From NCBI GenBank assembly GCA_019240525.1, contig JAFAYE010000001.1, positions 1,585,300-1,649,299 on the forward strand: a stretch of 64,000 nt of DNA, in the 5' to 3' direction. Each line of letters begins with the position of its first letter. Position 1 is the first letter of the stretch. Origin of the DNA: Candidatus Eremiobacterota bacterium. Its GTDB lineage: Bacteria > Vulcanimicrobiota > Vulcanimicrobiia > Vulcanimicrobiales > Vulcanimicrobiaceae. Of the stretch, positions 1 through 64,000 are shown in pieces. A program made the position numbers and the translations under genes. The notes below the pieces were generated by a model. It ran no database searches. It was not told the origin of the DNA and worked only from the letters and a program-made list of their open reading frames with translations.

Positions 1-342
1 CCGTCGTACGGGATGAATTGAGCCCAAGGTTGCGGGTATCGCCGGATACGTAACGTCGATTGACGCCGCAAGCTCGGATTCGAAACCGAGCGACTGCAGC
101 CTCGCGGCAACGAGGTCGAGATGCGCCTCCATCGCCTCGACCGCGTCGTTGATCGTTTTCCCGGCGGCTGGACGTTCGGCGGGCGGCAGCGCGCCGATGG
201 TGCGCCGTACTTTGGTGACCTCGCCGTTTCTCCCAAGGTAAGCGACTCGAATGCGTTCGAGCGCTTGTTCGTCGACAGCGGACTGGGTGGCGTCATCGAA
301 ACGCTGCCGGAGATCGCGTAAATCCTGCGCGAGTTCGTTCAT
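1..342 (-). CDS. pheS: Phenylalanine--tRNA ligase alpha subunit, N-terminal part
   Basis: The gene runs off the left edge; the 114 codons present begin MNELAQDLRDLRQRF and contain VAYLGRNGEVTKVRR and, near the edge, the conserved TLGSIHP stretch. These are hallmarks of the PheS N-terminal coiled coil and linker that precede the class II catalytic core. With PheT the product charges tRNA-Phe. No strong Shine-Dalgarno precedes the ATG. Upstream on the same strand lie a hairpin, a YqzL-like small ORF and an extended -10 promoter. A SpoU methylase and, further up, infC-rpmI-rplT complete an order often seen in bacteria (infC-rpmI-rplT-spoU-pheS). The catalytic domain is outside the window. Confidence 0.93.
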   Translation of the reverse strand, partial: MNELAQDLRDLRQRFDDATQSAVDEQALERIRVAYLGRNGEVTKVRRTIGALPPAERPAAGKTINDAVEAMEAHLDLVAARLQSLGFESELAASIDVTYPAIPATLGSIHPVRR

Positions 343-359
343 TGCTGGTCCAAAGCAAA

Positions 360-389
360 GCGCCCGGTTCGTTCTACGTTACCGGGCGC
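360..389 (-). promoter_or_regulatory. Perfect 9-bp hairpin just upstream of pheS
   Basis: A perfect inverted repeat (GCGCCCGGT / ACCGGGCGC, 360-368 with 381-389, 12-nt loop) lies between the YqzL-like ORF and pheS, 18 nt before the pheS start. No T-tract follows, so it is not a canonical intrinsic terminator. It could attenuate pheS, stabilise the mRNA or separate the two messages. What is seen is the repeat; the role is inference. Confidence 0.6.
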
Positions 390-424
390 CTTCAAACGTT
401 GTTGTATTGCTGCGCGGAGGTGTG

Positions 425-526
425 TTAGCTCGGCGTTGGAACCCCGTGCAGCCTTCGATAGGCTAGATAAGCGTCGATCGAACCCGTTTGGGCAAAAAGC
501 CTCCAGAAGAGATTGGATGTTGCCAT
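425..526 (-). CDS. YqzL-like 33-residue small protein
   Basis: A 33-codon ORF begins MATSNLFWRLFAQTG and continues SIDAYLAYRRLHG. The pattern (aromatic-rich FW..F..TG.I.AYL.YR) matches from memory the YqzL-like small-protein family, known mostly from Firmicutes near recO; its function is unknown. A GGAG lies 11 nt before the ATG. It is the first ORF downstream of the extended -10 promoter at 579-584 and precedes pheS by 82 bp, so it is probably co-transcribed with pheS. An alternative is a leader peptide: it carries two Phe codons and a Trp codon near the start. The family pattern makes a real conserved protein more likely. Confidence 0.6.
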   Translation of the reverse strand: MATSNLFWRLFAQTGSIDAYLAYRRLHGVPTPS

Positions 527-578
527 TCGCTTGCAGTCTCCTTCAGGCCGTCGGCTCCGGGGCGGCCACGATTCGCTG

Positions 579-584
579 AGTATA
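579..584 (-). promoter_or_regulatory. Extended -10 promoter for the pheS leader
   Basis: On the minus strand the sequence TGGTATACT is an extended -10 element (TG-N-TATACT). No good -35 hexamer is visible at 16-18 bp, which is normal for extended -10 promoters. It would start a transcript of about 230 nt before pheS, covering the YqzL-like ORF and the 9-bp hairpin. This is inferred from the motif alone. Confidence 0.45.
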
Positions 585-646
585 CCATGCGACTTTTAAC
601 ACCGGTAGTCTTGACTTTTGCACTCAAAATGACTCTCTTGACAGCC

Positions 647-1429
647 TTACGTACGCACCGAATTTCGACTCGCTTCGTAGAGCGCAATCGAGCCGGCGAC
701 GGCGGCGCTCAGGCTCTCCGCGCGCCCGGGCATCGCGATGGCGAGCACTCGTTCGCATAGGTCTCCCCACTCACCCAAACCGCGCCGTTCGTTGCCGACA
801 ACGAGAGCGACCGGCCCCTGCCAGGTCTCTTCCCTCAGGTCGGGTCCGCCGGCGGCCAAGCCGACCATCCGCACCTTTGCAAGGCTCGCGCCGTGCCGCG
901 CCTCGGTGGCGTCGGCGACGCTCACGGCCAGCCGGAAGAGCGCCCCCATCGAGCCTCGCACCACCTTTGGGTGGTACGGGTCAACGCCATGCGATCCGAA
1001 GAGGATCCCCGGGGCGCCGAAGGCGTCGGCGGCGCGAAGCAACGTGCCGGCATTTGCGGGGTCGTTCAGGTCGGCGAGCATCAAAATCGGCGTACCAAGC
1101 GTGAAGAGCGCGCCCGGGGGGGTTAACCGAATCGGTCCCACGGCCACGATGCCGGTCGGCGTTGTGACGTCCGATATGGCCGCGAGGGCGCCCTCGTCGG
1201 CGATGAAGAGTGGCGTCCCGTCGTCTTCGAGACGGCGCAGCAGCGGGGTCGACTCGTAGGCGGCCTGCGTCGCGTAGAGCTCGAGAATGGGAAATCCCGC
1301 GGCGGCGGCTTCGCCGAGCAAGGTCGCGCCCTCAAAGCGAAAGCGCCTCTGCTCGCGGCGCCCTTTGACCGAGCGCAACGCCGCGGCGGCCCGCAGGCGC
1401 TGCGCGTGGCGCCCTAGTGGCGCGGCCAC
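647..1429 (-). CDS. TrmH/SpoU-family RNA methyltransferase
   Basis: This is a 260-residue SPOUT-class 2'-O-ribose methyltransferase. After an N-terminal substrate-binding region (LRSVKGRREQRRFRFEG) it carries motif 1 NPANAGTLLRAADAFG, motif 2 VVGNERRGLG and motif 3 MPGRAESLSAAVAGSI. The last forms the trefoil-knot SAM site; the usual SLN reads SLS here. The target is probably 23S rRNA, but RlmB and tRNA TrmH activities cannot be told apart by eye. It lies between rplT and pheS, the common place for this family member. Its start overlaps the end of a small membrane-protein gene by 16 bp, so a start slightly downstream is possible. Confidence 0.88.
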   Translation of the reverse strand: MAAPLGRHAQRLRAAAALRSVKGRREQRRFRFEGATLLGEAAAAGFPILELYATQAAYESTPLLRRLEDDGTPLFIADEGALAAISDVTTPTGIVAVGPIRLTPPGALFTLGTPILMLADLNDPANAGTLLRAADAFGAPGILFGSHGVDPYHPKVVRGSMGALFRLAVSVADATEARHGASLAKVRMVGLAAGGPDLREETWQGPVALVVGNERRGLGEWGDLCERVLAIAMPGRAESLSAAVAGSIALYEASRNSVRT

Positions 1430-1590
1430 TTCGTGCTCAGCGCTGCGCGGGTGCCGATCATGATAAGTCCGGCGAACATCGCGGCGAGTACGATGGCGAT
1501 TTTGTCGTTAAAGTGATGCGGCACGAGTCCCCGGACCAGCAGATACACTGCGGCGACGAAGACGACGAAGAAATACGCCAGCCACCCCAT
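1414..1590 (-). CDS. Small two-helix membrane protein, unknown
   Basis: This is a 58-residue protein if it starts at the ATG of MGWLAYFFVV; a GTG at 1626 would add 12 residues. Two hydrophobic helices are evident: residues about 3-22 (WLAYFFVVFVAAVYLLVRGL) and about 31-48 (IAIVLAAMFAGLIMIGT). A basic tail follows. The 16-bp overlap with the downstream methylase suggests co-expression. I do not recognise a family. Neither start has a strong Shine-Dalgarno. Confidence 0.5.
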   Translation of the reverse strand: MGWLAYFFVVFVAAVYLLVRGLVPHHFNDKIAIVLAAMFAGLIMIGTRAALSTKWPRH

Positions 1591-1675
1591 CTCGACGAGA
1601 ACTGAAGATTTTTGCGGTGAGCGCACGTGCGTTGCTACGAGGCTTGACGCGGGCCTTCCGCCAAAGGCGGCCGCG

Positions 1676-2230
1676 ATGGACGAATTACCTCGCGTTCAAG
1701 CATCGAGCCGGCATTTCGAAGGGCGCGTTTTTAACGTGCGTACCGACGAGCTTCGCTACGGGGACGGCGCCGTCCATCGAGTCGACGTGGTCGAGCACGG
1801 CACCTCGCTCGCCATTATCGCGACCCCAGCCCCCAACCAACTGGTGCTCGTTCGACAGTACCGTCATCCCGCCGCGGCAATTCTCTGGGAGATTCCGGCC
1901 GGAACGTCAGAGCCCGGCGAGACCCTCTCCGAGGCGGCGGCCCGCGAGCTTCGCGAGGAAACGGGCTATGCCGCTGGGCGCCTTTCGCGGGTCGGTTCGG
2001 CGTGGACCACGCCCGGCTTTTGCTCGGAGATCATGCACTTTTTCCACGCCGACGAACTGGTCGCGGGCGAGCCGGCGTTTGACGATGACGAGCGAATAGA
2101 AGTTGGTATCTTCTCCTATCAGGCGGCATGGCGGTTGGTCGCTGAGCAAGTCGCGGATGCGAAGACCGTCCTAGCCCTGTATTGGCTACAGGCCGGGGAA
2201 GATAAATTCGGAGGCGAGTTTGGTCGATAG
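1676..2230 (+). CDS. NUDIX hydrolase, ADP-ribose pyrophosphatase-like
   Basis: This 184-residue protein carries a complete Nudix box, from G of GTSEPGETLS through RELREETGY, matching GX5EX7REUXEEXGU. The N-terminal half (VFNVRTDELRYGDGAVHRVD, then LVRQYRHPAAAILWEIPAG) resembles the ADP-ribose pyrophosphatase subgroup, where the E-I-P-A-G segment precedes the box. It probably hydrolyses ADP-ribose or a related nucleoside diphosphate derivative with Mg2+ in the cytoplasm. It is divergent from the small membrane protein at 1414-1590 and is followed after 68 bp by a small unknown gene. Confidence 0.87.
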   Translation: MDELPRVQASSRHFEGRVFNVRTDELRYGDGAVHRVDVVEHGTSLAIIATPAPNQLVLVRQYRHPAAAILWEIPAGTSEPGETLSEAAARELREETGYAAGRLSRVGSAWTTPGFCSEIMHFFHADELVAGEPAFDDDERIEVGIFSYQAAWRLVAEQVADAKTVLALYWLQAGEDKFGGEFGR

Positions 2231-2298
2231 TTACAGTAAGGAACGCCCGCACCGTCGCACCGTTGCTACGACGTGGCGGACTCGTTTTGGAGGTATGC

Positions 2299-2571
2299 AT
2301 GGAAATACCTAGCGACATTGACGCCGTCCTCAAACGATTGTTGGAGCCCAATCGGGACGGGGAGCTATCCGCATTAGCACCCGAAGATGAAACCTATTTG
2401 AATTCGCTGATCGCGTCGGTCCGCAATGGTCGCCGTGCGGTACTCATTGTCGAAGATGCCGACGAGCATCTGCGCTATATGTTCAGCAATGCCACCCGCG
2501 CTGAGGCCGTGACGATGCTGGGCAAAGTCGTCGAAGCCACTGGACGCCGTCTCGCCGATGGAGACGACTAG
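2299..2571 (+). CDS. Conserved-looking small protein, unknown
   Basis: This 90-residue cytoplasmic protein begins MEIPSDIDAVLKRLLEP. The start is chosen for a GGAGG 5 nt upstream of the ATG. It is acidic, with predicted helices and a central strand (RAVLIVEDADEHLRYMF), and has no signal peptide or membrane segment. No family was recognised. The stop overlaps the convergent serine-hydrolase-like gene by 4 bp. Its only plus-strand neighbour is the upstream NUDIX gene, with which it may be co-transcribed. Confidence 0.55.
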   Translation: MEIPSDIDAVLKRLLEPNRDGELSALAPEDETYLNSLIASVRNGRRAVLIVEDADEHLRYMFSNATRAEAVTMLGKVVEATGRRLADGDD

Positions 2572-3977
2572 CCAACCAAGGTAATACCGTCGATCTTTCC
2601 GCTCGGCGTGACCTCGAAGTCGTAGTGATATTGCGCGCGCGGATAGCGCACCAAAAATTCATACAAGGTATCGCCGTTCGTTTCGGTCGTGCTGGATAAC
2701 GGCACGATGGTTTGGAGACGTCCCAACGACGCGAAGTTCTCGCGCGCGACGAGGTCGTCGGTGAGGATCGCGCTGAACGACGGCGTTAATTCCGCGCGAT
2801 CGATTCGCCGTGCGGCTAAGCGTCCAAGCCATTCTTTCGCGCGAGTTACGACGGCGTTGTCGAGGTGCGCCGTCGTTGCCGGCACGAGAATATCGAGAAC
2901 GCGCGCGGCGACTTCTTCAGGAACCGTTACGCCGCCACGGCTCGAGTCGGCGTTCGAAAAAACGATGACGCCAACGTGTTGTTCGGGTAGCACGGCGTTG
3001 AGCGCCCGATAGCCTGAGATTTGCCCATCCGTCCAGACATACTCTTTACCGCCGCGCCGGTCGATCACCCACCCCATTCCGTATTGCGTGGGACCAACGT
3101 TTGCCGCCGGTGTGAACATCGTCCGCAACGCGTCGACCCGGAGCAACACGGGCATTTCGATGTCCCATTTTGCAAGATCGTCGATGGTCGAAACCAGTCC
3201 CAAGCTGCCATCCAACCATGCGGGATCCCACGCCGGCGCCGCGGCAAAACCTTGCGGCGTTCGCGTGTAACCCGTCGCCCGTGACGCCGCGATGCCGTTA
3301 TCACCGGCGAGAAACGAATGATCCATGACCAACTGAATGAAGATGTTTTGCTCGAGATAGTCGGAGAGCGTTACGCCGCTCGCCCGTTCGACGATAAGTC
3401 CCGCGAGCATATAGTTCAGGGGATTATTGGAGTAGGTTGTGCCGGGAGGCGCCGACGGCTTGAGCTTGTCGACCGCGGCTAAGAGATCGGCAAGCTTGAC
3501 CGTTTTCGTGGGATCGGTCGAAACGCCGGTAACTCCCGCATAGCTGGGCAGTCCGGACGTCTGCGTGAGCAGTTGCGCGATCGTGACGTCATTGCCGAGG
3601 CGAAACTCGGGAACGTATTTGGTCACCGTATCATCGAGCTTCAGCTTGCCCTGCTGCGCGAGCAGCAAGACCGCCGCGGCAGTGAACTGCATCGTTAGGT
3701 CGCCGGCATAAAACTCGGTTTCGGCCGTCATCGGCGCGTGCGGCCAGATATTGGCAAAGCCAAATCCGCGGGCGTAAGCGACGCGGCCATCCTCAACGAT
3801 TCCAATGGCGATACCGGGCGTGCGGCCGCCATGGATCTCGTCGATCGCGATGCGGTCGATGCGGTCGGAAATTGACGGGGTGACCGCCACGACGTTTTGC
3901 GCTCGTGCCGGCGGCTCACCAAGTGCCAAAATGGCGACGATTAGAGCCGTCGCAAAGAGAGCGGCCGCACGCCTCAT
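2568..3977 (-). CDS. Secreted beta-lactamase-fold protein lacking catalytic residues
   Basis: This 469-residue protein has a signal peptide (residues 1-26, ending PARA) and the overall layout of class C beta-lactamase/DD-peptidase-like serine hydrolases. Family landmarks are VAYARGFGFAN, LAQQGKLKLDDTVTKYVPEF, LLTQTSGLPSY and TTYSNNPLNYMLAG. The SxxK motif that normally follows ...F.xG reads DLTM (in YAGDLTMQFTA), losing both Ser and Lys. The late HxG box reads TDG in YVWTDGQISGY. YxN (YSN) is kept. The reading frame is intact, so this looks like a maintained pseudo-enzyme rather than decay. It is inserted between rplT and the SpoU gene. A binding or structural role outside the cytoplasm is inference. 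Confidence 0.82.
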   Translation of the reverse strand: MRRAAALFATALIVAILALGEPPARAQNVVAVTPSISDRIDRIAIDEIHGGRTPGIAIGIVEDGRVAYARGFGFANIWPHAPMTAETEFYAGDLTMQFTAAAVLLLAQQGKLKLDDTVTKYVPEFRLGNDVTIAQLLTQTSGLPSYAGVTGVSTDPTKTVKLADLLAAVDKLKPSAPPGTTYSNNPLNYMLAGLIVERASGVTLSDYLEQNIFIQLVMDHSFLAGDNGIAASRATGYTRTPQGFAAAPAWDPAWLDGSLGLVSTIDDLAKWDIEMPVLLRVDALRTMFTPAANVGPTQYGMGWVIDRRGGKEYVWTDGQISGYRALNAVLPEQHVGVIVFSNADSSRGGVTVPEEVAARVLDILVPATTAHLDNAVVTRAKEWLGRLAARRIDRAELTPSFSAILTDDLVARENFASLGRLQTIVPLSSTTETNGDTLYEFLVRYPRAQYHYDFEVTPSGKIDGITLVG

Positions 3978-3984
3978 GATGTAA

Positions 3985-4003
3985 GGACGATTATATATCG
4001 TCC
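3985..4003 (-). promoter_or_regulatory. Intergenic hairpin between rplT and serine-hydrolase-like gene
   Basis: A perfect 7-bp inverted repeat (GGACGAT and ATCGTCC around a 5-nt A/T loop) fills the 29-bp gap after rplT and ends 7 nt before the next ATG. It has no T-run. It may reduce read-through from the ribosomal operon, mask the downstream start, or act as an operator. Confidence 0.45.
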
Positions 4004-4006
4004 GAG

Positions 4007-4366
4007 CTACTTCTGTGAAGCCGCCTTTGCCAAGTTCAGCAGTTCTCCGAAGGCCTTGCGGTCCGAAACCGCGAGATCCGCCAGGGCCTTGCGGTTGAGC
4101 GCGACGCCCGATTTCTTCAAGCCGTGCATGAAGAGCGAGTAGGAGAGACCCTCCCGCCGCGCCGCGGCGTTGATGCGGCTGATCCAGAGCGAGCGAAAAT
4201 CCCGCTTGCGAACGCGGCGGTCGCGGAAGGCGTAGGCTAACGACTTGAGCAGCGCTTCGTTCGCGACGCGATAGTTGCGCCGGCGTGCGGCGCGGAAGCC
4301 CTTGACGAGCTTCATCACCTTGCGCCGGTGTTTGAGGCCTCCGACACCCCGTTTGATCCGTGCCAT
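4007..4366 (-). CDS. rplT: 50S ribosomal protein L20 (bL20)
   Basis: At 119 residues this is the normal length for bL20. It opens MARIKRGVGGLKHRRKVMKL, with the long basic N-terminal helix followed by the globular domain (FRSLWISRINAAARREGLSYS). L20 binds 23S rRNA early in assembly and in many bacteria also represses its own infC-rpmI-rplT operon through a leader structure. It is the third gene of that operon here, 17 bp after rpmI. Confidence 0.97.
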   Translation of the reverse strand: MARIKRGVGGLKHRRKVMKLVKGFRAARRRNYRVANEALLKSLAYAFRDRRVRKRDFRSLWISRINAAARREGLSYSLFMHGLKKSGVALNRKALADLAVSDRKAFGELLNLAKAASQK

Positions 4367-4383
4367 TGCTTATCGGACCTCCC

Positions 4384-4590
4384 TTACACCAAGTAGGGGA
4401 TCGTGGGCGCGAGCCGCTTTAGGTCGCCCTTAAACGTGGGCTGGTCCTTGCGAAAGTTGCGCTTGCGCTTGCGCGACTTCTTGCTGAGAATGTGACCGCA
4501 GCCGTCGAACTGGTGACGGTGCATCACTTTTCCCGTGGCGGTAACCTTCACGCGCTTGGCGGTTCCTCGATGCGTTCGAATCTTAGGCAC
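4384..4590 (-). CDS. rpmI: 50S ribosomal protein L35 (bL35)
   Basis: This 68-residue, very basic protein begins MPKIRTHRGTAKRVKVTATG and contains the typical HILSKKSRKRKRNFRK stretch of bL35. Its start overlaps the infC stop by 8 bp, indicating translational coupling. It is part of the large ribosomal subunit. Confidence 0.96.
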   Translation of the reverse strand: MPKIRTHRGTAKRVKVTATGKVMHRHQFDGCGHILSKKSRKRKRNFRKDQPTFKGDLKRLAPTIPYLV

Positions 4591-5146
4591 TGACTGGCTC
4601 CTTATGAGGTACTGAAAACTTCGGCGGACCGGTCGGCACCGTTCGCGGTGCCAGGATCATGAACATATTCTTTCCTTCCAGCCGTGCTTCGCGTTCCACG
4701 GTCGCGAGCGGCGCGAGATCCTCGGCCATGCGATCGAGCAGCCGGCGCCCGAACGATGTGTAGGTGATCTCCCTGCCGCGGAACATGATCGTGACCTTGA
4801 TCTTGCTTCCGTCGAGCAGCAGACGCTCGGCCATGCGCGCCTTCGTTTCGTAGTCGTGCGTCTCGATCTTCGGTCGAAGCTTGACCTCCTTGAGCTCGAA
4901 GTGCCGCTGCTTCTTACGAGCATCTTTATCTTTCTTCGATTGCTCGTACTTGAGTCGTCCGAAGTCGGCAATCTTGCAGACCGGTGGTTGGGCGTTCGGC
5001 GAGACCTCGATCAAGTCGAGCCCGGCAGATCGTGCGCGCGCGAGCGCGTCTTCGGTTTGCAGAATCCCGAGTTGGTTTCCGTTTTCGTCGATCACCCGAA
5101 CCGCACGAATGCGGATCTGATCGTTGACGCGCTGGAGTTTCGCTAT
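4583..5146 (-). CDS. infC: Translation initiation factor IF-3, with an AUA start
   Basis: This is 187 residues if translation starts at the ATA codon (5144-5146), giving IAKLQRVNDQIRIRAVRVID then ENGNQLGIL, the conserved IF-3 N-terminal block. Starting at the first usual codon (GTG at 5095) would delete that block. A GGAG lies 8 nt before the ATA, and no in-frame ATG, GTG or TTG occurs between the upstream stop and that codon. Non-AUG initiation of infC (AUU in E. coli) is well known and lets IF-3 limit its own synthesis. The C-terminal domain carries KVTIMFRGREITY. The gene heads infC-rpmI-rplT and follows a structured leader. Confidence 0.95.
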   Translation of the reverse strand: MAKLQRVNDQIRIRAVRVIDENGNQLGILQTEDALARARSAGLDLIEVSPNAQPPVCKIADFGRLKYEQSKKDKDARKKQRHFELKEVKLRPKIETHDYETKARMAERLLLDGSKIKVTIMFRGREITYTSFGRRLLDRMAEDLAPLATVEREARLEGKNMFMILAPRTVPTGPPKFSVPHKEPVSA

Positions 5147-5285
5147 CTGTTCATCTCCGAATGAAAAAGAAAAAGGCCTGCCGGAGCAGCCCCATCATCG
5201 ACCCCGCCGAGAGGCCTCGATAGTGAAGACCGGATCGCTCGCAAGCATCCGGTGAGCGGCGGAAAGCCGCTGCTTCGGCTCGCCA
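5147..5285 (-). promoter_or_regulatory. infC-rpmI-rplT 5' leader with three hairpins and attenuator-like U-tract
   Basis: The minus-strand leader holds three successive inverted repeats. H1 is AGCGGC/GCCGCT (5255-5271). H2 is CCGGAT/ATCCGG (5230-5252). H3 pairs AGGCCT at 5212-5217 with AGGCCT at 5174-5179 and has an inner CGGGG/CUCCG helix. H3 is followed at once by a U-rich tract (5163-5174), as in an intrinsic terminator, and then the infC Shine-Dalgarno. Such leaders in other bacteria are bound by L20 or respond to IF-3 level. Regulation by premature termination is inferred; no Rfam match was run. Confidence 0.6.
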
Positions 5286-5316
5286 ACCATATCACGCCCG
5301 GCCGGGGCCGTGTCAA
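5286..5316 (-). promoter_or_regulatory. Sigma-70-type promoter for infC operon
   Basis: A perfect -35 TTGACA on the minus strand (5311-5316) is followed by GATATG after 17 bp or TATGGT after 19 bp. The -35 overlaps the last codons of the upstream aminotransferase gene. It would give a leader of about 130 nt containing the three hairpins. Confidence 0.6.
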
Positions 5317-6650
5317 GGGCGATTGCCGACCACGTCCAGCGCTTCGGCAACGCGCTCCAGCAAGTAAGCCACGGCATCGTCATCGACGATGAGCGGAGGC
5401 GCGATGCGCAGCACGTCTGGGCGGGTATCTTTGGCTGCGATCCCCCGTTCCAGCAACGCCGCAGAGAGTTCGTCGGCCGCGGGGGTCGTGAGCGCGATAC
5501 CGATCAACAAGCCGCGACCGCGGATCTCAGCGATGAGCTCGGAGCGGAGCCTTCGCAGTTCGCTGACGATCATTGCGCCGGCGCGACGGGCGCGGGCTGG
5601 AAGTTCCTCGGTGACGATCGTATCGAGGGCCGCCTCGGCTACGGCCGATGCCAACGGATTTCCGCCGAAGGTACTGCCGTGATCGCCCGGACCGAAAAGC
5701 CGCATAATCTCGTCGTCGGCGAGCGTTGCGGAGACCGGATAGTAGCCGCCGCCGAGCGCCTTTCCCACAATCAGGATGTCCGGCTTGACACGCTCGTGAT
5801 CGCAACCGAACATGTCGCCGGTGCGCCCGAATCCGGTCTGCACTTCATCGGCGACAAACAACACATTGCGTTCGCTGCAGAGATCGCGCACGCGGCGAAG
5901 GTAGCCGTCGGGTGGAACGTTGACGCCGCCTTCACCCTGGATCGGCTCGATCAGAACGGCGCATGTGGTCGGCCCGATTGCGCGCTCGAGCGCCGCAACG
6001 TCGCCGAATGGAACCGCGACAAAGCCCGGCAGAAACGGACCGAAGTTCGTCCGGTATTCCGTCGTCGTGCTCGCACTGACCGCCGCGATCGTGCGACCGT
6101 GAAAGTTGTTCTCGAATACGACGATCTGCGCGCTGTCGGGCGGCAGTTGTTTCGTTGCGTATCCCCAACGTCTCGCCAGCTTGATCGCGGTCTCGACCGC
6201 TTCGACGCCGGTGTTCATCGGAACGGCTTTTTCATAACCGCAAACTCGTGTGAGTTTTTCCAGAAAGCGCGGCATACGGTCGTTGCGCAGGGCGCGCGAC
6301 GTGAGCGTTACACGCTTGGACTGCTCGACGAGAGCCGCCTGGACGCGCGGATGGCAATGGCCGACGTTCAGCGCCGAATAGGCGCTTACGCAGTCGAGAT
6401 ACCGCTTTCCGTTGACATCCCAGAGCCACGCCCCCTCGGCTCGCTCGACGACGAGGTCGAGGGGCGCGTAGTTCCGAGCGCCGTAGCGCTCTTCCTCGGC
6501 GATGAACTCTCGCGCGCGATCCGAAAGGAGTTGCACCCCATGGCTGTTAAGGAATTTTCCTTGGCTACCTGCTATGGGCGTCTCGAGCGTCTTATCGCTC
6601 GCGATCACGCTGGCGTCGCCGCCGGAGGACGCACGATTGCGTTCGTGCAT
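5313..6650 (-). CDS. rocD: Ornithine aminotransferase
   Basis: This 445-residue class III PLP aminotransferase contains YGARNYAPLDLVVERAEG then WLWDVNGKRYLDCVSAYSAL, the ornithine-delta-aminotransferase signature region. It also has NNFHGRTIAAVS, LFVADEVQTGFGRTG (PLP-phosphate/Asp region) and LIVGKALGGGYYPVSA with the Schiff-base Lys. It converts ornithine and 2-oxoglutarate to glutamate semialdehyde and glutamate, linking arginine and proline metabolism. The N-terminus is uncertain: the ATG at 6650 has no Shine-Dalgarno and makes the gene overlap the divergent hydrolase by 111 bp. A GTG around 6534 would avoid that but also lacks a good ribosome site. Confidence 0.88.
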   Translation of the reverse strand: MHERNRASSGGDASVIASDKTLETPIAGSQGKFLNSHGVQLLSDRAREFIAEEERYGARNYAPLDLVVERAEGAWLWDVNGKRYLDCVSAYSALNVGHCHPRVQAALVEQSKRVTLTSRALRNDRMPRFLEKLTRVCGYEKAVPMNTGVEAVETAIKLARRWGYATKQLPPDSAQIVVFENNFHGRTIAAVSASTTTEYRTNFGPFLPGFVAVPFGDVAALERAIGPTTCAVLIEPIQGEGGVNVPPDGYLRRVRDLCSERNVLFVADEVQTGFGRTGDMFGCDHERVKPDILIVGKALGGGYYPVSATLADDEIMRLFGPGDHGSTFGGNPLASAVAEAALDTIVTEELPARARRAGAMIVSELRRLRSELIAEIRGRGLLIGIALTTPAADELSAALLERGIAAKDTRPDVLRIAPPLIVDDDAVAYLLERVAEALDVVGNRP

Positions 6651-7427
6651 CCGGGGTTGCGCGAGCGTTCGGCCGTTCTACTGCACGGAATGAGCGCGTC
6701 GCCGATGCAGTTCGAACGCGTCGCTCGAGACCTTCACCGCCAGGGTTACAACGTGATCGCGCCCCGCCTGCCGCATCACGGTCATGCCAATCCACTTTCG
6801 AACGCCCTCGAGCGTTTGCATGCCGACGAGCTCTACTCGGCCGTCGACTCGTACGTCGCCGCGGCTCGCGAGCTCGGCGAGCGCGTGACGGTCGCCGGCT
6901 TCTCTCTGGGCGGTTTGCTCACCGCCTGGGCGGCGCAACACTATGACGTCGAGCGCGCGGTCCCAATCGCACCGTTCTTTGGCGTCTCGTGGATTCCAAA
7001 TCGTTTGATGGGTCCGGTCGCGGAGCGCTTACTGCGCGTTCCGAATCGATTTCATTGGTGGAATCCAATTTTGCGGGATCGGCAGTTTCTCGCGACCAAC
7101 GGATACCCGCGCTACGCTACCCACGCAATCGCGCATTCGTATCGCATGGCGCAATCGTTGCTCGAACGAGCGCGCATGGCGAGTCCGGCAGCACGGCACG
7201 TGACGATCGTCGCCAACGCCACCGAGGTCGCCGTCAATAACTATGCGATTCGTCGGCTTTACGAAAACTGGAGGCTGCGGCGCCCCGATGCGGTCGAACT
7301 CGCGGTGCTCACGGGTTTGCCCCTGTCGCACGACATCGTTTCACCGCTGCGCCGTTGGCGGCTTGCCGACCGAGTCTATCCGCATCTGTTGCGTGCGATC
7401 GACCCCGAGTTAGCTCACTCGTTGTAG
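6540..7427 (+). CDS. Alpha/beta hydrolase (carboxylesterase/monoacylglycerol-lipase type)
   Basis: This 295-residue cytoplasmic protein starts at MAVKEFSLA, chosen for the AAAGGAG 9 nt upstream. The oxyanion-hole motif is AVLLHGMSASP, the nucleophile elbow is VAGFSLGGLL and the catalytic His is likely in GLPLSHDIVSP. Together these give the fold of carboxylesterases and monoglyceride lipases. The substrate cannot be told. It is divergent from, and overlaps, the ornithine aminotransferase gene, and its 3' end overlaps the convergent glycosyltransferase gene by 13 bp. Confidence 0.8.
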   Translation: MAVKEFSLATCYGRLERLIARDHAGVAAGGRTIAFVHPGLRERSAVLLHGMSASPMQFERVARDLHRQGYNVIAPRLPHHGHANPLSNALERLHADELYSAVDSYVAAARELGERVTVAGFSLGGLLTAWAAQHYDVERAVPIAPFFGVSWIPNRLMGPVAERLLRVPNRFHWWNPILRDRQFLATNGYPRYATHAIAHSYRMAQSLLERARMASPAARHVTIVANATEVAVNNYAIRRLYENWRLRRPDAVELAVLTGLPLSHDIVSPLRRWRLADRVYPHLLRAIDPELAHSL

Positions 7428-8971
7428 GCGCGCAGTTTCGGCCACACCGCCGCGAGCGGCGTTGTGATCCCCTCGCAGATCGATATCGGAAAACCGTCCT
7501 CCATCGGACGTCCCCACGGGTTGGAGAAGTGCGCGACGATCCGATGCACGCGAAAGAGGTGCGCGTCCCGTTCGCAATCGCCGTGAACGTCGATGAGCAC
7601 GTTGCCGGTATATCCGCGAGTACCCCAGACCCAGTATTGATTATGTCCTGAAAGCACCGGCGGAAGGCCGTTTTCGCGACCGAAGAAATCGATCGCCGAG
7701 GCTTCGCCGTAGTTGCTGGCGAGGATCGCGGCTTGGGCCCGTTGCGCGGCGGGCAAGGAATAATAAATCCGCGCGACCACGCCGGCAAGTTCGTGCCAGC
7801 CGTGCATGTCGGCCCAATCTGGCGGTAAGTTTCCGATGTGAGAGCCATCGGTGCGCGCGAGGTCGACTTCTCGAGCCAGCATGCTTCGGGCGACGCGATC
7901 GTAGGCCGACATCGTGCGCTCGGGCAGGATCGGCATCAAGAGCGGAACGAGCAGCATTCCGGCGCCCAGCGCATATCCGGCGAGCGCGGGTCGCCATACA
8001 ACGGCGCCGTCCGTCCAGGCTTCGATCGTCACCGCGCCGGCCGCGATGAGAATCGGATAGACGGCACCGGGATAATAGAGTTTGCCGTGCAGTACAACCA
8101 TCTCCCCGATCAACACCAAATACGCAAGGCCGAGAAAGCGTGAATCGCTACGGCGCAGGAGGCTGACGAGGCCCACGAACGAGATGGGCGCCAGCAACGG
8201 ATGCGCGATCAAGAATTGGGTTGCAACGTACTGAAGGGGCGATAGCTGAACGTTTTTGTATTCATCGGCGTCTCGCAGCAGCGTCCACATCGGATATCCG
8301 TGCGCCGCTTGCCAGGCAAAGTTTGGCAAGGCGATCGCCGCCGCCAAGAGGACGGCACCGAAGAACCAGGGCGTTGCCATGACCCGCCGTTGCGGGACGG
8401 CGAGTAACGCGCCCACGAGGGCGGCGGCAAAGAATGCGACGCTATACTTACTCTCGAGCGCGATGCCGACAATGGCGCCGACGGCCAGCCACCAGCGCGG
8501 ATCGGCTCCTCGTGCGATGCGCAGCACGTACAGCGCGGCCAGCGGCCAAAGCCAAAGGCCAACGATGTCGGTGGTGATGGTCGTGCCAAAGTGCATCAAA
8601 ACCGGCGTGAGGGCTGCGACCAGCGCGGCAAAGAACTCGGCAAAAGAGCCGCCGCCCATTTCGACGACCAGTAGGCACGTGGTGTAGACGGACGCTGCGG
8701 CAAAGAGCGCGGGGACGGCGCGTAGTAAAAAGAGTGAGTGACCAAAGATTTGAGAGCCGGCGGCCAAAAGCGGCACCAAGGGCGGCTGGTCGACGTATCC
8801 CCACGCCGGGCGAAAGCCACAGATCACAAAGTAAAGCTCGTCGCGGAAAAAGCCGTAGTGCGCGTTGGCGAGCAAATGGACGATCAGGGTCGCCAACGCC
8901 GCCGACGCCGCGATGGCGTGGGCTCGCAGCGCTGTTCGTGGGCGAAAACGCCGTTGCTGATCGCATACCAT
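7415..8971 (-). CDS. GT39-type membrane glycosyltransferase, copy 1
   Basis: This protein of about 518 residues has some ten hydrophobic segments and the ArnT/protein-mannosyltransferase-like first-loop motif HYGFFRDELYFVICG, in which the Asp-Glu pair is the expected catalytic site. PPLVPLLAAGSQIFGHSL follows. The soluble C-terminal part contains SNYGEASAIDFFGRENG and GHNQYWVWG. It probably transfers a sugar from a polyprenyl-phosphate donor at the membrane. A close paralogue lies at 11054-12529. The start is taken as the ATG at 8971; a TTG at 9043 would lengthen it. It overlaps the divergent tag gene by about 54 bp. Confidence 0.78.
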   Translation of the reverse strand: MVCDQQRRFRPRTALRAHAIAASAALATLIVHLLANAHYGFFRDELYFVICGFRPAWGYVDQPPLVPLLAAGSQIFGHSLFLLRAVPALFAAASVYTTCLLVVEMGGGSFAEFFAALVAALTPVLMHFGTTITTDIVGLWLWPLAALYVLRIARGADPRWWLAVGAIVGIALESKYSVAFFAAALVGALLAVPQRRVMATPWFFGAVLLAAAIALPNFAWQAAHGYPMWTLLRDADEYKNVQLSPLQYVATQFLIAHPLLAPISFVGLVSLLRRSDSRFLGLAYLVLIGEMVVLHGKLYYPGAVYPILIAAGAVTIEAWTDGAVVWRPALAGYALGAGMLLVPLLMPILPERTMSAYDRVARSMLAREVDLARTDGSHIGNLPPDWADMHGWHELAGVVARIYYSLPAAQRAQAAILASNYGEASAIDFFGRENGLPPVLSGHNQYWVWGTRGYTGNVLIDVHGDCERDAHLFRVHRIVAHFSNPWGRPMEDGFPISICEGITTPLAAVWPKLRAYNE

Positions 8972-9490
8972 GACGAGGAGTGGGGTGTGCCGCTTCACGG
9001 CGATTCTCACCTCTTGGAGCTGCTTGTACTTGAAGGCGCCCAAGCAGGCCTCTCTTGGGAAACGGTGTTACGCAAGCGCGCGCGCTATCGCGAGCTCTTC
9101 GCCGGTTTCGACCCGCCCGTCGTCGCGTGCATGACGCGCGCCCGGGTCGAACGGATGCTCGAGGATCCCGGCATCGTACGAAACCGTTCCAAAGTTGAGT
9201 CCGCAGTAGAGAACGCGCGAGCCCTCCTGCGCGTGCGCGAAGAGTGCGGAAGCTTCGACGCCTACGTATGGGGGTTCGTCGGGGGCGTCCCGATCGACGG
9301 GGCACGGCGGCGCCCGCAGGACATCCCGACGCAGAGCGCCGAGTCGCTCGCACTGAGTGCCGATCTGCGCCGGCGCGGATTCCGTTTCGTTGGTCCGACG
9401 ATTTGCTATGCGTTCATGCAAGCGTGCGGGATGGTCAACGACCATCTCGTGAGCTGCGCGTGGCACGAACAGGCCTCGCAGCATGCCTAG
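8918..9490 (+). CDS. tag: DNA-3-methyladenine glycosylase I
   Basis: At 190 residues this is the usual length for TAG. Starting at GTG (8918) gives MGSQRCSWAKTPLLIAYHDE. The Zn ligands are visible: Cys in QRCSW, His in AYHDEEWG, and His and Cys in NDHLVSCAWH. LLVLEGAQAGLSWETVLRKR and RFVGPTICYAFMQACGMVND are family landmarks. It excises 3-methyladenine from alkylated DNA. The gene overlaps the following exported hydrolase by 8 bp and, at its 5' end, the minus-strand glycosyltransferase. Confidence 0.93.
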   Translation: MGSQRCSWAKTPLLIAYHDEEWGVPLHGDSHLLELLVLEGAQAGLSWETVLRKRARYRELFAGFDPPVVACMTRARVERMLEDPGIVRNRSKVESAVENARALLRVREECGSFDAYVWGFVGGVPIDGARRRPQDIPTQSAESLALSADLRRRGFRFVGPTICYAFMQACGMVNDHLVSCAWHEQASQHA

Positions 9491-11063
9491 CAAGCAAACT
9501 TTTTTCCCGGCGAGCGTCTTTGCGATTGTTCTCCTCGGCGCGTTTGCAGCGCGCGGGATCGCAGCAGAAAGCACAGGCGCGCTGCCGGACGGGACGTATC
9601 GGTACGACGTCACAGTGGACGGGCGTTCCGTCGGCGAGAGCACGATCGTGATTCAGCGCAACGGAGGAACTATCACGATGGGCGAGAGCGCGTCGGTGGG
9701 CGGAGTCGCGCTGGTTTCGCATCGTACCCTTGACGAATCGACTTTCGCGACCCTTGGCTATGTCGTGGACATCGGCGCGACGCACGCCGGCGTGACCTTT
9801 CTTGGCAATCAAGCGACCCTAACGCAGGCGGGTGCCCACGCAAGAATTTTTGCTGCCCCCGGCGCGCCGTTTTTTGTCAACGACAACATGGTCGGGGGCT
9901 TCGCGCAGGTCCCCGCAACGTTGCACGCGAGCTCCACGAATAAGCTGACACTCGCCTGCGTCGCCTGCGGCGGTTTCGTCGCGATTCGACTCGACGCCAC
10001 GAATGAAAGCTCGGGCAACGTTACGCTGCGCATCAAAGGCATCGCCGTCGCGCTCCATTTCGATCCGCACACCTACGTTCTCGCTCGCGCTGACGTCCCG
10101 GCGCAGCACGCCACGTTCACGTTGACTTCGTACGATCCGCATGTTAGCGCGCTGCCGCAGCCGGTGCTTCCAACACCGCTGCCGTTGCCGCCCGCGCGCT
10201 ACACGTCGCGCGATGTGACAATCCGCGCCGACGATGGGGTCATGCTTGCCGGGACGCTCACGATGCCGAATGCGGCGCGGGGGCTGGTGCCGGCGTTCGT
10301 CTTCGTCCACGGCAGCGGCTGTCTCGACCGAGACGAGACGGTCGGTCCGAACAAAATTTTTGCGCAATTAGCAAACCGGCTATCGAGCGATGGCTATGCG
10401 GTCTTACGCTACGATAAACGCTCGTGCGGGCGCAGCGGGGGTACCTTTGCCGTCCGCGAGCGATTGATTCGCGACGCGGGCGACGTCATCGCCTATCTGC
10501 GTGCGCAGCCCGGCGTCGATCCCGCGCGGATCTTCGTGCTAGGACATAGCGAGGGCGGGGAGCTAGCGCCGAGTATCGCGATCGCCGACGGTCGGTTACG
10601 CGGCATCGTGCTGCTGGCACCCCCGGCATTTCCGCTCGAGAAGATCCTCATGCAGCAGACGCTACGCGATATCGATGCCTCGGCTCGCGCGGCGACGCAA
10701 CGCGAAGAACAAACGCAACTCGACGCGATCGCCGCCGGGAAGAGCCCGGGTGCCGCGAACGCATGGCTGCGAAGCTCGTTCGGAATCGATCCCGCCGCGA
10801 TTATCGCTCGCGTGCCATGTCCGATCCTCATCGTTCAAGGTACGAAGGACATCCAAGTGTTGGCCGCCGACACGCCCCGCCTGGTTGCCGCAGCGAGAGC
10901 CGCAAATCGAACCGTTTCCGTCGTCATGCTGCAAGGCGACGACCATCTTTTCATCGCGCTCCCACCCGACGAGCAGTCAACGGGCGTCGAGTACTATACC
11001 CCATCGTATTTGGATCCGGCGCTCTTCCTCGCGATCGAGAGCTGGCTCGCAGGTCAAATGTAA
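9483..11063 (+). CDS. Exported two-domain alpha/beta hydrolase
   Basis: This 526-residue protein has a signal peptide (residues 1-28, FAIVLLGAFAARGIAAES). Residues about 35-220 form a beta-rich N-terminal domain of unknown role. Residues about 235-526 form an alpha/beta hydrolase with FVHGSGCLDRDE (oxyanion region), VLRYDKRSCGRSGG, the nucleophile elbow LGHSEGGELAPS and an acid/His pair suggested by IVQGTKDIQ and GDDHLFIALP. The architecture resembles secreted dipeptidyl-peptidase-like or acyl esterases. It overlaps the tag gene by 8 bp and converges on the second glycosyltransferase. Confidence 0.75.
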   Translation: MPSKQTFFPASVFAIVLLGAFAARGIAAESTGALPDGTYRYDVTVDGRSVGESTIVIQRNGGTITMGESASVGGVALVSHRTLDESTFATLGYVVDIGATHAGVTFLGNQATLTQAGAHARIFAAPGAPFFVNDNMVGGFAQVPATLHASSTNKLTLACVACGGFVAIRLDATNESSGNVTLRIKGIAVALHFDPHTYVLARADVPAQHATFTLTSYDPHVSALPQPVLPTPLPLPPARYTSRDVTIRADDGVMLAGTLTMPNAARGLVPAFVFVHGSGCLDRDETVGPNKIFAQLANRLSSDGYAVLRYDKRSCGRSGGTFAVRERLIRDAGDVIAYLRAQPGVDPARIFVLGHSEGGELAPSIAIADGRLRGIVLLAPPAFPLEKILMQQTLRDIDASARAATQREEQTQLDAIAAGKSPGAANAWLRSSFGIDPAAIIARVPCPILIVQGTKDIQVLAADTPRLVAAARAANRTVSVVMLQGDDHLFIALPPDEQSTGVEYYTPSYLDPALFLAIESWLAGQM

Positions 11064-12529
11064 GTCCGAAGCCTCGGCCAGAGCTGCGCGAGCGGTTGGG
11101 TAATTTTGGTGCAAACGGAGATCGGTATGTTCCGTTCGTACGAGATGGCCCACGGCGGGTTGAAATGCGCAACCACTCGTGCGTTGCGGAATAGTCCGGG
11201 AAAGTCATGGCGCCCGCAGTCGCCGTTGACGTCGATGACAACGTCGCCGCTATACCCGTGTGTTCCCCAGAGCCAGTAATTGTTGTGTCCCGAAATCGCG
11301 GGCGGCAGGGCGTATCGTCCACCGAAAAAATCGATCGCGGCTGCTTCACCGTAGTTGCTCGCGACGATCGCCGCCTTATCGCGCTGCTGGGCGGGAAGCG
11401 CGTAGTAAACTGTTGCAACCGCCGAGGCAAGCTCCGGCCAGCCATGCATGTCGGCCCAGTCTTCGGGTAACGCCGAAGTGCGCCGGCGCTCGGTCTGCGT
11501 CGCGGCGCGCGAGATGTGCAGCGCGTGCCCGACGAAAACGCTATAATCGAGCATCGCCGTCTCGGAAAGCACCGGCAGCGCGAATGGCGCAAAGAAAAGG
11601 CCCGCGACAACGACCGTGGCAACGATGACGCTGCGCACGAGGAGAGCGCGCTGCGTCCAGCGCTCGATCGCAACGCCGCCGGCCGCCATGAGGATTGGGT
11701 AGACGTCAGCCGGATAGTAATGCTTGGCGTGCAGGGCAATCATCATCGCAATCAAGATGAGGTACGCGTATGCGAGGAAACGAACGCTCGCGCGCGTCAA
11801 CAGCGAGATAAGCCCCACGATCCAAATCGGCGCAGCGAAAAGATTCGTGAGCAGAAGCTGCTGAAATAGAAAGAGGCCGGGACTTGCCGGCAGGTTCTTG
11901 CCACTGGCGCCGTTGCGAAGCAGCTCCCACATGGGAAAAGCATGGGCGGCTTGCCAGAGAAAGTTTGGCAGCGCTATGACCGCAGCGGTCAGCGTACCCG
12001 CAGCGAACCAGCGCGACGCAATGACGCGACGCTCCGGCGTGAACGTCAAACCCACAAGCATTGCAACGGCAAAGAAGAGCGCGCTGTATTTGCTCTCGAT
12101 TGCAAAACCGATCGTCGCGCCGACGGCGATCCACCACCGCGGATCGGCGCCGTTGACGATCCTCACAACGTAGAGCGCGGCGAGCGGCCAGAGCCAGAGC
12201 CCGGCCATGTCGGGACCGACCTTCATTCCAAAGCTGAGTAGAACCGGTGCGGCGAGATAGGCAAAGGTCGTTAAAGCCGCGGCGAAGAGGCCGCCGCCAA
12301 ACTCGTACGCAAGCAAAACGGCGGCGTAGGCGCCGGCGGCTGCGAAGATTGCGGCGACCGCTCGCAGCGCGAAGAGTGAATGCCCGAAGAGTTGCGATCC
12401 CGCCGCAAGCAGCGGCACAAGCGGGGGCTGATCGACGTAACCCCAAGCCGGATGAAAACCGCAGATAATGAAGTAGAGCTCGTCGCGAAAGAACCCGTAG
12501 TGCGGATTTGCTCCCAGATGGATGACCAA
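11054..12529 (-). CDS. GT39-type membrane glycosyltransferase, copy 2
   Basis: This protein of about 491 residues has the same plan as the gene at 7415-8971: NPHYGFFRDELYFIICG, PPLVPLLAAGSQLFGHSL, many membrane helices, and a C-terminal region with SNYGEAAAIDFFGGRYALP and GHNNYWLWG. The start is uncertain. The TTG at 12529 gives MVIHLGAN, but the open frame continues upstream as a hydrophobic AAIAALLTLV with no ATG or GTG, so the true start may be a rarer codon. It probably mannosylates or glycosylates an envelope acceptor from a lipid-linked donor. Confidence 0.75.
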   Translation of the reverse strand: MVIHLGANPHYGFFRDELYFIICGFHPAWGYVDQPPLVPLLAAGSQLFGHSLFALRAVAAIFAAAGAYAAVLLAYEFGGGLFAAALTTFAYLAAPVLLSFGMKVGPDMAGLWLWPLAALYVVRIVNGADPRWWIAVGATIGFAIESKYSALFFAVAMLVGLTFTPERRVIASRWFAAGTLTAAVIALPNFLWQAAHAFPMWELLRNGASGKNLPASPGLFLFQQLLLTNLFAAPIWIVGLISLLTRASVRFLAYAYLILIAMMIALHAKHYYPADVYPILMAAGGVAIERWTQRALLVRSVIVATVVVAGLFFAPFALPVLSETAMLDYSVFVGHALHISRAATQTERRRTSALPEDWADMHGWPELASAVATVYYALPAQQRDKAAIVASNYGEAAAIDFFGGRYALPPAISGHNNYWLWGTHGYSGDVVIDVNGDCGRHDFPGLFRNARVVAHFNPPWAISYERNIPISVCTKITQPLAQLWPRLRTYI

Positions 12530-12587
12530 GGTCAGCAGCGCCGCGATCGCCGCAGTTTTCGAAGGACTCGCACCTACGCGCTCGCCG

Positions 12588-14105
12588 TTAGGTCGGATCG
12601 AACGTACCTTGCAGGATCATCGCTTCGGAAAGCTCTCGGGCTCGGCGATAACGGCCGCGGATCTCGCTGGAGGTAGAGCCGTCGCGCGTCACGGTCGGAA
12701 GGTCGCAAAGAATTCGCTCGAGCTCTTCGTCGAAGATGGCGCCGATCGTCGCGCGCGTGTCCTGGAAATAGCGCAGTCGCTGCGCGATCATGAGACGATA
12801 GATTCGGTCGGTTGCGAGGTCTTCCATGTAACCGTCGATCAAGGTCGCGCCACGCCCTTCCAACACGCCGTTGCGATAGCGAATCACGGTGCGAACTGCC
12901 GCACGCGTCCCGTCGAGCGTCGTCGCGCCGACACCCGCCGGCGGGAGGCGCAGATCGGGATGAGTCGTCTCAAGCGCGGGACGTCTCGCCAACTGGTTCG
13001 GATAGGGAAACTGCGCCACGGCAATCGCGTTCTGATCGGGATGACCGGTCCAGGCACCGTCCATCAGGCAGGCGGCTTCGTTGGCCTTATCGCGTTCCAG
13101 CACTGCTAGTGCGCGAGCGTTGAGCTGCGCATCCTCGCGGTTGGGATAGAGTGCCGTCATTCCGCCGATGGCCAGTGCGCCGTGCTTGTGCGCGATTTCG
13201 GGCAAGAGCGTGCGAACGCTCTGAAAGAACGCAACATCGGACGGAATCGTATTGCGATCGGGCAACAGCCACGTGGGATCCTCTAAGTTATAGTGGATAA
13301 GGCTCGCCATGTAATCCCACCGTCCCAAATTCAGGCCAACGATATACTGGCGCAGGTTGTAGAGAAACTCTTCCATTTCGTACGCGAGCGGATGGGATTC
13401 GACGAGCGCCATCGCTCTGATCGCGCCGCGTTGCCATCCCTTCGCTTCGATGAGCGCGTCGAAAACCTCATTCCACCAGACGGCCTCTTCGGCCGCTTCC
13501 GATTTCGGAATGTAAATGCAGAGCGGGTGGCGCAACCGCTGATAATCGAGCGAAAAGACGAGCAAGGCAACGTCGAAGAGCGATGCGCTCGTGAGCGCCT
13601 GGGCGATGACGCCGGCCTGCGAAAGATGAAGGCCGCGCACGCGACTCCACACGACGCTTTGGCTGGGCGCGATCGCGACGGTCCCGCCACGTTTGGCGTC
13701 CAGGTAGGTGAGTTCGCCGTAGAGCGCGGCGACGATGTTGCGATGGCCGAGCATCAGATGCTCCCACGTGTTGGCCATCGAGTCTTCGAGATCGAGCATG
13801 ACGCCGGGCGCACCGGAGTTGAGCATCTTCACGCAGAGCTCCGCGTCGTCGGCCGGACCGGTCATTTGATTCCGCTGATCCGCGCACCACGGCGGGATTT
13901 CGACGTGCCATTCCGTCTGCGTGGCCGGCGAGGCGGCAAGATAGGTTGGCAAATCTCCGGCGTGCGCGCGTTCGAGCCGCTCGCGCCGAGCTTGCGCGAG
14001 GATTCGCTGCTTGGGCGTGAAGCGCCGGTGCAGCGGCAAATAGAACGCGGCAAATCCGGCCGGCAGATCGCGTTCGAGCGAAAATCCGGCCGGAGCGACG
14101 TTCAT
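12588..14105 (-). CDS. aceB: Malate synthase A
   Basis: This 505-residue protein contains [17 protein letters not shown] (acidic Mg2+-site region), [23 protein letters not shown] and [17 protein letters not shown]. All are characteristic of the A-type malate synthase that condenses glyoxylate with acetyl-CoA to malate. The length fits the A class rather than the longer glcB (G) class. Its ATG overlaps the aceA stop by 4 bp (ATGA), so the two glyoxylate-shunt enzymes are translationally coupled. Growth on acetate or fatty acids is inferred. Confidence 0.95.
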
Positions 14106-15406
14106 GCTATGCCGTTGGCGGTGGCGACCTCGTAAAATTGCGCGGCTTCAGTCGAACCTTCCAGCGCCGTCGTTGAAACGTTTCCTCCGCCGATCACGCG
14201 CGCGACTTCGTCGAAATAGCCGGTGCCCACCTCGCGTTGATGGCGCGTCGCGGTATATCCAAGCGGCTCGCTGGCGAACTCTTCTGCTTGAAACTCGGCG
14301 TAAGCGGTCATGCCGCGCGCTTTGAAATCGTGCGCGAGCTTAAAGAAACTGTGATTGAGCGCGTGAAAGCCGGCCAAGGTGACGAATTGAAATTTATACC
14401 CCATCGCAGCGAGCCGCTCTTGGAACGCCGCGATCGTGGCGGCGTCGAGTTTCTTGTTCCAGTTGAACGACGGGGAGCAGTTATACGCCAGAAGTTTGCG
14501 CGGGTGGCACGCGTGGATCGCATCGGCGAACCGTTGCGCTTCGTCGAGATTCGGTTCTGATGTCTCCATCCAAACGAGATCCGCGTAGGGCGCGTACGCC
14601 AAGCCGCGAGCGATGCAGGCATCGATGCCCGCGCGGGTGACGAAGAATCCTTCGGGCGTCCGTTCTCCGGTCAGAAAGTGGCGATCGTTCGGGTCGACGT
14701 CGCTCGTCACGAGCTTCGCCGCATTCGCATCGGTGCGGGCAATGAGAATAGCCGGAACGTCGAGCACGTCGGCTGCAAGGCGCGCCGCGAGCAGGTGGCG
14801 CACCGCCTGTTGCGTTGGAATCAAGACTTTGCCGCCAAGATGTCCGCACTTCTTCTCCGAGCTGAGCTGATCTTCAAAGTGCACGCCGGCTGCGCCGGCG
14901 CGGATCATGGCTTTCATCAGCTCGAAAACGTTGAGGGCGCCCCCGAACCCAGCTTCCGCGTCGGCCACGATCGGCAGGTACCAGTGTGTTCCGCCGCGCC
15001 CTTCGAGCGACTCGATCTGGTCGAGGCGAGCCAGGGCATTGTTCAGGCGTTCTACGAGCGCGGGGACGCTGTTAACCGGATACAAGCTCTGATCGGGATA
15101 GATTTCGCCGGCAACGTTCGCGTCGGCGGCGACCTGCCAGCCGCTACAGTAGAGTGCGCTCAAGCCGGCGCGCGCGGCCTGCACCGCCTGATTCCCGCTG
15201 AGGGTCCCAAGCGCGGTGACCGGCAACGCCGAATGCAGATCGCGCCATAACCGCTCGGCGCCCATACGCGCCAAGCTCTGTTCGGGCACGAAGCTGCCGC
15301 GGAGACGATAGACCGATTCGGCGCCATAGCGTCGTTCGATGCCCTCCCACCGAGGATCGGTCGCCCAGCGGTGCTCGAGATCGTAGGTCCGGCCGTTACT
15401 GCTCAC
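14102..15406 (-). CDS. aceA: Isocitrate lyase
   Basis: This 434-residue protein carries the signature [16 protein letters not shown] with the catalytic Cys of [15 protein letters not shown]-like ligand loops are present ([15 protein letters not shown]), as is [17 protein letters not shown]. It cleaves isocitrate to succinate and glyoxylate. The GTG start at 15404-15406 ([10 protein letters not shown]) is chosen for the GAGGAGG 6 nt upstream; a longer frame lacks such a site. Directly upstream are short direct repeats that may be an operator. It forms an operon with aceB. Confidence 0.95.
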
Positions 15407-15431
15407 GATGTGCCTCCTCAATAAACGGCAA

Positions 15432-15473
15432 ATTGGATCGGGCTGGATTGGCATTTGGCCTGGATTGGATGGA
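15432..15473 (-). repeat. Direct repeats upstream of aceA, possible operator
   Basis: Two identical CTGGATTGG copies (15443-15451 and 15460-15468, 17 bp apart) are flanked by partial ATTGGAT copies at 15432 and 15465. They sit just upstream of the aceA ribosome site, with an A/T-rich stretch (15475-15525) beyond that probably holds the promoter. Spacing close to two helical turns fits tandem binding of a regulator of the glyoxylate shunt. This is inference from position. Confidence 0.4.
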
Positions 15474-15534
15474 TAAGTTTATAATCTTGGACCGATAATA
15501 TATTTACCCGATATACCGAGGCCCGAATCGAATG

Positions 15535-15822
15535 TCAAGCCCTGGTGCGCGCCGCCTGCAAAAAAACTCCGGCGAGCCAGAAGGCCGCAACGACGAACGC
15601 CACGCCGACGATTGCGGCAAACCAATGGCCCGTCGCTAATAGACAGGGAAACCGGGCGCTCGCGATGCGGATGAGGCCGCCGAGGCCCGCGGCGTTCGCC
15701 GGATCGGTGGGCCCGGCGCATTGATAGAGCGCATATAAGCTAACCGCAACGCCAAAAACCGCGACGAGGGTGCCGCTTGCAAGTCCGATGAGAATGAGGA
15801 CGCTCGAGGGCAGTTCTCTCGT
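15535..15822 (-). CDS. Small membrane protein ORF without a canonical start
   Basis: An open frame of about 95 codons encodes two convincing membrane helices (SSVLILIGLASGTLVAVFGV and FAAIVGVAFVVAAFWLAGVF) separated by a short loop with two Cys. It ends QAARTRA. No ATG, GTG or TTG occurs between the upstream in-frame stop and the first helix. The best-placed codon is ACG at 15822, 8 nt after a GGAGG; CTG codons are alternatives. It follows the DUF2723 gene. It could be a real gene with a rare start, or a gene broken by a mutation or sequence error near its start. Confidence 0.45.
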   Translation of the reverse strand, partial: TRELPSSVLILIGLASGTLVAVFGVAVSLYALYQCAGPTDPANAAGLGGLIRIASARFPCLLATGHWFAAIVGVAFVVAAFWLAGVFLQAARTRA

Positions 15823-15862
15823 TTGCTTCGCCTCCGAATTCAGAGCCAGCTTTCGTGTATCG

Positions 15863-17308
15863 CTAGGGCGTGACTTCGTAGAGTTCGTGCCATCGGTCGA
15901 GCGCCGCTACGTCGATCGCGCCGTCCAGCGCGTCGACATCCCGAGGATCGACGACCACGAATACTAAGCGTTGGCGCGCCCATTGCCGGTAGAGCGGCAT
16001 GTCGAGTTTATCGTCGGAGACCACAATGCGTCCCGCCAGCGAACGGTCGACGTACGCACCGTAGGCGAGCGACGTAGCGTCGAGCCAGCCGGTGACGACG
16101 ACGTTGCCCGGTGCCACGTACGGGCGCACCGCTCCGATGATCCAGCGGCCACCTTCACCCGCAACGCGATCGAAGAATCCGCGCTGGCGCTCGAGGCTCA
16201 TGCTTGCGCCCACCGCCAAAAAAACGATGAGCAGGCCGCTCCAAACGAGAGCGCGTCCGCGTCGCGATTGCGGCGTCAGTGCACCAAGCAGCGGTACGGC
16301 CAGCCACGATGCCAGCATGCGGTAGCGGCCAACGTCGCTTTCGTTCGGATAAACTACCGAGAAAAGTAATCCGGCGGTGCATGCGATTCCGACGACCAAT
16401 GCGACGCGCCAGTTGCGTCGCCACGCGACGCCGAATCCAATCGCTACGAGGAGGAGCGCGCCGAGATCATATTCTGCGCGGATGGTCGTGAAGAAGGTCC
16501 AGGCGGCAGTCCCGAAATGCGCGGGATTGAACGATGCAAGCAAGTACTTTGGCGTCTCGGATTCGCTCCCGGTCAGTTCGAGCCTTAGCCCGCGCAGTGT
16601 GTGCGGGTCGTTATAGTTCCAAAAAATTCCGCCGGCCGCTCTGGGCAGCTGCGCCGCCGGATCGAGATGATGCACGACGACGTACGCCGAGCGCAAGGGA
16701 AGATACGCATAGAGCATGAGGGCGGCGGCGAGGAGCGCTCCCGACCTCGCACAAAGCGCACGCGCGGGCCGCCGAGGCGCAATGGCCGCACCGACGATCA
16801 ACGCCGGGAGAATCCACAATGCGTTGGGATGCGCCGCCATCCCCAGACCACAAAGCGCGAAAGCGGCAGCGAACCAGGCGTCGCCGCCACCGCGCAGCCA
16901 TCGGACGAACGCGTAAAGGGCGATGGCTTCGCAGGCGAGCGCGAGATCCTGCGCTTCGGCCCGGACGGCGTGCGCCCAAATGTTCGGCGAGAATGCAAAC
17001 CACAGACTGGCGAGCAGAGCGACCGTAATGCCGGCGCCGAATTCGAATGCGATGCCGCAGGCGGCTGCGCATGTGAGGCCGATCGCTATCCCGCTCATCG
17101 CGTTCATACGCCACGCCACTGAATCCAAAGGAATACCGTGAGACCACACGTAGCCCAACAGCGTGTAGAACGGAAAGCCTGTAGGGTGTGAAATGCCGAG
17201 AACATACGGCACCCCTTGCAGTTCGGCCGTATCCCACGATCCTGGCTCCGATGAGGCGCACGCAATGTAAACGACCGCGGGCACCGCAAAGGCTGCCAGC
17301 GTCGCCAT
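15863..17308 (-). CDS. DUF2723 multi-pass membrane protein
   Basis: This protein of about 481 residues starts at MATLAAFAVPAVVY. The N-terminal block GSWDTAELQGVPYVLGISHP then TGFPFYTLLG is the DUF2723 (TMEM260-like) signature, with the Asp-Glu-type acidic pair (DTAE) expected of GT-C glycosyltransferases. About ten membrane helices follow, then a soluble C-terminal region (GNVVVTGWLDATSLAYG). It is probably a GT-C glycosyltransferase acting on a lipid-linked sugar, but its acceptor is unknown. A frame extended upstream runs through the tail of the tricorn gene and is unlikely. Confidence 0.8.
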   Translation of the reverse strand: MATLAAFAVPAVVYIACASSEPGSWDTAELQGVPYVLGISHPTGFPFYTLLGYVWSHGIPLDSVAWRMNAMSGIAIGLTCAAACGIAFEFGAGITVALLASLWFAFSPNIWAHAVRAEAQDLALACEAIALYAFVRWLRGGGDAWFAAAFALCGLGMAAHPNALWILPALIVGAAIAPRRPARALCARSGALLAAALMLYAYLPLRSAYVVVHHLDPAAQLPRAAGGIFWNYNDPHTLRGLRLELTGSESETPKYLLASFNPAHFGTAAWTFFTTIRAEYDLGALLLVAIGFGVAWRRNWRVALVVGIACTAGLLFSVVYPNESDVGRYRMLASWLAVPLLGALTPQSRRGRALVWSGLLIVFLAVGASMSLERQRGFFDRVAGEGGRWIIGAVRPYVAPGNVVVTGWLDATSLAYGAYVDRSLAGRIVVSDDKLDMPLYRQWARQRLVFVVVDPRDVDALDGAIDVAALDRWHELYEVTP

Positions 17309-17322
17309 GCGGCGCGCGGGCG

Positions 17323-20300
17323 TCACGCCAGGGTCGGCAGCGGCAGGGACGGGCGTGTCGAAAGGTCGGGTCGCAGTTCGAGGTGCGTTTCGAGCGCGCG
17401 ATCCATGAGTTCCAACGCCAGTTCGAGTTGCGGGTCTTTTCCGGCGCGATAATCGTGCGGCGCGATGTCGACGTCGTAGTCGGGGTCGGTGCCGTAGTTC
17501 TCGACGCCCCAGCCGACGTCGACGAACCAAAACGAAAACTCAGGTTGGGTCGTCAGCGTCCCGTCGACGAGATGATGGTACGGTTCGATGCCGACAACGC
17601 CGCCCCACGTGCGTTTGCCGACGAGCGGCCCCAGCTTGTAGAGCTTGAACGCATGACTGAAAATGTCGCCGTCGGAGCCCGCGAACTGATTGGTGAGCGC
17701 AACGATCGGTCCCCCAACCGATTCCGGCGGATAAGGAACCGGCGCACCATAGCGCGGCGCGTCGTAGCCGATGCGCTTGCGCGCCAGCTTTTCGATGAGC
17801 AAAGGCGAAACGTGGCCGCCGCGATTGTAGCGCACGTCGACGATCAGCCCCTTGCGGTCGAACTCGCCGAGATATCCGCGATGAAACTCCGAGAATCCCC
17901 ACGGTCCCATGTCGGGAATGTGCAGATATCCGACGCGCTCGCCACTTCGCTCGTGCACGACGCGGCGGTTCTCCTCGACCCAGGCGCGGTAGCGCAGCGC
18001 CGCTTCGTTGTCGAGCGCTTTGACGAGCACGGTCCGCTCGGCCCCTTTTTTCCCGCGCAGGGTTACGGAGATGTTCTTGCCCGAGGCATTGACCAGCAAC
18101 CGGTCCGGTGTGACGTCGCGGGAGAGTCGCTTGCCGCCGATGGCGACGATGCAGTCGCCCTCGCGCACGTCGAGGCCCGGTTCGGCCAAGGGCGAGTCAT
18201 GCTCGCGATTCCACGAATCGCCTCGATAGATCCGCACGACGCAGTAACCGCCGCGCCCTTCGTCCCAGCGCAAATCCGCACCGAGAAAACCGCGCTGGTA
18301 CTGAGGCGGCTCCCGGTAATCGCCACCCCATTCGTACGCGTGCGAGGTGCCCAGCTCGCCCTGCATCTCCCAAATCAAATCCGAGAGCTCGCCGCGGGTG
18401 CGGATGCGCGGAAGCAGGACCGCGTACCGGTCGTAGACGCGATCCCAATCGATGTCGCTCATGTCTTCGACCCAAAAATGCTCGGCCTGTAAGCGCCACG
18501 CTTCACGATACATCTGCGCCCATTCGTCGCGGGGCACGATCTCGACGCTCGCGCGATCGAGGTCGAGCCAACCGCTCTTACGCCCCGGCTCACCGGGGGG
18601 TTTCTGCTCGTCGCCTTCTTCGGGAAGCTCGTTGAGCGCGTCGATCGCGCGCAATCGGTCTTTCGCGCGATAGATCAAGGTACGCCCGTCGGCGCCAAGG
18701 CGAATCTCATCGCATTCGGGCGCAATCGTCGCCAGCCGTTGTTGATCGAAATCGTAACCCAAGAGAACTCCGTGCCCGTCGCCCTCGAGATCCTCGCGTC
18801 GCGTCGGCTTGATGCCGCGTACGGCGAATTTCGTGAAGAGAACGCGTTCGCGCACGGCGACGATCTGGTCGTATTCTCCCTCGTCCACGGGGAAGCCGAG
18901 CACTCGACCGGTGATTCCGTCGAAATCGATTTCCACGTCGGCTGGCTTTTGCGGTTTGTTGTTCGAGCGCTCGTGCTCGTGATGGTGCTCGTGATGAATG
19001 GGCTTGGGCTTCGGTACGAAGGGCGATGGTACGTCGTTGCGCAGCGTTACGACGAACGGCCGGCTCGCTTGCGGAAAACTGAGGTCGAATTGGAGCGCAT
19101 CGTATACCGGGTTGAAGTCGCGAGTGGAAATGAAATAGAGATACTTGCCGTCGGGATCCCACGCCGGCGATTTGTCCATCCGTAACGGCGAGCTCACGTC
19201 GTGCACCTTGCCGGAGCGAACCTTCACGACCCGAATGATCGACGTACCGTGCGCCGGCCACCACACATATGCCAGGAAACGCCCGTCCGGCGAAAAGGCG
19301 AGATCTTGGATGCGATGCGATGGGCACGTGTCGACGACGCGTACGTGACCGCCGTCCACATCGAGCAGGCAGAGATCGTGGCGGTGATTTGTAAAGGCAA
19401 CGGTCGAGCTCGTCGGCGAACAGACCATGTCGGTAACGCGTCCGATGTCTCCGTTGGTGAGCAGCTTGGGGTCGCCGCTTGCATCGGCGCGGCGAAGCGC
19501 GATTTGCTCGTAGCCGTTGACGTCGGTAACGGAAACCAGATGGTCGCCGTCGTGCAGCCACTGCGTCAGCCGCGTGCGCGCGCGGCCGCCATGACGGGTC
19601 GGTGCACCCTCGAAGAGCGGCATCGTAAACTCTTGGCCGCGCGAGTCGAAAGCGATCTGCGTGCCCTCGGGGTTGGGAACGAAATGCTCGAGCGATTCGG
19701 ATGCTTTTTCGAAGCGGCGCGTCGTCTGCTGCATTGGCGACTGCGTCGCAACCTCCAAGCGCCGCGCGGTATCGCTCGCGATGTCGAGCACGCCGATATC
19801 ACCGCCCGCCGTGTAGACGATGCGCGTACCGTCTGTAGAAGGAAAGCGCGCGTAGTACTCGGTCTCGTGCGTGTGGCGGACGACTCCGCCGCCGTCGAGC
19901 GCGCACGAGTAAATGTTGCCGATGCCTTCGTGGTCGGCGAGGAAATAGATGCGATCGCCGATCCACATCGGCCAACACGGGTTGCCGTCGGGGAGCGGAA
20001 GTTTCTCAAACTTGCCGGCGCCTTGCGCGTCCAGCCAAATCTCGCCCGACGTTCCTCCGCGGTAGCGCTTCCAGCGCGCCGGGTCGGCCGCGTTTCGCCC
20101 GATCGCCATGCGGCCGTTGGGGCCGAATGCGAGGGCGCGCGCGTGTCCGATGTCAAGCTCTCGCGGCGTGCCACCCTCTCGCGAAACCGCAAATGGCCTG
20201 GTCTCGCCTTCATACCACGTCGTCGGGTTTGCGACAAAGTAGATCTCGGTTCCATCGGCGCTCCAGGCGCACGTCCAGAGCATCGAAGCGCCAAGAAACG

Positions 20301-20544
20301 TTAGTCGCTGCGGCTCGCCGCCACGTGCCGGCATTACGTAAATCTCAGGATTGCCTTCGTCGGTCGAGACGAAGGCAATCCAGTCGCCGTCGGGCGAGAG
20401 ACGCGGAAACGAACACGTTCCAAGGCTGACGGTCAGACGCTTTGCGGCGCCACCTTGAGCGGAAACGCTCCAGATGTCGTCCTCGCAGACATAGAGAACG
20501 CGCTCGCCTGCTATCGACGGATAGCGATAATAACCAAAATCCAT
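17323..20544 (-). CDS. Tricorn-type protease (S41)
   Basis: This 1073-residue protein starts MDFGYYRYPSIAGERVLYVC. The two N-terminal beta-propellers are evident from repeated blocks such as RLSPDGDWIAFVSTDEGNPE and SPDGRFLAYVWWP. A His-rich linker (HHEHHHEHER) precedes the C1, PDZ and C2 parts. Catalytic residues of tricorn are recognisable: Ser-His in GTSHAYEWGG, the nucleophile Ser in QFAGSDGDIFSHAFK, and an acidic residue near GVENYG. It probably degrades oligopeptides in the cytoplasm downstream of an ATP-dependent protease; no signal peptide is seen. It is followed by the DUF2723 gene and preceded by a GH125 gene. Confidence 0.9.
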   Translation of the reverse strand: MDFGYYRYPSIAGERVLYVCEDDIWSVSAQGGAAKRLTVSLGTCSFPRLSPDGDWIAFVSTDEGNPEIYVMPARGGEPQRLTFLGASMLWTCAWSADGTEIYFVANPTTWYEGETRPFAVSREGGTPRELDIGHARALAFGPNGRMAIGRNAADPARWKRYRGGTSGEIWLDAQGAGKFEKLPLPDGNPCWPMWIGDRIYFLADHEGIGNIYSCALDGGGVVRHTHETEYYARFPSTDGTRIVYTAGGDIGVLDIASDTARRLEVATQSPMQQTTRRFEKASESLEHFVPNPEGTQIAFDSRGQEFTMPLFEGAPTRHGGRARTRLTQWLHDGDHLVSVTDVNGYEQIALRRADASGDPKLLTNGDIGRVTDMVCSPTSSTVAFTNHRHDLCLLDVDGGHVRVVDTCPSHRIQDLAFSPDGRFLAYVWWPAHGTSIIRVVKVRSGKVHDVSSPLRMDKSPAWDPDGKYLYFISTRDFNPVYDALQFDLSFPQASRPFVVTLRNDVPSPFVPKPKPIHHEHHHEHERSNNKPQKPADVEIDFDGITGRVLGFPVDEGEYDQIVAVRERVLFTKFAVRGIKPTRREDLEGDGHGVLLGYDFDQQRLATIAPECDEIRLGADGRTLIYRAKDRLRAIDALNELPEEGDEQKPPGEPGRKSGWLDLDRASVEIVPRDEWAQMYREAWRLQAEHFWVEDMSDIDWDRVYDRYAVLLPRIRTRGELSDLIWEMQGELGTSHAYEWGGDYREPPQYQRGFLGADLRWDEGRGGYCVVRIYRGDSWNREHDSPLAEPGLDVREGDCIVAIGGKRLSRDVTPDRLLVNASGKNISVTLRGKKGAERTVLVKALDNEAALRYRAWVEENRRVVHERSGERVGYLHIPDMGPWGFSEFHRGYLGEFDRKGLIVDVRYNRGGHVSPLLIEKLARKRIGYDAPRYGAPVPYPPESVGGPIVALTNQFAGSDGDIFSHAFKLYKLGPLVGKRTWGGVVGIEPYHHLVDGTLTTQPEFSFWFVDVGWGVENYGTDPDYDVDIAPHDYRAGKDPQLELALELMDRALETHLELRPDLSTRPSLPLPTLA

Positions 20545-20563
20545 ACGCGCAAAATGTTTGCGA

Positions 20564-21964
20564 CTACTGATGCGGCATCCCGCCGGACGCGTGCAGGAGT
20601 CGTCCGAGCGTATCGACGATTTCGGCGGCGTTTTCGATCTGCGTAAAGTACGGCACCAGCATCGGCGTCCGCGTCCGCCGCTGGAATGGAAGGATGGGTC
20701 CGTCCCATGCAAACTGCGTCGCCGGTTCTCCGGCTAGGCTGCGGAAAAAGAGCTCGGCGCCCAGAGCGTTTGCCCATCCGAACTCGGGCCGCGTGTAGCG
20801 CCAGTATCCGTCGGGATAAAAGCTTTCGTGTATGAGCCCACTCTCGCCATCGGTCTCGGCGAGAGTGGTGACTGCGGTTGCCACCTCGATTGACGACGTT
20901 GCGGTGAGAGCGCGCCCGATGACGCCGAGGGGCCAGACGTAGCCGTACGGCGTGTGCGGACTTCCCAAGCCTTGGGCGTACCGGCCGGAAAAATAAAACG
21001 GATTGTCCATGCTCAGCGCAAAGGTGCGCGTCGCGAGGTAAGTGGCGTCGAACGGAGAGCACCAATCGATGTATGGCAGTGTTGTGAGATTGGGGATGTT
21101 GGCATCGTCCATCAGATTGAAGCGCCCCAAACCATCGGTTTCGTACGCGTACATCCATGCGCGGCGGGTGGAGTCGTAGAAACGACCGTAACTCGCGATC
21201 CCGTCCTGCACGCGCGCGCCGACTGCCTTCGCCCTGGCCGAAAGCGCGCCGTCGCCGTAACCGTCGAGCGCTAGCTGCGCAACGTCCCGCATTGCGACCA
21301 CGGCAATCGCATTCTGCGGAATATTGAAACGGTATTCGACCGGATCGTCGGACGGCCGGAAAGCGCCCCAAATCATTCCGGTGCCGGCATTGTAAGCGTC
21401 GTTCGTGTAGACGAGTTGAGGATATCGATAGCGGCCGCACGTTCGATGGTGCTGCTCGCATTCGTACGTGGCGACGATCGTCGCCAGCGCGCGGTGAAGA
21501 TCGGGCGTGAAAACCGTTGCATCAGCCGTCGAACGCCAATAAACCGATGCGAGAATCACCGGCCATGCGAGCGAATCGACCTCCCATTTTCGCTCCCATA
21601 CGGCGTAATCCGATTGAAGGGCATTTGCATAGGGGTCGGAGATAATGTTGCGCGCGTTGCGCTCGATGACGCCGGCGAAGCGAGCACGCAAGACGGGATA
21701 GATTCGCTGAAAGCGGATGTATGGGATGGTTTGCGCCGACGAGTCCCGCAGCCACATCGCCGGAATATCGCCCGATTGTACGTAGGTCGTCGCATCGTCT
21801 TGGAGCGAAAAGTCATGAAAGAGCGTGTGAAAAAGACTCTCGGTCTCGATGTCGCGAGCACGCTTGCCGGTGAGCGGGACGACGAGCGTTTCGCCGTTTG
21901 CGGGCGCAACCGATTGGAACGCTAGGATCCCCGCGAGGGCGACGCCGGCCCAACGCGCAAACAC
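20564..21964 (-). CDS. Exported GH125 exo-alpha-1,6-mannosidase-like protein
   Basis: This 466-residue protein has a signal peptide (residues 1-24, VALAGILAFQSVAPANG). It carries the GH125 (formerly DUF1237) signature SGDIPAMWLRDSSAQTIPYI, plus YNAGTGMIWGAFRPSDDPVE and IDWCSPFDATYLATRTFALS. The family comprises metal-independent exo-alpha-mannosidases. It may trim mannose from glycans made by the GT39/DUF2723-type enzymes encoded nearby; that link is inference. The stop lies 19 bp before the tricorn gene, suggesting an operon. Confidence 0.88.
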   Translation of the reverse strand: MFARWAGVALAGILAFQSVAPANGETLVVPLTGKRARDIETESLFHTLFHDFSLQDDATTYVQSGDIPAMWLRDSSAQTIPYIRFQRIYPVLRARFAGVIERNARNIISDPYANALQSDYAVWERKWEVDSLAWPVILASVYWRSTADATVFTPDLHRALATIVATYECEQHHRTCGRYRYPQLVYTNDAYNAGTGMIWGAFRPSDDPVEYRFNIPQNAIAVVAMRDVAQLALDGYGDGALSARAKAVGARVQDGIASYGRFYDSTRRAWMYAYETDGLGRFNLMDDANIPNLTTLPYIDWCSPFDATYLATRTFALSMDNPFYFSGRYAQGLGSPHTPYGYVWPLGVIGRALTATSSIEVATAVTTLAETDGESGLIHESFYPDGYWRYTRPEFGWANALGAELFFRSLAGEPATQFAWDGPILPFQRRTRTPMLVPYFTQIENAAEIVDTLGRLLHASGGMPHQ

Positions 21965-22054
21965 GCTCTAGGGCCTTATATGTCGCGCCGGCACGTTTGC
22001 GTGCCTTTGACGCGAGGAAGGTCCGCTCTTGCCGACGGGCGCACAAATGCGTGA

Positions 22055-22954
22055 ATGGAATTGTTGCGCGAATTCGCGCAGGGTAATCCTCGCGCGCTTG
22101 CGCGGGCGATCTCATATGCCGAGTCGGGACGCGGCGGCGACCTCGTTCGCGCAATCTATTCGAAGACTGGCCGCGCGACCACCGTCGGATTGACCGGTCC
22201 GCCGGGGGTCGGAAAGTCGACTCTCGCCTCGGGACTCGTGAGCAATGCGCGCGCGCGCGCCAAGCGTGTGGGCGTTGTTTCTGTCGATCCCAGCTCTCCG
22301 TTCTCTCACGGCGCGCTGCTCGGCGATCGTATTCGCCTCGCCGAGCACTTCACCGACTCGGATGTCTTCATTCGTTCGATGGCCAGCCGGGGCCATCTCG
22401 GCGGTCTAGCGGGTGCAACCGCCGACGCGGTGCTCTTGATGGATGCATTCGGCTTCGATTTCGTGTTGATCGAAACGGTCGGCGTTGGACAGAGCGAGGT
22501 CGCGATTGCCGAGCTGGCGCAGACGACAATCGTCGCACTGCAACCCGGCAGCGGCGATTCAATTCAAGTGCTCAAGGCTGGAATTATGGAGATTGCCGAC
22601 ATCTTTGTCGTCAACAAGGCGGATCACCCTATGGCCGATCAACTGCGGCGCGAAATTCGCTCCATGATGGAGATGCAGCAGTGGCACGGCTGGGTGCCCG
22701 AATTGGTCGTCACGCAAGCCGTCGAGGGCAAAGGCATCGACGAGCTCGTCGAAGCGATTGAACGGCACGGCAAGTACCTCAATCAAACCGGCGAGATCGA
22801 GCGCCGCAGGCGAGACGCGTTCACTCATCAAGTCCGTCAGCTTGCTCTTGGGCGATTGGAGCAGCGGCTCAACTGCGCGCTGCGAGCACAACCGCGCGGC
22901 GATCTCGACCCGTACGAAGCGGCCGAACGTGTTCTCTCGGAACTCGGTCTTTAG
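22055..22954 (+). CDS. meaB: MeaB-type GTPase chaperone of B12-dependent acyl-CoA mutase
   Basis: This 299-residue G3E-family GTPase has Walker [53 protein letters not shown] (Walker B/switch) and VVNKADH (NKxD). MeaB/ArgK proteins load and protect adenosylcobalamin in methylmalonyl- or isobutyryl-CoA mutase. The mutase large subunit follows 37 bp downstream and its B12 subunit shortly after, which fits that role exactly. A short hairpin (GGCACG/CGTGCC, 21990-22005) lies in the 90-bp divergent region upstream. Confidence 0.95.
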
Positions 22955-22991
22955 GGAGTTTGGCGCGCCCGCGTCGAAAAGCTCGGGCCCT

Positions 22992-24647
22992 ATGCCTCCT
23001 CCCACAAGCTCAGGACAAGCTCTTCGGGAACCGCCTACGCGCGGCTGGGCCCGCAAAGGTCCGGGTGCCGGCGCGCTCGATCGCACGATATCCGACGTGC
23101 CGCTACAAAACACGTACGGCTCCGAGGATGTCGCAGGCCTCGACCTTCCCCGGCCGGGCCAATATCCGTATACGCGCGGAATCCATCCCAACGGCTATCG
23201 CGACCGGCTTTGGACGATGCGGCAATTCGCCGGATTCGGAAACGCCGCGCAGACGAACGAGCGCTATCATTTTCTGTTGGAACACGGTCAGCACGGATTA
23301 TCGGTCGCCTTCGATATGCCGACGTTGATGGGTTATGATTCCGACGCGGCGCAGGCACGCGGTGAAGTGGGCAAATGCGGAGTCGCCATTGACTCGCTCG
23401 CCGATATGGAACTGCTCTTCGACGGCATCGACATGGGCGAGATCACGACCTCGATGACGATCAACGGCCCTGCCTGCATCGCGCTCGCGCAATACGTCGC
23501 AGCCGCCGAGAAAAAGGGCATTCCCCGAGCAAAACTCGGCGGAACTCTTCAAGCCGACATTCTCAAAGAGTACATCGCGCAGAAGGAGTGGATCTTCCCG
23601 CCACGTCCGCACATGCGCATCATCGTCGACATGATCGATTTCTGCACGCGCGAGATGCCGCGCTGGAATACGATTTCGATTTCGGGATATCACATCCGCG
23701 AAGCGGGTTCTACCGCGGCGCAGGAGCTCGCGTTCACGCTGGCCGACGGCTTCGCCTACGTCGAGGCTTGCAAGGCCGCCGGCATGGACGTCGACGATTT
23801 TGCTCCGCGGCTTTCGTTCTTTTTCAACTCACATATCGATTTCTTCGAAGAGATCGCCAAGTTTCGCGCCGCGCGACGCATCTGGGCCAAGCACATGCGC
23901 GAGAAGTACGGTGCGCGCAACCCGCGCTCGTGGCAGCTTCGCTTTCACACGCAGACCGCCGGTTGCAGCGCCACCGCGCAGCAGCCCGAGAACAACATCG
24001 TGCGCGTTGCCTTCGAAGCGATGGCTGCGGTGCTGGGCGGCACGCAATCACTGCACACCAACTCCATGGACGAAGTGCTCGCGCTCCCGACCGAAAAATC
24101 GGTGGAGATCGCACTGCGCACGCAGCAAGTCTTAGCCTACGAGACCAACGTCACGAACGTCGTCGATCCGCTGGGAGGATCGTACTTCGTGGAGTCGCTC
24201 ACCGGCGAGATGGAACGCCAAGCCGAAGCCTACTTCGCGCAGATTGCAGAGTATGGCGGCGTCATCGAGGCGATCGAGGCGGGCTTTTTCCAGCGTGAAA
24301 TCGCCGAAGCGAGCTATCGTTATCAGCGGTCGGTTGAGACGCGCGACCGGATCATCGTCGGCGTCAACGCTTTCGCTCACGACGCCGACGAAGAGGCGAT
24401 CGACCTTCTGAAGATAACCGAGGAAACGGAACGCGCGCAGGCACGAGCGGTGCAGAGCGTTCGCGCGGATCGTGACCGCGACGTGGCCGCGCGCTCGCTT
24501 GCGCGGTTACAAGCCGCCTGCCGCGACCCGAAGGATAATTTGATGCCGCATCTCATCGACTGCGCGAATGCTTACTGCACCGAAGGCGAGATGGTGGAGG
24601 CCATGGCCGCTGTCTACGGGCGATATGTCGAACGGGCCGTGGTGTAG
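22992..24647 (+). CDS. B12-dependent acyl-CoA mutase, large (substrate) subunit
   Basis: This 551-residue protein has the TIM-barrel substrate domain: [20 protein letters not shown], then [39 protein letters not shown] and [20 protein letters not shown]. The B12 domain is absent and encoded separately downstream. Aligned by eye to P. shermanii methylmalonyl-CoA mutase, Tyr89 is Phe here (RQFAGF) and Arg207 is Gln (KEYIAQKEW). Arg207 binds the carboxylate of methylmalonyl-CoA, so an isobutyryl-CoA- or 2-hydroxyisobutyryl-CoA-type reaction is possible, although many such proteins are annotated as methylmalonyl-CoA mutase. The start at MPPPTSSGQ has only a weak ribosome site; the conserved region begins around [14 protein letters not shown]. 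Confidence 0.9.
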
Positions 24648-24650
24648 CAG

Positions 24651-24827
24651 ATGCGCCACCGTCACGGCATGCGCTGCCGCAGCGACATTGAGGTCTATCG
24701 CGTGCGGCGCACCTTGAGCCGCGTCGTGCGAAAGCTCGAAGAGGCCTTACATCTGAGTCGCCGGCGCGCCGGGCTGCCTTCCGGATTGGAACATGAACGA
24801 ACGACCGCTGCGCATCGTCATCGCTAA
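24651..24827 (+). CDS. Possible Arg-rich 58-residue small protein
   Basis: An ORF starts 3 bp after the mutase stop and encodes a strongly basic helix (IEVYRVRRTLSRVVRKLEEA). Its 3' end overlaps the B12-subunit gene by 35 bp in another frame. It fills an otherwise empty 145-bp gap in a tight operon, which argues mildly for reality. High-GC out-of-frame ORFs also tend to be Arg-rich, which argues against it. No family was recognised. Confidence 0.25.
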   Translation: MRHRHGMRCRSDIEVYRVRRTLSRVVRKLEEALHLSRRRAGLPSGLEHERTTAAHRHR

Positions 24828-25209
24828 AGCCGGACTGGACGGCCACGATCGCGGCGCAAAGGTGATCGCCCGGGCATTGCGCGACGCGGGGATGGAGGTT
24901 ATCTACACCGGGCTGTTTCAAGCGCCCGAGCAGATCGTGCAAACCGCAATCCAAGAAGATGCCGACGGCATCGGCCTCTCGATCCTTTCCGGCGCGCACA
25001 TGACGCTCTTTCCTCTCGTCGTCGAGCAACTGAACACTCAAAACGCAAGCGATATCGTTTTCTTCGGCGGCGGGACGATCCCGGCCGAGGATGCGAGACG
25101 CCTCAAAGAACTCGGCGTGCGTGAGATCTTCACGCCGGGTGCCCCGCTGCAGGAGATCATCGACTTCGTCGAGCGCGAATGCGGTAAGCGACGAGCACTG
25201 GTAGGCTGA
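24793..25209 (+). CDS. B12-binding small subunit of acyl-CoA mutase
   Basis: This 138-residue protein is a stand-alone cobalamin-binding domain. It has the base-off/His-on motif DxHxxG in AGLDGHDRGAKVIA, the S-x-L loop GLSILSGAH and the GG loop FFGGGTIPAED. Length and motifs match the small subunits of two-component mutases (IcmB/HcmB/archaeal McmB type). It pairs with the large subunit encoded just upstream; MeaB would service the complex. The GTG start of gltX follows 2 bp after its stop. Confidence 0.92.
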   Translation: MNERPLRIVIAKAGLDGHDRGAKVIARALRDAGMEVIYTGLFQAPEQIVQTAIQEDADGIGLSILSGAHMTLFPLVVEQLNTQNASDIVFFGGGTIPAEDARRLKELGVREIFTPGAPLQEIIDFVERECGKRRALVG

Positions 25210-25211
25210 GC

Positions 25212-26663
25212 GTGGGTCCGGTTCGAACCCGCGTCGCGCCGTCGCCGACGGGCGATCCGCACGTTGGGACGGCTTACGTCGCGCTCGTCAACTATTGTTT
25301 CGCTCGCAAGCACGGCGGCGAGTTTGTCTTGCGCATCGAAGACACCGATCAAGCACGCAGCACCTCCGAGAGCGAGCGAGTGATCCTGCAGACCTTGCAT
25401 TGGTGCGGTTTACAATGGGACGAAGGTCCCGACGTCGGCGGTCCACACGGTCCCTATCGTCAGAGCGAGCGCAGCGAGATCTATCGCCAGTATGCGGAGC
25501 AGCTGCTCGAGGCGGGCCACGCCTTTAAGTGTTTTTGCACGCCGGAGCGTCTGGAGGAGATGCGCGTCGCGCAGCGCGCCGCCGGTAAAGCCCCGCGATA
25601 CGATGGTTGCTGCCGTACGTATTCCACGGAAGAAGTCGCAAAACGTCAAGCTTCCGGGGAAACCTTTGTCGTGCGGATGGTCGTTCCCGACGAGGGAACG
25701 TGCGTCGTCCACGACCTGCGCCGCGGCCCGATCGAGTTCGATTACTCTAGTATTGACATGCAGGTTCTGGTGAAATCCGACGGCCTGCCAACCTATCACC
25801 TTGCGAACGTCGTCGACGATCACCTGATGCAAATTACTCACGTCTTTCGTGGCGAAGAGTGGATCTCAAGCGCTCCCAAGCATCTCTTGCTCTACTCGTA
25901 CTTCGGGTGGGATCCGCCCAAGCTCATGCATCTGCCGCTGCTGCGCAACCCCGACAAGAGCAAGCTGAGCAAACGCAAGAATCCGACCGGGATTCTATTC
26001 TATCGCGCGATGGGTTATTTGCCCGAAGCGCTCGTCAACTTTTTGGCGCTCCTAGCGAACGCGACGCGGGAAGGCGAGCAGGAGCTGATGGATTTGCCGG
26101 CGATCGTGCAGCGCTTCGAGACCGACCACGTTCCCATCGGCGGTCCGGTCTTCGACGTCGATAAGCTCGACTGGCTCAACGCGCGCTACCTTCGCGAGCG
26201 CCTCAGCCAAGAGACGTTCGTCGAGCGAGTGAAGGAATGGGCATTTTCACCCGAGCGCGTGGGCCGCATCGCCCAGCTCGCGGCGCCGCGCATCGAACGG
26301 TTGAGCGATCTTGGGCCCCTCTTGGCCTTTCTCTTCGCGGGACGAATCTCGCCCCGCCCCAGCGAATTTCAAAGCAAGAAACTCGACGACGCGCAAACGC
26401 GCGAAGCGCTGTCGCGTGCGCTGGTGGAGCTCGACGCGCTGACCCTCTGGAATGCATTTGAGATCCAGGCGGCAATCGAACGCGTCGCGCAGTCGCTTGA
26501 AAAGAAGCCGCGCGACGTCGCACGGCCGTTTTACGTGGCGATTACCGGGAGCCCCACGTCGATACCGCTTTACGATTCGATGGAGTTGCTCGGTCGCGAC
26601 CTCGTCCGCGAACGCTTGCGCAATGCGCTCGGCGTGCTCGCTCGCGAGGCAAGCGCGGTATGA
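25212..26663 (+). CDS. gltX: Glutamate--tRNA ligase
   Basis: This 483-residue class I aminoacyl-tRNA synthetase carries the HIGH-equivalent APSPTGDPHVGTAYVAL and the KMSKS-equivalent KLSKRKNPTG. A Zn-type cluster, KCFCTPERL...YDGCC, lies in the acceptor-binding insertion. It charges tRNA-Glu with glutamate; a discriminating form cannot be told apart from one that also charges tRNA-Gln. GTG is the start, placed 2 bp after the preceding stop, and its TGA overlaps the glmU ATG. Confidence 0.95.
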   Translation: MGPVRTRVAPSPTGDPHVGTAYVALVNYCFARKHGGEFVLRIEDTDQARSTSESERVILQTLHWCGLQWDEGPDVGGPHGPYRQSERSEIYRQYAEQLLEAGHAFKCFCTPERLEEMRVAQRAAGKAPRYDGCCRTYSTEEVAKRQASGETFVVRMVVPDEGTCVVHDLRRGPIEFDYSSIDMQVLVKSDGLPTYHLANVVDDHLMQITHVFRGEEWISSAPKHLLLYSYFGWDPPKLMHLPLLRNPDKSKLSKRKNPTGILFYRAMGYLPEALVNFLALLANATREGEQELMDLPAIVQRFETDHVPIGGPVFDVDKLDWLNARYLRERLSQETFVERVKEWAFSPERVGRIAQLAAPRIERLSDLGPLLAFLFAGRISPRPSEFQSKKLDDAQTREALSRALVELDALTLWNAFEIQAAIERVAQSLEKKPRDVARPFYVAITGSPTSIPLYDSMELLGRDLVRERLRNALGVLAREASAV

Positions 26664-27997
26664 TTCGCGCGATCGTTCTCGCGGCGGGCAAAGGAACGCG
26701 GATGAAGAGTGCGCGTCCAAAGGTGCTGCACGAGATTTGCGGCCGCCCGATGATTTGGTACGTGATTCGCGCATTGCGTGCCGCCGGGATCGAAGAGATT
26801 CTCGTTGTCGTCAACGACGAATTGCAAGAACAGCTTGCGCGCCTGCGGGTCGATAGCGTTCTGCAGTCGCCGCAGTTGGGAACCGGGCACGCCGTGCGCG
26901 TCGCCCTCGAGCAACTCGAGCCGCGGGCCGGGCGTATCGTCGTCGCCTGCGGCGACATGCCGTTGGTAACCGAAGAGATCTTTCGCAGTATGGCCGGTTC
27001 GCTCGACGGCGATTCACAAGGCGCCGCCATGTCGCTCATGACCGTACGAATGCCCTTGCCGTCATACTTCGGGCGAATCGTGCGACGCGGAACGGCCGTG
27101 GAACGGATCGTCGAGGTGCGCGATGCGACCTCCGAGCAGCTTGCGATCGAAGAGATGAACGCGGGGATTTATGCGTTTGACGAACGAAGGCTGCGCGAGG
27201 CCGTGACCCACCTCCGCCACGACAACGCGCAGTCGGAGTACTATCTCACCGATGCCGTCGAGTACTTTGTAAAAAGCGGCGACCGCGTCGCACCGGTCGT
27301 CGCGCCGGATCCGCTGCACGTCCTCGGCATCAACGATCGCGTCGAGCTGGCGCAGGCCCGTAGGGAGATGAACGCGCGGCTCTGCGCGCAGCACATGCGC
27401 GACGGGGTAACGATCGTCGATCCGCAAACGACGTACCTCGAACCGGAACTCGAGATTGGCAGCGATACGGTCATCTATCCCAATACGACGATCGGACGCC
27501 TCTCAACGGCTGGTTGCGCTTGCGTGATCGGGCCCAATACGCGGCTTTCGCATGCGAAGCTCGGCGACCGGACGATCGTGCGCGAGAGCGTGATCGTCGA
27601 TTCGACGCTCGGGAGCGACGTGACCGTCGGTCCGTACGCGCACCTGCGCGGTAAAACGGTGCTCGACGACGGCGTGCACGTCGGCAACTTCGTGGAGATC
27701 AAAAAATCGAAACTGGCGCGCGGTGTGAAGGTAAGCCACCTCTCGTACTTAGGCGATGCTGCAATCGGCGCGCAAACGAACGTCGGCGCGGGCACGATTA
27801 CGTGCAACTTCGACGGCGTTAAGAAGAATCAGACGACGATCGGCCGCGACGTCTCGATCGGATCGAACACGTCACTCGTAGCGCCGATTACAATCGGCGA
27901 CGGGGCGCTTACCGGCGCCGGCTCGGTCGTGACGAAAGACGTCGCACCCGGCGAACGGGTGGTGGGGAACCCAGCGCGCCCGCTTCCAAAAAAATGA
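26660..27997 (+). CDS. glmU: Bifunctional UDP-GlcNAc pyrophosphorylase / glucosamine-1-phosphate acetyltransferase
   Basis: This 445-residue protein has an N-terminal uridyltransferase domain with LAAGKGTRMKSARPKVLHEI and GTGHAVR. The C-terminal left-handed beta-helix contains GAGTITCNFDGVKKNQTTIG and SNTSLVAPITIG of the acetyltransferase trimer. It makes UDP-N-acetylglucosamine for peptidoglycan and lipopolysaccharide-type glycans in the cytoplasm. ATGA overlaps link it to gltX upstream and to the Ste24-like gene downstream. Confidence 0.96.
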   Translation: MIRAIVLAAGKGTRMKSARPKVLHEICGRPMIWYVIRALRAAGIEEILVVVNDELQEQLARLRVDSVLQSPQLGTGHAVRVALEQLEPRAGRIVVACGDMPLVTEEIFRSMAGSLDGDSQGAAMSLMTVRMPLPSYFGRIVRRGTAVERIVEVRDATSEQLAIEEMNAGIYAFDERRLREAVTHLRHDNAQSEYYLTDAVEYFVKSGDRVAPVVAPDPLHVLGINDRVELAQARREMNARLCAQHMRDGVTIVDPQTTYLEPELEIGSDTVIYPNTTIGRLSTAGCACVIGPNTRLSHAKLGDRTIVRESVIVDSTLGSDVTVGPYAHLRGKTVLDDGVHVGNFVEIKKSKLARGVKVSHLSYLGDAAIGAQTNVGAGTITCNFDGVKKNQTTIGRDVSIGSNTSLVAPITIGDGALTGAGSVVTKDVAPGERVVGNPARPLPKK

Positions 27998-29229
27998 GGT
28001 GGGTGTTCGTGGTCGCGGTCGGACTGCTAGCGCTCGGTGCCGTCGCTTCGGCCGCTTCGGCCGCCGAGCGTCCAAATGCACTCGACGTCCGAGTGGACGC
28101 GATATCGCGAAGCGCGCTGCTCACGCAGCCTGCAACCTTGCTCGTCGACGCTACACGCCAAGCTGCGGCGATTCGTCGGGCGCATTGGACGGTCTTCGGA
28201 TTCGTGCTGACCCAAATCTTCGAAGCGGCGGCGCTCTTCTATCTGTGGAGCTCGGGCGCCGCCGGCCGGCTGCGCGACCGACTTCGGCGCCGCTTTCACA
28301 GCGAGTGGAGCGTGCGGTTCGTCTTTGGCGCGACCCTGGCGCTCGTTGCCCGCCTCGCTGCATTCGCTCCGTCTTTTTATCTGTATCGCGTCGACCGCAC
28401 CTTGGATTTGACGTTCGAGCTTACACGCTGGTGGGGAGTCTATTGGATCTTTCACACGTTCGTTGCAATGATCGTCGCCGGGTTAATTGCGGCGATCGTT
28501 CTCGGGCTAGTATCGCGTACCCACCAATGGTACGTTTACGCCATCGCCGGCATTCTCGCCGCAAGTGTGGGCTGGGCATACGTTAGTGCCTACGCGACGC
28601 CGCCCGTTACTCCGCTCGGTGCCGCGTTAGTCAGTCCGCTTCGCGCGGAGGCCGCGCGGGCCGGCTTTCCTAATCTGCCGATCGACGTCGAGCAACTCCG
28701 CGACGCGCCGGGCGACAAACCCACCGCCGTCGGTCTGGGGCCCTCTGAACGAATTCTCTTGAGCAACCTCATGGTTGCGGCGAGCACGCTACCCGAGTTG
28801 GAGTACGCCGTCGCTTTTGAGATCGGGCACGTGAAGTTCAACGACCCACTCGCAATGGCCCTGATCGAAGGCGGTATCATCGTCATCTTTGCCTCGATTG
28901 CGGTCGTCATCGCCGATCGCTTTCCGTTCCGGCGCGACGACGATCCGCTCTCGCGTCTCGCGATCGTCGGCGCGCTGCTCGCGCTCGTCTACCTCGGTGC
29001 GGTGCCGACGCGGAATGCGGCGTTGCGCTCGTACGATTTCGGTGCCGACGCGTATGCCGTGACACTCACCGGCGATGCCGCGGCAGCGGTACGCACGCTC
29101 GTGCGCAGCGGCGATCAGCGGATGGAGGAAGTTTGCCCGGAGCTCACCGCGGCGCTTTTTCTCTATACGGAGCCCGGAATCGGTGCGCGCGTCGCCGCGA
29201 TCAATCACGTTCCGGCGCGCTGTCCGTAG
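27994..29229 (+). CDS. Degenerate Ste24/M48-like membrane protein
   Basis: This 411-residue protein has an N-terminal signal or anchor helix, about five further membrane helices, and a C-terminal region matching M48 proteases of the Ste24 type (SERILLSNLMVAAST then LPELEYAVAFEIGHVKFNDP). The Zn motif HExxH reads FEIGH, so the first His ligand is lost. The later E-x-x-A-D ligand region reads YDFGADAYAVTLTGD, without the usual Glu. The frame is intact. It is therefore probably an inactive homologue, perhaps with a binding role in the membrane. It is translationally coupled to glmU, and its 3' end overlaps the convergent pth by 29 bp. Confidence 0.78.
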   Translation: MRWVFVVAVGLLALGAVASAASAAERPNALDVRVDAISRSALLTQPATLLVDATRQAAAIRRAHWTVFGFVLTQIFEAAALFYLWSSGAAGRLRDRLRRRFHSEWSVRFVFGATLALVARLAAFAPSFYLYRVDRTLDLTFELTRWWGVYWIFHTFVAMIVAGLIAAIVLGLVSRTHQWYVYAIAGILAASVGWAYVSAYATPPVTPLGAALVSPLRAEAARAGFPNLPIDVEQLRDAPGDKPTAVGLGPSERILLSNLMVAASTLPELEYAVAFEIGHVKFNDPLAMALIEGGIIVIFASIAVVIADRFPFRRDDDPLSRLAIVGALLALVYLGAVPTRNAALRSYDFGADAYAVTLTGDAAAAVRTLVRSGDQRMEEVCPELTAALFLYTEPGIGARVAAINHVPARCP

Positions 29230-29809
29230 CCGCGCCCCCTATTTGCCAGGTATTGACAAACTGCATTGCAGCGTCGATTCCATCGGCCAGCCATCGTTCG
29301 ACTCCCTCGGCGGCTGCGGCGACGATCGTGGGCAGCGCTTCGCGCTCGTGGGCATCAAAAGGGCTCAGCACGTGGTCGACGCTGTCGAATTGCGGACGTC
29401 CGAGGCCGACGCGGATGCGTGGAAAGTCTTCGCCGATGGTCGCAATAATCGATCGCAAACCGTTGTGACCACCGTGGCCGCCGAACGGGCGCATTCGCAG
29501 TTTGCCAAACGGCAGATCCATATCGTCGCTTACGGCGAGCACTCCGCTCGGCGGAGTACGATACCAGCTCGAAATTAGCCGCACCGGCGTACCCGAGAGA
29601 TTCATGAACGTCAGCGGCTTGACGAAAAGCACGTCGTTGGCGGCATCGGCGGATTGTAGCGCGCCGTCTTTCTTCTTCCACGCGAGCAGGCCATGACGAC
29701 GCGCGACTTCGTCCACCACTCTGAATCCAATATTGTGACGTGTGGCCGCGTACTCGGCACCAGGATTTCCCAAGCCAACGACGATCCGCCGGCTCGGTCT
29801 TTCGGCCAG
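29201..29809 (-). CDS. pth: Peptidyl-tRNA hydrolase, probable CTG start
   Basis: This is 202 residues if it starts at CTG (29807-29809), giving MAERPSRRIVVGLGNPGAEY. The family N-terminus (IVVGLGNPG) demands a start before the first usual codon, the TTG at 29773, which falls inside that motif. Between the bL25 stop and the motif the only candidate is the CTG directly abutting that stop, with GAGGGG 6 nt upstream. The catalytic His lies in ATRHNIGF; Asn and Asp are in PLTFMNLSG and SDDMDLPFGKLRMR. The enzyme recycles peptidyl-tRNA. It is coupled to bL25 as in many bacteria. Confidence 0.93.
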   Translation of the reverse strand: MAERPSRRIVVGLGNPGAEYAATRHNIGFRVVDEVARRHGLLAWKKKDGALQSADAANDVLFVKPLTFMNLSGTPVRLISSWYRTPPSGVLAVSDDMDLPFGKLRMRPFGGHGGHNGLRSIIATIGEDFPRIRVGLGRPQFDSVDHVLSPFDAHEREALPTIVAAAAEGVERWLADGIDAAMQFVNTWQIGGAATDSAPERD

Positions 29810-30472
29810 TTACTGCCCCTCGGACGAAGTGCCCGATTCGGCCGCGCCGATGACTTCCGGCTCGGCGGCTCCCTCCGCCGGGGCTGCGGCCTCCTCGAGT
29901 TCGCGCGCCGTGCGCGACGCTTCGATCGCGACGACGGTTGTCTCGGCCGGCGTGAGCAAGCGAAAACCAGCCGGAAGCGCAACGTCGCCGGCGCTGACGT
30001 GTTCGTGGATGCCCAGATTGCTGACGTCGATCTCGAGATGCTCGGGAATGGCGTTCGCGGGCCCGGAGACCTCGAGTTCGTGGGTGATGACGTCCATCAC
30101 GGCGCCGGAGTTGCGAACGCCCTCGGCGACACCGACGGTGACGATCGGCAATCGAGCGTCGATGGTTTCGTCGGCCGAGACCCGTTGCAGATCGGCGTGC
30201 ACCACCCGCTGCGAGACCGGATGGAGCTGAATCTCGCGCACGAGCGCGGTCTGGCGCTTTTTGGCGCTGTCGGTCAAGGTGAGAATGGCGTTGCGCCCCG
30301 CGCGATGGAGGACTTCCTCGAACTCGTGCGCGTCGACGGAGACGTGCTCCGCGGAGACGCCGTGCCCGTAGAGCACGGCCGGAAGCTTACCGGCGGCGCG
30401 CAGTGCGTTTGCGCCGGTCGTCCCTAGCTTACCGCGCCGCTCGACGGCGAGCGAAAATTCTTTTTTGGCCAC
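29810..30472 (-). CDS. rplY: 50S ribosomal protein bL25 (Ctc/TL5 form)
   Basis: This 220-residue protein has the N-terminal 5S-rRNA-binding domain (SLAVERRGKLGTTGANALRA, LPAVLYGHG) and a C-terminal TL5-type domain (INV-like VTVGVAEGVRNSG, LEVSGPANAIPEHLEIDVSN). It ends in an acidic Ala/Glu-rich tail (LEEAAAPAEG). The long Ctc form is typical of many non-enteric bacteria. It follows prs by 23 bp and abuts pth, giving the common prs-ctc-pth order. Confidence 0.95.
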   Translation of the reverse strand: MAKKEFSLAVERRGKLGTTGANALRAAGKLPAVLYGHGVSAEHVSVDAHEFEEVLHRAGRNAILTLTDSAKKRQTALVREIQLHPVSQRVVHADLQRVSADETIDARLPIVTVGVAEGVRNSGAVMDVITHELEVSGPANAIPEHLEIDVSNLGIHEHVSAGDVALPAGFRLLTPAETTVVAIEASRTARELEEAAAPAEGAAEPEVIGAAESGTSSEGQ

Positions 30473-30495
30473 GACTTCCTTTATAAACGAAGAAC

Positions 30496-31512
30496 CTAAA
30501 GGGCCGCAACTGCCTCCGGCGGCGGTCCGAGGAGTGCGTCGGGCATTTCATCGCCGGCGAAGAGCTCGGAGACCGACCGGTTGGTCGTTATGCGATTAAT
30601 TGCGTCGGCGAAGATCTGCGCGATCGAGAGTTGGACGAACTTCGGGTGACTCGTCCCGTTCTCAAACGGAATCGTGTTCGTAAAGAGCACCTTTTCGATC
30701 TCGGAGTTCTCGAGCACGTCAACCGCGTCGCCGGCGAAAATGCCGTGCGAGGCGACGGTATAAACGCGGGTCGCGCCTCGCGCTTTGATCGCTTCGGCTG
30801 CCTTGGCTAAGGTGCCGCCCGTGGAGATCATGTCGTCCACGACCACGGCAACCCGCCCCGCAACGTCGCCAACGATGTCGGTGACTTCCGATACGTCGGG
30901 AACCGGCCGTCGTTTGAAAACGATTGCGAGCGAGGCGTTCAAGCGTTTAGCGAAGAGTTCGGCGCGATGCACGCCGCCCGCGTCGGGTGAGACGACCACG
31001 ATTTTGTCGTCGCAGAGACCTTCCTTTTTGAGGTAGTTGCAGAGCACCGGCATAGCCATGAGGTTGTCGACGGGAATATCGAAAAAACCCTGAATCTGCG
31101 CCGCGTGCAAATCCATCGTAACGATTCGGCGCGCGCCGGCAACTTTGAGAACGTTCGCGATGACCTTTGCGGAAATCGGCTCGCGCCCTTTGGTCTTCTT
31201 ATCTTGCTTGGCGTAACCGTAGTATGGAATAACCGCGGTGATGCGCGCGGCGGAAGCGCGGCGCAGTGCGTCGATCATTAAAAGCAGCTCCATCACCGCG
31301 TCGTTGACGCCTTTTCCGTTGGGCGCTTTGCAAATCGACTGAAATACGAAGGCTTCCGAGCCGCGAACGTTTTCACCGATCTCGACCCGGGTCTCTTTGT
31401 TTTTGAATTCGGAGACGAGCGCCTTACCCACGTGCAGCCGCAGGCGCTTGGCAATCTCCTCGGCGAGCTGCGGATTTGAGTTTCCACAGAAGAGCAGTGG
31501 GTTCTGGCTCAT
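30496..31512 (-). CDS. prs: Ribose-phosphate pyrophosphokinase
   Basis: This 338-residue protein begins MSQNPLLFCGNSNPQLAEEI. Motifs include IPYYGYAKQDKKTKGREPIS, the Mg-binding DLHAAQIQGFFDIPVDNL and the PRPP loop VVVDDMISTGGTL. It makes PRPP from ribose-5-phosphate and ATP, feeding nucleotide, histidine and tryptophan synthesis (trpD in this window uses PRPP). It is divergent from uvrB with a 57-bp gap that must hold both promoters. A much longer open frame upstream overlaps uvrB and is spurious. Confidence 0.97.
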   Translation of the reverse strand: MSQNPLLFCGNSNPQLAEEIAKRLRLHVGKALVSEFKNKETRVEIGENVRGSEAFVFQSICKAPNGKGVNDAVMELLLMIDALRRASAARITAVIPYYGYAKQDKKTKGREPISAKVIANVLKVAGARRIVTMDLHAAQIQGFFDIPVDNLMAMPVLCNYLKKEGLCDDKIVVVSPDAGGVHRAELFAKRLNASLAIVFKRRPVPDVSEVTDIVGDVAGRVAVVVDDMISTGGTLAKAAEAIKARGATRVYTVASHGIFAGDAVDVLENSEIEKVLFTNTIPFENGTSHPKFVQLSIAQIFADAINRITTNRSVSELFAGDEMPDALLGPPPEAVAAL

Positions 31513-31569
31513 GCCCGCTCGTTCGCTGACTGAATCGTTCGGCCCTCGGGGACTGTTAAGGAGCAGGTA

Positions 31570-33648
31570 GTGGCAGAGAACTTCAAGCTGGTCTCGCCGT
31601 TCGCGCTGGCGGGCGATCAACCCAAGGCGACCGAAGCCCTCGCACGAGGCGTGCGCCGCGGCGACCGCGCCCAGACGCTGCTCGGCGTAACCGGCAGCGG
31701 CAAAACGATGGCCATGGCGCGCACGATCGAGATCGTACGAAAGCCGACCCTCGTGCTCTCGCACAACAAGACACTTGCCGCGCAGCTCTGCGCGGAATTT
31801 CGCGATTTTTTCCCAAATAACGCGGTCGAATACTTCGTTTCGTACTTCGATTATTATCAACCCGAGGCGTACGTGCCCTCGACCGACACGTATATCGAAA
31901 AAGACAGCTCGATCAACGACGAGATCGAACGCCTGCGCCACTCCGCGACACAATCGCTGTTGACGCGACCCGACACGCTTATCGTCGCCTCCGTTTCCTG
32001 CATTTTCGGCTTGGGGTCGCCCTCGGATTACATGGAGATGTCGGTGCGCGTACGCGTCGGCCAGACGATCGACCGCGACAGCTTGCTGCGTAAGCTCGTC
32101 GACATGCAATACCGGCGCAACGATCTCAACCTGGTGCGCGGCACCTTCCGGGTGCGCGGCGACACGCTGGAGTTCGTCGGCGTCGACGAAGACCTCGTCC
32201 ATCGCATCGAGTTCTTCGGCGACGAAATCGAAGGCATCAACGTGGTGAACATACTCACCGGCGAATACATCGAGCAAAAAGACGAGCTGCTGATTTTCCC
32301 AGCGAAGCACTTCATCACCCCGGACGAAAAATTACGGCGTGCGATCGCTTCAATCGAAGAAGAGCTCGACGACCGGCTGGCCTATTTTAAACGAAACGGC
32401 AAGCTGCTCGAGGCCCAGCGTTTGGAAATGCGCACGCGATACGACCTCGACATGTTGCGCGAAGTCGGTTACTGCAACGGCATTGAGAACTATTCGCGCC
32501 ATCTGACCGGCCGCGAGCCGGGCTCGACCCCCTGGTGCTTGATCGACTTCTTTCCCAAAGATTGGTTGCTCTTCGTTGACGAATCGCACGTCACGTTGCC
32601 GCAAGTGCGCGGGATGTACGGCGGCGACCGCTCTCGCAAGGAAGTCTTGGTCGAGCACGGCTTCCGACTGCCCAGCGCGCTCGACAACCGTCCGCTGACA
32701 TACGAGGAGTTCGACGATCACATCAACCAGGCAATCTACGTTTCGGCGACGCCGAACGCGTACGAAACAGGGCGGAGCACTCAGGTTGTCGAGATGATCA
32801 TTCGTCCGACCGGCTTGGTCGATCCCGAAGTGGAGGTGCGTCCGACGCGCAACCAGGTCGACGACCTCATGGAGGAAATTGCGCAACGCGCTGCCCGCAA
32901 GGAACGCGTGCTCGTGACGACCCTAACGAAGAAGATGGCCGAGGACCTCACCGATTTTTTGCTCGAGAATGGTTTCAGAGTTCGTTACCTTCACAGTGAG
33001 ATCGACACGCTCGAGCGCGTCGCGATCTTGCGCGACCTGCGCGCGGGGATCTTCGACGTCCTCGTCGGGATCAATTTACTCCGAGAAGGCCTGGATTTGC
33101 CCGAGGTTTCGCTCGTCGGCATCCTCGATGCCGATAAAGAAGGCTACCTGCGCAGCGGAACCTCACTCATTCAGACCATTGGACGAGCCTCGCGCAACGT
33201 TGACGGTAAGGTGATCATGTACGCCGACGTCGTCACCGAGTCGATGGCGCGCGCAATCGGCGAAACTCGCCGGAGGCGGGAGATGCAACTCGCCTATAAC
33301 CTGGAACACGGAATCGAGCCCAAGTCAATTCGCAAAGAGATTCACGACATTCTGAGCATGATCGGAGCGACCGAAGAGAACACCGCCAAGCTGCGCTTGG
33401 AGCGGCTTCCGCGCGACGTGGCAACGAAAATGGCGCGAGAGCTCGAGCGCAAAATGCGCGATGCGGCAGCGGGGCTCGAGTTCGAGAAGGCGGCAGCCCT
33501 GCGCGACGAGCTCATCGAGTTGCGCAAGCAGATCGGCGGCAACGAGTCGATTCTGTTCGGAGGGAAGGCCCCCAAGATATTCGACAAGGCGTTGGCCGAG
33601 CTCGCCACGGCCGGTGCGGCGAGTTCGTCGGAGCCTCCGTCGGCGTGA
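31570..33648 (+). CDS. uvrB: UvrABC excision nuclease subunit B
   Basis: This 692-residue helicase-like protein starts at GTG with AAGGAG 6 nt upstream. It has Walker [10 protein letters not shown], the damage-verifying beta-hairpin region [53 protein letters not shown] and [15 protein letters not shown]. The C-terminal UVR domain ([20 protein letters not shown]) contacts UvrC. It acts in nucleotide excision repair with UvrA encoded downstream. Its TGA overlaps the next GTG (GTGA). Confidence 0.98.
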
Positions 33649-34460
33649 GCGCGCTCGAGACGGCCGGCATCGTGAGCCGTACGGTCGTCAACGTTTCCGG
33701 CTTGATCGCCGAGATTCTCGTGGTGGGAGCTGTCGTCGCCTGTTTCGTCGCGTTCCACGCCTATTTGCAGCGGCGATTGAAGACCGACGTGCTCCGGCGC
33801 CACAACGACGTTACGGGGTACCTCTTCTCAGCCGTCGGCGTGCTCTACGCCGTCGTGTTGGGATTCGTCGTGGTCGTCGTCTGGCAGAAGTACGATAACA
33901 CCATGAGCAACGTCGAAGCCGAAGTCAACGCGACCGGGGATCTCTATCACGTCGTTGACGGGTATTCGCCTGCGGCGCGTTCGCGTATTCGAGCGGGATT
34001 GCAGCGATATGCCGCTACGGTCGTTCGCGTCGAATGGCCGGCGATGGAGCGCGGGGAAGACGTTCCGTCGACCGGCTTGGAGCTTCTCGAAGGCATCGCC
34101 TACACCATCAATACGTTCGGCCCGACAAACTACCGAGAGTTGGCGGCGCAGGCGGCAGCGATTGGCGACATGCAACGGCTCTTGGACGCGCGACGCCAGC
34201 GGCTCGTGCAAGCCGGACCGGCCGTGCCGTCGGTCCTCTGGTTTGCGCTCGTGTCGGGCGCCCTCGCCATGATCGCCTTCTGCTTCATCTTCGGAGTCGA
34301 CAACAGGCCTGCGCAGCTGGTCATGACGGCGATTTTAGTGGGCTTTATTGGAATACTCTTCATCGTCATCAATGAGTTCTCGGGGCCGTTTTCCGGCTCG
34401 GTTTTCATCTCTCCCGACGGCTGGGTATATCTTCAGCAGCATTTGACGGTGATTCGCTAG
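33645..34460 (+). CDS. DUF4239 (bestrophin-like) membrane protein
   Basis: This 271-residue protein has two N-terminal membrane helices ([20 protein letters not shown] and [20 protein letters not shown]). A soluble helical middle ([20 protein letters not shown]) follows, then two C-terminal helices and the sequence [17 protein letters not shown]. This layout and the final P-F-S-G segment match DUF4239, a family described as bestrophin-like. No function is established. It is translationally coupled to uvrB by a 4-bp overlap. Confidence 0.8.
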
Positions 34461-34485
34461 AAGAAACGCATTCAAAGGGGTTTAC

Positions 34486-34944
34486 ATGTTTCGTATCGTC
34501 ACGAGCTTACTTGCTCTCTCGCTCTTTACAAGTGTCGCCGTCCGCGTGTCGGCGCAAGCGCCGCCGCCCGAAGGCGCGCCGCTTCAAGGCAATCCGTACG
34601 CGCAACAGCCCAATCCAACCGGCACCGCTCGTCCAAACCCGCAAATGGCCGCCGAGGCCAAAAAGTGGTTCGCACAGCTCCAGAATGGTCGCATCGATCG
34701 GTCGCAGATGGAAAGCGGTCCCAGCGCCAACATGAACGACGCAACCGTTTCGAATGCACAGCACATGATCGGCAGCTTAGGTCAGCCGGTGAGTTTCGTG
34801 CAGCAGCGTTCAGGCTCGCAAGGGAATGTTAACTACGCGGTTTACTTGGTGACGTTTCGCAATGGCCAAAAAGTAGAGTTTTTGTTCGCCATCGACCAGC
34901 AGGGAAAGATCGCAAGCCTGGGCCTGGGCACTCCACGCGAATAA
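34486..34944 (+). CDS. Small secreted protein, unknown
   Basis: This 152-residue protein has a clear signal peptide (MFRIVTSLLALSLFTSVAVR, then VSAQA) and a Pro/Gln/Asn-rich linker (PPPEGAPLQGNPYAQQPNPT). A folded C-terminal part follows (SLGQPVSFVQQRSGSQGNVN, YAVYLVTFRNGQKVEFLFAI). The latter resembles small DUF3887- or SnoaL-like alpha+beta domains, but I cannot assign it. An AAGGGG sequence lies 8-9 nt before the ATG. It sits between DUF4239 and HAD genes inside the uvrB-uvrA run. Confidence 0.65.
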   Translation: MFRIVTSLLALSLFTSVAVRVSAQAPPPEGAPLQGNPYAQQPNPTGTARPNPQMAAEAKKWFAQLQNGRIDRSQMESGPSANMNDATVSNAQHMIGSLGQPVSFVQQRSGSQGNVNYAVYLVTFRNGQKVEFLFAIDQQGKIASLGLGTPRE

Positions 34945-34968
34945 CGTGTTGCCGCGACGTGCAGACGG

Positions 34969-35703
34969 ATGACGCGCCGCGACCTCAGGCTCGTATTTTT
35001 CGACCTTGACGACACGTTGCACGACGACACGTTTGCGTATCACAGCGCCGCCGAAGAGGTCGCGCGCGAAGTTGCCGCCGAACACGGCGTAGACGCGCTT
35101 GCGCTCAAAGCGGCATATATCGCCGAAGCAGAAGGTTTCTGGCACCGGCTCTCACCGCAGGACCTCAACGTCAAGCTCGCGAGCATCCGCGCGAGCATGT
35201 GGCAGAGCGCACTCGAAAGCGTCGGGGTAGCCGACGCCGCCCTCGCACAGCAGAGCGCCGAACGCTACAACGCGTATCGCGTCAAATACTTCACGCTCTT
35301 TCCGGGCGCGATCGACGTGTTGCGCGCGCTTCGCGAGCGCGGTATGAAGCTTGGCATCGTTACCAACGGATTGTCGGAGACGCACCGAGAGAAGATCGCC
35401 CTCTTGCAAATCAGCGAATACTTCGATGCGATCTTCTTGTCCGACGAAGTCGGCATGGTCAAGCCCGATCCGTTGCTCTTCGCGCACGCTTGTCGCGTCC
35501 TTGGAGGGGCACCCGCGCACGCCGCCATGGTCGGCGACCGCTACGACCGCGACATCAAGGGGGCCATCCAGGCCGGACTCTACACGGTCTGGCTCAACGT
35601 TCGCAGCGAACGGCTGCCGCCGGGCGCGCAGGCCCCCGACGCAACCTGCAGCTCGATTGCCGATGCCGGCCGCATACTTCTCGAGCCGCTCAGGGTCGTG
35701 TAA
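34969..35703 (+). CDS. HAD-superfamily hydrolase
   Basis: This 244-residue protein has motif [11 protein letters not shown] (nucleophile Asp and DxDxT), motif [12 protein letters not shown], motif III Lys in [14 protein letters not shown] and motif [19 protein letters not shown]. The C1-type helical cap (residues about 20-95) resembles YjjG-type nucleotidases and 2-haloacid-dehalogenase-like phosphatases. The probable substrate is a small phosphate ester such as a pyrimidine nucleotide. The uvrA GTG follows its stop by 4 bp. Confidence 0.85.
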
Positions 35704-35707
35704 AGAC

Positions 35708-38674
35708 GTGTCTTTAGATTCGATCGTCATCAAGGGCGCGCGCGAGCATAACCTCAAGAACGTCGATCTCGTTTTGCCGCGCAATAAGTTGATCGTCGTC
35801 ACGGGCCTTTCGGGTTCGGGCAAATCTTCGCTTGCCTTCGACACGATATACGCCGAAGGGCAGCGGCGCTACGTCGAATCGCTCTCGTCATACGCGCGCC
35901 AGTTTCTCGGCCAAATGGAGAAACCGGACGTCGACTACATCGAAGGGCTTTCGCCCGCAATTTCGATCGATCAAAAATCAACCTCGCGTAATCCACGATC
36001 GACGGTTGGTACGGTCACCGAAGTCTACGATTACCTGCGCTTGCTCTTTGCGCGCGTCGGCACGCCGCATTGCTACAACTGCGGGCGCGAGATCAGCACG
36101 CAGTCCTCCGAACAGATTGTGGACTCGATTGCCGAGCTGGCCGAAGGGACGCGTATCATCTTGCTCGCCCCGCTCGTGCGCGGGCGCAAAGGCGAGTATG
36201 CCAAGCTCTTCGAGGAGATCGCCAAGGAAGGCTTCACCCGCGTGCGCGTTGACGGCGAAACGAAGGAGCTTCGCCAGAAGATCGTGCTCGACAAAAAGCG
36301 CAAGCACACGATCGAGGTGGTCGTCGATCGATTGGTCATCAAACCGGAGATTCGCAGCCGTCTGGCCGATTCGGTAGAGACGACGCTGCGGCTCTCCAAC
36401 GGGATCGCGACCGTGGTGACAGACGACCGGGAGCTGACCTACAGCGAAGCCTTCGCCTGCGTTTACTGCGGACTCTCATTTGAAGAGCTCGCACCGCGTC
36501 TGTTCTCGTTCAATTCGCCCTACGGCGCGTGTCCGGCATGCAGCGGCCTGGGCGAAAAGATCGAAATCGACCCCTGGAAAGTAATTCCCGACCGGAGCAA
36601 GTCCATCGCGCAGGGGGCGATCGCCCCGTGGAGCCGCAACCTTGGCAGCGGGCGTTACCCATCCATGAATCCTTATTACATGCAGCAACTCGAGCGAGTG
36701 CTGCGGCGTCACCGCGCGAAGACAACGACGCCGATCGAGCAACTCTCGCGCGACGTGCTCGACCTGATCCTGTACGGGACCGACCGCGAGCAGACGTTCG
36801 AATACACGTCGCGCGGCGGCAAAACCTGGGAATATCGCGCGTCGTTTGAAGGCGTCATTAACAACTTACAACGGCGTTACAGCGAGACTTCGAGCGCATA
36901 CGTTAAGGAGGAGATCGAGAGGTTCATGTCCGCCTCGACGTGCCCGTCATGCCGCGGGGCGCGCCTCAAACCCGAAGCCCTTGCCGTGACCATCGGCGGC
37001 CGCAACGTCGACGACCTGACGCGCATGTCGATCGAGCTCCTCGAGCAGTTCTTTCGCCATCTCACGTTGACCGATCGTCAAGAACAGATCGCCCATCAAA
37101 TCATCAAAGAGATTCGCGCGCGGCTCGGATTTTTGACCAATGTGGGCTTGAACTACTTGACGCTCGCCCGCTCGGCGACGACGCTGGCCGGCGGCGAGTC
37201 GCAGCGCATTCGCTTGGCGACGCAAATTGGGAGCGCGCTCGTCGGCGTGCTCTATATTTTGGACGAGCCGTCGATCGGGCTTCATCAGCGTGACAACGAT
37301 CGATTGCTCGCGACCCTCAAAACTCTGCGCGATTTGGGCAACACCCTCATCGTCATCGAACACGATGAAGACACGATGCGCACTGCCGACGTCGTCGTCG
37401 ACATCGGGCCGGGTGCCGGCGCTGAGGGCGGCGAAATTTTGACGGTCGGAACGCTTGCGGCGGTCGTCGACAATCCTAAATCCGAGACCGGCGCGTACTT
37501 GTCGGGGCGAAAGTTCATCCCAATTCCGCGGCGTCGCCGCGATCCCCGCGGTTGGCTCGAGATCCGCAATGCAATAGCCAATAACTTGCGGGGAATCGAC
37601 GTGCGGCTTCCGCTCGGCGTGTTTGCGGCAGTTACCGGCGTCAGCGGGAGCGGCAAATCGACACTCGTCAACGAGGTGCTGGTGCGGGCGCTCAATCAAT
37701 ATTTGCACCATCAACCGCCCGGCGGAACGTACGGTACCGTGAAAGGGGCGGCGCAACTCGATAAGCTCGTCGTCATCGATCAATCGCCGATCGGCCGCAC
37801 GCCGCGCAGCAACCCTGCGACCTACACCGGCACGTTCGACCACATTCGCGAACTTTTTTCGCTCGTTCCGGATGCTCGCATGCGCGGATACACGCCCGGA
37901 CGCTTTTCGTTCAACGTCAAAGGGGGTCGCTGTGAAGCCTGCACCGGCGACGGAATCATCAAGATCGAGATGCACTTTCTTCCCGACGTTTACGTGCCGT
38001 GCGAAGTCTGCAAAGGCAAACGCTACAACGCGCAGACGCTTGAAGTAAAGTATCGCGGCAGAACGATCTCGGATGTGCTCGAGATGCGCGTCGACGAAGC
38101 CTCGGAATTTTTTAGTGCGATTCCGCGCGTCCGCACGAAGCTGCAAACCATCTGCGACGTCGGGTTGGGTTACATCAAAATGGGTCAGCCTGCGACGACG
38201 CTCTCCGGCGGAGAAGCTCAGCGGGTCAAGCTCGCCACCGAGCTGTCGCGCCGTTCGACCGGGCGAACCTTTTACGTGCTCGACGAGCCGACGACCGGCC
38301 TGCATTTTGCCGACATTCATAAGCTGCTCGAGGTTCTCGATCGCCTGGTGAAGCTCGGCAATACGGTGTTGGTGATCGAGCACAATCTCGACGTGATCAA
38401 GACTGCCGATTATCTCGTCGATTTGGGCCCCGAAGGCGGCGATCGCGGCGGCACCGTCATCGCGACCGGTACGCCCGAAGAGGTCGCGCGCAACGAGCAA
38501 AGCTATACTGGCGCGTACCTCGTTCCGGTGCTCCGCGATCAGCGGGCGGTCGGGCATCACCGGCCCGACGACGCCGAGCTCGATCGCTTGGAGCGCGAAA
38601 ATTTGTTTGCGCTGCAGGACTTGACCGACACCACGCCTTCGCCTTCGCTCAGGACCGTCGCCGTCGAAGCCTAG
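35708..38674 (+). CDS. uvrA: UvrABC excision nuclease subunit A
   Basis: This 988-residue protein starts at GTG ([20 protein letters not shown]). The two ABC modules have Walker [15 protein letters not shown] and [14 protein letters not shown] with signature loops [13 protein letters not shown] and [13 protein letters not shown]. Zn modules are CYNCG, CVYCG...CPACSG and CEACTGDG...CEVCKG. It recognises DNA lesions and loads UvrB. The Ser/Pro-containing C-terminal tail is slightly extended. A longer frame upstream overlaps the HAD gene and is spurious. A VOC gene and ligA follow at once. Confidence 0.98.
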
Positions 38675-38680
38675 GCTGCT

Positions 38681-42346
<3,666 letters not shown>

Positions 42347-42350
<4 letters not shown>

Positions 42351-42937
42351 TGATGCGGGTGCTCTTCGTCGATAACTTCGACAGTTTCACGTACAACGTC
42401 GTGCATCTACTGGCGTCCGGTGGCGCTACGCCGGACGTTTTGCTCAACGACGATGCACGCTTACATCCCGGCGCGCTGGAACGCTACGACGCGCTCGTCA
42501 TCGGCCCGGGGCCCGGACGCCCCGAGCACGTACCGCAAATGATGGACGTGCTGCACGCCGCGATGCAGCGCTCGATGCCGGTGCTCGGAGTCTGCCTGGG
42601 CTTGCAGGCGATCGGCCAGCTTGCGGGCGCCACGCTCGTCCACGCCCCGCGACAAATGCACGGCAAGACATCGATGATTTCGCACGACGGCACGGGTCTT
42701 TTCCGCGAACTGCCGACGCCAATCTCGGCAACCCGGTATCACTCGCTCTGTCTCGACCCCGCGACGATTCCGCCGCAGCTGCGCGTGAACGCCCGAAGCG
42801 ACGACGGCGTGGTGCAGGGCTTCGCGCATCACGACGGCCCAATCCATGCGCTCCAGTTCCATCCCGAGTCCGTCTTGAGCGAACGTGGCGTACAGATGGT
42901 AAAGAATTTTGTTGCGCTTTGTGCCCATCGGGCGTGA
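42347..42937 (+). CDS. trpG: Anthranilate synthase glutamine amidotransferase
   Basis: This 196-residue class I amidotransferase contains FVDNFDSFTYNVVHLL, the nucleophile Cys in VLGVCLGLQAIGQL, and the His-Glu pair in LQFHPESVLSERG. It supplies ammonia to TrpE. Three tandem ATG codons (42347, 42350, 42353) overlap the trpE stop, so initiation could slide while staying in frame. It might also serve folate synthesis as an amphibolic PabA; no second copy is seen here. Confidence 0.94.
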
Positions 42938-43950
42938 CGCAGTATACGTCGTTTCTGCGCCGCGTCGTCGCGGGCGAGAATCTCACCCAAGACGAGGCCG
43001 CAGCCTTCGTCGGCGAGATCATGGACGCGAACTACACGCCGGCGCAGGCGGCGGGATTACTCGTTGCCCTCGCCGCCAAAGGGGAGAGCATCGATGAAAT
43101 CGTGGGAGCGGCGCGCGCGATGCGCGAGCGCAGCGTTCACGTCGAGCATCGCTTGCCGATGGTGGTCGACGTCGTCGGCACCGGCGGCGATCATGCGAAT
43201 ACGCTCAACATCTCGACGATGGCCGCGCTCGTGGTCGCTGCGTCCGGCATTCCCGTTGCCAAGCACGGAAACCGTGCGGCATCGAGCGCATGCGGCAGTG
43301 CCGACGTGCTGGAAGCGGCCGGATTTCCGCTCGAGATCGCTCCCGAGCGCGCCGCGGCAATGCTTCGGACGTGCCGCTTTACGTTCATGTTCGCACCCTA
43401 CTATCACCCGGCGATGCGCAATGCCGCGGTCATTAGACGCGAACTCGGGGTGCGGACGATTTTCAATCTGCTCGGTCCGCTGACCAACCCCGCGAGCGCC
43501 ACGCATCTCGTGGTCGGCGTAGCCCGCGAGGACCTGGTCGAGACGGTCGGCGAGGCGCTACGGAAATTGGGCGCGCAACGCGGGGCGGTGGTTCACGGAT
43601 GCAGCGGGGTCGACGAAGTCGTGGGCGATGCGCCGACGGTCGTTTACGAGTTCGACGAGGAAGGCGCGCGTCTGCGTCGCTTGCAGCCCTCCGACTTCGG
43701 CATTACTTCGAGCGTGAGCACGCCCACAGGCGGCTCGGTCGCTCGATCGTATGCCGAGTTCACCGACATTCTTACCGGCGCGCCAAGCCCCGCTAGTGAC
43801 GTGGTGGCGCTCAACGCCGCAGTGGTCTTTCATGCCATCGGCGTCGAAGAGGAACTGATGGCAGCGTTTGAACGCGCGCGCTCGCTCTTACAAAGCGGCG
43901 CCGTTTGGCCGGCCTTCGAGCGTGCTCGTGACGTTGCCCGACATGAGTGA
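42934..43950 (+). CDS. trpD: Anthranilate phosphoribosyltransferase
   Basis: This 338-residue protein starts at GTG overlapping the trpG stop (GTGA). Motifs are VVDVVGTGGDHANTLNISTM (PRPP and pyrophosphate binding), KHGNRAASSACGSADVLEA, FMFAPYYHPAMRNAAVIRRE and FNLLGPLTNPA. It joins anthranilate to PRPP. A GTG 15 nt further upstream is a possible alternative start. The next gene is trpF; the trpC that usually stands between them is missing. Confidence 0.95.
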   Translation: MTQYTSFLRRVVAGENLTQDEAAAFVGEIMDANYTPAQAAGLLVALAAKGESIDEIVGAARAMRERSVHVEHRLPMVVDVVGTGGDHANTLNISTMAALVVAASGIPVAKHGNRAASSACGSADVLEAAGFPLEIAPERAAAMLRTCRFTFMFAPYYHPAMRNAAVIRRELGVRTIFNLLGPLTNPASATHLVVGVAREDLVETVGEALRKLGAQRGAVVHGCSGVDEVVGDAPTVVYEFDEEGARLRRLQPSDFGITSSVSTPTGGSVARSYAEFTDILTGAPSPASDVVALNAAVVFHAIGVEEELMAAFERARSLLQSGAVWPAFERARDVARHE

Positions 43951-44560
43951 CGTTTGGATCAAGTTTTGCGGCTGCACGTGCTTAGCCGACGTGGAGTTTG
44001 CGCGAGATGCCGGCGCCGACGCCTTCGGAATGATTTTCGCGCAATCGCCGCGCCAAATCTCCGTTGAAGCCGCCTCGGAGATTGCTCGCCGCCTGCCCCC
44101 GTCGATAGAACCGGTCGCCGTCTTCGTCAATCCCGCGGAATCGCTCGTCGAGGAGGTACGCGCGATGTTCGTCAATCCGCGGTTGCAGTTCTCCGGCGAC
44201 GAGCCGCCGGGGTTTGTCGCGCGGTACGGCGATCGCGCGATCAAGGCGCTTCACGTGGACGCCGACGCGATTAACCTCGCGCAGCGCGCCGCTTACTATC
44301 CCGAAGCGCTGCTGTTGCTTGATGCCCGTCACGACGGCATGGCGGGGGGAACGGGGCACACGTTCCCCTGGGAGCACGCCGCCCCAATTGCTCGGGAGCG
44401 TCCCGTCGTGATCGCCGGTGGACTGACGCCGGTCAACGTCGCCGAGTGCGTGCAGCGCGTGAGACCGTTCGGCGTCGACGTTCGCACCGGCATCGAGTCC
44501 GGCGACCGCAAGGACCTGGTGAAGATGCGAGAGTTTGTGCGCGCGGTGCGTGAGGCGTGA
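43943..44560 (+). CDS. trpF: Phosphoribosylanthranilate isomerase
   Basis: This 205-residue (beta-alpha)8-barrel enzyme has the general base Cys in [16 protein letters not shown] and the general acid Asp in [20 protein letters not shown]. The phosphate-binding end is [20 protein letters not shown] then [13 protein letters not shown]. It converts phosphoribosylanthranilate to CdRP. The ATG lies 8 nt inside the end of trpD. No indole-3-glycerol-phosphate synthase domain is fused to it; its length is that of a single-function enzyme. Confidence 0.94.
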
Positions 44561-45726
44561 AAAATCCCGACGCGCGCGGTTATTTTGGCGACTTCGGCGG
44601 GCGTTACGTGCCCGAAGTGCTGATCGCGGCGCTCGATCAACTCGAGCGCGCGCTCGATGATGCCTTCGCCGACGAGCTTTTTTGGCAGGAGTACCACGCC
44701 GTATTGCGCGATTTCGTCGGCCGTCCTTCGCCGCTCTATCGCTGCGAACGCTACGTCGCCGAGGTTTCATCGGTCCCGCTCGTGATGAAGCGCGAAGACA
44801 CCAATCATACCGGTGCGCATAAGATCAATAACACCGTGGGGCAAGCGCTGTTGGCGATGCGTATGGGCAAACGCCGGCTGTTAGCCGAGACCGGTGCGGG
44901 ACAGCACGGTGTAGCGACCGCGACGGTCGGCGCGAAGTTCGGCCTCCCCGTCGACGTGTATATGGGCTCGCGTGACGTGGAGCGTCAAGCGCTGAACGTT
45001 CACGTGATGCGCTTGCTCGGGGCAACGGTGCACCCGGTAACGAGCGGAACGCAGACGCTCAAAGACGCGACCAACGAAGCATTTCGCGTTTGGGCCGAGC
45101 GGGTCGAGGACACGTTCTACGTGATCGGCAGCGTCGTCGGCGCGCATCCGTATCCCTACATGGTTCGCGAGTTTCAAAAGGTCGTCGGCATCGAAGCTCG
45201 CCGTCAAGTTCTCGAGCGCTACGGACGTCTTCCGAGCGACGTCATTGCTTGCGTCGGCGGCGGCAGCAATGCGATCGGGATTTTCGCGGGCTTCGTCGAC
45301 GATCCGCAGGTGAATCTGTGGGGCGTCGAAGCGGGTGGGGAAGGCGTCAAATCCGGAAGAACGGCCGCGTCGTTGGGCGCAGGCAGCGTCGGCGTGCTGC
45401 ATGGATCGCGCTCCTACATTCTGCAGAGCGATGAAGGACAGGTTCTTCCAACTCACTCGATCGGCGCGGGACTCGACTATCCCGGTGTGGGACCCGAGCA
45501 TGCGTTTCTCAAGGAGAGCGGACGCGCACGTTACGTCGACATCACGGATGCGCAAGCAATCGATGCCTTTCACGAGTTCGCGCGCAGCGAGGGAATCGTT
45601 CCGGCGCTGGAAAGCGCGCACGCGATCGCCTTTGCCCGAACGCTCGCGGCGCAGCGCGATGCCGGCGATTTGATGCTGGTCAACCTCAGTGGTCGCGGCG
45701 ACAAAGATCTCGGCGGTGAGCGCTAA
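44557..45726 (+). CDS. trpB: Tryptophan synthase beta chain
   Basis: This 389-residue PLP enzyme has the Schiff-base Lys in [17 protein letters not shown] and the phosphate loop [15 protein letters not shown]. Catalytic Glu lies in the [20 protein letters not shown] region. GTG start overlapping the trpF stop (GTGA). It condenses indole with serine in the alpha2beta2 complex with TrpA. The length and N-terminus ([16 protein letters not shown]) are those of the common TrpB1 type that needs TrpA. Confidence 0.97.
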
Positions 45727-46525
45727 GCTCGCGGCGGTTTTCGAGCGGGCGAAGCGCGAACAGCGCATCGCCTTCATTCCCTACGTCATGGCCGGCGATC
45801 CCGACCTTGCGACGACCGAAGCAATCCTCCGTGCCTTGAGCGCCGCCGGGGCCGACATCATCGAGCTTGGAATTCCATATAGCGATCCGCTCGCCGACGG
45901 GCCGACGATCGCCTCGGCGGGGGCTCGGGCCTTGGCCAATGGCACGCGGCTCGTCGACGTTCTCGAACTGGCGCAGCGATGCAAGCAAGAAACGCCGCTG
46001 CTGCTGTTCACGTATTTCAATCCGGTCTACCAATTCGGCGTCGAGCGCTTCGCGCGGGATGCGGCCCATGCCGGTGCGGCGGGAGCGATCGTCCCCGATT
46101 GTGCGCTGGAAGAATCTGCGACGGTTCGCGACGCGATACGAGCGCACGGATTGGAAATGCCCTTGCTCGTTGCACCGTCCACGACGCGCGAGCGCGCCGC
46201 AGAGATCGCCCAAGCGGCAACCGGATTCGTGTACGTCGTCTCTCGACTCGGCGTGACCGGCGCCGGCACGATGCCCGACATCAGACCGCTGTCAACGCAA
46301 CTCTCGATGCTCCGCGAGCTGAGCGACAAGCCGCTTGCGGTTGGATTCGGTCTCAGCCGCCCGGAAGCGATCGCCGAGATCGCCCCGCGTGCCGATGGCG
46401 TCGTCGTTGGAAGTGCGCTCATCGATGCCTATGCCGGCACGCGCGGCAATGAAGCCGCACGCCGAGTTACCGAGTTCGTTACCCCCCTCGTTGCCGCCGC
46501 GCACCGCGCGAAGGATGCACCATGA
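45716..46525 (+). CDS. trpA: Tryptophan synthase alpha chain
   Basis: This 269-residue barrel protein has catalytic Glu and Asp in [19 protein letters not shown], plus [18 protein letters not shown] and the phosphate-binding [10 protein letters not shown] and [10 protein letters not shown]. It cleaves indole-3-glycerol phosphate to indole. The start is set at GTG 45716, overlapping the trpB end by 11 bp; a GTG at 45689 would add 9 residues. Its TGA overlaps the DUF4386 gene's ATG. Confidence 0.95.
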
Positions 46526-47214
46526 CATCATCGCCTACCGCCATCGCGAGAATCGCCGGGTTTTTCTATCTGCTGACGTTCCTTGCTGGGATTCCGCTTT
46601 TCTTCGTTCGCAAGTTGATCGTCAGCGGCGACGCGGCGGCGACCGCGGCAAACGTGCTCTCCCACCAGGCGGTATTTTGGTGGGGATTCGGGTCGCAGCT
46701 CGTGGTCGTCGCCAGCTACGTCGTGGTCACGGCCCTCCTCTATGAGGTCTTCAAACCCGCGGGCCGAGCGCTCTCACTGGTCGCAGCGTTCTTCAGCCTG
46801 ATGGGGTGTGCCACGCAGATTGCCGCGACGTTCTTTTATCTCGCGGTTTTCACGGTACTTCAGGCTTCAAATAGCGCAAACCCAGTTTATGCGACCGCAT
46901 CACAAGCGGTCGCGGGTTTATTTCTCAAGCTCTACACGCAGAGCTACGACGTCGGGCTCGTCTTCTTTGGATTCTACTGTCTGCTGATTGGCTGCCTGAT
47001 CTTCCGCGGGACCTTCGTGCCGAAAATCTTCGGTCTTTTGATGGCCATTGCGGGAATCGGCTGGCTGACGTTTCTCGTGCCGCCGTTCGCGACCACCCTC
47101 TATCCAGCCATCTTGTTGCCGGGGCTCGTCGGCGAAGGAGCGTTGACGATATGGCTTCTCGCGGCCGGCGTCAACGCGGAGCGCTGGGCCGAACAAGCGC
47201 TCACGCGGACGTAG
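46522..47214 (+). CDS. DUF4386 membrane protein
   Basis: This 230-residue protein has about six membrane helices. The opening IARIAGFFYLLTFLAGIPLF and the central GCATQIAATFFYLA and YTQSYDVGLVFFGFYCLLIG fit DUF4386, a family of unknown function. It is coupled to trpA (ATGA) but has no evident link with tryptophan synthesis. It ends 14 bp inside the convergent NAD(P)HX-repair gene. Confidence 0.82.
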   Translation: MTSSPTAIARIAGFFYLLTFLAGIPLFFVRKLIVSGDAAATAANVLSHQAVFWWGFGSQLVVVASYVVVTALLYEVFKPAGRALSLVAAFFSLMGCATQIAATFFYLAVFTVLQASNSANPVYATASQAVAGLFLKLYTQSYDVGLVFFGFYCLLIGCLIFRGTFVPKIFGLLMAIAGIGWLTFLVPPFATTLYPAILLPGLVGEGALTIWLLAAGVNAERWAEQALTRT

Positions 47215-48703
47215 GTAATGCTTCGCCGAGCGAATCGGCGACGTCGCCCGCAAGGATCCCCACGCGCCGCCGTCGTGCCGCATACTGGCCGGCTAAACCG
47301 TGCCAATATGCACCGAGCCGCGCGGCGTCGACCGGCGCGAGTCCCTGCGATAACAAGGTCGCAATGATCCCAGTGAGCACGTCGCCGGTGCCGGCGGTGG
47401 CCAGTGCGTTCGTGCCGGTCGAATTGATGTGTACGGGGCCGGCGCCGTCGTAAACGAGCGTCGCCGATCCCTTCAGAAGTGTCGTCACCCCGGTCCGTTC
47501 GACGAATTCGCGAATGCGCGCGACCCGCGTTCCGGGAGCGACGGTGCCGCGTCCGGAGAGGCGCGCAAACTCACCCGAGTGCGGCGTAACCACGCAGGGA
47601 CGTCCGCGCAGCAGTTCGAGCCGTTTGCTCAAATGAAATAATCCGCTGGCGTCGATGACGACCGGCAGCGTGTTGGCTTGGAGAAACCTTGTAATAATCT
47701 CGCCGGTGCGGTCGTCCAAACCCATACCAGGGCCGAGCGCGATTGCGCCATTGCGCTTTGAAATCTCGAGCAACTCGTCGACGACCGTTTGCGCATCGGC
47801 CGAATCGGAGAGTTCGACGACGACTTGCTCGACAAGGTGCATGCGAAGCGTCGCGGCTGCCGAGCGTGGCGCGGCGACGGTGACGTAACCCGCGCCGGCG
47901 CGTGCGGCTCCGCGCGCACACAGAACTGCGGCTCCGGGGAACTGTGCGGAGCCGGCGATGACCAGAGGTGCCCCGGACGCGCGCTTCTCGCTGTCGGCTG
48001 GACGCCTCGGGAAGAGCCGCAAAAACTCGGGGTCATCGAGCGCGGCGAACTCGCGTGGTTGAGCCTCCAGAGTTGCATCGTCGATGCCAATGTCGGCACA
48101 GCAAAGCTCGCCCGCGAACTCGCGACCCGGCTCGAGTAAGAGGCCGGGCTTGAGTGCCGCAAGCGTTACGGTCGCGGTTGCGCGCACGGCGTCACCGGGC
48201 GCCGCGCCGGTGAGCGGGTCGATGCCGCTTGGAATATCGATCGACAGCACGGGACCATGACGCGCGTCGAGCGCGCGGGCGAGATGGCGATACGCATCCG
48301 GCAGCGGCAGGCGTGCGCCGGTGCCGAAGAGCCCATCGACGCCGATCGCACCAGCGAGCAACGCGCGCGCCGATGACTCATCCGACGGCAGCGCGACGAT
48401 CCGCACGCCGGCGGCGGCGGCCCGCGTTTGCGCAGCTGCGCGAGCTTCGGAAGGGCGCCGCGAGAGGTCGCAGGCGACGGTGCACTCGTAGAGCGGCGAC
48501 AACTCCGCCAGCGCCGCGAAGGCATCACCGCCGTTGTTTCCCGGGCCGGCGTAGGCCACGATCGGCTGTTCCGGGTGCGCCATCGCTCGGAGGCGCTGCG
48601 CGATGCGACGGCCGGCATTGCGCATGAGTTCGTCTTCGCCGAGTCGTGCGATCGCCTGCGCATCGGCGACGCGCATCGCTTGGGGCGTTAAGACGTACCT
48701 CAC
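47201..48703 (-). CDS. nnr: Bifunctional NAD(P)HX epimerase / ADP-dependent dehydratase
   Basis: This 500-residue protein fuses two metabolite-repair domains. Residues about 1-210 are the YjeF N-terminal epimerase (IVAYAGPGNNGGDAFAALAE, LSIDIPSGIDPLTG). Residues about 225-500 are the dehydratase (ALGPGMGLDDRTGEII, CVVTPHSGEFARLSG, NALATAGTGDVLTGIIATLL). It repairs hydrated NADH and NADPH. It is translationally coupled to acpS upstream, an order common in bacteria. Confidence 0.95.
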   Translation of the reverse strand: MRYVLTPQAMRVADAQAIARLGEDELMRNAGRRIAQRLRAMAHPEQPIVAYAGPGNNGGDAFAALAELSPLYECTVACDLSRRPSEARAAAQTRAAAAGVRIVALPSDESSARALLAGAIGVDGLFGTGARLPLPDAYRHLARALDARHGPVLSIDIPSGIDPLTGAAPGDAVRATATVTLAALKPGLLLEPGREFAGELCCADIGIDDATLEAQPREFAALDDPEFLRLFPRRPADSEKRASGAPLVIAGSAQFPGAAVLCARGAARAGAGYVTVAAPRSAAATLRMHLVEQVVVELSDSADAQTVVDELLEISKRNGAIALGPGMGLDDRTGEIITRFLQANTLPVVIDASGLFHLSKRLELLRGRPCVVTPHSGEFARLSGRGTVAPGTRVARIREFVERTGVTTLLKGSATLVYDGAGPVHINSTGTNALATAGTGDVLTGIIATLLSQGLAPVDAARLGAYWHGLAGQYAARRRRVGILAGDVADSLGEALPTSA

Positions 48704-49062
48704 GATTCCAAGACGACCATCGCCGCGGCGACCGAGTCGGTATGAGTGATGGTCAAGTGAATGACGCGCACGCCACGGGCCGCCGTCAAATGTGCGGCGC
48801 GTTCGCGCAGCTCGATCGTCGGCTTGCCGCTAGGTTCGTGGGCAACGCCGATCCAGCGCCACGGGATGGCATGTCCGAAGGCTTTGCGCGTCGCTTCCTT
48901 TGCCGCGAAGAAACCCGCAAGACGCTGTGGCCAGCTACGCTTGCGCATCGCATAGGCCATCTCGCCCTCCGTATAAACTTTGCGCGCGAACCACGCCAGC
49001 TTTTCCTCGTCGAAGCGATAGCGCGCGACCTCGGCGACGTCGATGCCGATCCCAACGATCAC
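48700..49062 (-). CDS. acpS: Holo-[acyl-carrier-protein] synthase
   Basis: This 120-residue phosphopantetheinyl transferase has the Mg-binding GIGIDVAEVAR at its N-terminus, FFAAKEATRKAFG with the second acidic ligand, and the C-terminal LTITHTDSVAAAMVVLE. It attaches 4'-phosphopantetheine from CoA to acyl carrier protein for fatty-acid synthesis. The length is typical, and its TGA overlaps the nnr start. Confidence 0.95.
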   Translation of the reverse strand: MIVGIGIDVAEVARYRFDEEKLAWFARKVYTEGEMAYAMRKRSWPQRLAGFFAAKEATRKAFGHAIPWRWIGVAHEPSGKPTIELRERAAHLTAARGVRVIHLTITHTDSVAAAMVVLES

Positions 49063-49160
49063 GCGCGACGAGTTCTACGCATGGACCGCTTGTCATCTTA
49101 AGGATGTTAACGGCGTCGGGGCAAGTTTTCGCGCGCGTTGCGCGAAATGCTCGCCAAGAG

Positions 49161-49706
49161 ATGGACTCGCGGATACGCCTCGTTCCGATCAACACCGTCG
49201 ATCCTGCCTTTTTGAACCGTCTCGCAATCTGCATCGAAGAGCGATTCCTGGCGAGCTGCCGCGTGGAACGCTCGCTCGTCGTGCCGCGCAGCGCGCTCAA
49301 TGCGACTCGCGGTCAAATGTTCGTAGCGACACTGAACGCCAAAGTTCAGCGAGCCTACCCTGGTGGCGACGGTGTATTACTCGCCGTAACGGATTTCGAT
49401 CTCTACAAAACCTCGCATCGCTTCGTCTTCGGTGATGCCGACGAGACCCAAGGCGTTGCCGTCGTTTCGACGCAGCGGCTTCGGTGCGAGTTCTACGCCG
49501 AGCCCTCCGATGCGAATCTGCTTTTTCAACGCACGCTCAAGGAATCGATTCACGAACTCGGCCACGCCTTTAGCTTGAGACATTGCTATAATGCCCGCTG
49601 CGCGATGTACTATTCGAACTCCATCTTCGAGACAGATAACAAGATGCCGCATTTCTGCCCGACTTGCGAGCGGCGTCTCACGCGGACGCGCAACGAACGG
49701 CCTTGA
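49161..49706 (+). CDS. Archaemetzincin-type Zn metalloprotease
   Basis: This protein has 181 residues from MDSRIRLVPI. The Zn motif is HELGHAFSLRHC, and the second structural Zn site is given by CYNARCAMYYSN and PHFCPTCERRL (four Cys). The M of CAMYYSN occupies the Met-turn position. This is the complete archaemetzincin signature (M54), a family common in archaea, scattered in bacteria and present in vertebrates. The in-vivo substrate is unknown. The start is chosen by analogy with family N-termini (I-x-L-V-P-I); an ATG at 49104 would add 19 residues. Confidence 0.9.
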   Translation: MDSRIRLVPINTVDPAFLNRLAICIEERFLASCRVERSLVVPRSALNATRGQMFVATLNAKVQRAYPGGDGVLLAVTDFDLYKTSHRFVFGDADETQGVAVVSTQRLRCEFYAEPSDANLLFQRTLKESIHELGHAFSLRHCYNARCAMYYSNSIFETDNKMPHFCPTCERRLTRTRNERP

Positions 49707-49710
49707 GCCT

Positions 49711-50484
49711 CTAGCGTAAGACGCGCGCGTCGGCGAGCGCGATCGTTTCGTGCTTGCCATCATCGCGAAGAACGCGTAACGCTCCGCGGTCTCCCAAGCC
49801 TTGTGCGATCGCTTCGAAGTTTCGGCGGTCGCCGTCGAGGGCGAGGCGATAGCGCCGGCCGGGCATCTCGGCGGCGTGGTTCCACGCCGCGCTCACGCGC
49901 TCGGGCTGGTCGAGCATGAAGAGCGAGCGGTCAAACTCCCGCAAGATGCTTGCGAGCAGTCCGGCACGTTCGGGTGCGGCGACGTCGTCGCAATATGCCG
50001 CCGGCGGCTGGATGCCCGGGTCGACTGCCGGGCGGCGCACGTTCACCCCCACGCCGCACGCGACCCGTGCCGACGGGCCGCTCACCGACGATTGGCACAA
50101 CACGCCGGCGACTTTTCCTTCGCCAATCAACAAGTCATTGGGCCATTGCAGCGTCACTTGCACGCCCCAGGTGATAAGCGCCGCACGCACCGCCAGCGCC
50201 GACCAATACGGCACGACCCAAAGCCGGTCGGTGTCGATGCTGCGAGGCAAGATCGTCGTGAAGAGGAGTGCCGTTCCCGCCGGCGCCAACCAGACGCGGC
50301 CTTTCCGGCCTGTACCGCGCCGCTGATACTCGGCAACGATGGTATGCCCGCGCAACGGAGCTTGTTCGAGCAGCGCCGCGGCGTCGGCATTCGTGCTTTC
50401 GGTCTCTTCGAGATACTCGATCGAACCGAAAGCCGTCTCTGCAAGCTCGCGCGCTACCCGCGCATACGGCCCCGCCTTGAACAT
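49711..50484 (-). CDS. birA: Biotin--[acetyl-CoA-carboxylase] ligase, catalytic form
   Basis: This 257-residue protein has the biotin ligase core: [37 protein letters not shown] (biotinyl-AMP loop GRKGRVW) and [20 protein letters not shown], followed by the C-terminal SH3-like domain. There is no N-terminal HTH, so it is the monofunctional type and not a repressor. It biotinylates acyl-CoA carboxylase carrier protein. It is divergent from ndk with a 59-bp gap. Confidence 0.92.
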
Positions 50485-50543
50485 CGCTTTTTGCTTGTCG
50501 GAAACGTCGCGGACACCCTACCGCGGCCGTCGAAGAAGCCCCC

Positions 50544-53001
<2,458 letters not shown>

Positions 53002-53015
<14 letters not shown>

Positions 53016-53436
53016 GACGGGCGTCAAGGAGCCGGCGAACGAGTTGTATCGCCGGGATGCCGCCGCGAACCATGTAATCAAGCGGTGTCGCGCCGCGAAA
53101 GATCGGGTTGCGATTCGCCAGCGTGACCCAGCGGTCGGCCAGCGCTTTACTGTGAAGGATGTTGAGCGCCTTGAAAATGCCGATGAAGTAGGAGATTCGA
53201 AGCATCGTATCGGCGTCGACGGTGCGTCGCGGCGATTTTTTCATCGCATAATACGTGCTGCTTGGGACGCCGCCCAAGAGCCGCATCGCGTCCTCATCGC
53301 GCAAATCCCAAGCCTTGGCGATGTTGAAGAAGGCCTTCAGGGCCGATGGCCCCAGCCGCCGGCGCTCCTCCGGTGCACTGAGGTCGACGGGATCGGCCGC
53401 GGTGTAGCGGGTTTCCGGATAGGCGAGTACGGTCAT
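53002..53436 (-). CDS. Xre/MbcA/ParS-type antitoxin
   Basis: This 144-residue protein has a helical Xre-like N-terminal DNA-binding part (FFNIAKAWDLRDEDAMRLLG, GVPSSTYYAMKKSP) and a C-terminal toxin-binding region (ALADRWVTLANRNPIFRGAT, PLDYMVRGGIPAIQLVRRLL) typical of DUF2384. It would block the RES toxin and repress the shared promoter, whose palindromic operator lies just upstream. The ATG at 53436 follows a weak ribosome site. Confidence 0.86.
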
Positions 53437-53451
53437 TGCATTGGTCCCTTA

Positions 53452-53486
53452 TTGGAGATAATACTCTCCAAAACCGGAGATTGCAA
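53452..53486 (-). promoter_or_regulatory. Toxin-antitoxin promoter overlapped by palindromic operator
   Basis: On the minus strand, -35 TTGCAA (53481-53486) and -10 TATTAT (53458-53463) are separated by exactly 17 bp. A perfect 7-bp inverted repeat with a 6-nt spacer (TTGGAGA/TCTCCAA, 53452-53471) covers the -10. A second, shorter repeat (TCTCC/GGAGA) lies in the promoter spacer. This fits autorepression by the Xre-type antitoxin. Binding is inferred. Confidence 0.72.
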
Positions 53487-53497
53487 CTATCGCCGAC

Positions 53498-54037
53498 CTA
53501 TAATTGCGAGCGATCCTTCACGGCACTCTCGGCTTCTTCCATTTTTTCGATGGCCGTTTTGAGGTCGATTGCTTCCGCCATTTGGCGTGCCTCTTCGTCG
53601 TGGCGATCCGGCAAGGACGGATCGTCCTGGCGAAGCTCCTCCAACAGAGCGATGATTTTCGCGGTGCGTTCTTCGTTGGCCAGCGAGAGCTGCAAGGTCA
53701 GCTGAGCGCGCTTTTCCGCGATCGTGCCTTGGCGGTTCTCGGTGATCAAAATGAAGGAGGCCATGACGAGCGAGAGCGCGCCCATGAGGAGCTGCAAAAT
53801 TGGAAAGCTCGCCGCGTCGAACCGCCCATGGCGCGCGAGCAGGGTATCGACGCCAATCCAAACGGCAATGAATCCCACAACGGCATAGGCAAACCACGGC
53901 CGGCCGATCCGGTCGGTGAGCCATTCGATGCCAAGTTGCGACCGAGGAAGCTCTTGAAGGTGTTGGGCTTGCACGTCGGCCAGCGATTGCACGGCGCGGT
54001 CGAGCGGTGCCTGGGCCGACTTATTGTTCTTTACCAT
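53498..54037 (-). CDS. DUF1003 membrane protein
   Basis: This protein has 179 residues from MVKNNKSAQ. A soluble N-terminus (LGIEWLTDRIGRP) leads to two membrane helices (FAYAVVGFIAVWIGVDTL and LQLLMGALSLVMASFILI). The stretch ENRQGTIAEKRAQLTLQLSL and a coiled-coil C-terminus (MAEAIDLKTAIEKMEEAESA) follow. The two helices plus N-R-Q.. A-E-K-R-A motif are the DUF1003 signature. The function is unknown; related cyanobacterial proteins are membrane-anchored. It ends about 60 bp before the start of the toxin-antitoxin operon. Confidence 0.85.
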   Translation of the reverse strand: MVKNNKSAQAPLDRAVQSLADVQAQHLQELPRSQLGIEWLTDRIGRPWFAYAVVGFIAVWIGVDTLLARHGRFDAASFPILQLLMGALSLVMASFILITENRQGTIAEKRAQLTLQLSLANEERTAKIIALLEELRQDDPSLPDRHDEEARQMAEAIDLKTAIEKMEEAESAVKDRSQL

Positions 54038-54095
54038 ACCATTGGCTTTCCCAAAACGGAAAGTGCGCCCAGCCGCGGGAAGCAAAACCAAGCTG

Positions 54096-54167
54096 GGGCC
54101 TGTAGCTCAGCGGTAGAGCGGCCGGCTCATAACTGGTTGCGCGTAGGTTCGAATCCTACCAGGCCCA
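54096..54167 (+). tRNA. tRNA with CAT anticodon (elongator Met or Ile2)
   Basis: A 72-nt cloverleaf has acceptor stem GGGCCTG/CAGGCCC, D-arm GCTC...GAGC, anticodon loop CTCATAA (CAT at 54128-54130) and T-arm GTAGG-TTCGAAT-CCTAC. CCA is not encoded. The anticodon stem lacks the three G:C pairs of initiator tRNA and the first acceptor pair is G:C, so it is an elongator Met or a lysidine-modified Ile tRNA. Confidence 0.93.
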
Positions 54168-54201
54168 GATATATCTGACGTACTCGAGAGAGGAGGTCCC
54201 A

Positions 54202-54486
54202 ATGGCGGAAACCGCAGCCGCAACGATCGCGGAACTGCTACACCAAGTCGGTGAGACCCACCACATCGTGTTTTCCGACACGGACGGCAATGACGACGAC
54301 TGGGCGACGTTTTACTCCGACTGGCTGCTCGCGCATTCCAAGTTGCCGGCGCTTCTCGCTCGGCGTCCCGTTCGCAGTCATCTCACGCGCGATTTGGTCG
54401 AGCTCGACGAGCAATACACCGCTCAAAGCCCGTCAGAACCGTGGCCCGCGTGGTACGCACAACGGCTGATCGCGAAGTACGGCTAA
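54202..54486 (+). CDS. Conserved small protein, unknown
   Basis: This 94-residue acidic cytoplasmic protein has a strong ribosome site (GAGGAGG before the ATG). Sequence features are TIAELLHQVGETHHIVFSDT, DDDWATFYSDWLLAHSKLP, and a Trp/Tyr-rich end PWPAWYAQRLIAKYG. I have seen similar small proteins with the D-D-W-A..Y..WLL and P-W-P-x-W-Y-A patterns in actinobacterial genomes, without known function. It lies directly between the tRNA and the phosphoesterase gene. Confidence 0.7.
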   Translation: MAETAAATIAELLHQVGETHHIVFSDTDGNDDDWATFYSDWLLAHSKLPALLARRPVRSHLTRDLVELDEQYTAQSPSEPWPAWYAQRLIAKYG

Positions 54487-54490
54487 GCAG

Positions 54491-57310
54491 ATGACATCCG
54501 GGTGTCCGATTGTAAGAAGCGCGTCGCTGATTGCGCTGCTCTGCTGCATTGCGGCGTCGAGCGGTTCTGCGGAACTGCCGAACGGCCAAACGATCACGCC
54601 GCTTGCGGCGCCGGGTGCCTTGCAACTTCCATTGTCGACCGGCCTGCGCGCCGACGGCGACGCCGATGCAGCCGGCGCGACGTCGCTCGCGTTAAGCCCA
54701 GACGGCTCGACCTTGTTGCTGCTCACCAGCGGCTTCAACGCACAGTATTTTTATGCAGACGGCCGTGCCATTCGCTTTCCGGTGGCCGATCCGCTCACCG
54801 GCCTCGCTTCAAGCGTTACGACCGACGTAACGCAATGGATCTTCGTCTATCGCGTCGGGGCCGGCGGCGAATTGCAGTTTTCGCAGCACATTGCGATTCC
54901 TCAAGCGTTCGTAGGGCTCGCATGGGCACCCGACAGCCGGCACTTTTACGTTTCCGGCGGCATCGACGATCGCATAGCGGTTTACGCGCTGCAGAACGAT
55001 GCGTTCGAACTCGACCCGCCCGAAATTCTCCTCGGCCACAACAGCAACGCCAGTGCACCGCTGCCGCGCTACGATGGGGGAATCCTCGCTCAAACCGTCG
55101 CCGGCAAACGTGCTGCACAAGCGCTCGGCTTCAGCGCGATGAGCGCAGGACTTTCGGTAAGCGCTGACGGCCGGCGCCTGGCCGTTGCCAACATGCAAAA
55201 CGATTCGGTTTCGCTGATTGATACAGAGGCGCGCAAAGTCGTGAGCGAGATTCCGCTCTACCGGGCCGGCGAGACCCAACCGCACGGCGAGTATCCGTAT
55301 GGCGTCGCGGTGCTCGCCGCACCCGACGAACTGATGCAGCGAGTTTACGTCAGCTGCATGCGCGATGGCGAAGTTGACGTCGTACGATTCATCGCCGACA
55401 AGCCAACCATCGGTCGAATCGAAGTCGGCGGCGAACCGAATTCGATGCTGCTCTCGGCCGACCGGTCGCATCTGTACGTCGCCAACGGCGACCTCGACGA
55501 AGTCGACGTCATCGATACTGCAAGCGATGGCCTCGCGCAACGAATCAGCATCGACCGCCCGAATCAACACTATCGCGGCGCGAATCCGAACGCGCTCGCA
55601 CTGGACGAACGCGCGCAGCGGCTTTACGTTACGCTCGGCGGCGAAAACGCGGTGGCCGTGATCGATCTTGCGACGACCCGCCTCGTGGGCCGTATCCCGA
55701 CGGGGTGGTATCCGACGGCGATCGCGGCCTTCGCTGGGCGATTGGCCGTCGCCGACGCCAAAGGGCCGGCCGGGCCGAACCCCGGCATGTCGACCTTGCA
55801 TATGGATGCGGCCGATCGCGCGTTCAATCCAACGCACCGAAACGAATACGTTCTCTCGCTGGAAAAGGCAAATCTGCTTTCGATGCCGATTCCCAGCGAC
55901 GCCGATTTGGGCACGCTCAGCCGCACCGTCGACGCGAACAACCGATTTGCCCCGCATCCAGCGATGAGTGCGACGATCGCCGCGCTGCGCGGCAAGATCC
56001 AACACGTGATCTACGTCATGAAGGAGAATCGCACGTACGATCAAGTGCTGGGCGACCTCAAGGGAGCGGACGGCGATCCGCGCATCGTCGTCTTTCCTTA
56101 TCCTGTGACGCCGAATCACCACAACCTTGCCGCGCAATTCGTTACGCTCGACAACTTCGAAACCAGCGGCGACGTCAGCTCCGACGGCTGGAACTGGAGC
56201 CAGCAGGGCCGCGCAAACGAATTTACAATGCGCGTCGTGCCGCTCGCCTATGCAGCCGACGGCATCCCAAATGATTTCAACGGTCAGAACCGCGGCATCA
56301 CCACCGCGTATCCAGACGCCGGCGGTCACGATCAGTTCGATGCGCGAATCACGACGTTGCTCGATCCGACCGGTTCGTCGTCGATTCTACCCGGCAGTAA
56401 AGATATCGCCGCAACGGGCTACATTTGGGATTCGGTATTGGCTGCTGGAAAGAGCGTGCGTCACTACGGTATGTATGCCGACGCCACATACTATCAGCGC
56501 GGCACCCCGTTCTACATTCCGATCGTCCGTAATGCTTACTCGCAGCGAGTGCCTCAAGCTCCGCCGTCGCGCCAAGCGCTACTTGGCCGCAGCGATCTTT
56601 TTTATCGCGGCTGGGACCTCAATACGCCCGACCGCTATCGCTACGAAGAGTGGAAGCGCGAGTTTGACGGCTACGTCCGCCGCGGCGACCTGCCGGCGTT
56701 CGAATCGGTCGAACTAATGATGGATCACTTCGGGCAGTTCCAGAGCAACGTTGCCGGGCTCAACACCCCCGAGCTGCAAATTTCCGACAACGATTACGCG
56801 TTGGGGCGTCTCATCGAAGCCGTTTCGCACTCCCGATATTGGAAAGACACCGCGATCTTCGTGCTGGAAGACGACTCGCAGGCAGGCCCGGATCATGTCA
56901 ACCCGCACCGCTCGATTGCGTACGTGATCTCAGCCTACACGCGCCGGCATGCCGTCGTGCACGCGCGCTACAATACGATGACGATGCTCAAGACGATCGA
57001 AGAGTTGCTGGGCGTCGATTCACTGGGAATCTTTGACGCCAACGCGCCGGACATGGGCGATGCGTTCACCACGGCGCTCGACGTTGAGGATCGCTACGTG
57101 GCGACGATTCCAGGCGACCTCTGCCGGGCGCCGGTCGATCGCACGCTCATACCCGAATGCGCCTCGACCAATCGCCCGCGCACCGCTGCGGTGCAACTGC
57201 ACCACAATGGTGCGTGGTGGATTGCGCGGACCGCCGGCATGAACTTCAACCGGCCCGACGCCGTCGATCCGCGCCGTTTTAATGCATTACTGCAGTTTGG
57301 CTTGCGATAG
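54491..57310 (+). CDS. Exported YncE-like beta-propeller / phosphoesterase fusion
   Basis: This 939-residue protein has a signal peptide (SASLIALLCCIAASSGSAE). Residues about 40-470 form a YncE-like propeller with repeats such as LSADGRRLAVANMQNDSVSL and AVIDLATTRLVGRIPTGWYP. Residues about 500-900 form an AcpA/phospholipase-C-type phosphoesterase with IQHVIYVMKENRTYDQVLGD (Glu-Asn and Thr/Tyr metal-site motif), PNHHNLAAQFVTLDNF, TAIFVLEDDSQAGPDHVNPH and RSIAYVISAY. It probably hydrolyses phosphate esters or phospholipids outside the cytoplasm. The exact substrate is unknown. Confidence 0.9.
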   Translation: MTSGCPIVRSASLIALLCCIAASSGSAELPNGQTITPLAAPGALQLPLSTGLRADGDADAAGATSLALSPDGSTLLLLTSGFNAQYFYADGRAIRFPVADPLTGLASSVTTDVTQWIFVYRVGAGGELQFSQHIAIPQAFVGLAWAPDSRHFYVSGGIDDRIAVYALQNDAFELDPPEILLGHNSNASAPLPRYDGGILAQTVAGKRAAQALGFSAMSAGLSVSADGRRLAVANMQNDSVSLIDTEARKVVSEIPLYRAGETQPHGEYPYGVAVLAAPDELMQRVYVSCMRDGEVDVVRFIADKPTIGRIEVGGEPNSMLLSADRSHLYVANGDLDEVDVIDTASDGLAQRISIDRPNQHYRGANPNALALDERAQRLYVTLGGENAVAVIDLATTRLVGRIPTGWYPTAIAAFAGRLAVADAKGPAGPNPGMSTLHMDAADRAFNPTHRNEYVLSLEKANLLSMPIPSDADLGTLSRTVDANNRFAPHPAMSATIAALRGKIQHVIYVMKENRTYDQVLGDLKGADGDPRIVVFPYPVTPNHHNLAAQFVTLDNFETSGDVSSDGWNWSQQGRANEFTMRVVPLAYAADGIPNDFNGQNRGITTAYPDAGGHDQFDARITTLLDPTGSSSILPGSKDIAATGYIWDSVLAAGKSVRHYGMYADATYYQRGTPFYIPIVRNAYSQRVPQAPPSRQALLGRSDLFYRGWDLNTPDRYRYEEWKREFDGYVRRGDLPAFESVELMMDHFGQFQSNVAGLNTPELQISDNDYALGRLIEAVSHSRYWKDTAIFVLEDDSQAGPDHVNPHRSIAYVISAYTRRHAVVHARYNTMTMLKTIEELLGVDSLGIFDANAPDMGDAFTTALDVEDRYVATIPGDLCRAPVDRTLIPECASTNRPRTAAVQLHHNGAWWIARTAGMNFNRPDAVDPRRFNALLQFGLR

Positions 57311-57313
57311 TCT

Positions 57314-57751
57314 TTAGAGGTCGCCGCAGGAGACGTAGTGTTTGAGGTTAGCGGCGCTCTCGTGAACATTGATCGCGTAGTGCGCCTTCTTTAATTGCGC
57401 CAGGGTAACCCCGGGAAGGGTGGTCACGGACGTGCCGTTGACGACGTTGGAGAGGGCCTTCCACGGCGCCGGATTCAACTTCGCGCAGGTGCCTTGATGG
57501 ATGTGCGCCGGTTCTGAAGCTCCTGCCGGTTCGTTCTTGAGCGCGATCTTGACCTTTAACCCGCCGGATGTGTCGTTCAAGAAGGCTTGGCCATCTTGCT
57601 TCGAGCCATTCTGCGCCCCAAGATTGATGGTCATCGAATGAGCCGACATCGCATTGTCGATGTGGTTCATCGTGTTCGTGGCGGCGAGTCCCGACGCTGT
57701 CGCGGAAAGAAGAAATGCGAGGGCCGCCGCCCCGATCGATCGTAGGTTCAC
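57314..57751 (-). CDS. Exported small protein with His-containing motif, unknown
   Basis: This 145-residue protein has a signal peptide (RSIGAAALAFLLSATASGLA, cut near AAT). The mature part is a beta-rich domain with EPAHIHQGTCAKLNPAPW and HYAINVHESAANLKHYVSCG. The A-H-I-H...C and N-V-H-E-S segments recall the copper/zinc-superoxide-dismutase-like and CHRD families but do not establish enzyme activity. It converges on the phosphoesterase gene with a 3-bp gap. Confidence 0.65.
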   Translation of the reverse strand: MNLRSIGAAALAFLLSATASGLAATNTMNHIDNAMSAHSMTINLGAQNGSKQDGQAFLNDTSGGLKVKIALKNEPAGASEPAHIHQGTCAKLNPAPWKALSNVVNGTSVTTLPGVTLAQLKKAHYAINVHESAANLKHYVSCGDL

Positions 57752-57825
57752 TGAAAATCCTCCATATAAGAGCAGGCGAACATTCCCTTATTTACCACCC
57801 AGGGCGGCAGTTCTAACCCTGTCAT

Positions 57826-57883
57826 GCGAGCCTGTCGAAGCGCGAGCCTGTCTAAGGGTCGCCATGACTTGTCACCCTGAGCC
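57826..57883. repeat. Short intergenic direct repeats
   Basis: GCGAGCCTGTC occurs twice 16 bp apart (57826-57836, 57842-57852), followed by GTCACCCTGAGCC (57871-57883). The words resemble the dispersed CCTGAGCCTGTCGAAG-type intergenic repeat seen in many environmental bacterial genomes. They lie in the 167-bp gap before the CNB/TrxR-like gene; nothing else is seen there. Confidence 0.4.
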
Positions 57884-57918
57884 GCAGGCACTCCGTTCAA
57901 CGGCCGGAATCAGCCTGA

Positions 57919-59625
57919 ATGATTACCGCCGACACGCTCGCGCGGATCCCGCTCTTCGAATCGGCAGAGGAAGGCGCGCTGACGACAATCGTGGAGCGCA
58001 GCGCCGACGTTCGCGTTGCAGCCGGCGATTGGGCAGTCCTCGAGGGCGAAGCGGCTGCGTTTTACGTCGTTCTGAAAGGCAAACTCGAAATCGTGAAGGT
58101 CATCGGCGGCGCGGAGCACGTCGTCGATGTGGTGGAGCGGGGCGGATTCTTTGGCGAGGTGCCGTTGCTGCTCGGCTCGGGCTTTCTTTCGAGTATACGG
58201 GCGATCGAGCCGTCACGCTTGATGCGACTCGACGCGATCGAGTTTCACGAGCTCGTTGCGCGATGCCCGGACGCGAACCGGCAGATCTTGGCCTCGATGG
58301 CGCGCCGCATCATTGGACTGCAACATGCATCGATCGAAACGCCGGTGGCGACCGTCACGGTCATCGGCCATCGCTGGGATTTTGAATGTTACGATCTGCG
58401 TGATTTTCTTGGGCGCAATCACGTCGGATTCCGCTGGATCGATCCCGACCACGCCGGCGCCGCTAACGAGGCGAACCTCCCTGCCGACCTGCTCCACGGC
58501 GGGCGCTATCCCGTCGTGGTTTATCCGGACGGATCGCATGCAGTCGCACCATCGTATACCGAGCTTGCGCAACACCTCGGTTTGCAGACTGCACCGCATG
58601 AAACTATTTACGACGTAACAATTGTCGGCGCCGGCCCCGCTGGATTGGCGGCGGCGGTCTACGGCGCTTCCGAAGGCTTGCGGACCGTTCTCGTTGAGTC
58701 CCGCGCACCTGGCGGACAAGCCGGAACATCGTCGCGCATCGAAAACTATCTCGGTTTTCCGGCGGGAATCGCGGGTGACGACCTGAGCTCGCGTGCCTTT
58801 CGCCAAGCGCGTCGATTCGGTGCGGAGATTGTTATTACACGTCGAGCAGCAAAGATCGAGCCTCGTCAAGCGCCGAGCGTAACCCACGCGGTTCTCTTGG
58901 ATTGCGGCGATCGCATCGAAACCAAGGCGATCGTTCTCGCGATCGGTGTGACCTGGCGCCGGCTCTCCGTTCCGGGCATCGACGATCTGCTTGGGCGCGG
59001 CGTCTACTACGGCGCGGCGCGCACGGAGGCGCTGGGCGCACGCGGGAAAGACGTCTTTCTGGTCGGCGGCGGAAACTCGGCGGGACAAGCGGCGATGCTG
59101 TTCTCGGGCTACGCGCGCAGCGTGACCCTTCTCGTGCGCGGCGACAAGCTGGACTCGAGCATGTCGTACTATCTTATCGATGAGTTGCGGCGAAAAGAAA
59201 ACGTTCGCATCGAACTACAATGCGAGGTAACCGCCGTCGTCGGCACCAGCCATTTGGAATCGATCGAAGTGAAATACAAAGGCGGCGAACGAAAAAATCT
59301 GCGGGCCGACGCACTGTTCGTTTTGATCGGGGCCGAAGCAGAGACAGCGTGGCTGCCAAGCGAACTGATACGCGATTCGCTCGGCTTCATCTGCACCGGG
59401 CGCGACGTGGTCGACCTGCTACGCTCTGACGGCGCGAGAACGCGGGATCCATACCTGCTGGAAACAAGCATTCCCGGCATCTTCGCGGTGGGCGACGTTC
59501 GCCACGGTTCGATGAAGCGCGTCGCCTCGTCCGTCGGGGAGGGAAGCATGGCAATCGCGCTCGTCCATCAGTACATTAGCGAGCTTTCGCCCACGGCCAT
59601 TGACAGCGCGCGCAACGCTGGGTAG
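57919..59625 (+). CDS. Cyclic-nucleotide-binding domain fused to thioredoxin-reductase-like flavoprotein
   Basis: This 568-residue protein has an N-terminal cNMP-binding domain (residues 1-125, GDWAVLEGEAAAFYVVLKGK, GFFGEVPLLLG). A thioredoxin/glutaredoxin-like middle segment follows (TVIGHRWDFECYDLRDFLGR). The C-terminal FAD/NAD(P) module (residues about 230-560) has VTIVGAGPAGLAAAVYGA, SRIENYLGFPAG, VFLVGGGNSAGQAAM and the FAD-binding end GIFAVGDVRHGSMKRVASSV. The redox CxxC of thioredoxin reductase is replaced (GVYYGAARTEA), so it is not a classic TrxR. It may be an effector-gated NAD(P)H:flavin oxidoreductase. Confidence 0.87.
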   Translation: MITADTLARIPLFESAEEGALTTIVERSADVRVAAGDWAVLEGEAAAFYVVLKGKLEIVKVIGGAEHVVDVVERGGFFGEVPLLLGSGFLSSIRAIEPSRLMRLDAIEFHELVARCPDANRQILASMARRIIGLQHASIETPVATVTVIGHRWDFECYDLRDFLGRNHVGFRWIDPDHAGAANEANLPADLLHGGRYPVVVYPDGSHAVAPSYTELAQHLGLQTAPHETIYDVTIVGAGPAGLAAAVYGASEGLRTVLVESRAPGGQAGTSSRIENYLGFPAGIAGDDLSSRAFRQARRFGAEIVITRRAAKIEPRQAPSVTHAVLLDCGDRIETKAIVLAIGVTWRRLSVPGIDDLLGRGVYYGAARTEALGARGKDVFLVGGGNSAGQAAMLFSGYARSVTLLVRGDKLDSSMSYYLIDELRRKENVRIELQCEVTAVVGTSHLESIEVKYKGGERKNLRADALFVLIGAEAETAWLPSELIRDSLGFICTGRDVVDLLRSDGARTRDPYLLETSIPGIFAVGDVRHGSMKRVASSVGEGSMAIALVHQYISELSPTAIDSARNAG

Positions 59626-59643
59626 GGTGGGAAGGCAACTCTC

Positions 59644-59715
59644 GGCGCCATCGTCTATCGGTTAGGACACTGCCCTTTCAAGGCGGAAAGACGGGTTCGA
59701 TTCCCGTTGGCGCTA
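59644..59715 (+). tRNA. tRNA-Glu (TTC)
   Basis: A 72-nt cloverleaf has acceptor GGCGCCA/TGGCGCT (first pair G:U), anticodon stem CTGCC/GGCGG, loop CTTTCAA (TTC at 59677-59679) and T-arm ACGGG-TTCGATT-CCCGT. CCA is not encoded. Its 3' end faces a tyrosine integrase gene 94 bp away, making it the likely attachment site of the element to the right. Confidence 0.95.
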
Positions 59716-59809
59716 TTCCAAAACGCGTTATTCTATAAGGCTTTTCGCCCTCCAGACTCTCGTTAAGCCCTCGTTTCTAACATTTTTCTAACGGCTTGAA
59801 AAGCGGAGA

Positions 59810-60985
59810 TCAGCCGGCTAGCGCGTCTAACGCGCTGGCCGCTGCCGCATCCCGGTCCGAATAGACATGCAAGTATCGCTCGGCCGTCACCCCAATAGTT
59901 GAGTGGCCGAGTCGTTTGCTGACGACTTCTAAGGGCACGCCGTTCTTAGCCAAGAGACTGGCGTGAGTGTCCCGTAGGTCGTGCAGGCTGAATGGCTTTA
60001 CCTCGGCTCGTTTAGCCAGTCGCTTGACCGCCGCGGTGTAGCACCAAGGCGTGACGAGCGAGCCGTCTGGTCGAGCGAATACGAGATCGCTCTCCGCGTA
60101 ATTCTTGCCGAGTGCTCCGCGTTCCAGTTCTTGCGCGCAGCGGTGCTTCGCCAAGATTGAAACAAGCGGTGCAGGCAGCGCGATCGTGCGAGCCTTACCG
60201 TTTTTTGGACCTTTGAAGAAGCATCCGGCGGTTTTGGTATCAGCGAGTGACCGGCGTATCGTGACCGACTTAGCGACCAGGTCGAGATCGCTCCAACGAA
60301 TCGCGAGCGTTTCGCCCCTACGTGCTCCAGTGTAGATACTGAAAGCGACGGCAGGCGCGAACCACGGCTCCGCTGTCAGATACGACCGCTTGAACGATCG
60401 ACCCGACGGAGTCCTAGCGGCTTGGAGAAGTCGCTTTATCTCGTCTTCGCTGAGAGCGTTAGGTTCAGGCTTGGGAGCTTTTGGCAAATCCTCCGAAGGA
60501 ATGAGTGTCGCCACGTTTCGAGTGACGAGATCGCACCTGACGCCAAAGTTCAGGACGCAACGGATGAGATCGTGGGCGTGGCGCGCCGTGCGGCCCGAGA
60601 CAGGTGTTTTGCCGCTCCCGTTGACCAGCAGCTTGCAATAGGCATTAGCGAGATCGCTTTGGCGCATATCTCGCACCTTTATGTCACCGAGCTTCGGGAT
60701 GATGTAGAGCCTTGCTAGCATCGCATATCGTTCGTAAGTAGAGACAGCTAGAGTTAGCTTCTTTTTCTCCATAAACTCGTCTAGCAGTTGCTTCAAGGTT
60801 AGATTCGGATTGCATACCTGCTCACCGCCGTGCGCTTCTGCTTCGAGCTTTGCAAGTTTAGCTTCGGCCTCCGTTTTGTCTAGATCGTAGAACGTGCCGG
60901 TTAGCTGCTGCCGCTTGCCGTTGACTCTCGGACCTTCGTAGGCGTAACGGTAGCGTTTGGGCCCGACTCGTTTCAAGTACCCCAT
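59810..60985 (-). CDS. int: Tyrosine recombinase / integrase
   Basis: This 391-residue protein has an AP2-like N-terminal arm-binding part (MGYLKRVGPKRYRYAYEGPR, GTFYDLDKTEAEAKLAKLEA) and a SAM-like core-binding domain (EFMEKKKLTLAVSTYERYAM). The catalytic domain has Arg in YTGARRGETLAIRW, HxxR in SLHDLRDTHASLLAKNG, H in KRLGHSTIGVTAERYLHVY and the Tyr nucleophile in ERYLHVYSD. It points towards the tRNA-Glu gene and would integrate the element there. Confidence 0.95.
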   Translation of the reverse strand: MGYLKRVGPKRYRYAYEGPRVNGKRQQLTGTFYDLDKTEAEAKLAKLEAEAHGGEQVCNPNLTLKQLLDEFMEKKKLTLAVSTYERYAMLARLYIIPKLGDIKVRDMRQSDLANAYCKLLVNGSGKTPVSGRTARHAHDLIRCVLNFGVRCDLVTRNVATLIPSEDLPKAPKPEPNALSEDEIKRLLQAARTPSGRSFKRSYLTAEPWFAPAVAFSIYTGARRGETLAIRWSDLDLVAKSVTIRRSLADTKTAGCFFKGPKNGKARTIALPAPLVSILAKHRCAQELERGALGKNYAESDLVFARPDGSLVTPWCYTAAVKRLAKRAEVKPFSLHDLRDTHASLLAKNGVPLEVVSKRLGHSTIGVTAERYLHVYSDRDAAAASALDALAG

Positions 60986-60986
60986 G

Positions 60987-61208
60987 TTAGGCGTGTCCTT
61001 TCACGGGGGTTCCGGTCGCCACGGGTTCGCCGGAGCGTGCCAAGAACTCCCGCACGCCTTGCCGCGGCACGAGGAACTTTTGCCCGAGCCGGATGCTCGG
61101 GATTGCCCGGCTCTTAAGCAGCTCGTACGTCCTGTTGCGACCCAAGCGCAGAAACTCCTGAAGCTCCTTAACCGTGAGGAGGTCAGGAAGATCGTCAAAG
61201 TGAGTCAC
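60987..61208 (-). CDS. xis: Excisionase-like HTH protein
   Basis: This 73-residue MerR/excisionase-family DNA-binding domain contains LLTVKELQEFLRLGRNRTYE, LLKSRAIPSIRLGQKFLVPR and QGVREFLA. This is the winged-helix pattern of helix_turn_helix 17/Xis proteins. The GTG start overlaps the TraF-like stop (GTGA), and the gene ends 1 bp before the integrase ATG. It probably directs excision or regulates int. Confidence 0.88.
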   Translation of the reverse strand: MTHFDDLPDLLTVKELQEFLRLGRNRTYELLKSRAIPSIRLGQKFLVPRQGVREFLARSGEPVATGTPVKGHA

Positions 61209-61972
61209 CTTGGGTTTTCCTTGGAGTCGAGATAGGTTACACGTGCGCTGAAATTATGTTGAGCTCCACCGTGCCGTCGGCGTGCAATGCAAGTGAGTGA
61301 CATCACAGCTGGTGTGGTCGATCGCACCGCGGGAGCAACGGATAAGGTCAGCACGGGAACGACTTTCGCAAGGATGTCCGCTACTGGCACCGGACCCCAA
61401 TAGCGGGAATCCCAGCTTCGGACGTTGTCAGCGTACAGCCAAAGCTGGCGCTGCGTGAGCAGGAACTGCTTGTGAGGCCACGACCATAGCCGCCGCCCAG
61501 CGGCGTCGTGCGAGAGCGGGCGGCTATTCGGCAGGAGGCATCCATTAACGGAGACGCCCGCGCCTGAAAGCGCGATTTCGTCGCCGGCGGCGGCGACGAC
61601 GACCTTTAGCAGAAGTTCCGTGCCTGACGCGCAAAGGCCCGAGCCGAGATACGCGCGACGCCGGCCAAGCTCCGCTGCGTCAGGCGGCGCGCAGGCGGCG
61701 ACCAACATACCACGGCGAACTCCGTTCTTCGGCGACGGCACGAGCCGATAGACGCCAACCGCCATGCTCGACGTGACGTTGAACCGTATATGAAGCGAAA
61801 CGATCATGTATCCGATGAAAACGATTATCGCGGCATAAACGACAATTCGTACGATGCAACGTGCTCGCGTCTTCACGGAAGCGCTGCGTGCAACTAGCGC
61901 GGCGCCGAACACCCCGAATGCGAGCGCGAAAGACAGGACAAGCACCGGTTGACTCACGAGTACGCCCGGCAA
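61205..61972 (-). CDS. traF: TraF-type conjugative transfer peptidase (S26)
   Basis: This 255-residue membrane protein has N-terminal helices (LVLSFALAFGVFGAALVARS and RIVVYAAIIVFIGYMIVSLH). The catalytic Ser lies in FNVTSSMAVGVYRLVP and the Lys in LLLKVVVAAAGDEIALSG, with SWDSRYWGPVPVADI typical of S26/TraF peptidases that mature conjugative pilins. The start is TTG; a later GTG is possible. The C-terminus is Ser/Thr/Arg-rich. Confidence 0.85.
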   Translation of the reverse strand: MPGVLVSQPVLVLSFALAFGVFGAALVARSASVKTRARCIVRIVVYAAIIVFIGYMIVSLHIRFNVTSSMAVGVYRLVPSPKNGVRRGMLVAACAPPDAAELGRRRAYLGSGLCASGTELLLKVVVAAAGDEIALSGAGVSVNGCLLPNSRPLSHDAAGRRLWSWPHKQFLLTQRQLWLYADNVRSWDSRYWGPVPVADILAKVVPVLTLSVAPAVRSTTPAVMSLTCIARRRHGGAQHNFSARVTYLDSKENPR

Positions 61973-61976
61973 TCCG

Positions 61977-62615
61977 CTAGAAGATCTTTACGTGCGGTGT
62001 CCGCGCAACCGTAACGAGGATGGGCGCCTGTGAAGGAGAGATTGGCGACCGATGCGGGATTGGCGATCTGCGTTGCGCAACTGCGACGCGTACAAGGAGC
62101 GGGGCGCGCCTCGCCTCGCGCTGCGTCATGATACGTGGGCCGCGAGTGTAGCCGTCCTGAATTCCGGCCGCGGCGAGCACATGGGAAACGTAGCGTGCCC
62201 CAGCATCGACGCGCCCGGTGTTGTACATGCCGATGGCGTGGCGGAGCGCGACCTGAGCATCGCGATACCTCCGCGCCGCGAACGAGTAGTCGGCGGCGAG
62301 GATCCTCGCACCGATGCTGAGATTGATACATGGATCGAAGATCGAATGCACCGTCACGCCGAAGCCGGCGAAGTTCATGCTGTCGATCTGTGCGATACCG
62401 GCGTCGATCGAATGCCCCGCTTCCAGTAGCCGACGTGCCAAAGACTCGGCAGTCTCGCGGTCGCGTGGGTAGTACGATCGGCCGGCGGTGTTGTCGCCAA
62501 TCGCCAACGAGTTGCCGCCGCTCTCGACATTGACGATCGCCGCCATCGTTGCGGGCGCAACGTTAGACGCACAATGCGCAATAAGCGCTGCGAGAGTAAC
62601 CGAATGGAACATCAT
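61977..62615 (-). CDS. VirB1-like lytic transglycosylase
   Basis: This 212-residue protein has an N-terminal export signal region (MFHSVTLAALIAHCASNVAP) and an SLT-type core with the catalytic Glu in AAIVNVESGGNSLAIGDNTA, followed by GIAQIDSMNFAGFGVTV and LRHAIGMYNTG. VirB1/TrbN-type enzymes open peptidoglycan for assembly of the secretion channel. Its ATG overlaps the trbI stop. A basic proline-rich tail ends the protein. Confidence 0.9.
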   Translation of the reverse strand: MMFHSVTLAALIAHCASNVAPATMAAIVNVESGGNSLAIGDNTAGRSYYPRDRETAESLARRLLEAGHSIDAGIAQIDSMNFAGFGVTVHSIFDPCINLSIGARILAADYSFAARRYRDAQVALRHAIGMYNTGRVDAGARYVSHVLAAAGIQDGYTRGPRIMTQREARRAPLLVRVAVAQRRSPIPHRSPISPSQAPILVTVARTPHVKIF

Positions 62616-63868
62616 GGCGCGCCAACCCCGTCGTAGGGTGTCGTTAAGACCATATCGCGATCGACGAGCACGTTGAAGAGATAACCTGGCGGAACGTCAA
62701 GCGTCGGCGGTATTTCAAGCTCCCGCTGCGTGAGCTGAATGCTGGTGTTCCCGATCTGCTGCCCGAAGGCGGCCGCGATGGTTTGGCCGACGCTCGGCGC
62801 GGTATAAAGGCTCGACGACTGCTGCGGCTGGCTCAGTTGGGCGCCGGCGCCGATGATGCTCAACAACAGCGCCGACGTGAAGATTTTGTTGAGGTGCTCG
62901 TCAACGTTGGCGCCAAACCCAGCATACCCGGCTTCGTCAGTCCCTGGCATGCCGAGAAGATCGAGGCTTGAGCCATCCGGATAGAGCAGCCGCGTCCAAA
63001 CGACTAGCACTCGGCACTGACCCTGGACGATCCGGTTATCGTACGTACCCACGAGTCTGGTGCCACGCGGAATGAGCAGATAGCGTCCCGTTACACTATC
63101 GAAGACGTCGTTACGTACCTGCGCAACGATCGTGCCCGGTAGAGCCGCATTGATGCCGGTAAGGAGAACCGCTGGAATGATGCTTCCCGCGTGCAACTCG
63201 TATGGCGACGGATCGTCTTGGCGTACCGCAAAGAAGCGGTCGCGTGCAGCGTTTGCAGCGGACCCGAGAAATGCGTCGGGCGGGTTTTTATCCTGCTGCT
63301 CTGTTGTCTGCGATGCGTTCTCAGCAGTCGGCGACGCCGCAAGCTCTGTTGACCCGAGACTCGCCGCACGTTGCGCCGCACCGGCAAGTGCTGGCGTTGC
63401 CTGCCCGTTTAATCGAACGGTGACCGGGGCGGCCTCTGCCGCTTCGAGCAGTGCGCGCCGCCGTTCTTGAGCTTCGCGCGCGGCATCAAGCGCTGACGTT
63501 TCGGCCGTGGAGGTTGGTGTCAGTGGCGGCACGCGCACCGAATTTTCGGCGCTCTTAATCAGCGGCGCGACGCGCGATGGAATCTGAATGGGCGGAAGCT
63601 TCAGCGCTGTAGGTTGCGCGTTGGGAATCGCGTCCCACCACGGCGCGTGTTGCTCCGACGCTTTGGTCAGATTGGCCCCAGCATTTGCGTTGGCGGCATG
63701 ACGATGGCCAGCCGTCGAGATTCCGTAGATGATCAGGCCGACGAGGCCGGCAAGCGCCAGCGCCGCAAAGAAGCCGGCCTTCGCGCTGATTTTGATGACC
63801 CCGAGAACGGGGCCGCGCCACGTCTTTTCGACCAGCTCGACCGGCGAAGGGACATGCTTTTGATCCAT
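62612..63868 (-). CDS. trbI: TrbI/VirB10 type IV secretion protein
   Basis: This 418-residue protein has a cytoplasmic N-terminus, one membrane helix (GFFAALALAGLVGLIIYGIS), an Ala/Pro-rich periplasmic linker and the VirB10 C-terminal domain. The latter contains YELHAGSIIPAVLLTGINAA, LPGTIVAQVRNDVFDSVTG, LLIPRGTRLVGTYDNRI and RLLYPDGSSLDLLGMPGTD. TrbI spans inner and outer membranes in the channel core, which supports a diderm host. It lies 2 bp after the TrbG stop. Confidence 0.93.
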   Translation of the reverse strand: MDQKHVPSPVELVEKTWRGPVLGVIKISAKAGFFAALALAGLVGLIIYGISTAGHRHAANANAGANLTKASEQHAPWWDAIPNAQPTALKLPPIQIPSRVAPLIKSAENSVRVPPLTPTSTAETSALDAAREAQERRRALLEAAEAAPVTVRLNGQATPALAGAAQRAASLGSTELAASPTAENASQTTEQQDKNPPDAFLGSAANAARDRFFAVRQDDPSPYELHAGSIIPAVLLTGINAALPGTIVAQVRNDVFDSVTGRYLLIPRGTRLVGTYDNRIVQGQCRVLVVWTRLLYPDGSSLDLLGMPGTDEAGYAGFGANVDEHLNKIFTSALLLSIIGAGAQLSQPQQSSSLYTAPSVGQTIAAAFGQQIGNTSIQLTQRELEIPPTLDVPPGYLFNVLVDRDMVLTTPYDGVGAP

Positions 63869-63870
63869 GA

Positions 63871-64000
63871 CTAGCTCCCGCGCGTGACCAGCGCGCGGCG
63901 CTGACGCTTTCCGCTGCCTTCGATCAGCGCGATGCCGTCGGGCACGCCGTCGACGACATAATACTGGCCGGTAAAGCGATAGTTGACGAGCGTGTTGCCG
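63871..64000 (-). CDS. trbG: TrbG/VirB9 C-terminal fragment
   Basis: The last 42 codons of a gene entering from the right edge read NTLVNYRFTGQYYVVDGVPD then GIALIEGSGKRQRRALVTRG. The pattern (F/Y..VDG..D.A.L..G.GKRQ..V..R) and the position directly before trbI match the C-terminal beta-sandwich of TrbG/VirB9, the outer-membrane-associated channel protein. Confidence 0.75.
   Translation of the reverse strand, partial: GNTLVNYRFTGQYYVVDGVPDGIALIEGSGKRQRRALVTRGS

Follow-up and report, generated by a model that had tools for sequence, protein, structure and literature searches.

Gene X, the gene studied here, lies downstream of rplT in the window (the whole stretch of 64,000 nucleotides of DNA that was analysed). 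Judged by alignment, its product has lost all five catalytic positions of its fold, and it most probably represents an exported pseudoenzyme that is kept for a non-catalytic extracytoplasmic role (partner binding or assembly) older than the catalytic loss. An earlier note on this DNA had proposed that catalysis was lost with selection for a non-enzymatic role, and this reading is now well supported, the site being dead in 30 of 37 orthologues, dN/dS among dead pairs 0.06–0.22 and the drift falling mainly on the catalytic columns. The features on which the analysis rests are collected in Table 1.

Table 1. Position of gene X, its parts and its neighbours in the window
Feature	Position	Strand	Basis
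Gene X, exported beta-lactamase/PBP-fold pseudoenzyme (putative), 469 aa	2568..3977	-	Pfam, PDB alignment, structure model, model-vs-PDB comparison
Signal peptide-like N-terminus, residues 1–26, ends PARA	3900..3977	-	read from sequence by eye
Beta-lactamase/PBP-type domain, residues 30–366	2880..3890	-	Pfam stretch 47–347; structural matches over 30–367
DLTM, residues 93–96, in place of SxxK	3690..3701	-	alignments; structure model
Tyr182-Ser-Asn184 (YSN), two residues out of YxN register	3426..3434	-	alignments
Asn184-Asn185-Pro186 in place of the catalytic Tyr-x-Asn	3420..3428	-	alignments
Thr316-Asp-Gly318 in place of His-x-Gly	3024..3032	-	alignments
C-terminal NTF2-like domain, residues 364–469	2571..2888	-	isolated-domain model; best match DUF3887 4hyz_A
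Inverted repeat enclosing TATATAAT	3985..4003	-	z -2.3; 4/200 shuffles equally good
TTCACA, -35-like box ahead of TATATAAT	4019-4014	-	consensus match
rplT, upstream neighbour of gene X	4007..4366	-	PF00453
102-aa protein, convergent with gene X (frames overlap by 4 nt), conserved neighbour	2263..2571	+	synteny
NUDIX hydrolase, conserved neighbour	1676..2230	+	PF00293
SpoU/TrmH-type rRNA methylase, conserved neighbour	647..1429	-	PF00588

Fold and domains of the gene X protein

The frame of gene X is intact over 469 codons and opens with an N-terminus of the exported type, both as previously described; similar N-termini, again read by eye, are found in most of the other orthologues whose N-termini were listed. 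The protein is certainly a member of the Pfam Beta-lactamase family (PF00144; E 3.1e-59, 201.2 bits against a cut-off of 27), the match covering profile positions 8–315 of 329. On profile score it is remote from every named class C beta-lactamase, reaching 72.1 bits with the NCBIfam class C model NF033085, for which the cut-off is 415. The solved relatives closest in sequence are 2qmi (a PBP homologue from Pyrococcus abyssi; E 6e-32), 4gdn and 7spn. An AlphaFold2 model computed from the window protein together with 13 relatives (mean pLDDT 74.6, pTM 0.68) has 2qmi_A as its best structural match (Z 36.5, rmsd 2.6 over 319 residues), followed by D-amino acid amidase, the R61 DD-peptidase, LACTB and class C enzymes (Z 32–35). 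The structure prediction and superposition on class C enzymes called for in the earlier note therefore indicate that the PBP/class C fold is kept (Z 32–34.5 for R61, LACTB and the class C enzymes). Folded alone, the part of the protein after residue 364 gave a model with pLDDT 81.6 whose best chain, the DUF3887 protein 4hyz_A (Z 10.6, rmsd 2.3 over 96 residues), places it among NTF2-like domains. Many further NTF2-like chains match at Z 8.3–9.6; Foldseek support for the assignment is moderate (E 0.006), and no Pfam match was found for this domain.

Loss of the catalytic residues

The motifs of the fold are defined as SxxK, [SY]X[NT] and [KH][ST]G in part of a paper on the evolution of metazoan LACTB (PMC2266909). 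In our alignments the Ser and Lys columns of SxxK, the motif of the SxxK serine hydrolases (class C beta-lactamases, PBPs, family VIII esterases), are occupied by Asp93 and Met96 (DLTM), and in the structure model a helix (residues 95–108) begins at this motif. The HxG columns hold Thr316-Asp317-Gly318, with Gly alone retained, so that K/H-x-G is lacking too. Both replacements had been reported before, together with the statement that YxN survives, which turned out to be an error of register. The query stretch (PGTTYSNNPLNY) aligns without gaps with that of active relatives (PGTKFEYNNLNY), and likewise with the stretches of 2qmi, 4gdn and 7spn, and this alignment puts Asn184 in the catalytic Tyr column and Pro186 in the Asn column; the nearby YSN (residues 182–184) is a chance motif two residues upstream of the true columns. 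Because YSN is out of register, five catalytic positions are lost rather than the three counted earlier. The earlier note had also raised the possibility of a displaced SxxK, which was looked for across the whole protein, where there is no S..K and no Cys.

Orthologues and the states of their active sites

Among 99 genomes of the family to which the window belongs, 40 had a match at E ≤ 1e-60. Of these 40, 37 (counting the window) carry X at 47% identity or more, which was taken as orthologous, and the other three (G062, G045 and G085) carry paralogues of 33–35% identity. A scan of named genomes gave 16 related loci, of which 11 belong to Eremiobacterota and five, more remote, to other phyla. 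A phylum-wide search of 149 genomes brought no additional orthologue of this grade, the relatives outside the clade being only 31–38% identical, and orthologues outside the family were accordingly discounted; among relatives in f2 and f3 (32–38% identical), four from f2 and three from f3 (the latter by inspection) keep SxxK.

From these alignments the orthologues could be divided into three groups. The first (L056, L068, L074 and L128) keeps the full site, S..K/Y.N/H.G. The second, half-lost, consists of L131 (A..K/Y.N/H.G), L125 (G..Q/Y.N/H.G) and L069 (G..K/Y.D/H.G), all of which are without the Ser and with the Tyr and His. In the third group, the remaining 30, the site is dead and the replacements are varied: G, Q, D, A, N, E or H stands in place of Ser, and M, R, E, Q, A, V or K in the Lys column. 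DLTM, whose conservation the earlier note had proposed to check by such an alignment, is consequently not a conserved motif, and the replacements at all five catalytic positions vary both between and within lineages. All nine chosen outgroup rows keep S..K/Y.N/H.G. The 37 orthologue rows contain neither frameshifts nor internal stops; contig edges truncate three of them, and an in-frame gap of about 20 residues interrupts one. Apparent broken frames in G077 and G078 were dismissed, the flagged TAA in L058 being the stop codon of rplT, immediately ahead of X, and L067 (G077) having an open frame of 437 aa.

Many enzymes of the beta-lactamase/PBP fold are promiscuous, and several polar residues are invariant in the dead members, so X might still be an enzyme, with its chemistry moved to other residues. 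We regard this as very improbable, as the replacements just described differ between lineages and within them, the query has neither S..K nor Cys, [ST]xxK reaches 10 of the 30 dead rows in no column, and the polar residues that never vary among the dead members are, in many cases, the usual ones in active rows too.

The window genome contains in addition a paralogue (L009; G000:C1:1894219-1895118) that lacks the motifs, with AMAF at SxxK, YSH at YxN and TQTK around HxG. On this evidence it is likely to be a second pseudoenzyme of the beta-lactamase/PBP fold in that genome.

History of the loss

A first tree of 80 rows was made with the query duplicate, own-genome paralogues, L022–L026, second hits and the mis-started L058 excluded. 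The final tree, built without the catalytic columns, contained the 37 orthologues (L058 now included), four f2 rows and five paralogues from the nearest paralogue clade (seven rows) of the first tree; it omits the second X fragment that G008 carries on contig C48. In this tree the 37 orthologues group together as a supported clade, next to the active f2 rows, and intact rows are interleaved with lost ones. The earlier note had held that orthologues retaining SxxK would refute its reading, and four such orthologues do exist, but the tree shows them as sister lineages interleaved with losers, a placement that does not make them evidence of activity in the window protein.

When the Ser-less rows were constrained to a single clade the constraint was rejected (delta lnL 41, p-AU 0.0012; the group tested was named after the first tree had been seen), which argues that the Ser site was probably lost repeatedly within this syntenic clade. 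If loss of Ser is irreversible, the starred branches of the tree force at least three losses (one in L069 and L125, one in L072, L126 and L129, and one in the remainder), and the tree as drawn has six. Because two changes of Ser state suffice under unrestricted parsimony, one loss followed by regain of the complete site in L074/L128, for which gene conversion would be a route, has to be weighed as well; we consider it unlikely.

Constraint on the dead copies

The dN/dS values given above (NG86, a simple method yielding whole-gene averages) come from 12 pairs of dead orthologues; by the same method the intact syntenic pair L074/L128 gave 0.14 and the f2 pair L076/L078 gave 0.27. Over the 66 columns conserved in the 13 SxxK rows, entropy in the 30 dead rows averages 2.07 bits at the five catalytic columns and 0.31 at the other 61. 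Four of the five catalytic columns lie at the 79th–88th percentile of all columns and position 186 at the 51st; column 259 is likewise conserved in active rows and variable in dead rows, and positions 93, 96, 184, 259 and 316 vary more than any other formerly conserved column. By these computations the dead X proteins are still under purifying selection outside the catalytic columns, and X shows two of the marks of a pseudoenzyme, homology to an enzyme family with catalytic residues lost and purifying selection retained after the loss. Since root-to-tip paths are longer in dead rows (mean 0.89 against 0.55 in intact rows), the constraint is partly relaxed or changed as well as persisting.

This faster change in dead rows, and the clean absence of X from several genomes, speak for a gene in decay, useless for catalysis and drifting as a whole towards loss. 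It is the least probable of the explanations considered here, given that the 37 rows are free of frameshifts and internal stops apart from the contig cuts and the single in-frame gap, that the flagged TAA codons precede the start, that dN/dS is as low as stated and that the conserved columns outside the catalytic ones stay fixed. The variable columns bear equally on the idea of a protein that binds a ligand such as muropeptides or D-amino acids in the old pocket, with no turnover. The fold is kept, as are W315, G318, N188 and Y189 beside the motifs, but because positions 93, 96, 184, 259 and 316 are so variable there would be no common pocket chemistry, and we think this reading quite unlikely.

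Seventeen signature columns hold a residue that is present in at least 92% of the 37 orthologues and in at most one of the nine outgroup rows, and each is present in six or seven of the seven intact and half-lost rows. They include K270, P276, D282, D306, D362, D407 and P426, and none is a catalytic motif residue. These residues suggest a role common to intact and dead forms, and because they are clade-specific and common to both, a non-catalytic job would have existed before catalysis was lost.

Gene neighbourhood and the ECF sigma/anti-sigma pair

The genes of the window lie, on the minus strand, in the order infC, rplT, gene X, SpoU/TrmH methylase and pheS, the 102-aa ORF and the NUDIX gene being placed on the opposite strand between gene X and the methylase; the rplT-spoU-pheS neighbourhood noticed earlier is therefore real and is made fuller by infC, the 102-aa ORF and the NUDIX gene. 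The 102-aa protein has no match in Pfam or NCBIfam. The order rplT, X, 102-aa ORF and NUDIX (opposite strand), trmH, pheS is conserved among the orthologues, with the 102-aa ORF directly downstream of X in 34 of the 37 loci; the remaining three (L122, L133 and L135), all with rplT upstream, are cut off by the end of the contig. From about 60 X-less genomes in the family search, 20 were hand-picked for diversity and completeness and fetched, and six of them (L138, L139, L142, L145, L154 and L155) have an empty site, in which rplT is followed by the 102-aa ORF within about 100 nt. Two of the empty-site genomes (G010 and G011) are of the window's own genus, so gene X is dispensable.

A pair of genes for an ECF sigma factor and its anti-sigma factor lies directly upstream of X in 14 of the 37 orthologues and is absent at the locus in 22, the window included (L061 was left unscored). 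The pair was assigned by Pfam/NCBIfam to Sigma70_r2/r4 and zf-HC2, the RskA-like/RskA_N and anti-sigma models staying below their cut-offs. It stands beside three of the four intact X genes, but also beside nine dead ones, and the linkage between X and the pair would be ancestral. RseB regulates RseA extracytoplasmically, and by analogy the dead X fold might sense an envelope ligand or partner and so modulate the anti-sigma factor. Besides the 14 linked loci, such a function would fit the short distance between the anti-sigma stop and the start of X (8–19 nt in the four loci read) and the membrane span and outer domain that the anti-sigma factor has by eye. However, the pair is missing at 22 of the 37 loci, G077 and G084 keep a dead X in genomes where no anti-sigma match reaches E ≤ 0.001, the pair occurs in G027 and G048 where X is absent, and such a pair in the window genome (63% and 47% identical; G000:C1:761002-762197) has no X paralogue adjoining it. 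As X persists without the pair, and in two genomes without any anti-sigma match at that threshold, regulation of this kind was set aside as the main reading and is in our view unlikely.

Away from X, at 761–768 kb of the window genome, two ECF sigma/anti-sigma pairs of this type are found no more than 7 kb apart (L171 2991-4243 and 8627-9782). A gene for a DUF4142-like exported protein is found upstream of the ECF sigma gene (L069 2236-2712, and similarly in L056, L073, L125, L129, L132 and L133), and in L068 directly upstream of X; it is possibly a fourth member of the ancestral cluster.

A putative promoter ahead of gene X

The earlier note had placed gene X behind a hairpin of its own. The inverted repeat does exist, but it is better read as a promoter, because it encloses TATATAAT preceded at 18 nt by TTCACA, the two giving 11 of 12 matches to a sigma-70-like consensus (a consensus match rather than a measured start). 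The -10 box TATATAAT ends 12 nt before the ATG of gene X, so that the transcript would have a very short leader. A terminator scan found no site at the inverted repeat, and a terminator or attenuator was rejected on this ground and because the repeat is not conserved, whereas TATATAAT stands just before X in five near relatives (L070, L075, L116, L117 and L135) that do not keep the long repeat. Five other members of the genus (L118, L120, L121, L123 and L134) have neither. In the window's genus gene X appears, then, to be expressed from its own promoter.

A window-wide scan for -10 boxes before long ORFs gave no clear peak or excess. TATAAT-like boxes lie 7–12 nt before other long ORFs at window positions 42946 (-), 21394 (-), 43399 (+) and 56224 (+), and leaderless starts in the phylum are a possibility.

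Discussion

In the explanation that we prefer, the ancestor of X would have been a secreted serine hydrolase of the DD-peptidase or class C type with an NTF2-like C-terminal domain, a protein that in many relatives is encoded right behind genes for an ECF sigma factor and a zinc-finger anti-sigma factor. A non-catalytic extracytoplasmic job, which we infer to be binding of a partner or assembly, would have been in place before catalysis became dispensable and was lost, the Ser presumably first, and the protein would have been kept for that other job. At this locus the window's genus has no sigma/anti-sigma pair, and X appears to be transcribed from its own promoter. As a first guess, X may act as a scaffold or subunit together with other cell-wall proteins.

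A bolder version, which we hold tentatively and at somewhat less than even confidence, is that the intact ancestor was bifunctional, a hydrolase that also had a second task, either structural or the binding of a partner, tied to an ECF stress-response operon. As the second job would have been the one under selection, several Eremiobacterota lineages might have dropped the chemistry independently, nucleophile first, leaving at one locus a series that runs from intact through Ser-less and dead forms to those that have also lost the sigma pair. If true, this series would be a natural experiment on the passage from enzyme to pseudoenzyme.

Pseudoenzymes are common, and their intermediate states are rarely observed together. 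In the case of X, intact, half-lost and entirely dead versions coexist at the same locus, which makes it possible to test both the sequence in which residues were lost (nucleophile first) and the nature of the non-catalytic job that retains the gene. There is also a caution for annotation, since such genes will be labelled beta-lactamase or serine hydrolase and motif searches can mislead, as with the out-of-register YSN of the window protein. No literature on gene X, or on pseudoenzymes of the PBP/class C fold in Eremiobacterota, was found in a search for which preprints and most subscription journals were out of reach.

Comparison with known systems

With SigK/RskA-like ECF systems the X loci share, in 14 of 37 cases, a position behind genes for an ECF sigma factor and a zf-HC2/RskA-like anti-sigma factor; they differ in that the pair is missing in the window and in 22 of 37 overall, and in that the RskA_N and anti-sigma models score below their cut-offs. 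The Streptomyces R61 DD-peptidase, the class C beta-lactamases and LACTB have the same core fold as X, which differs from them in having lost the catalytic motif residues and in scoring so far below the class C cut-off. The closest single relative, both in sequence and in structure, is 2qmi, the PBP-related serine hydrolase homologue of Pyrococcus abyssi, whose chain of 447 aa likewise has residues beyond the core domain; unlike X it has S-I-T-K opposite D-L-T-M and Y-L-N opposite N-N-P, so that both motifs are lost in X. As described in parts of two papers (PMC3149277, PMC6451368), the iRhom pseudoproteases resemble X in that the fold is kept, the catalytic residues are lost and the gene is conserved. 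They have a different fold, and X differs from what is described there in having intact, half-lost and dead states at one chromosomal position.
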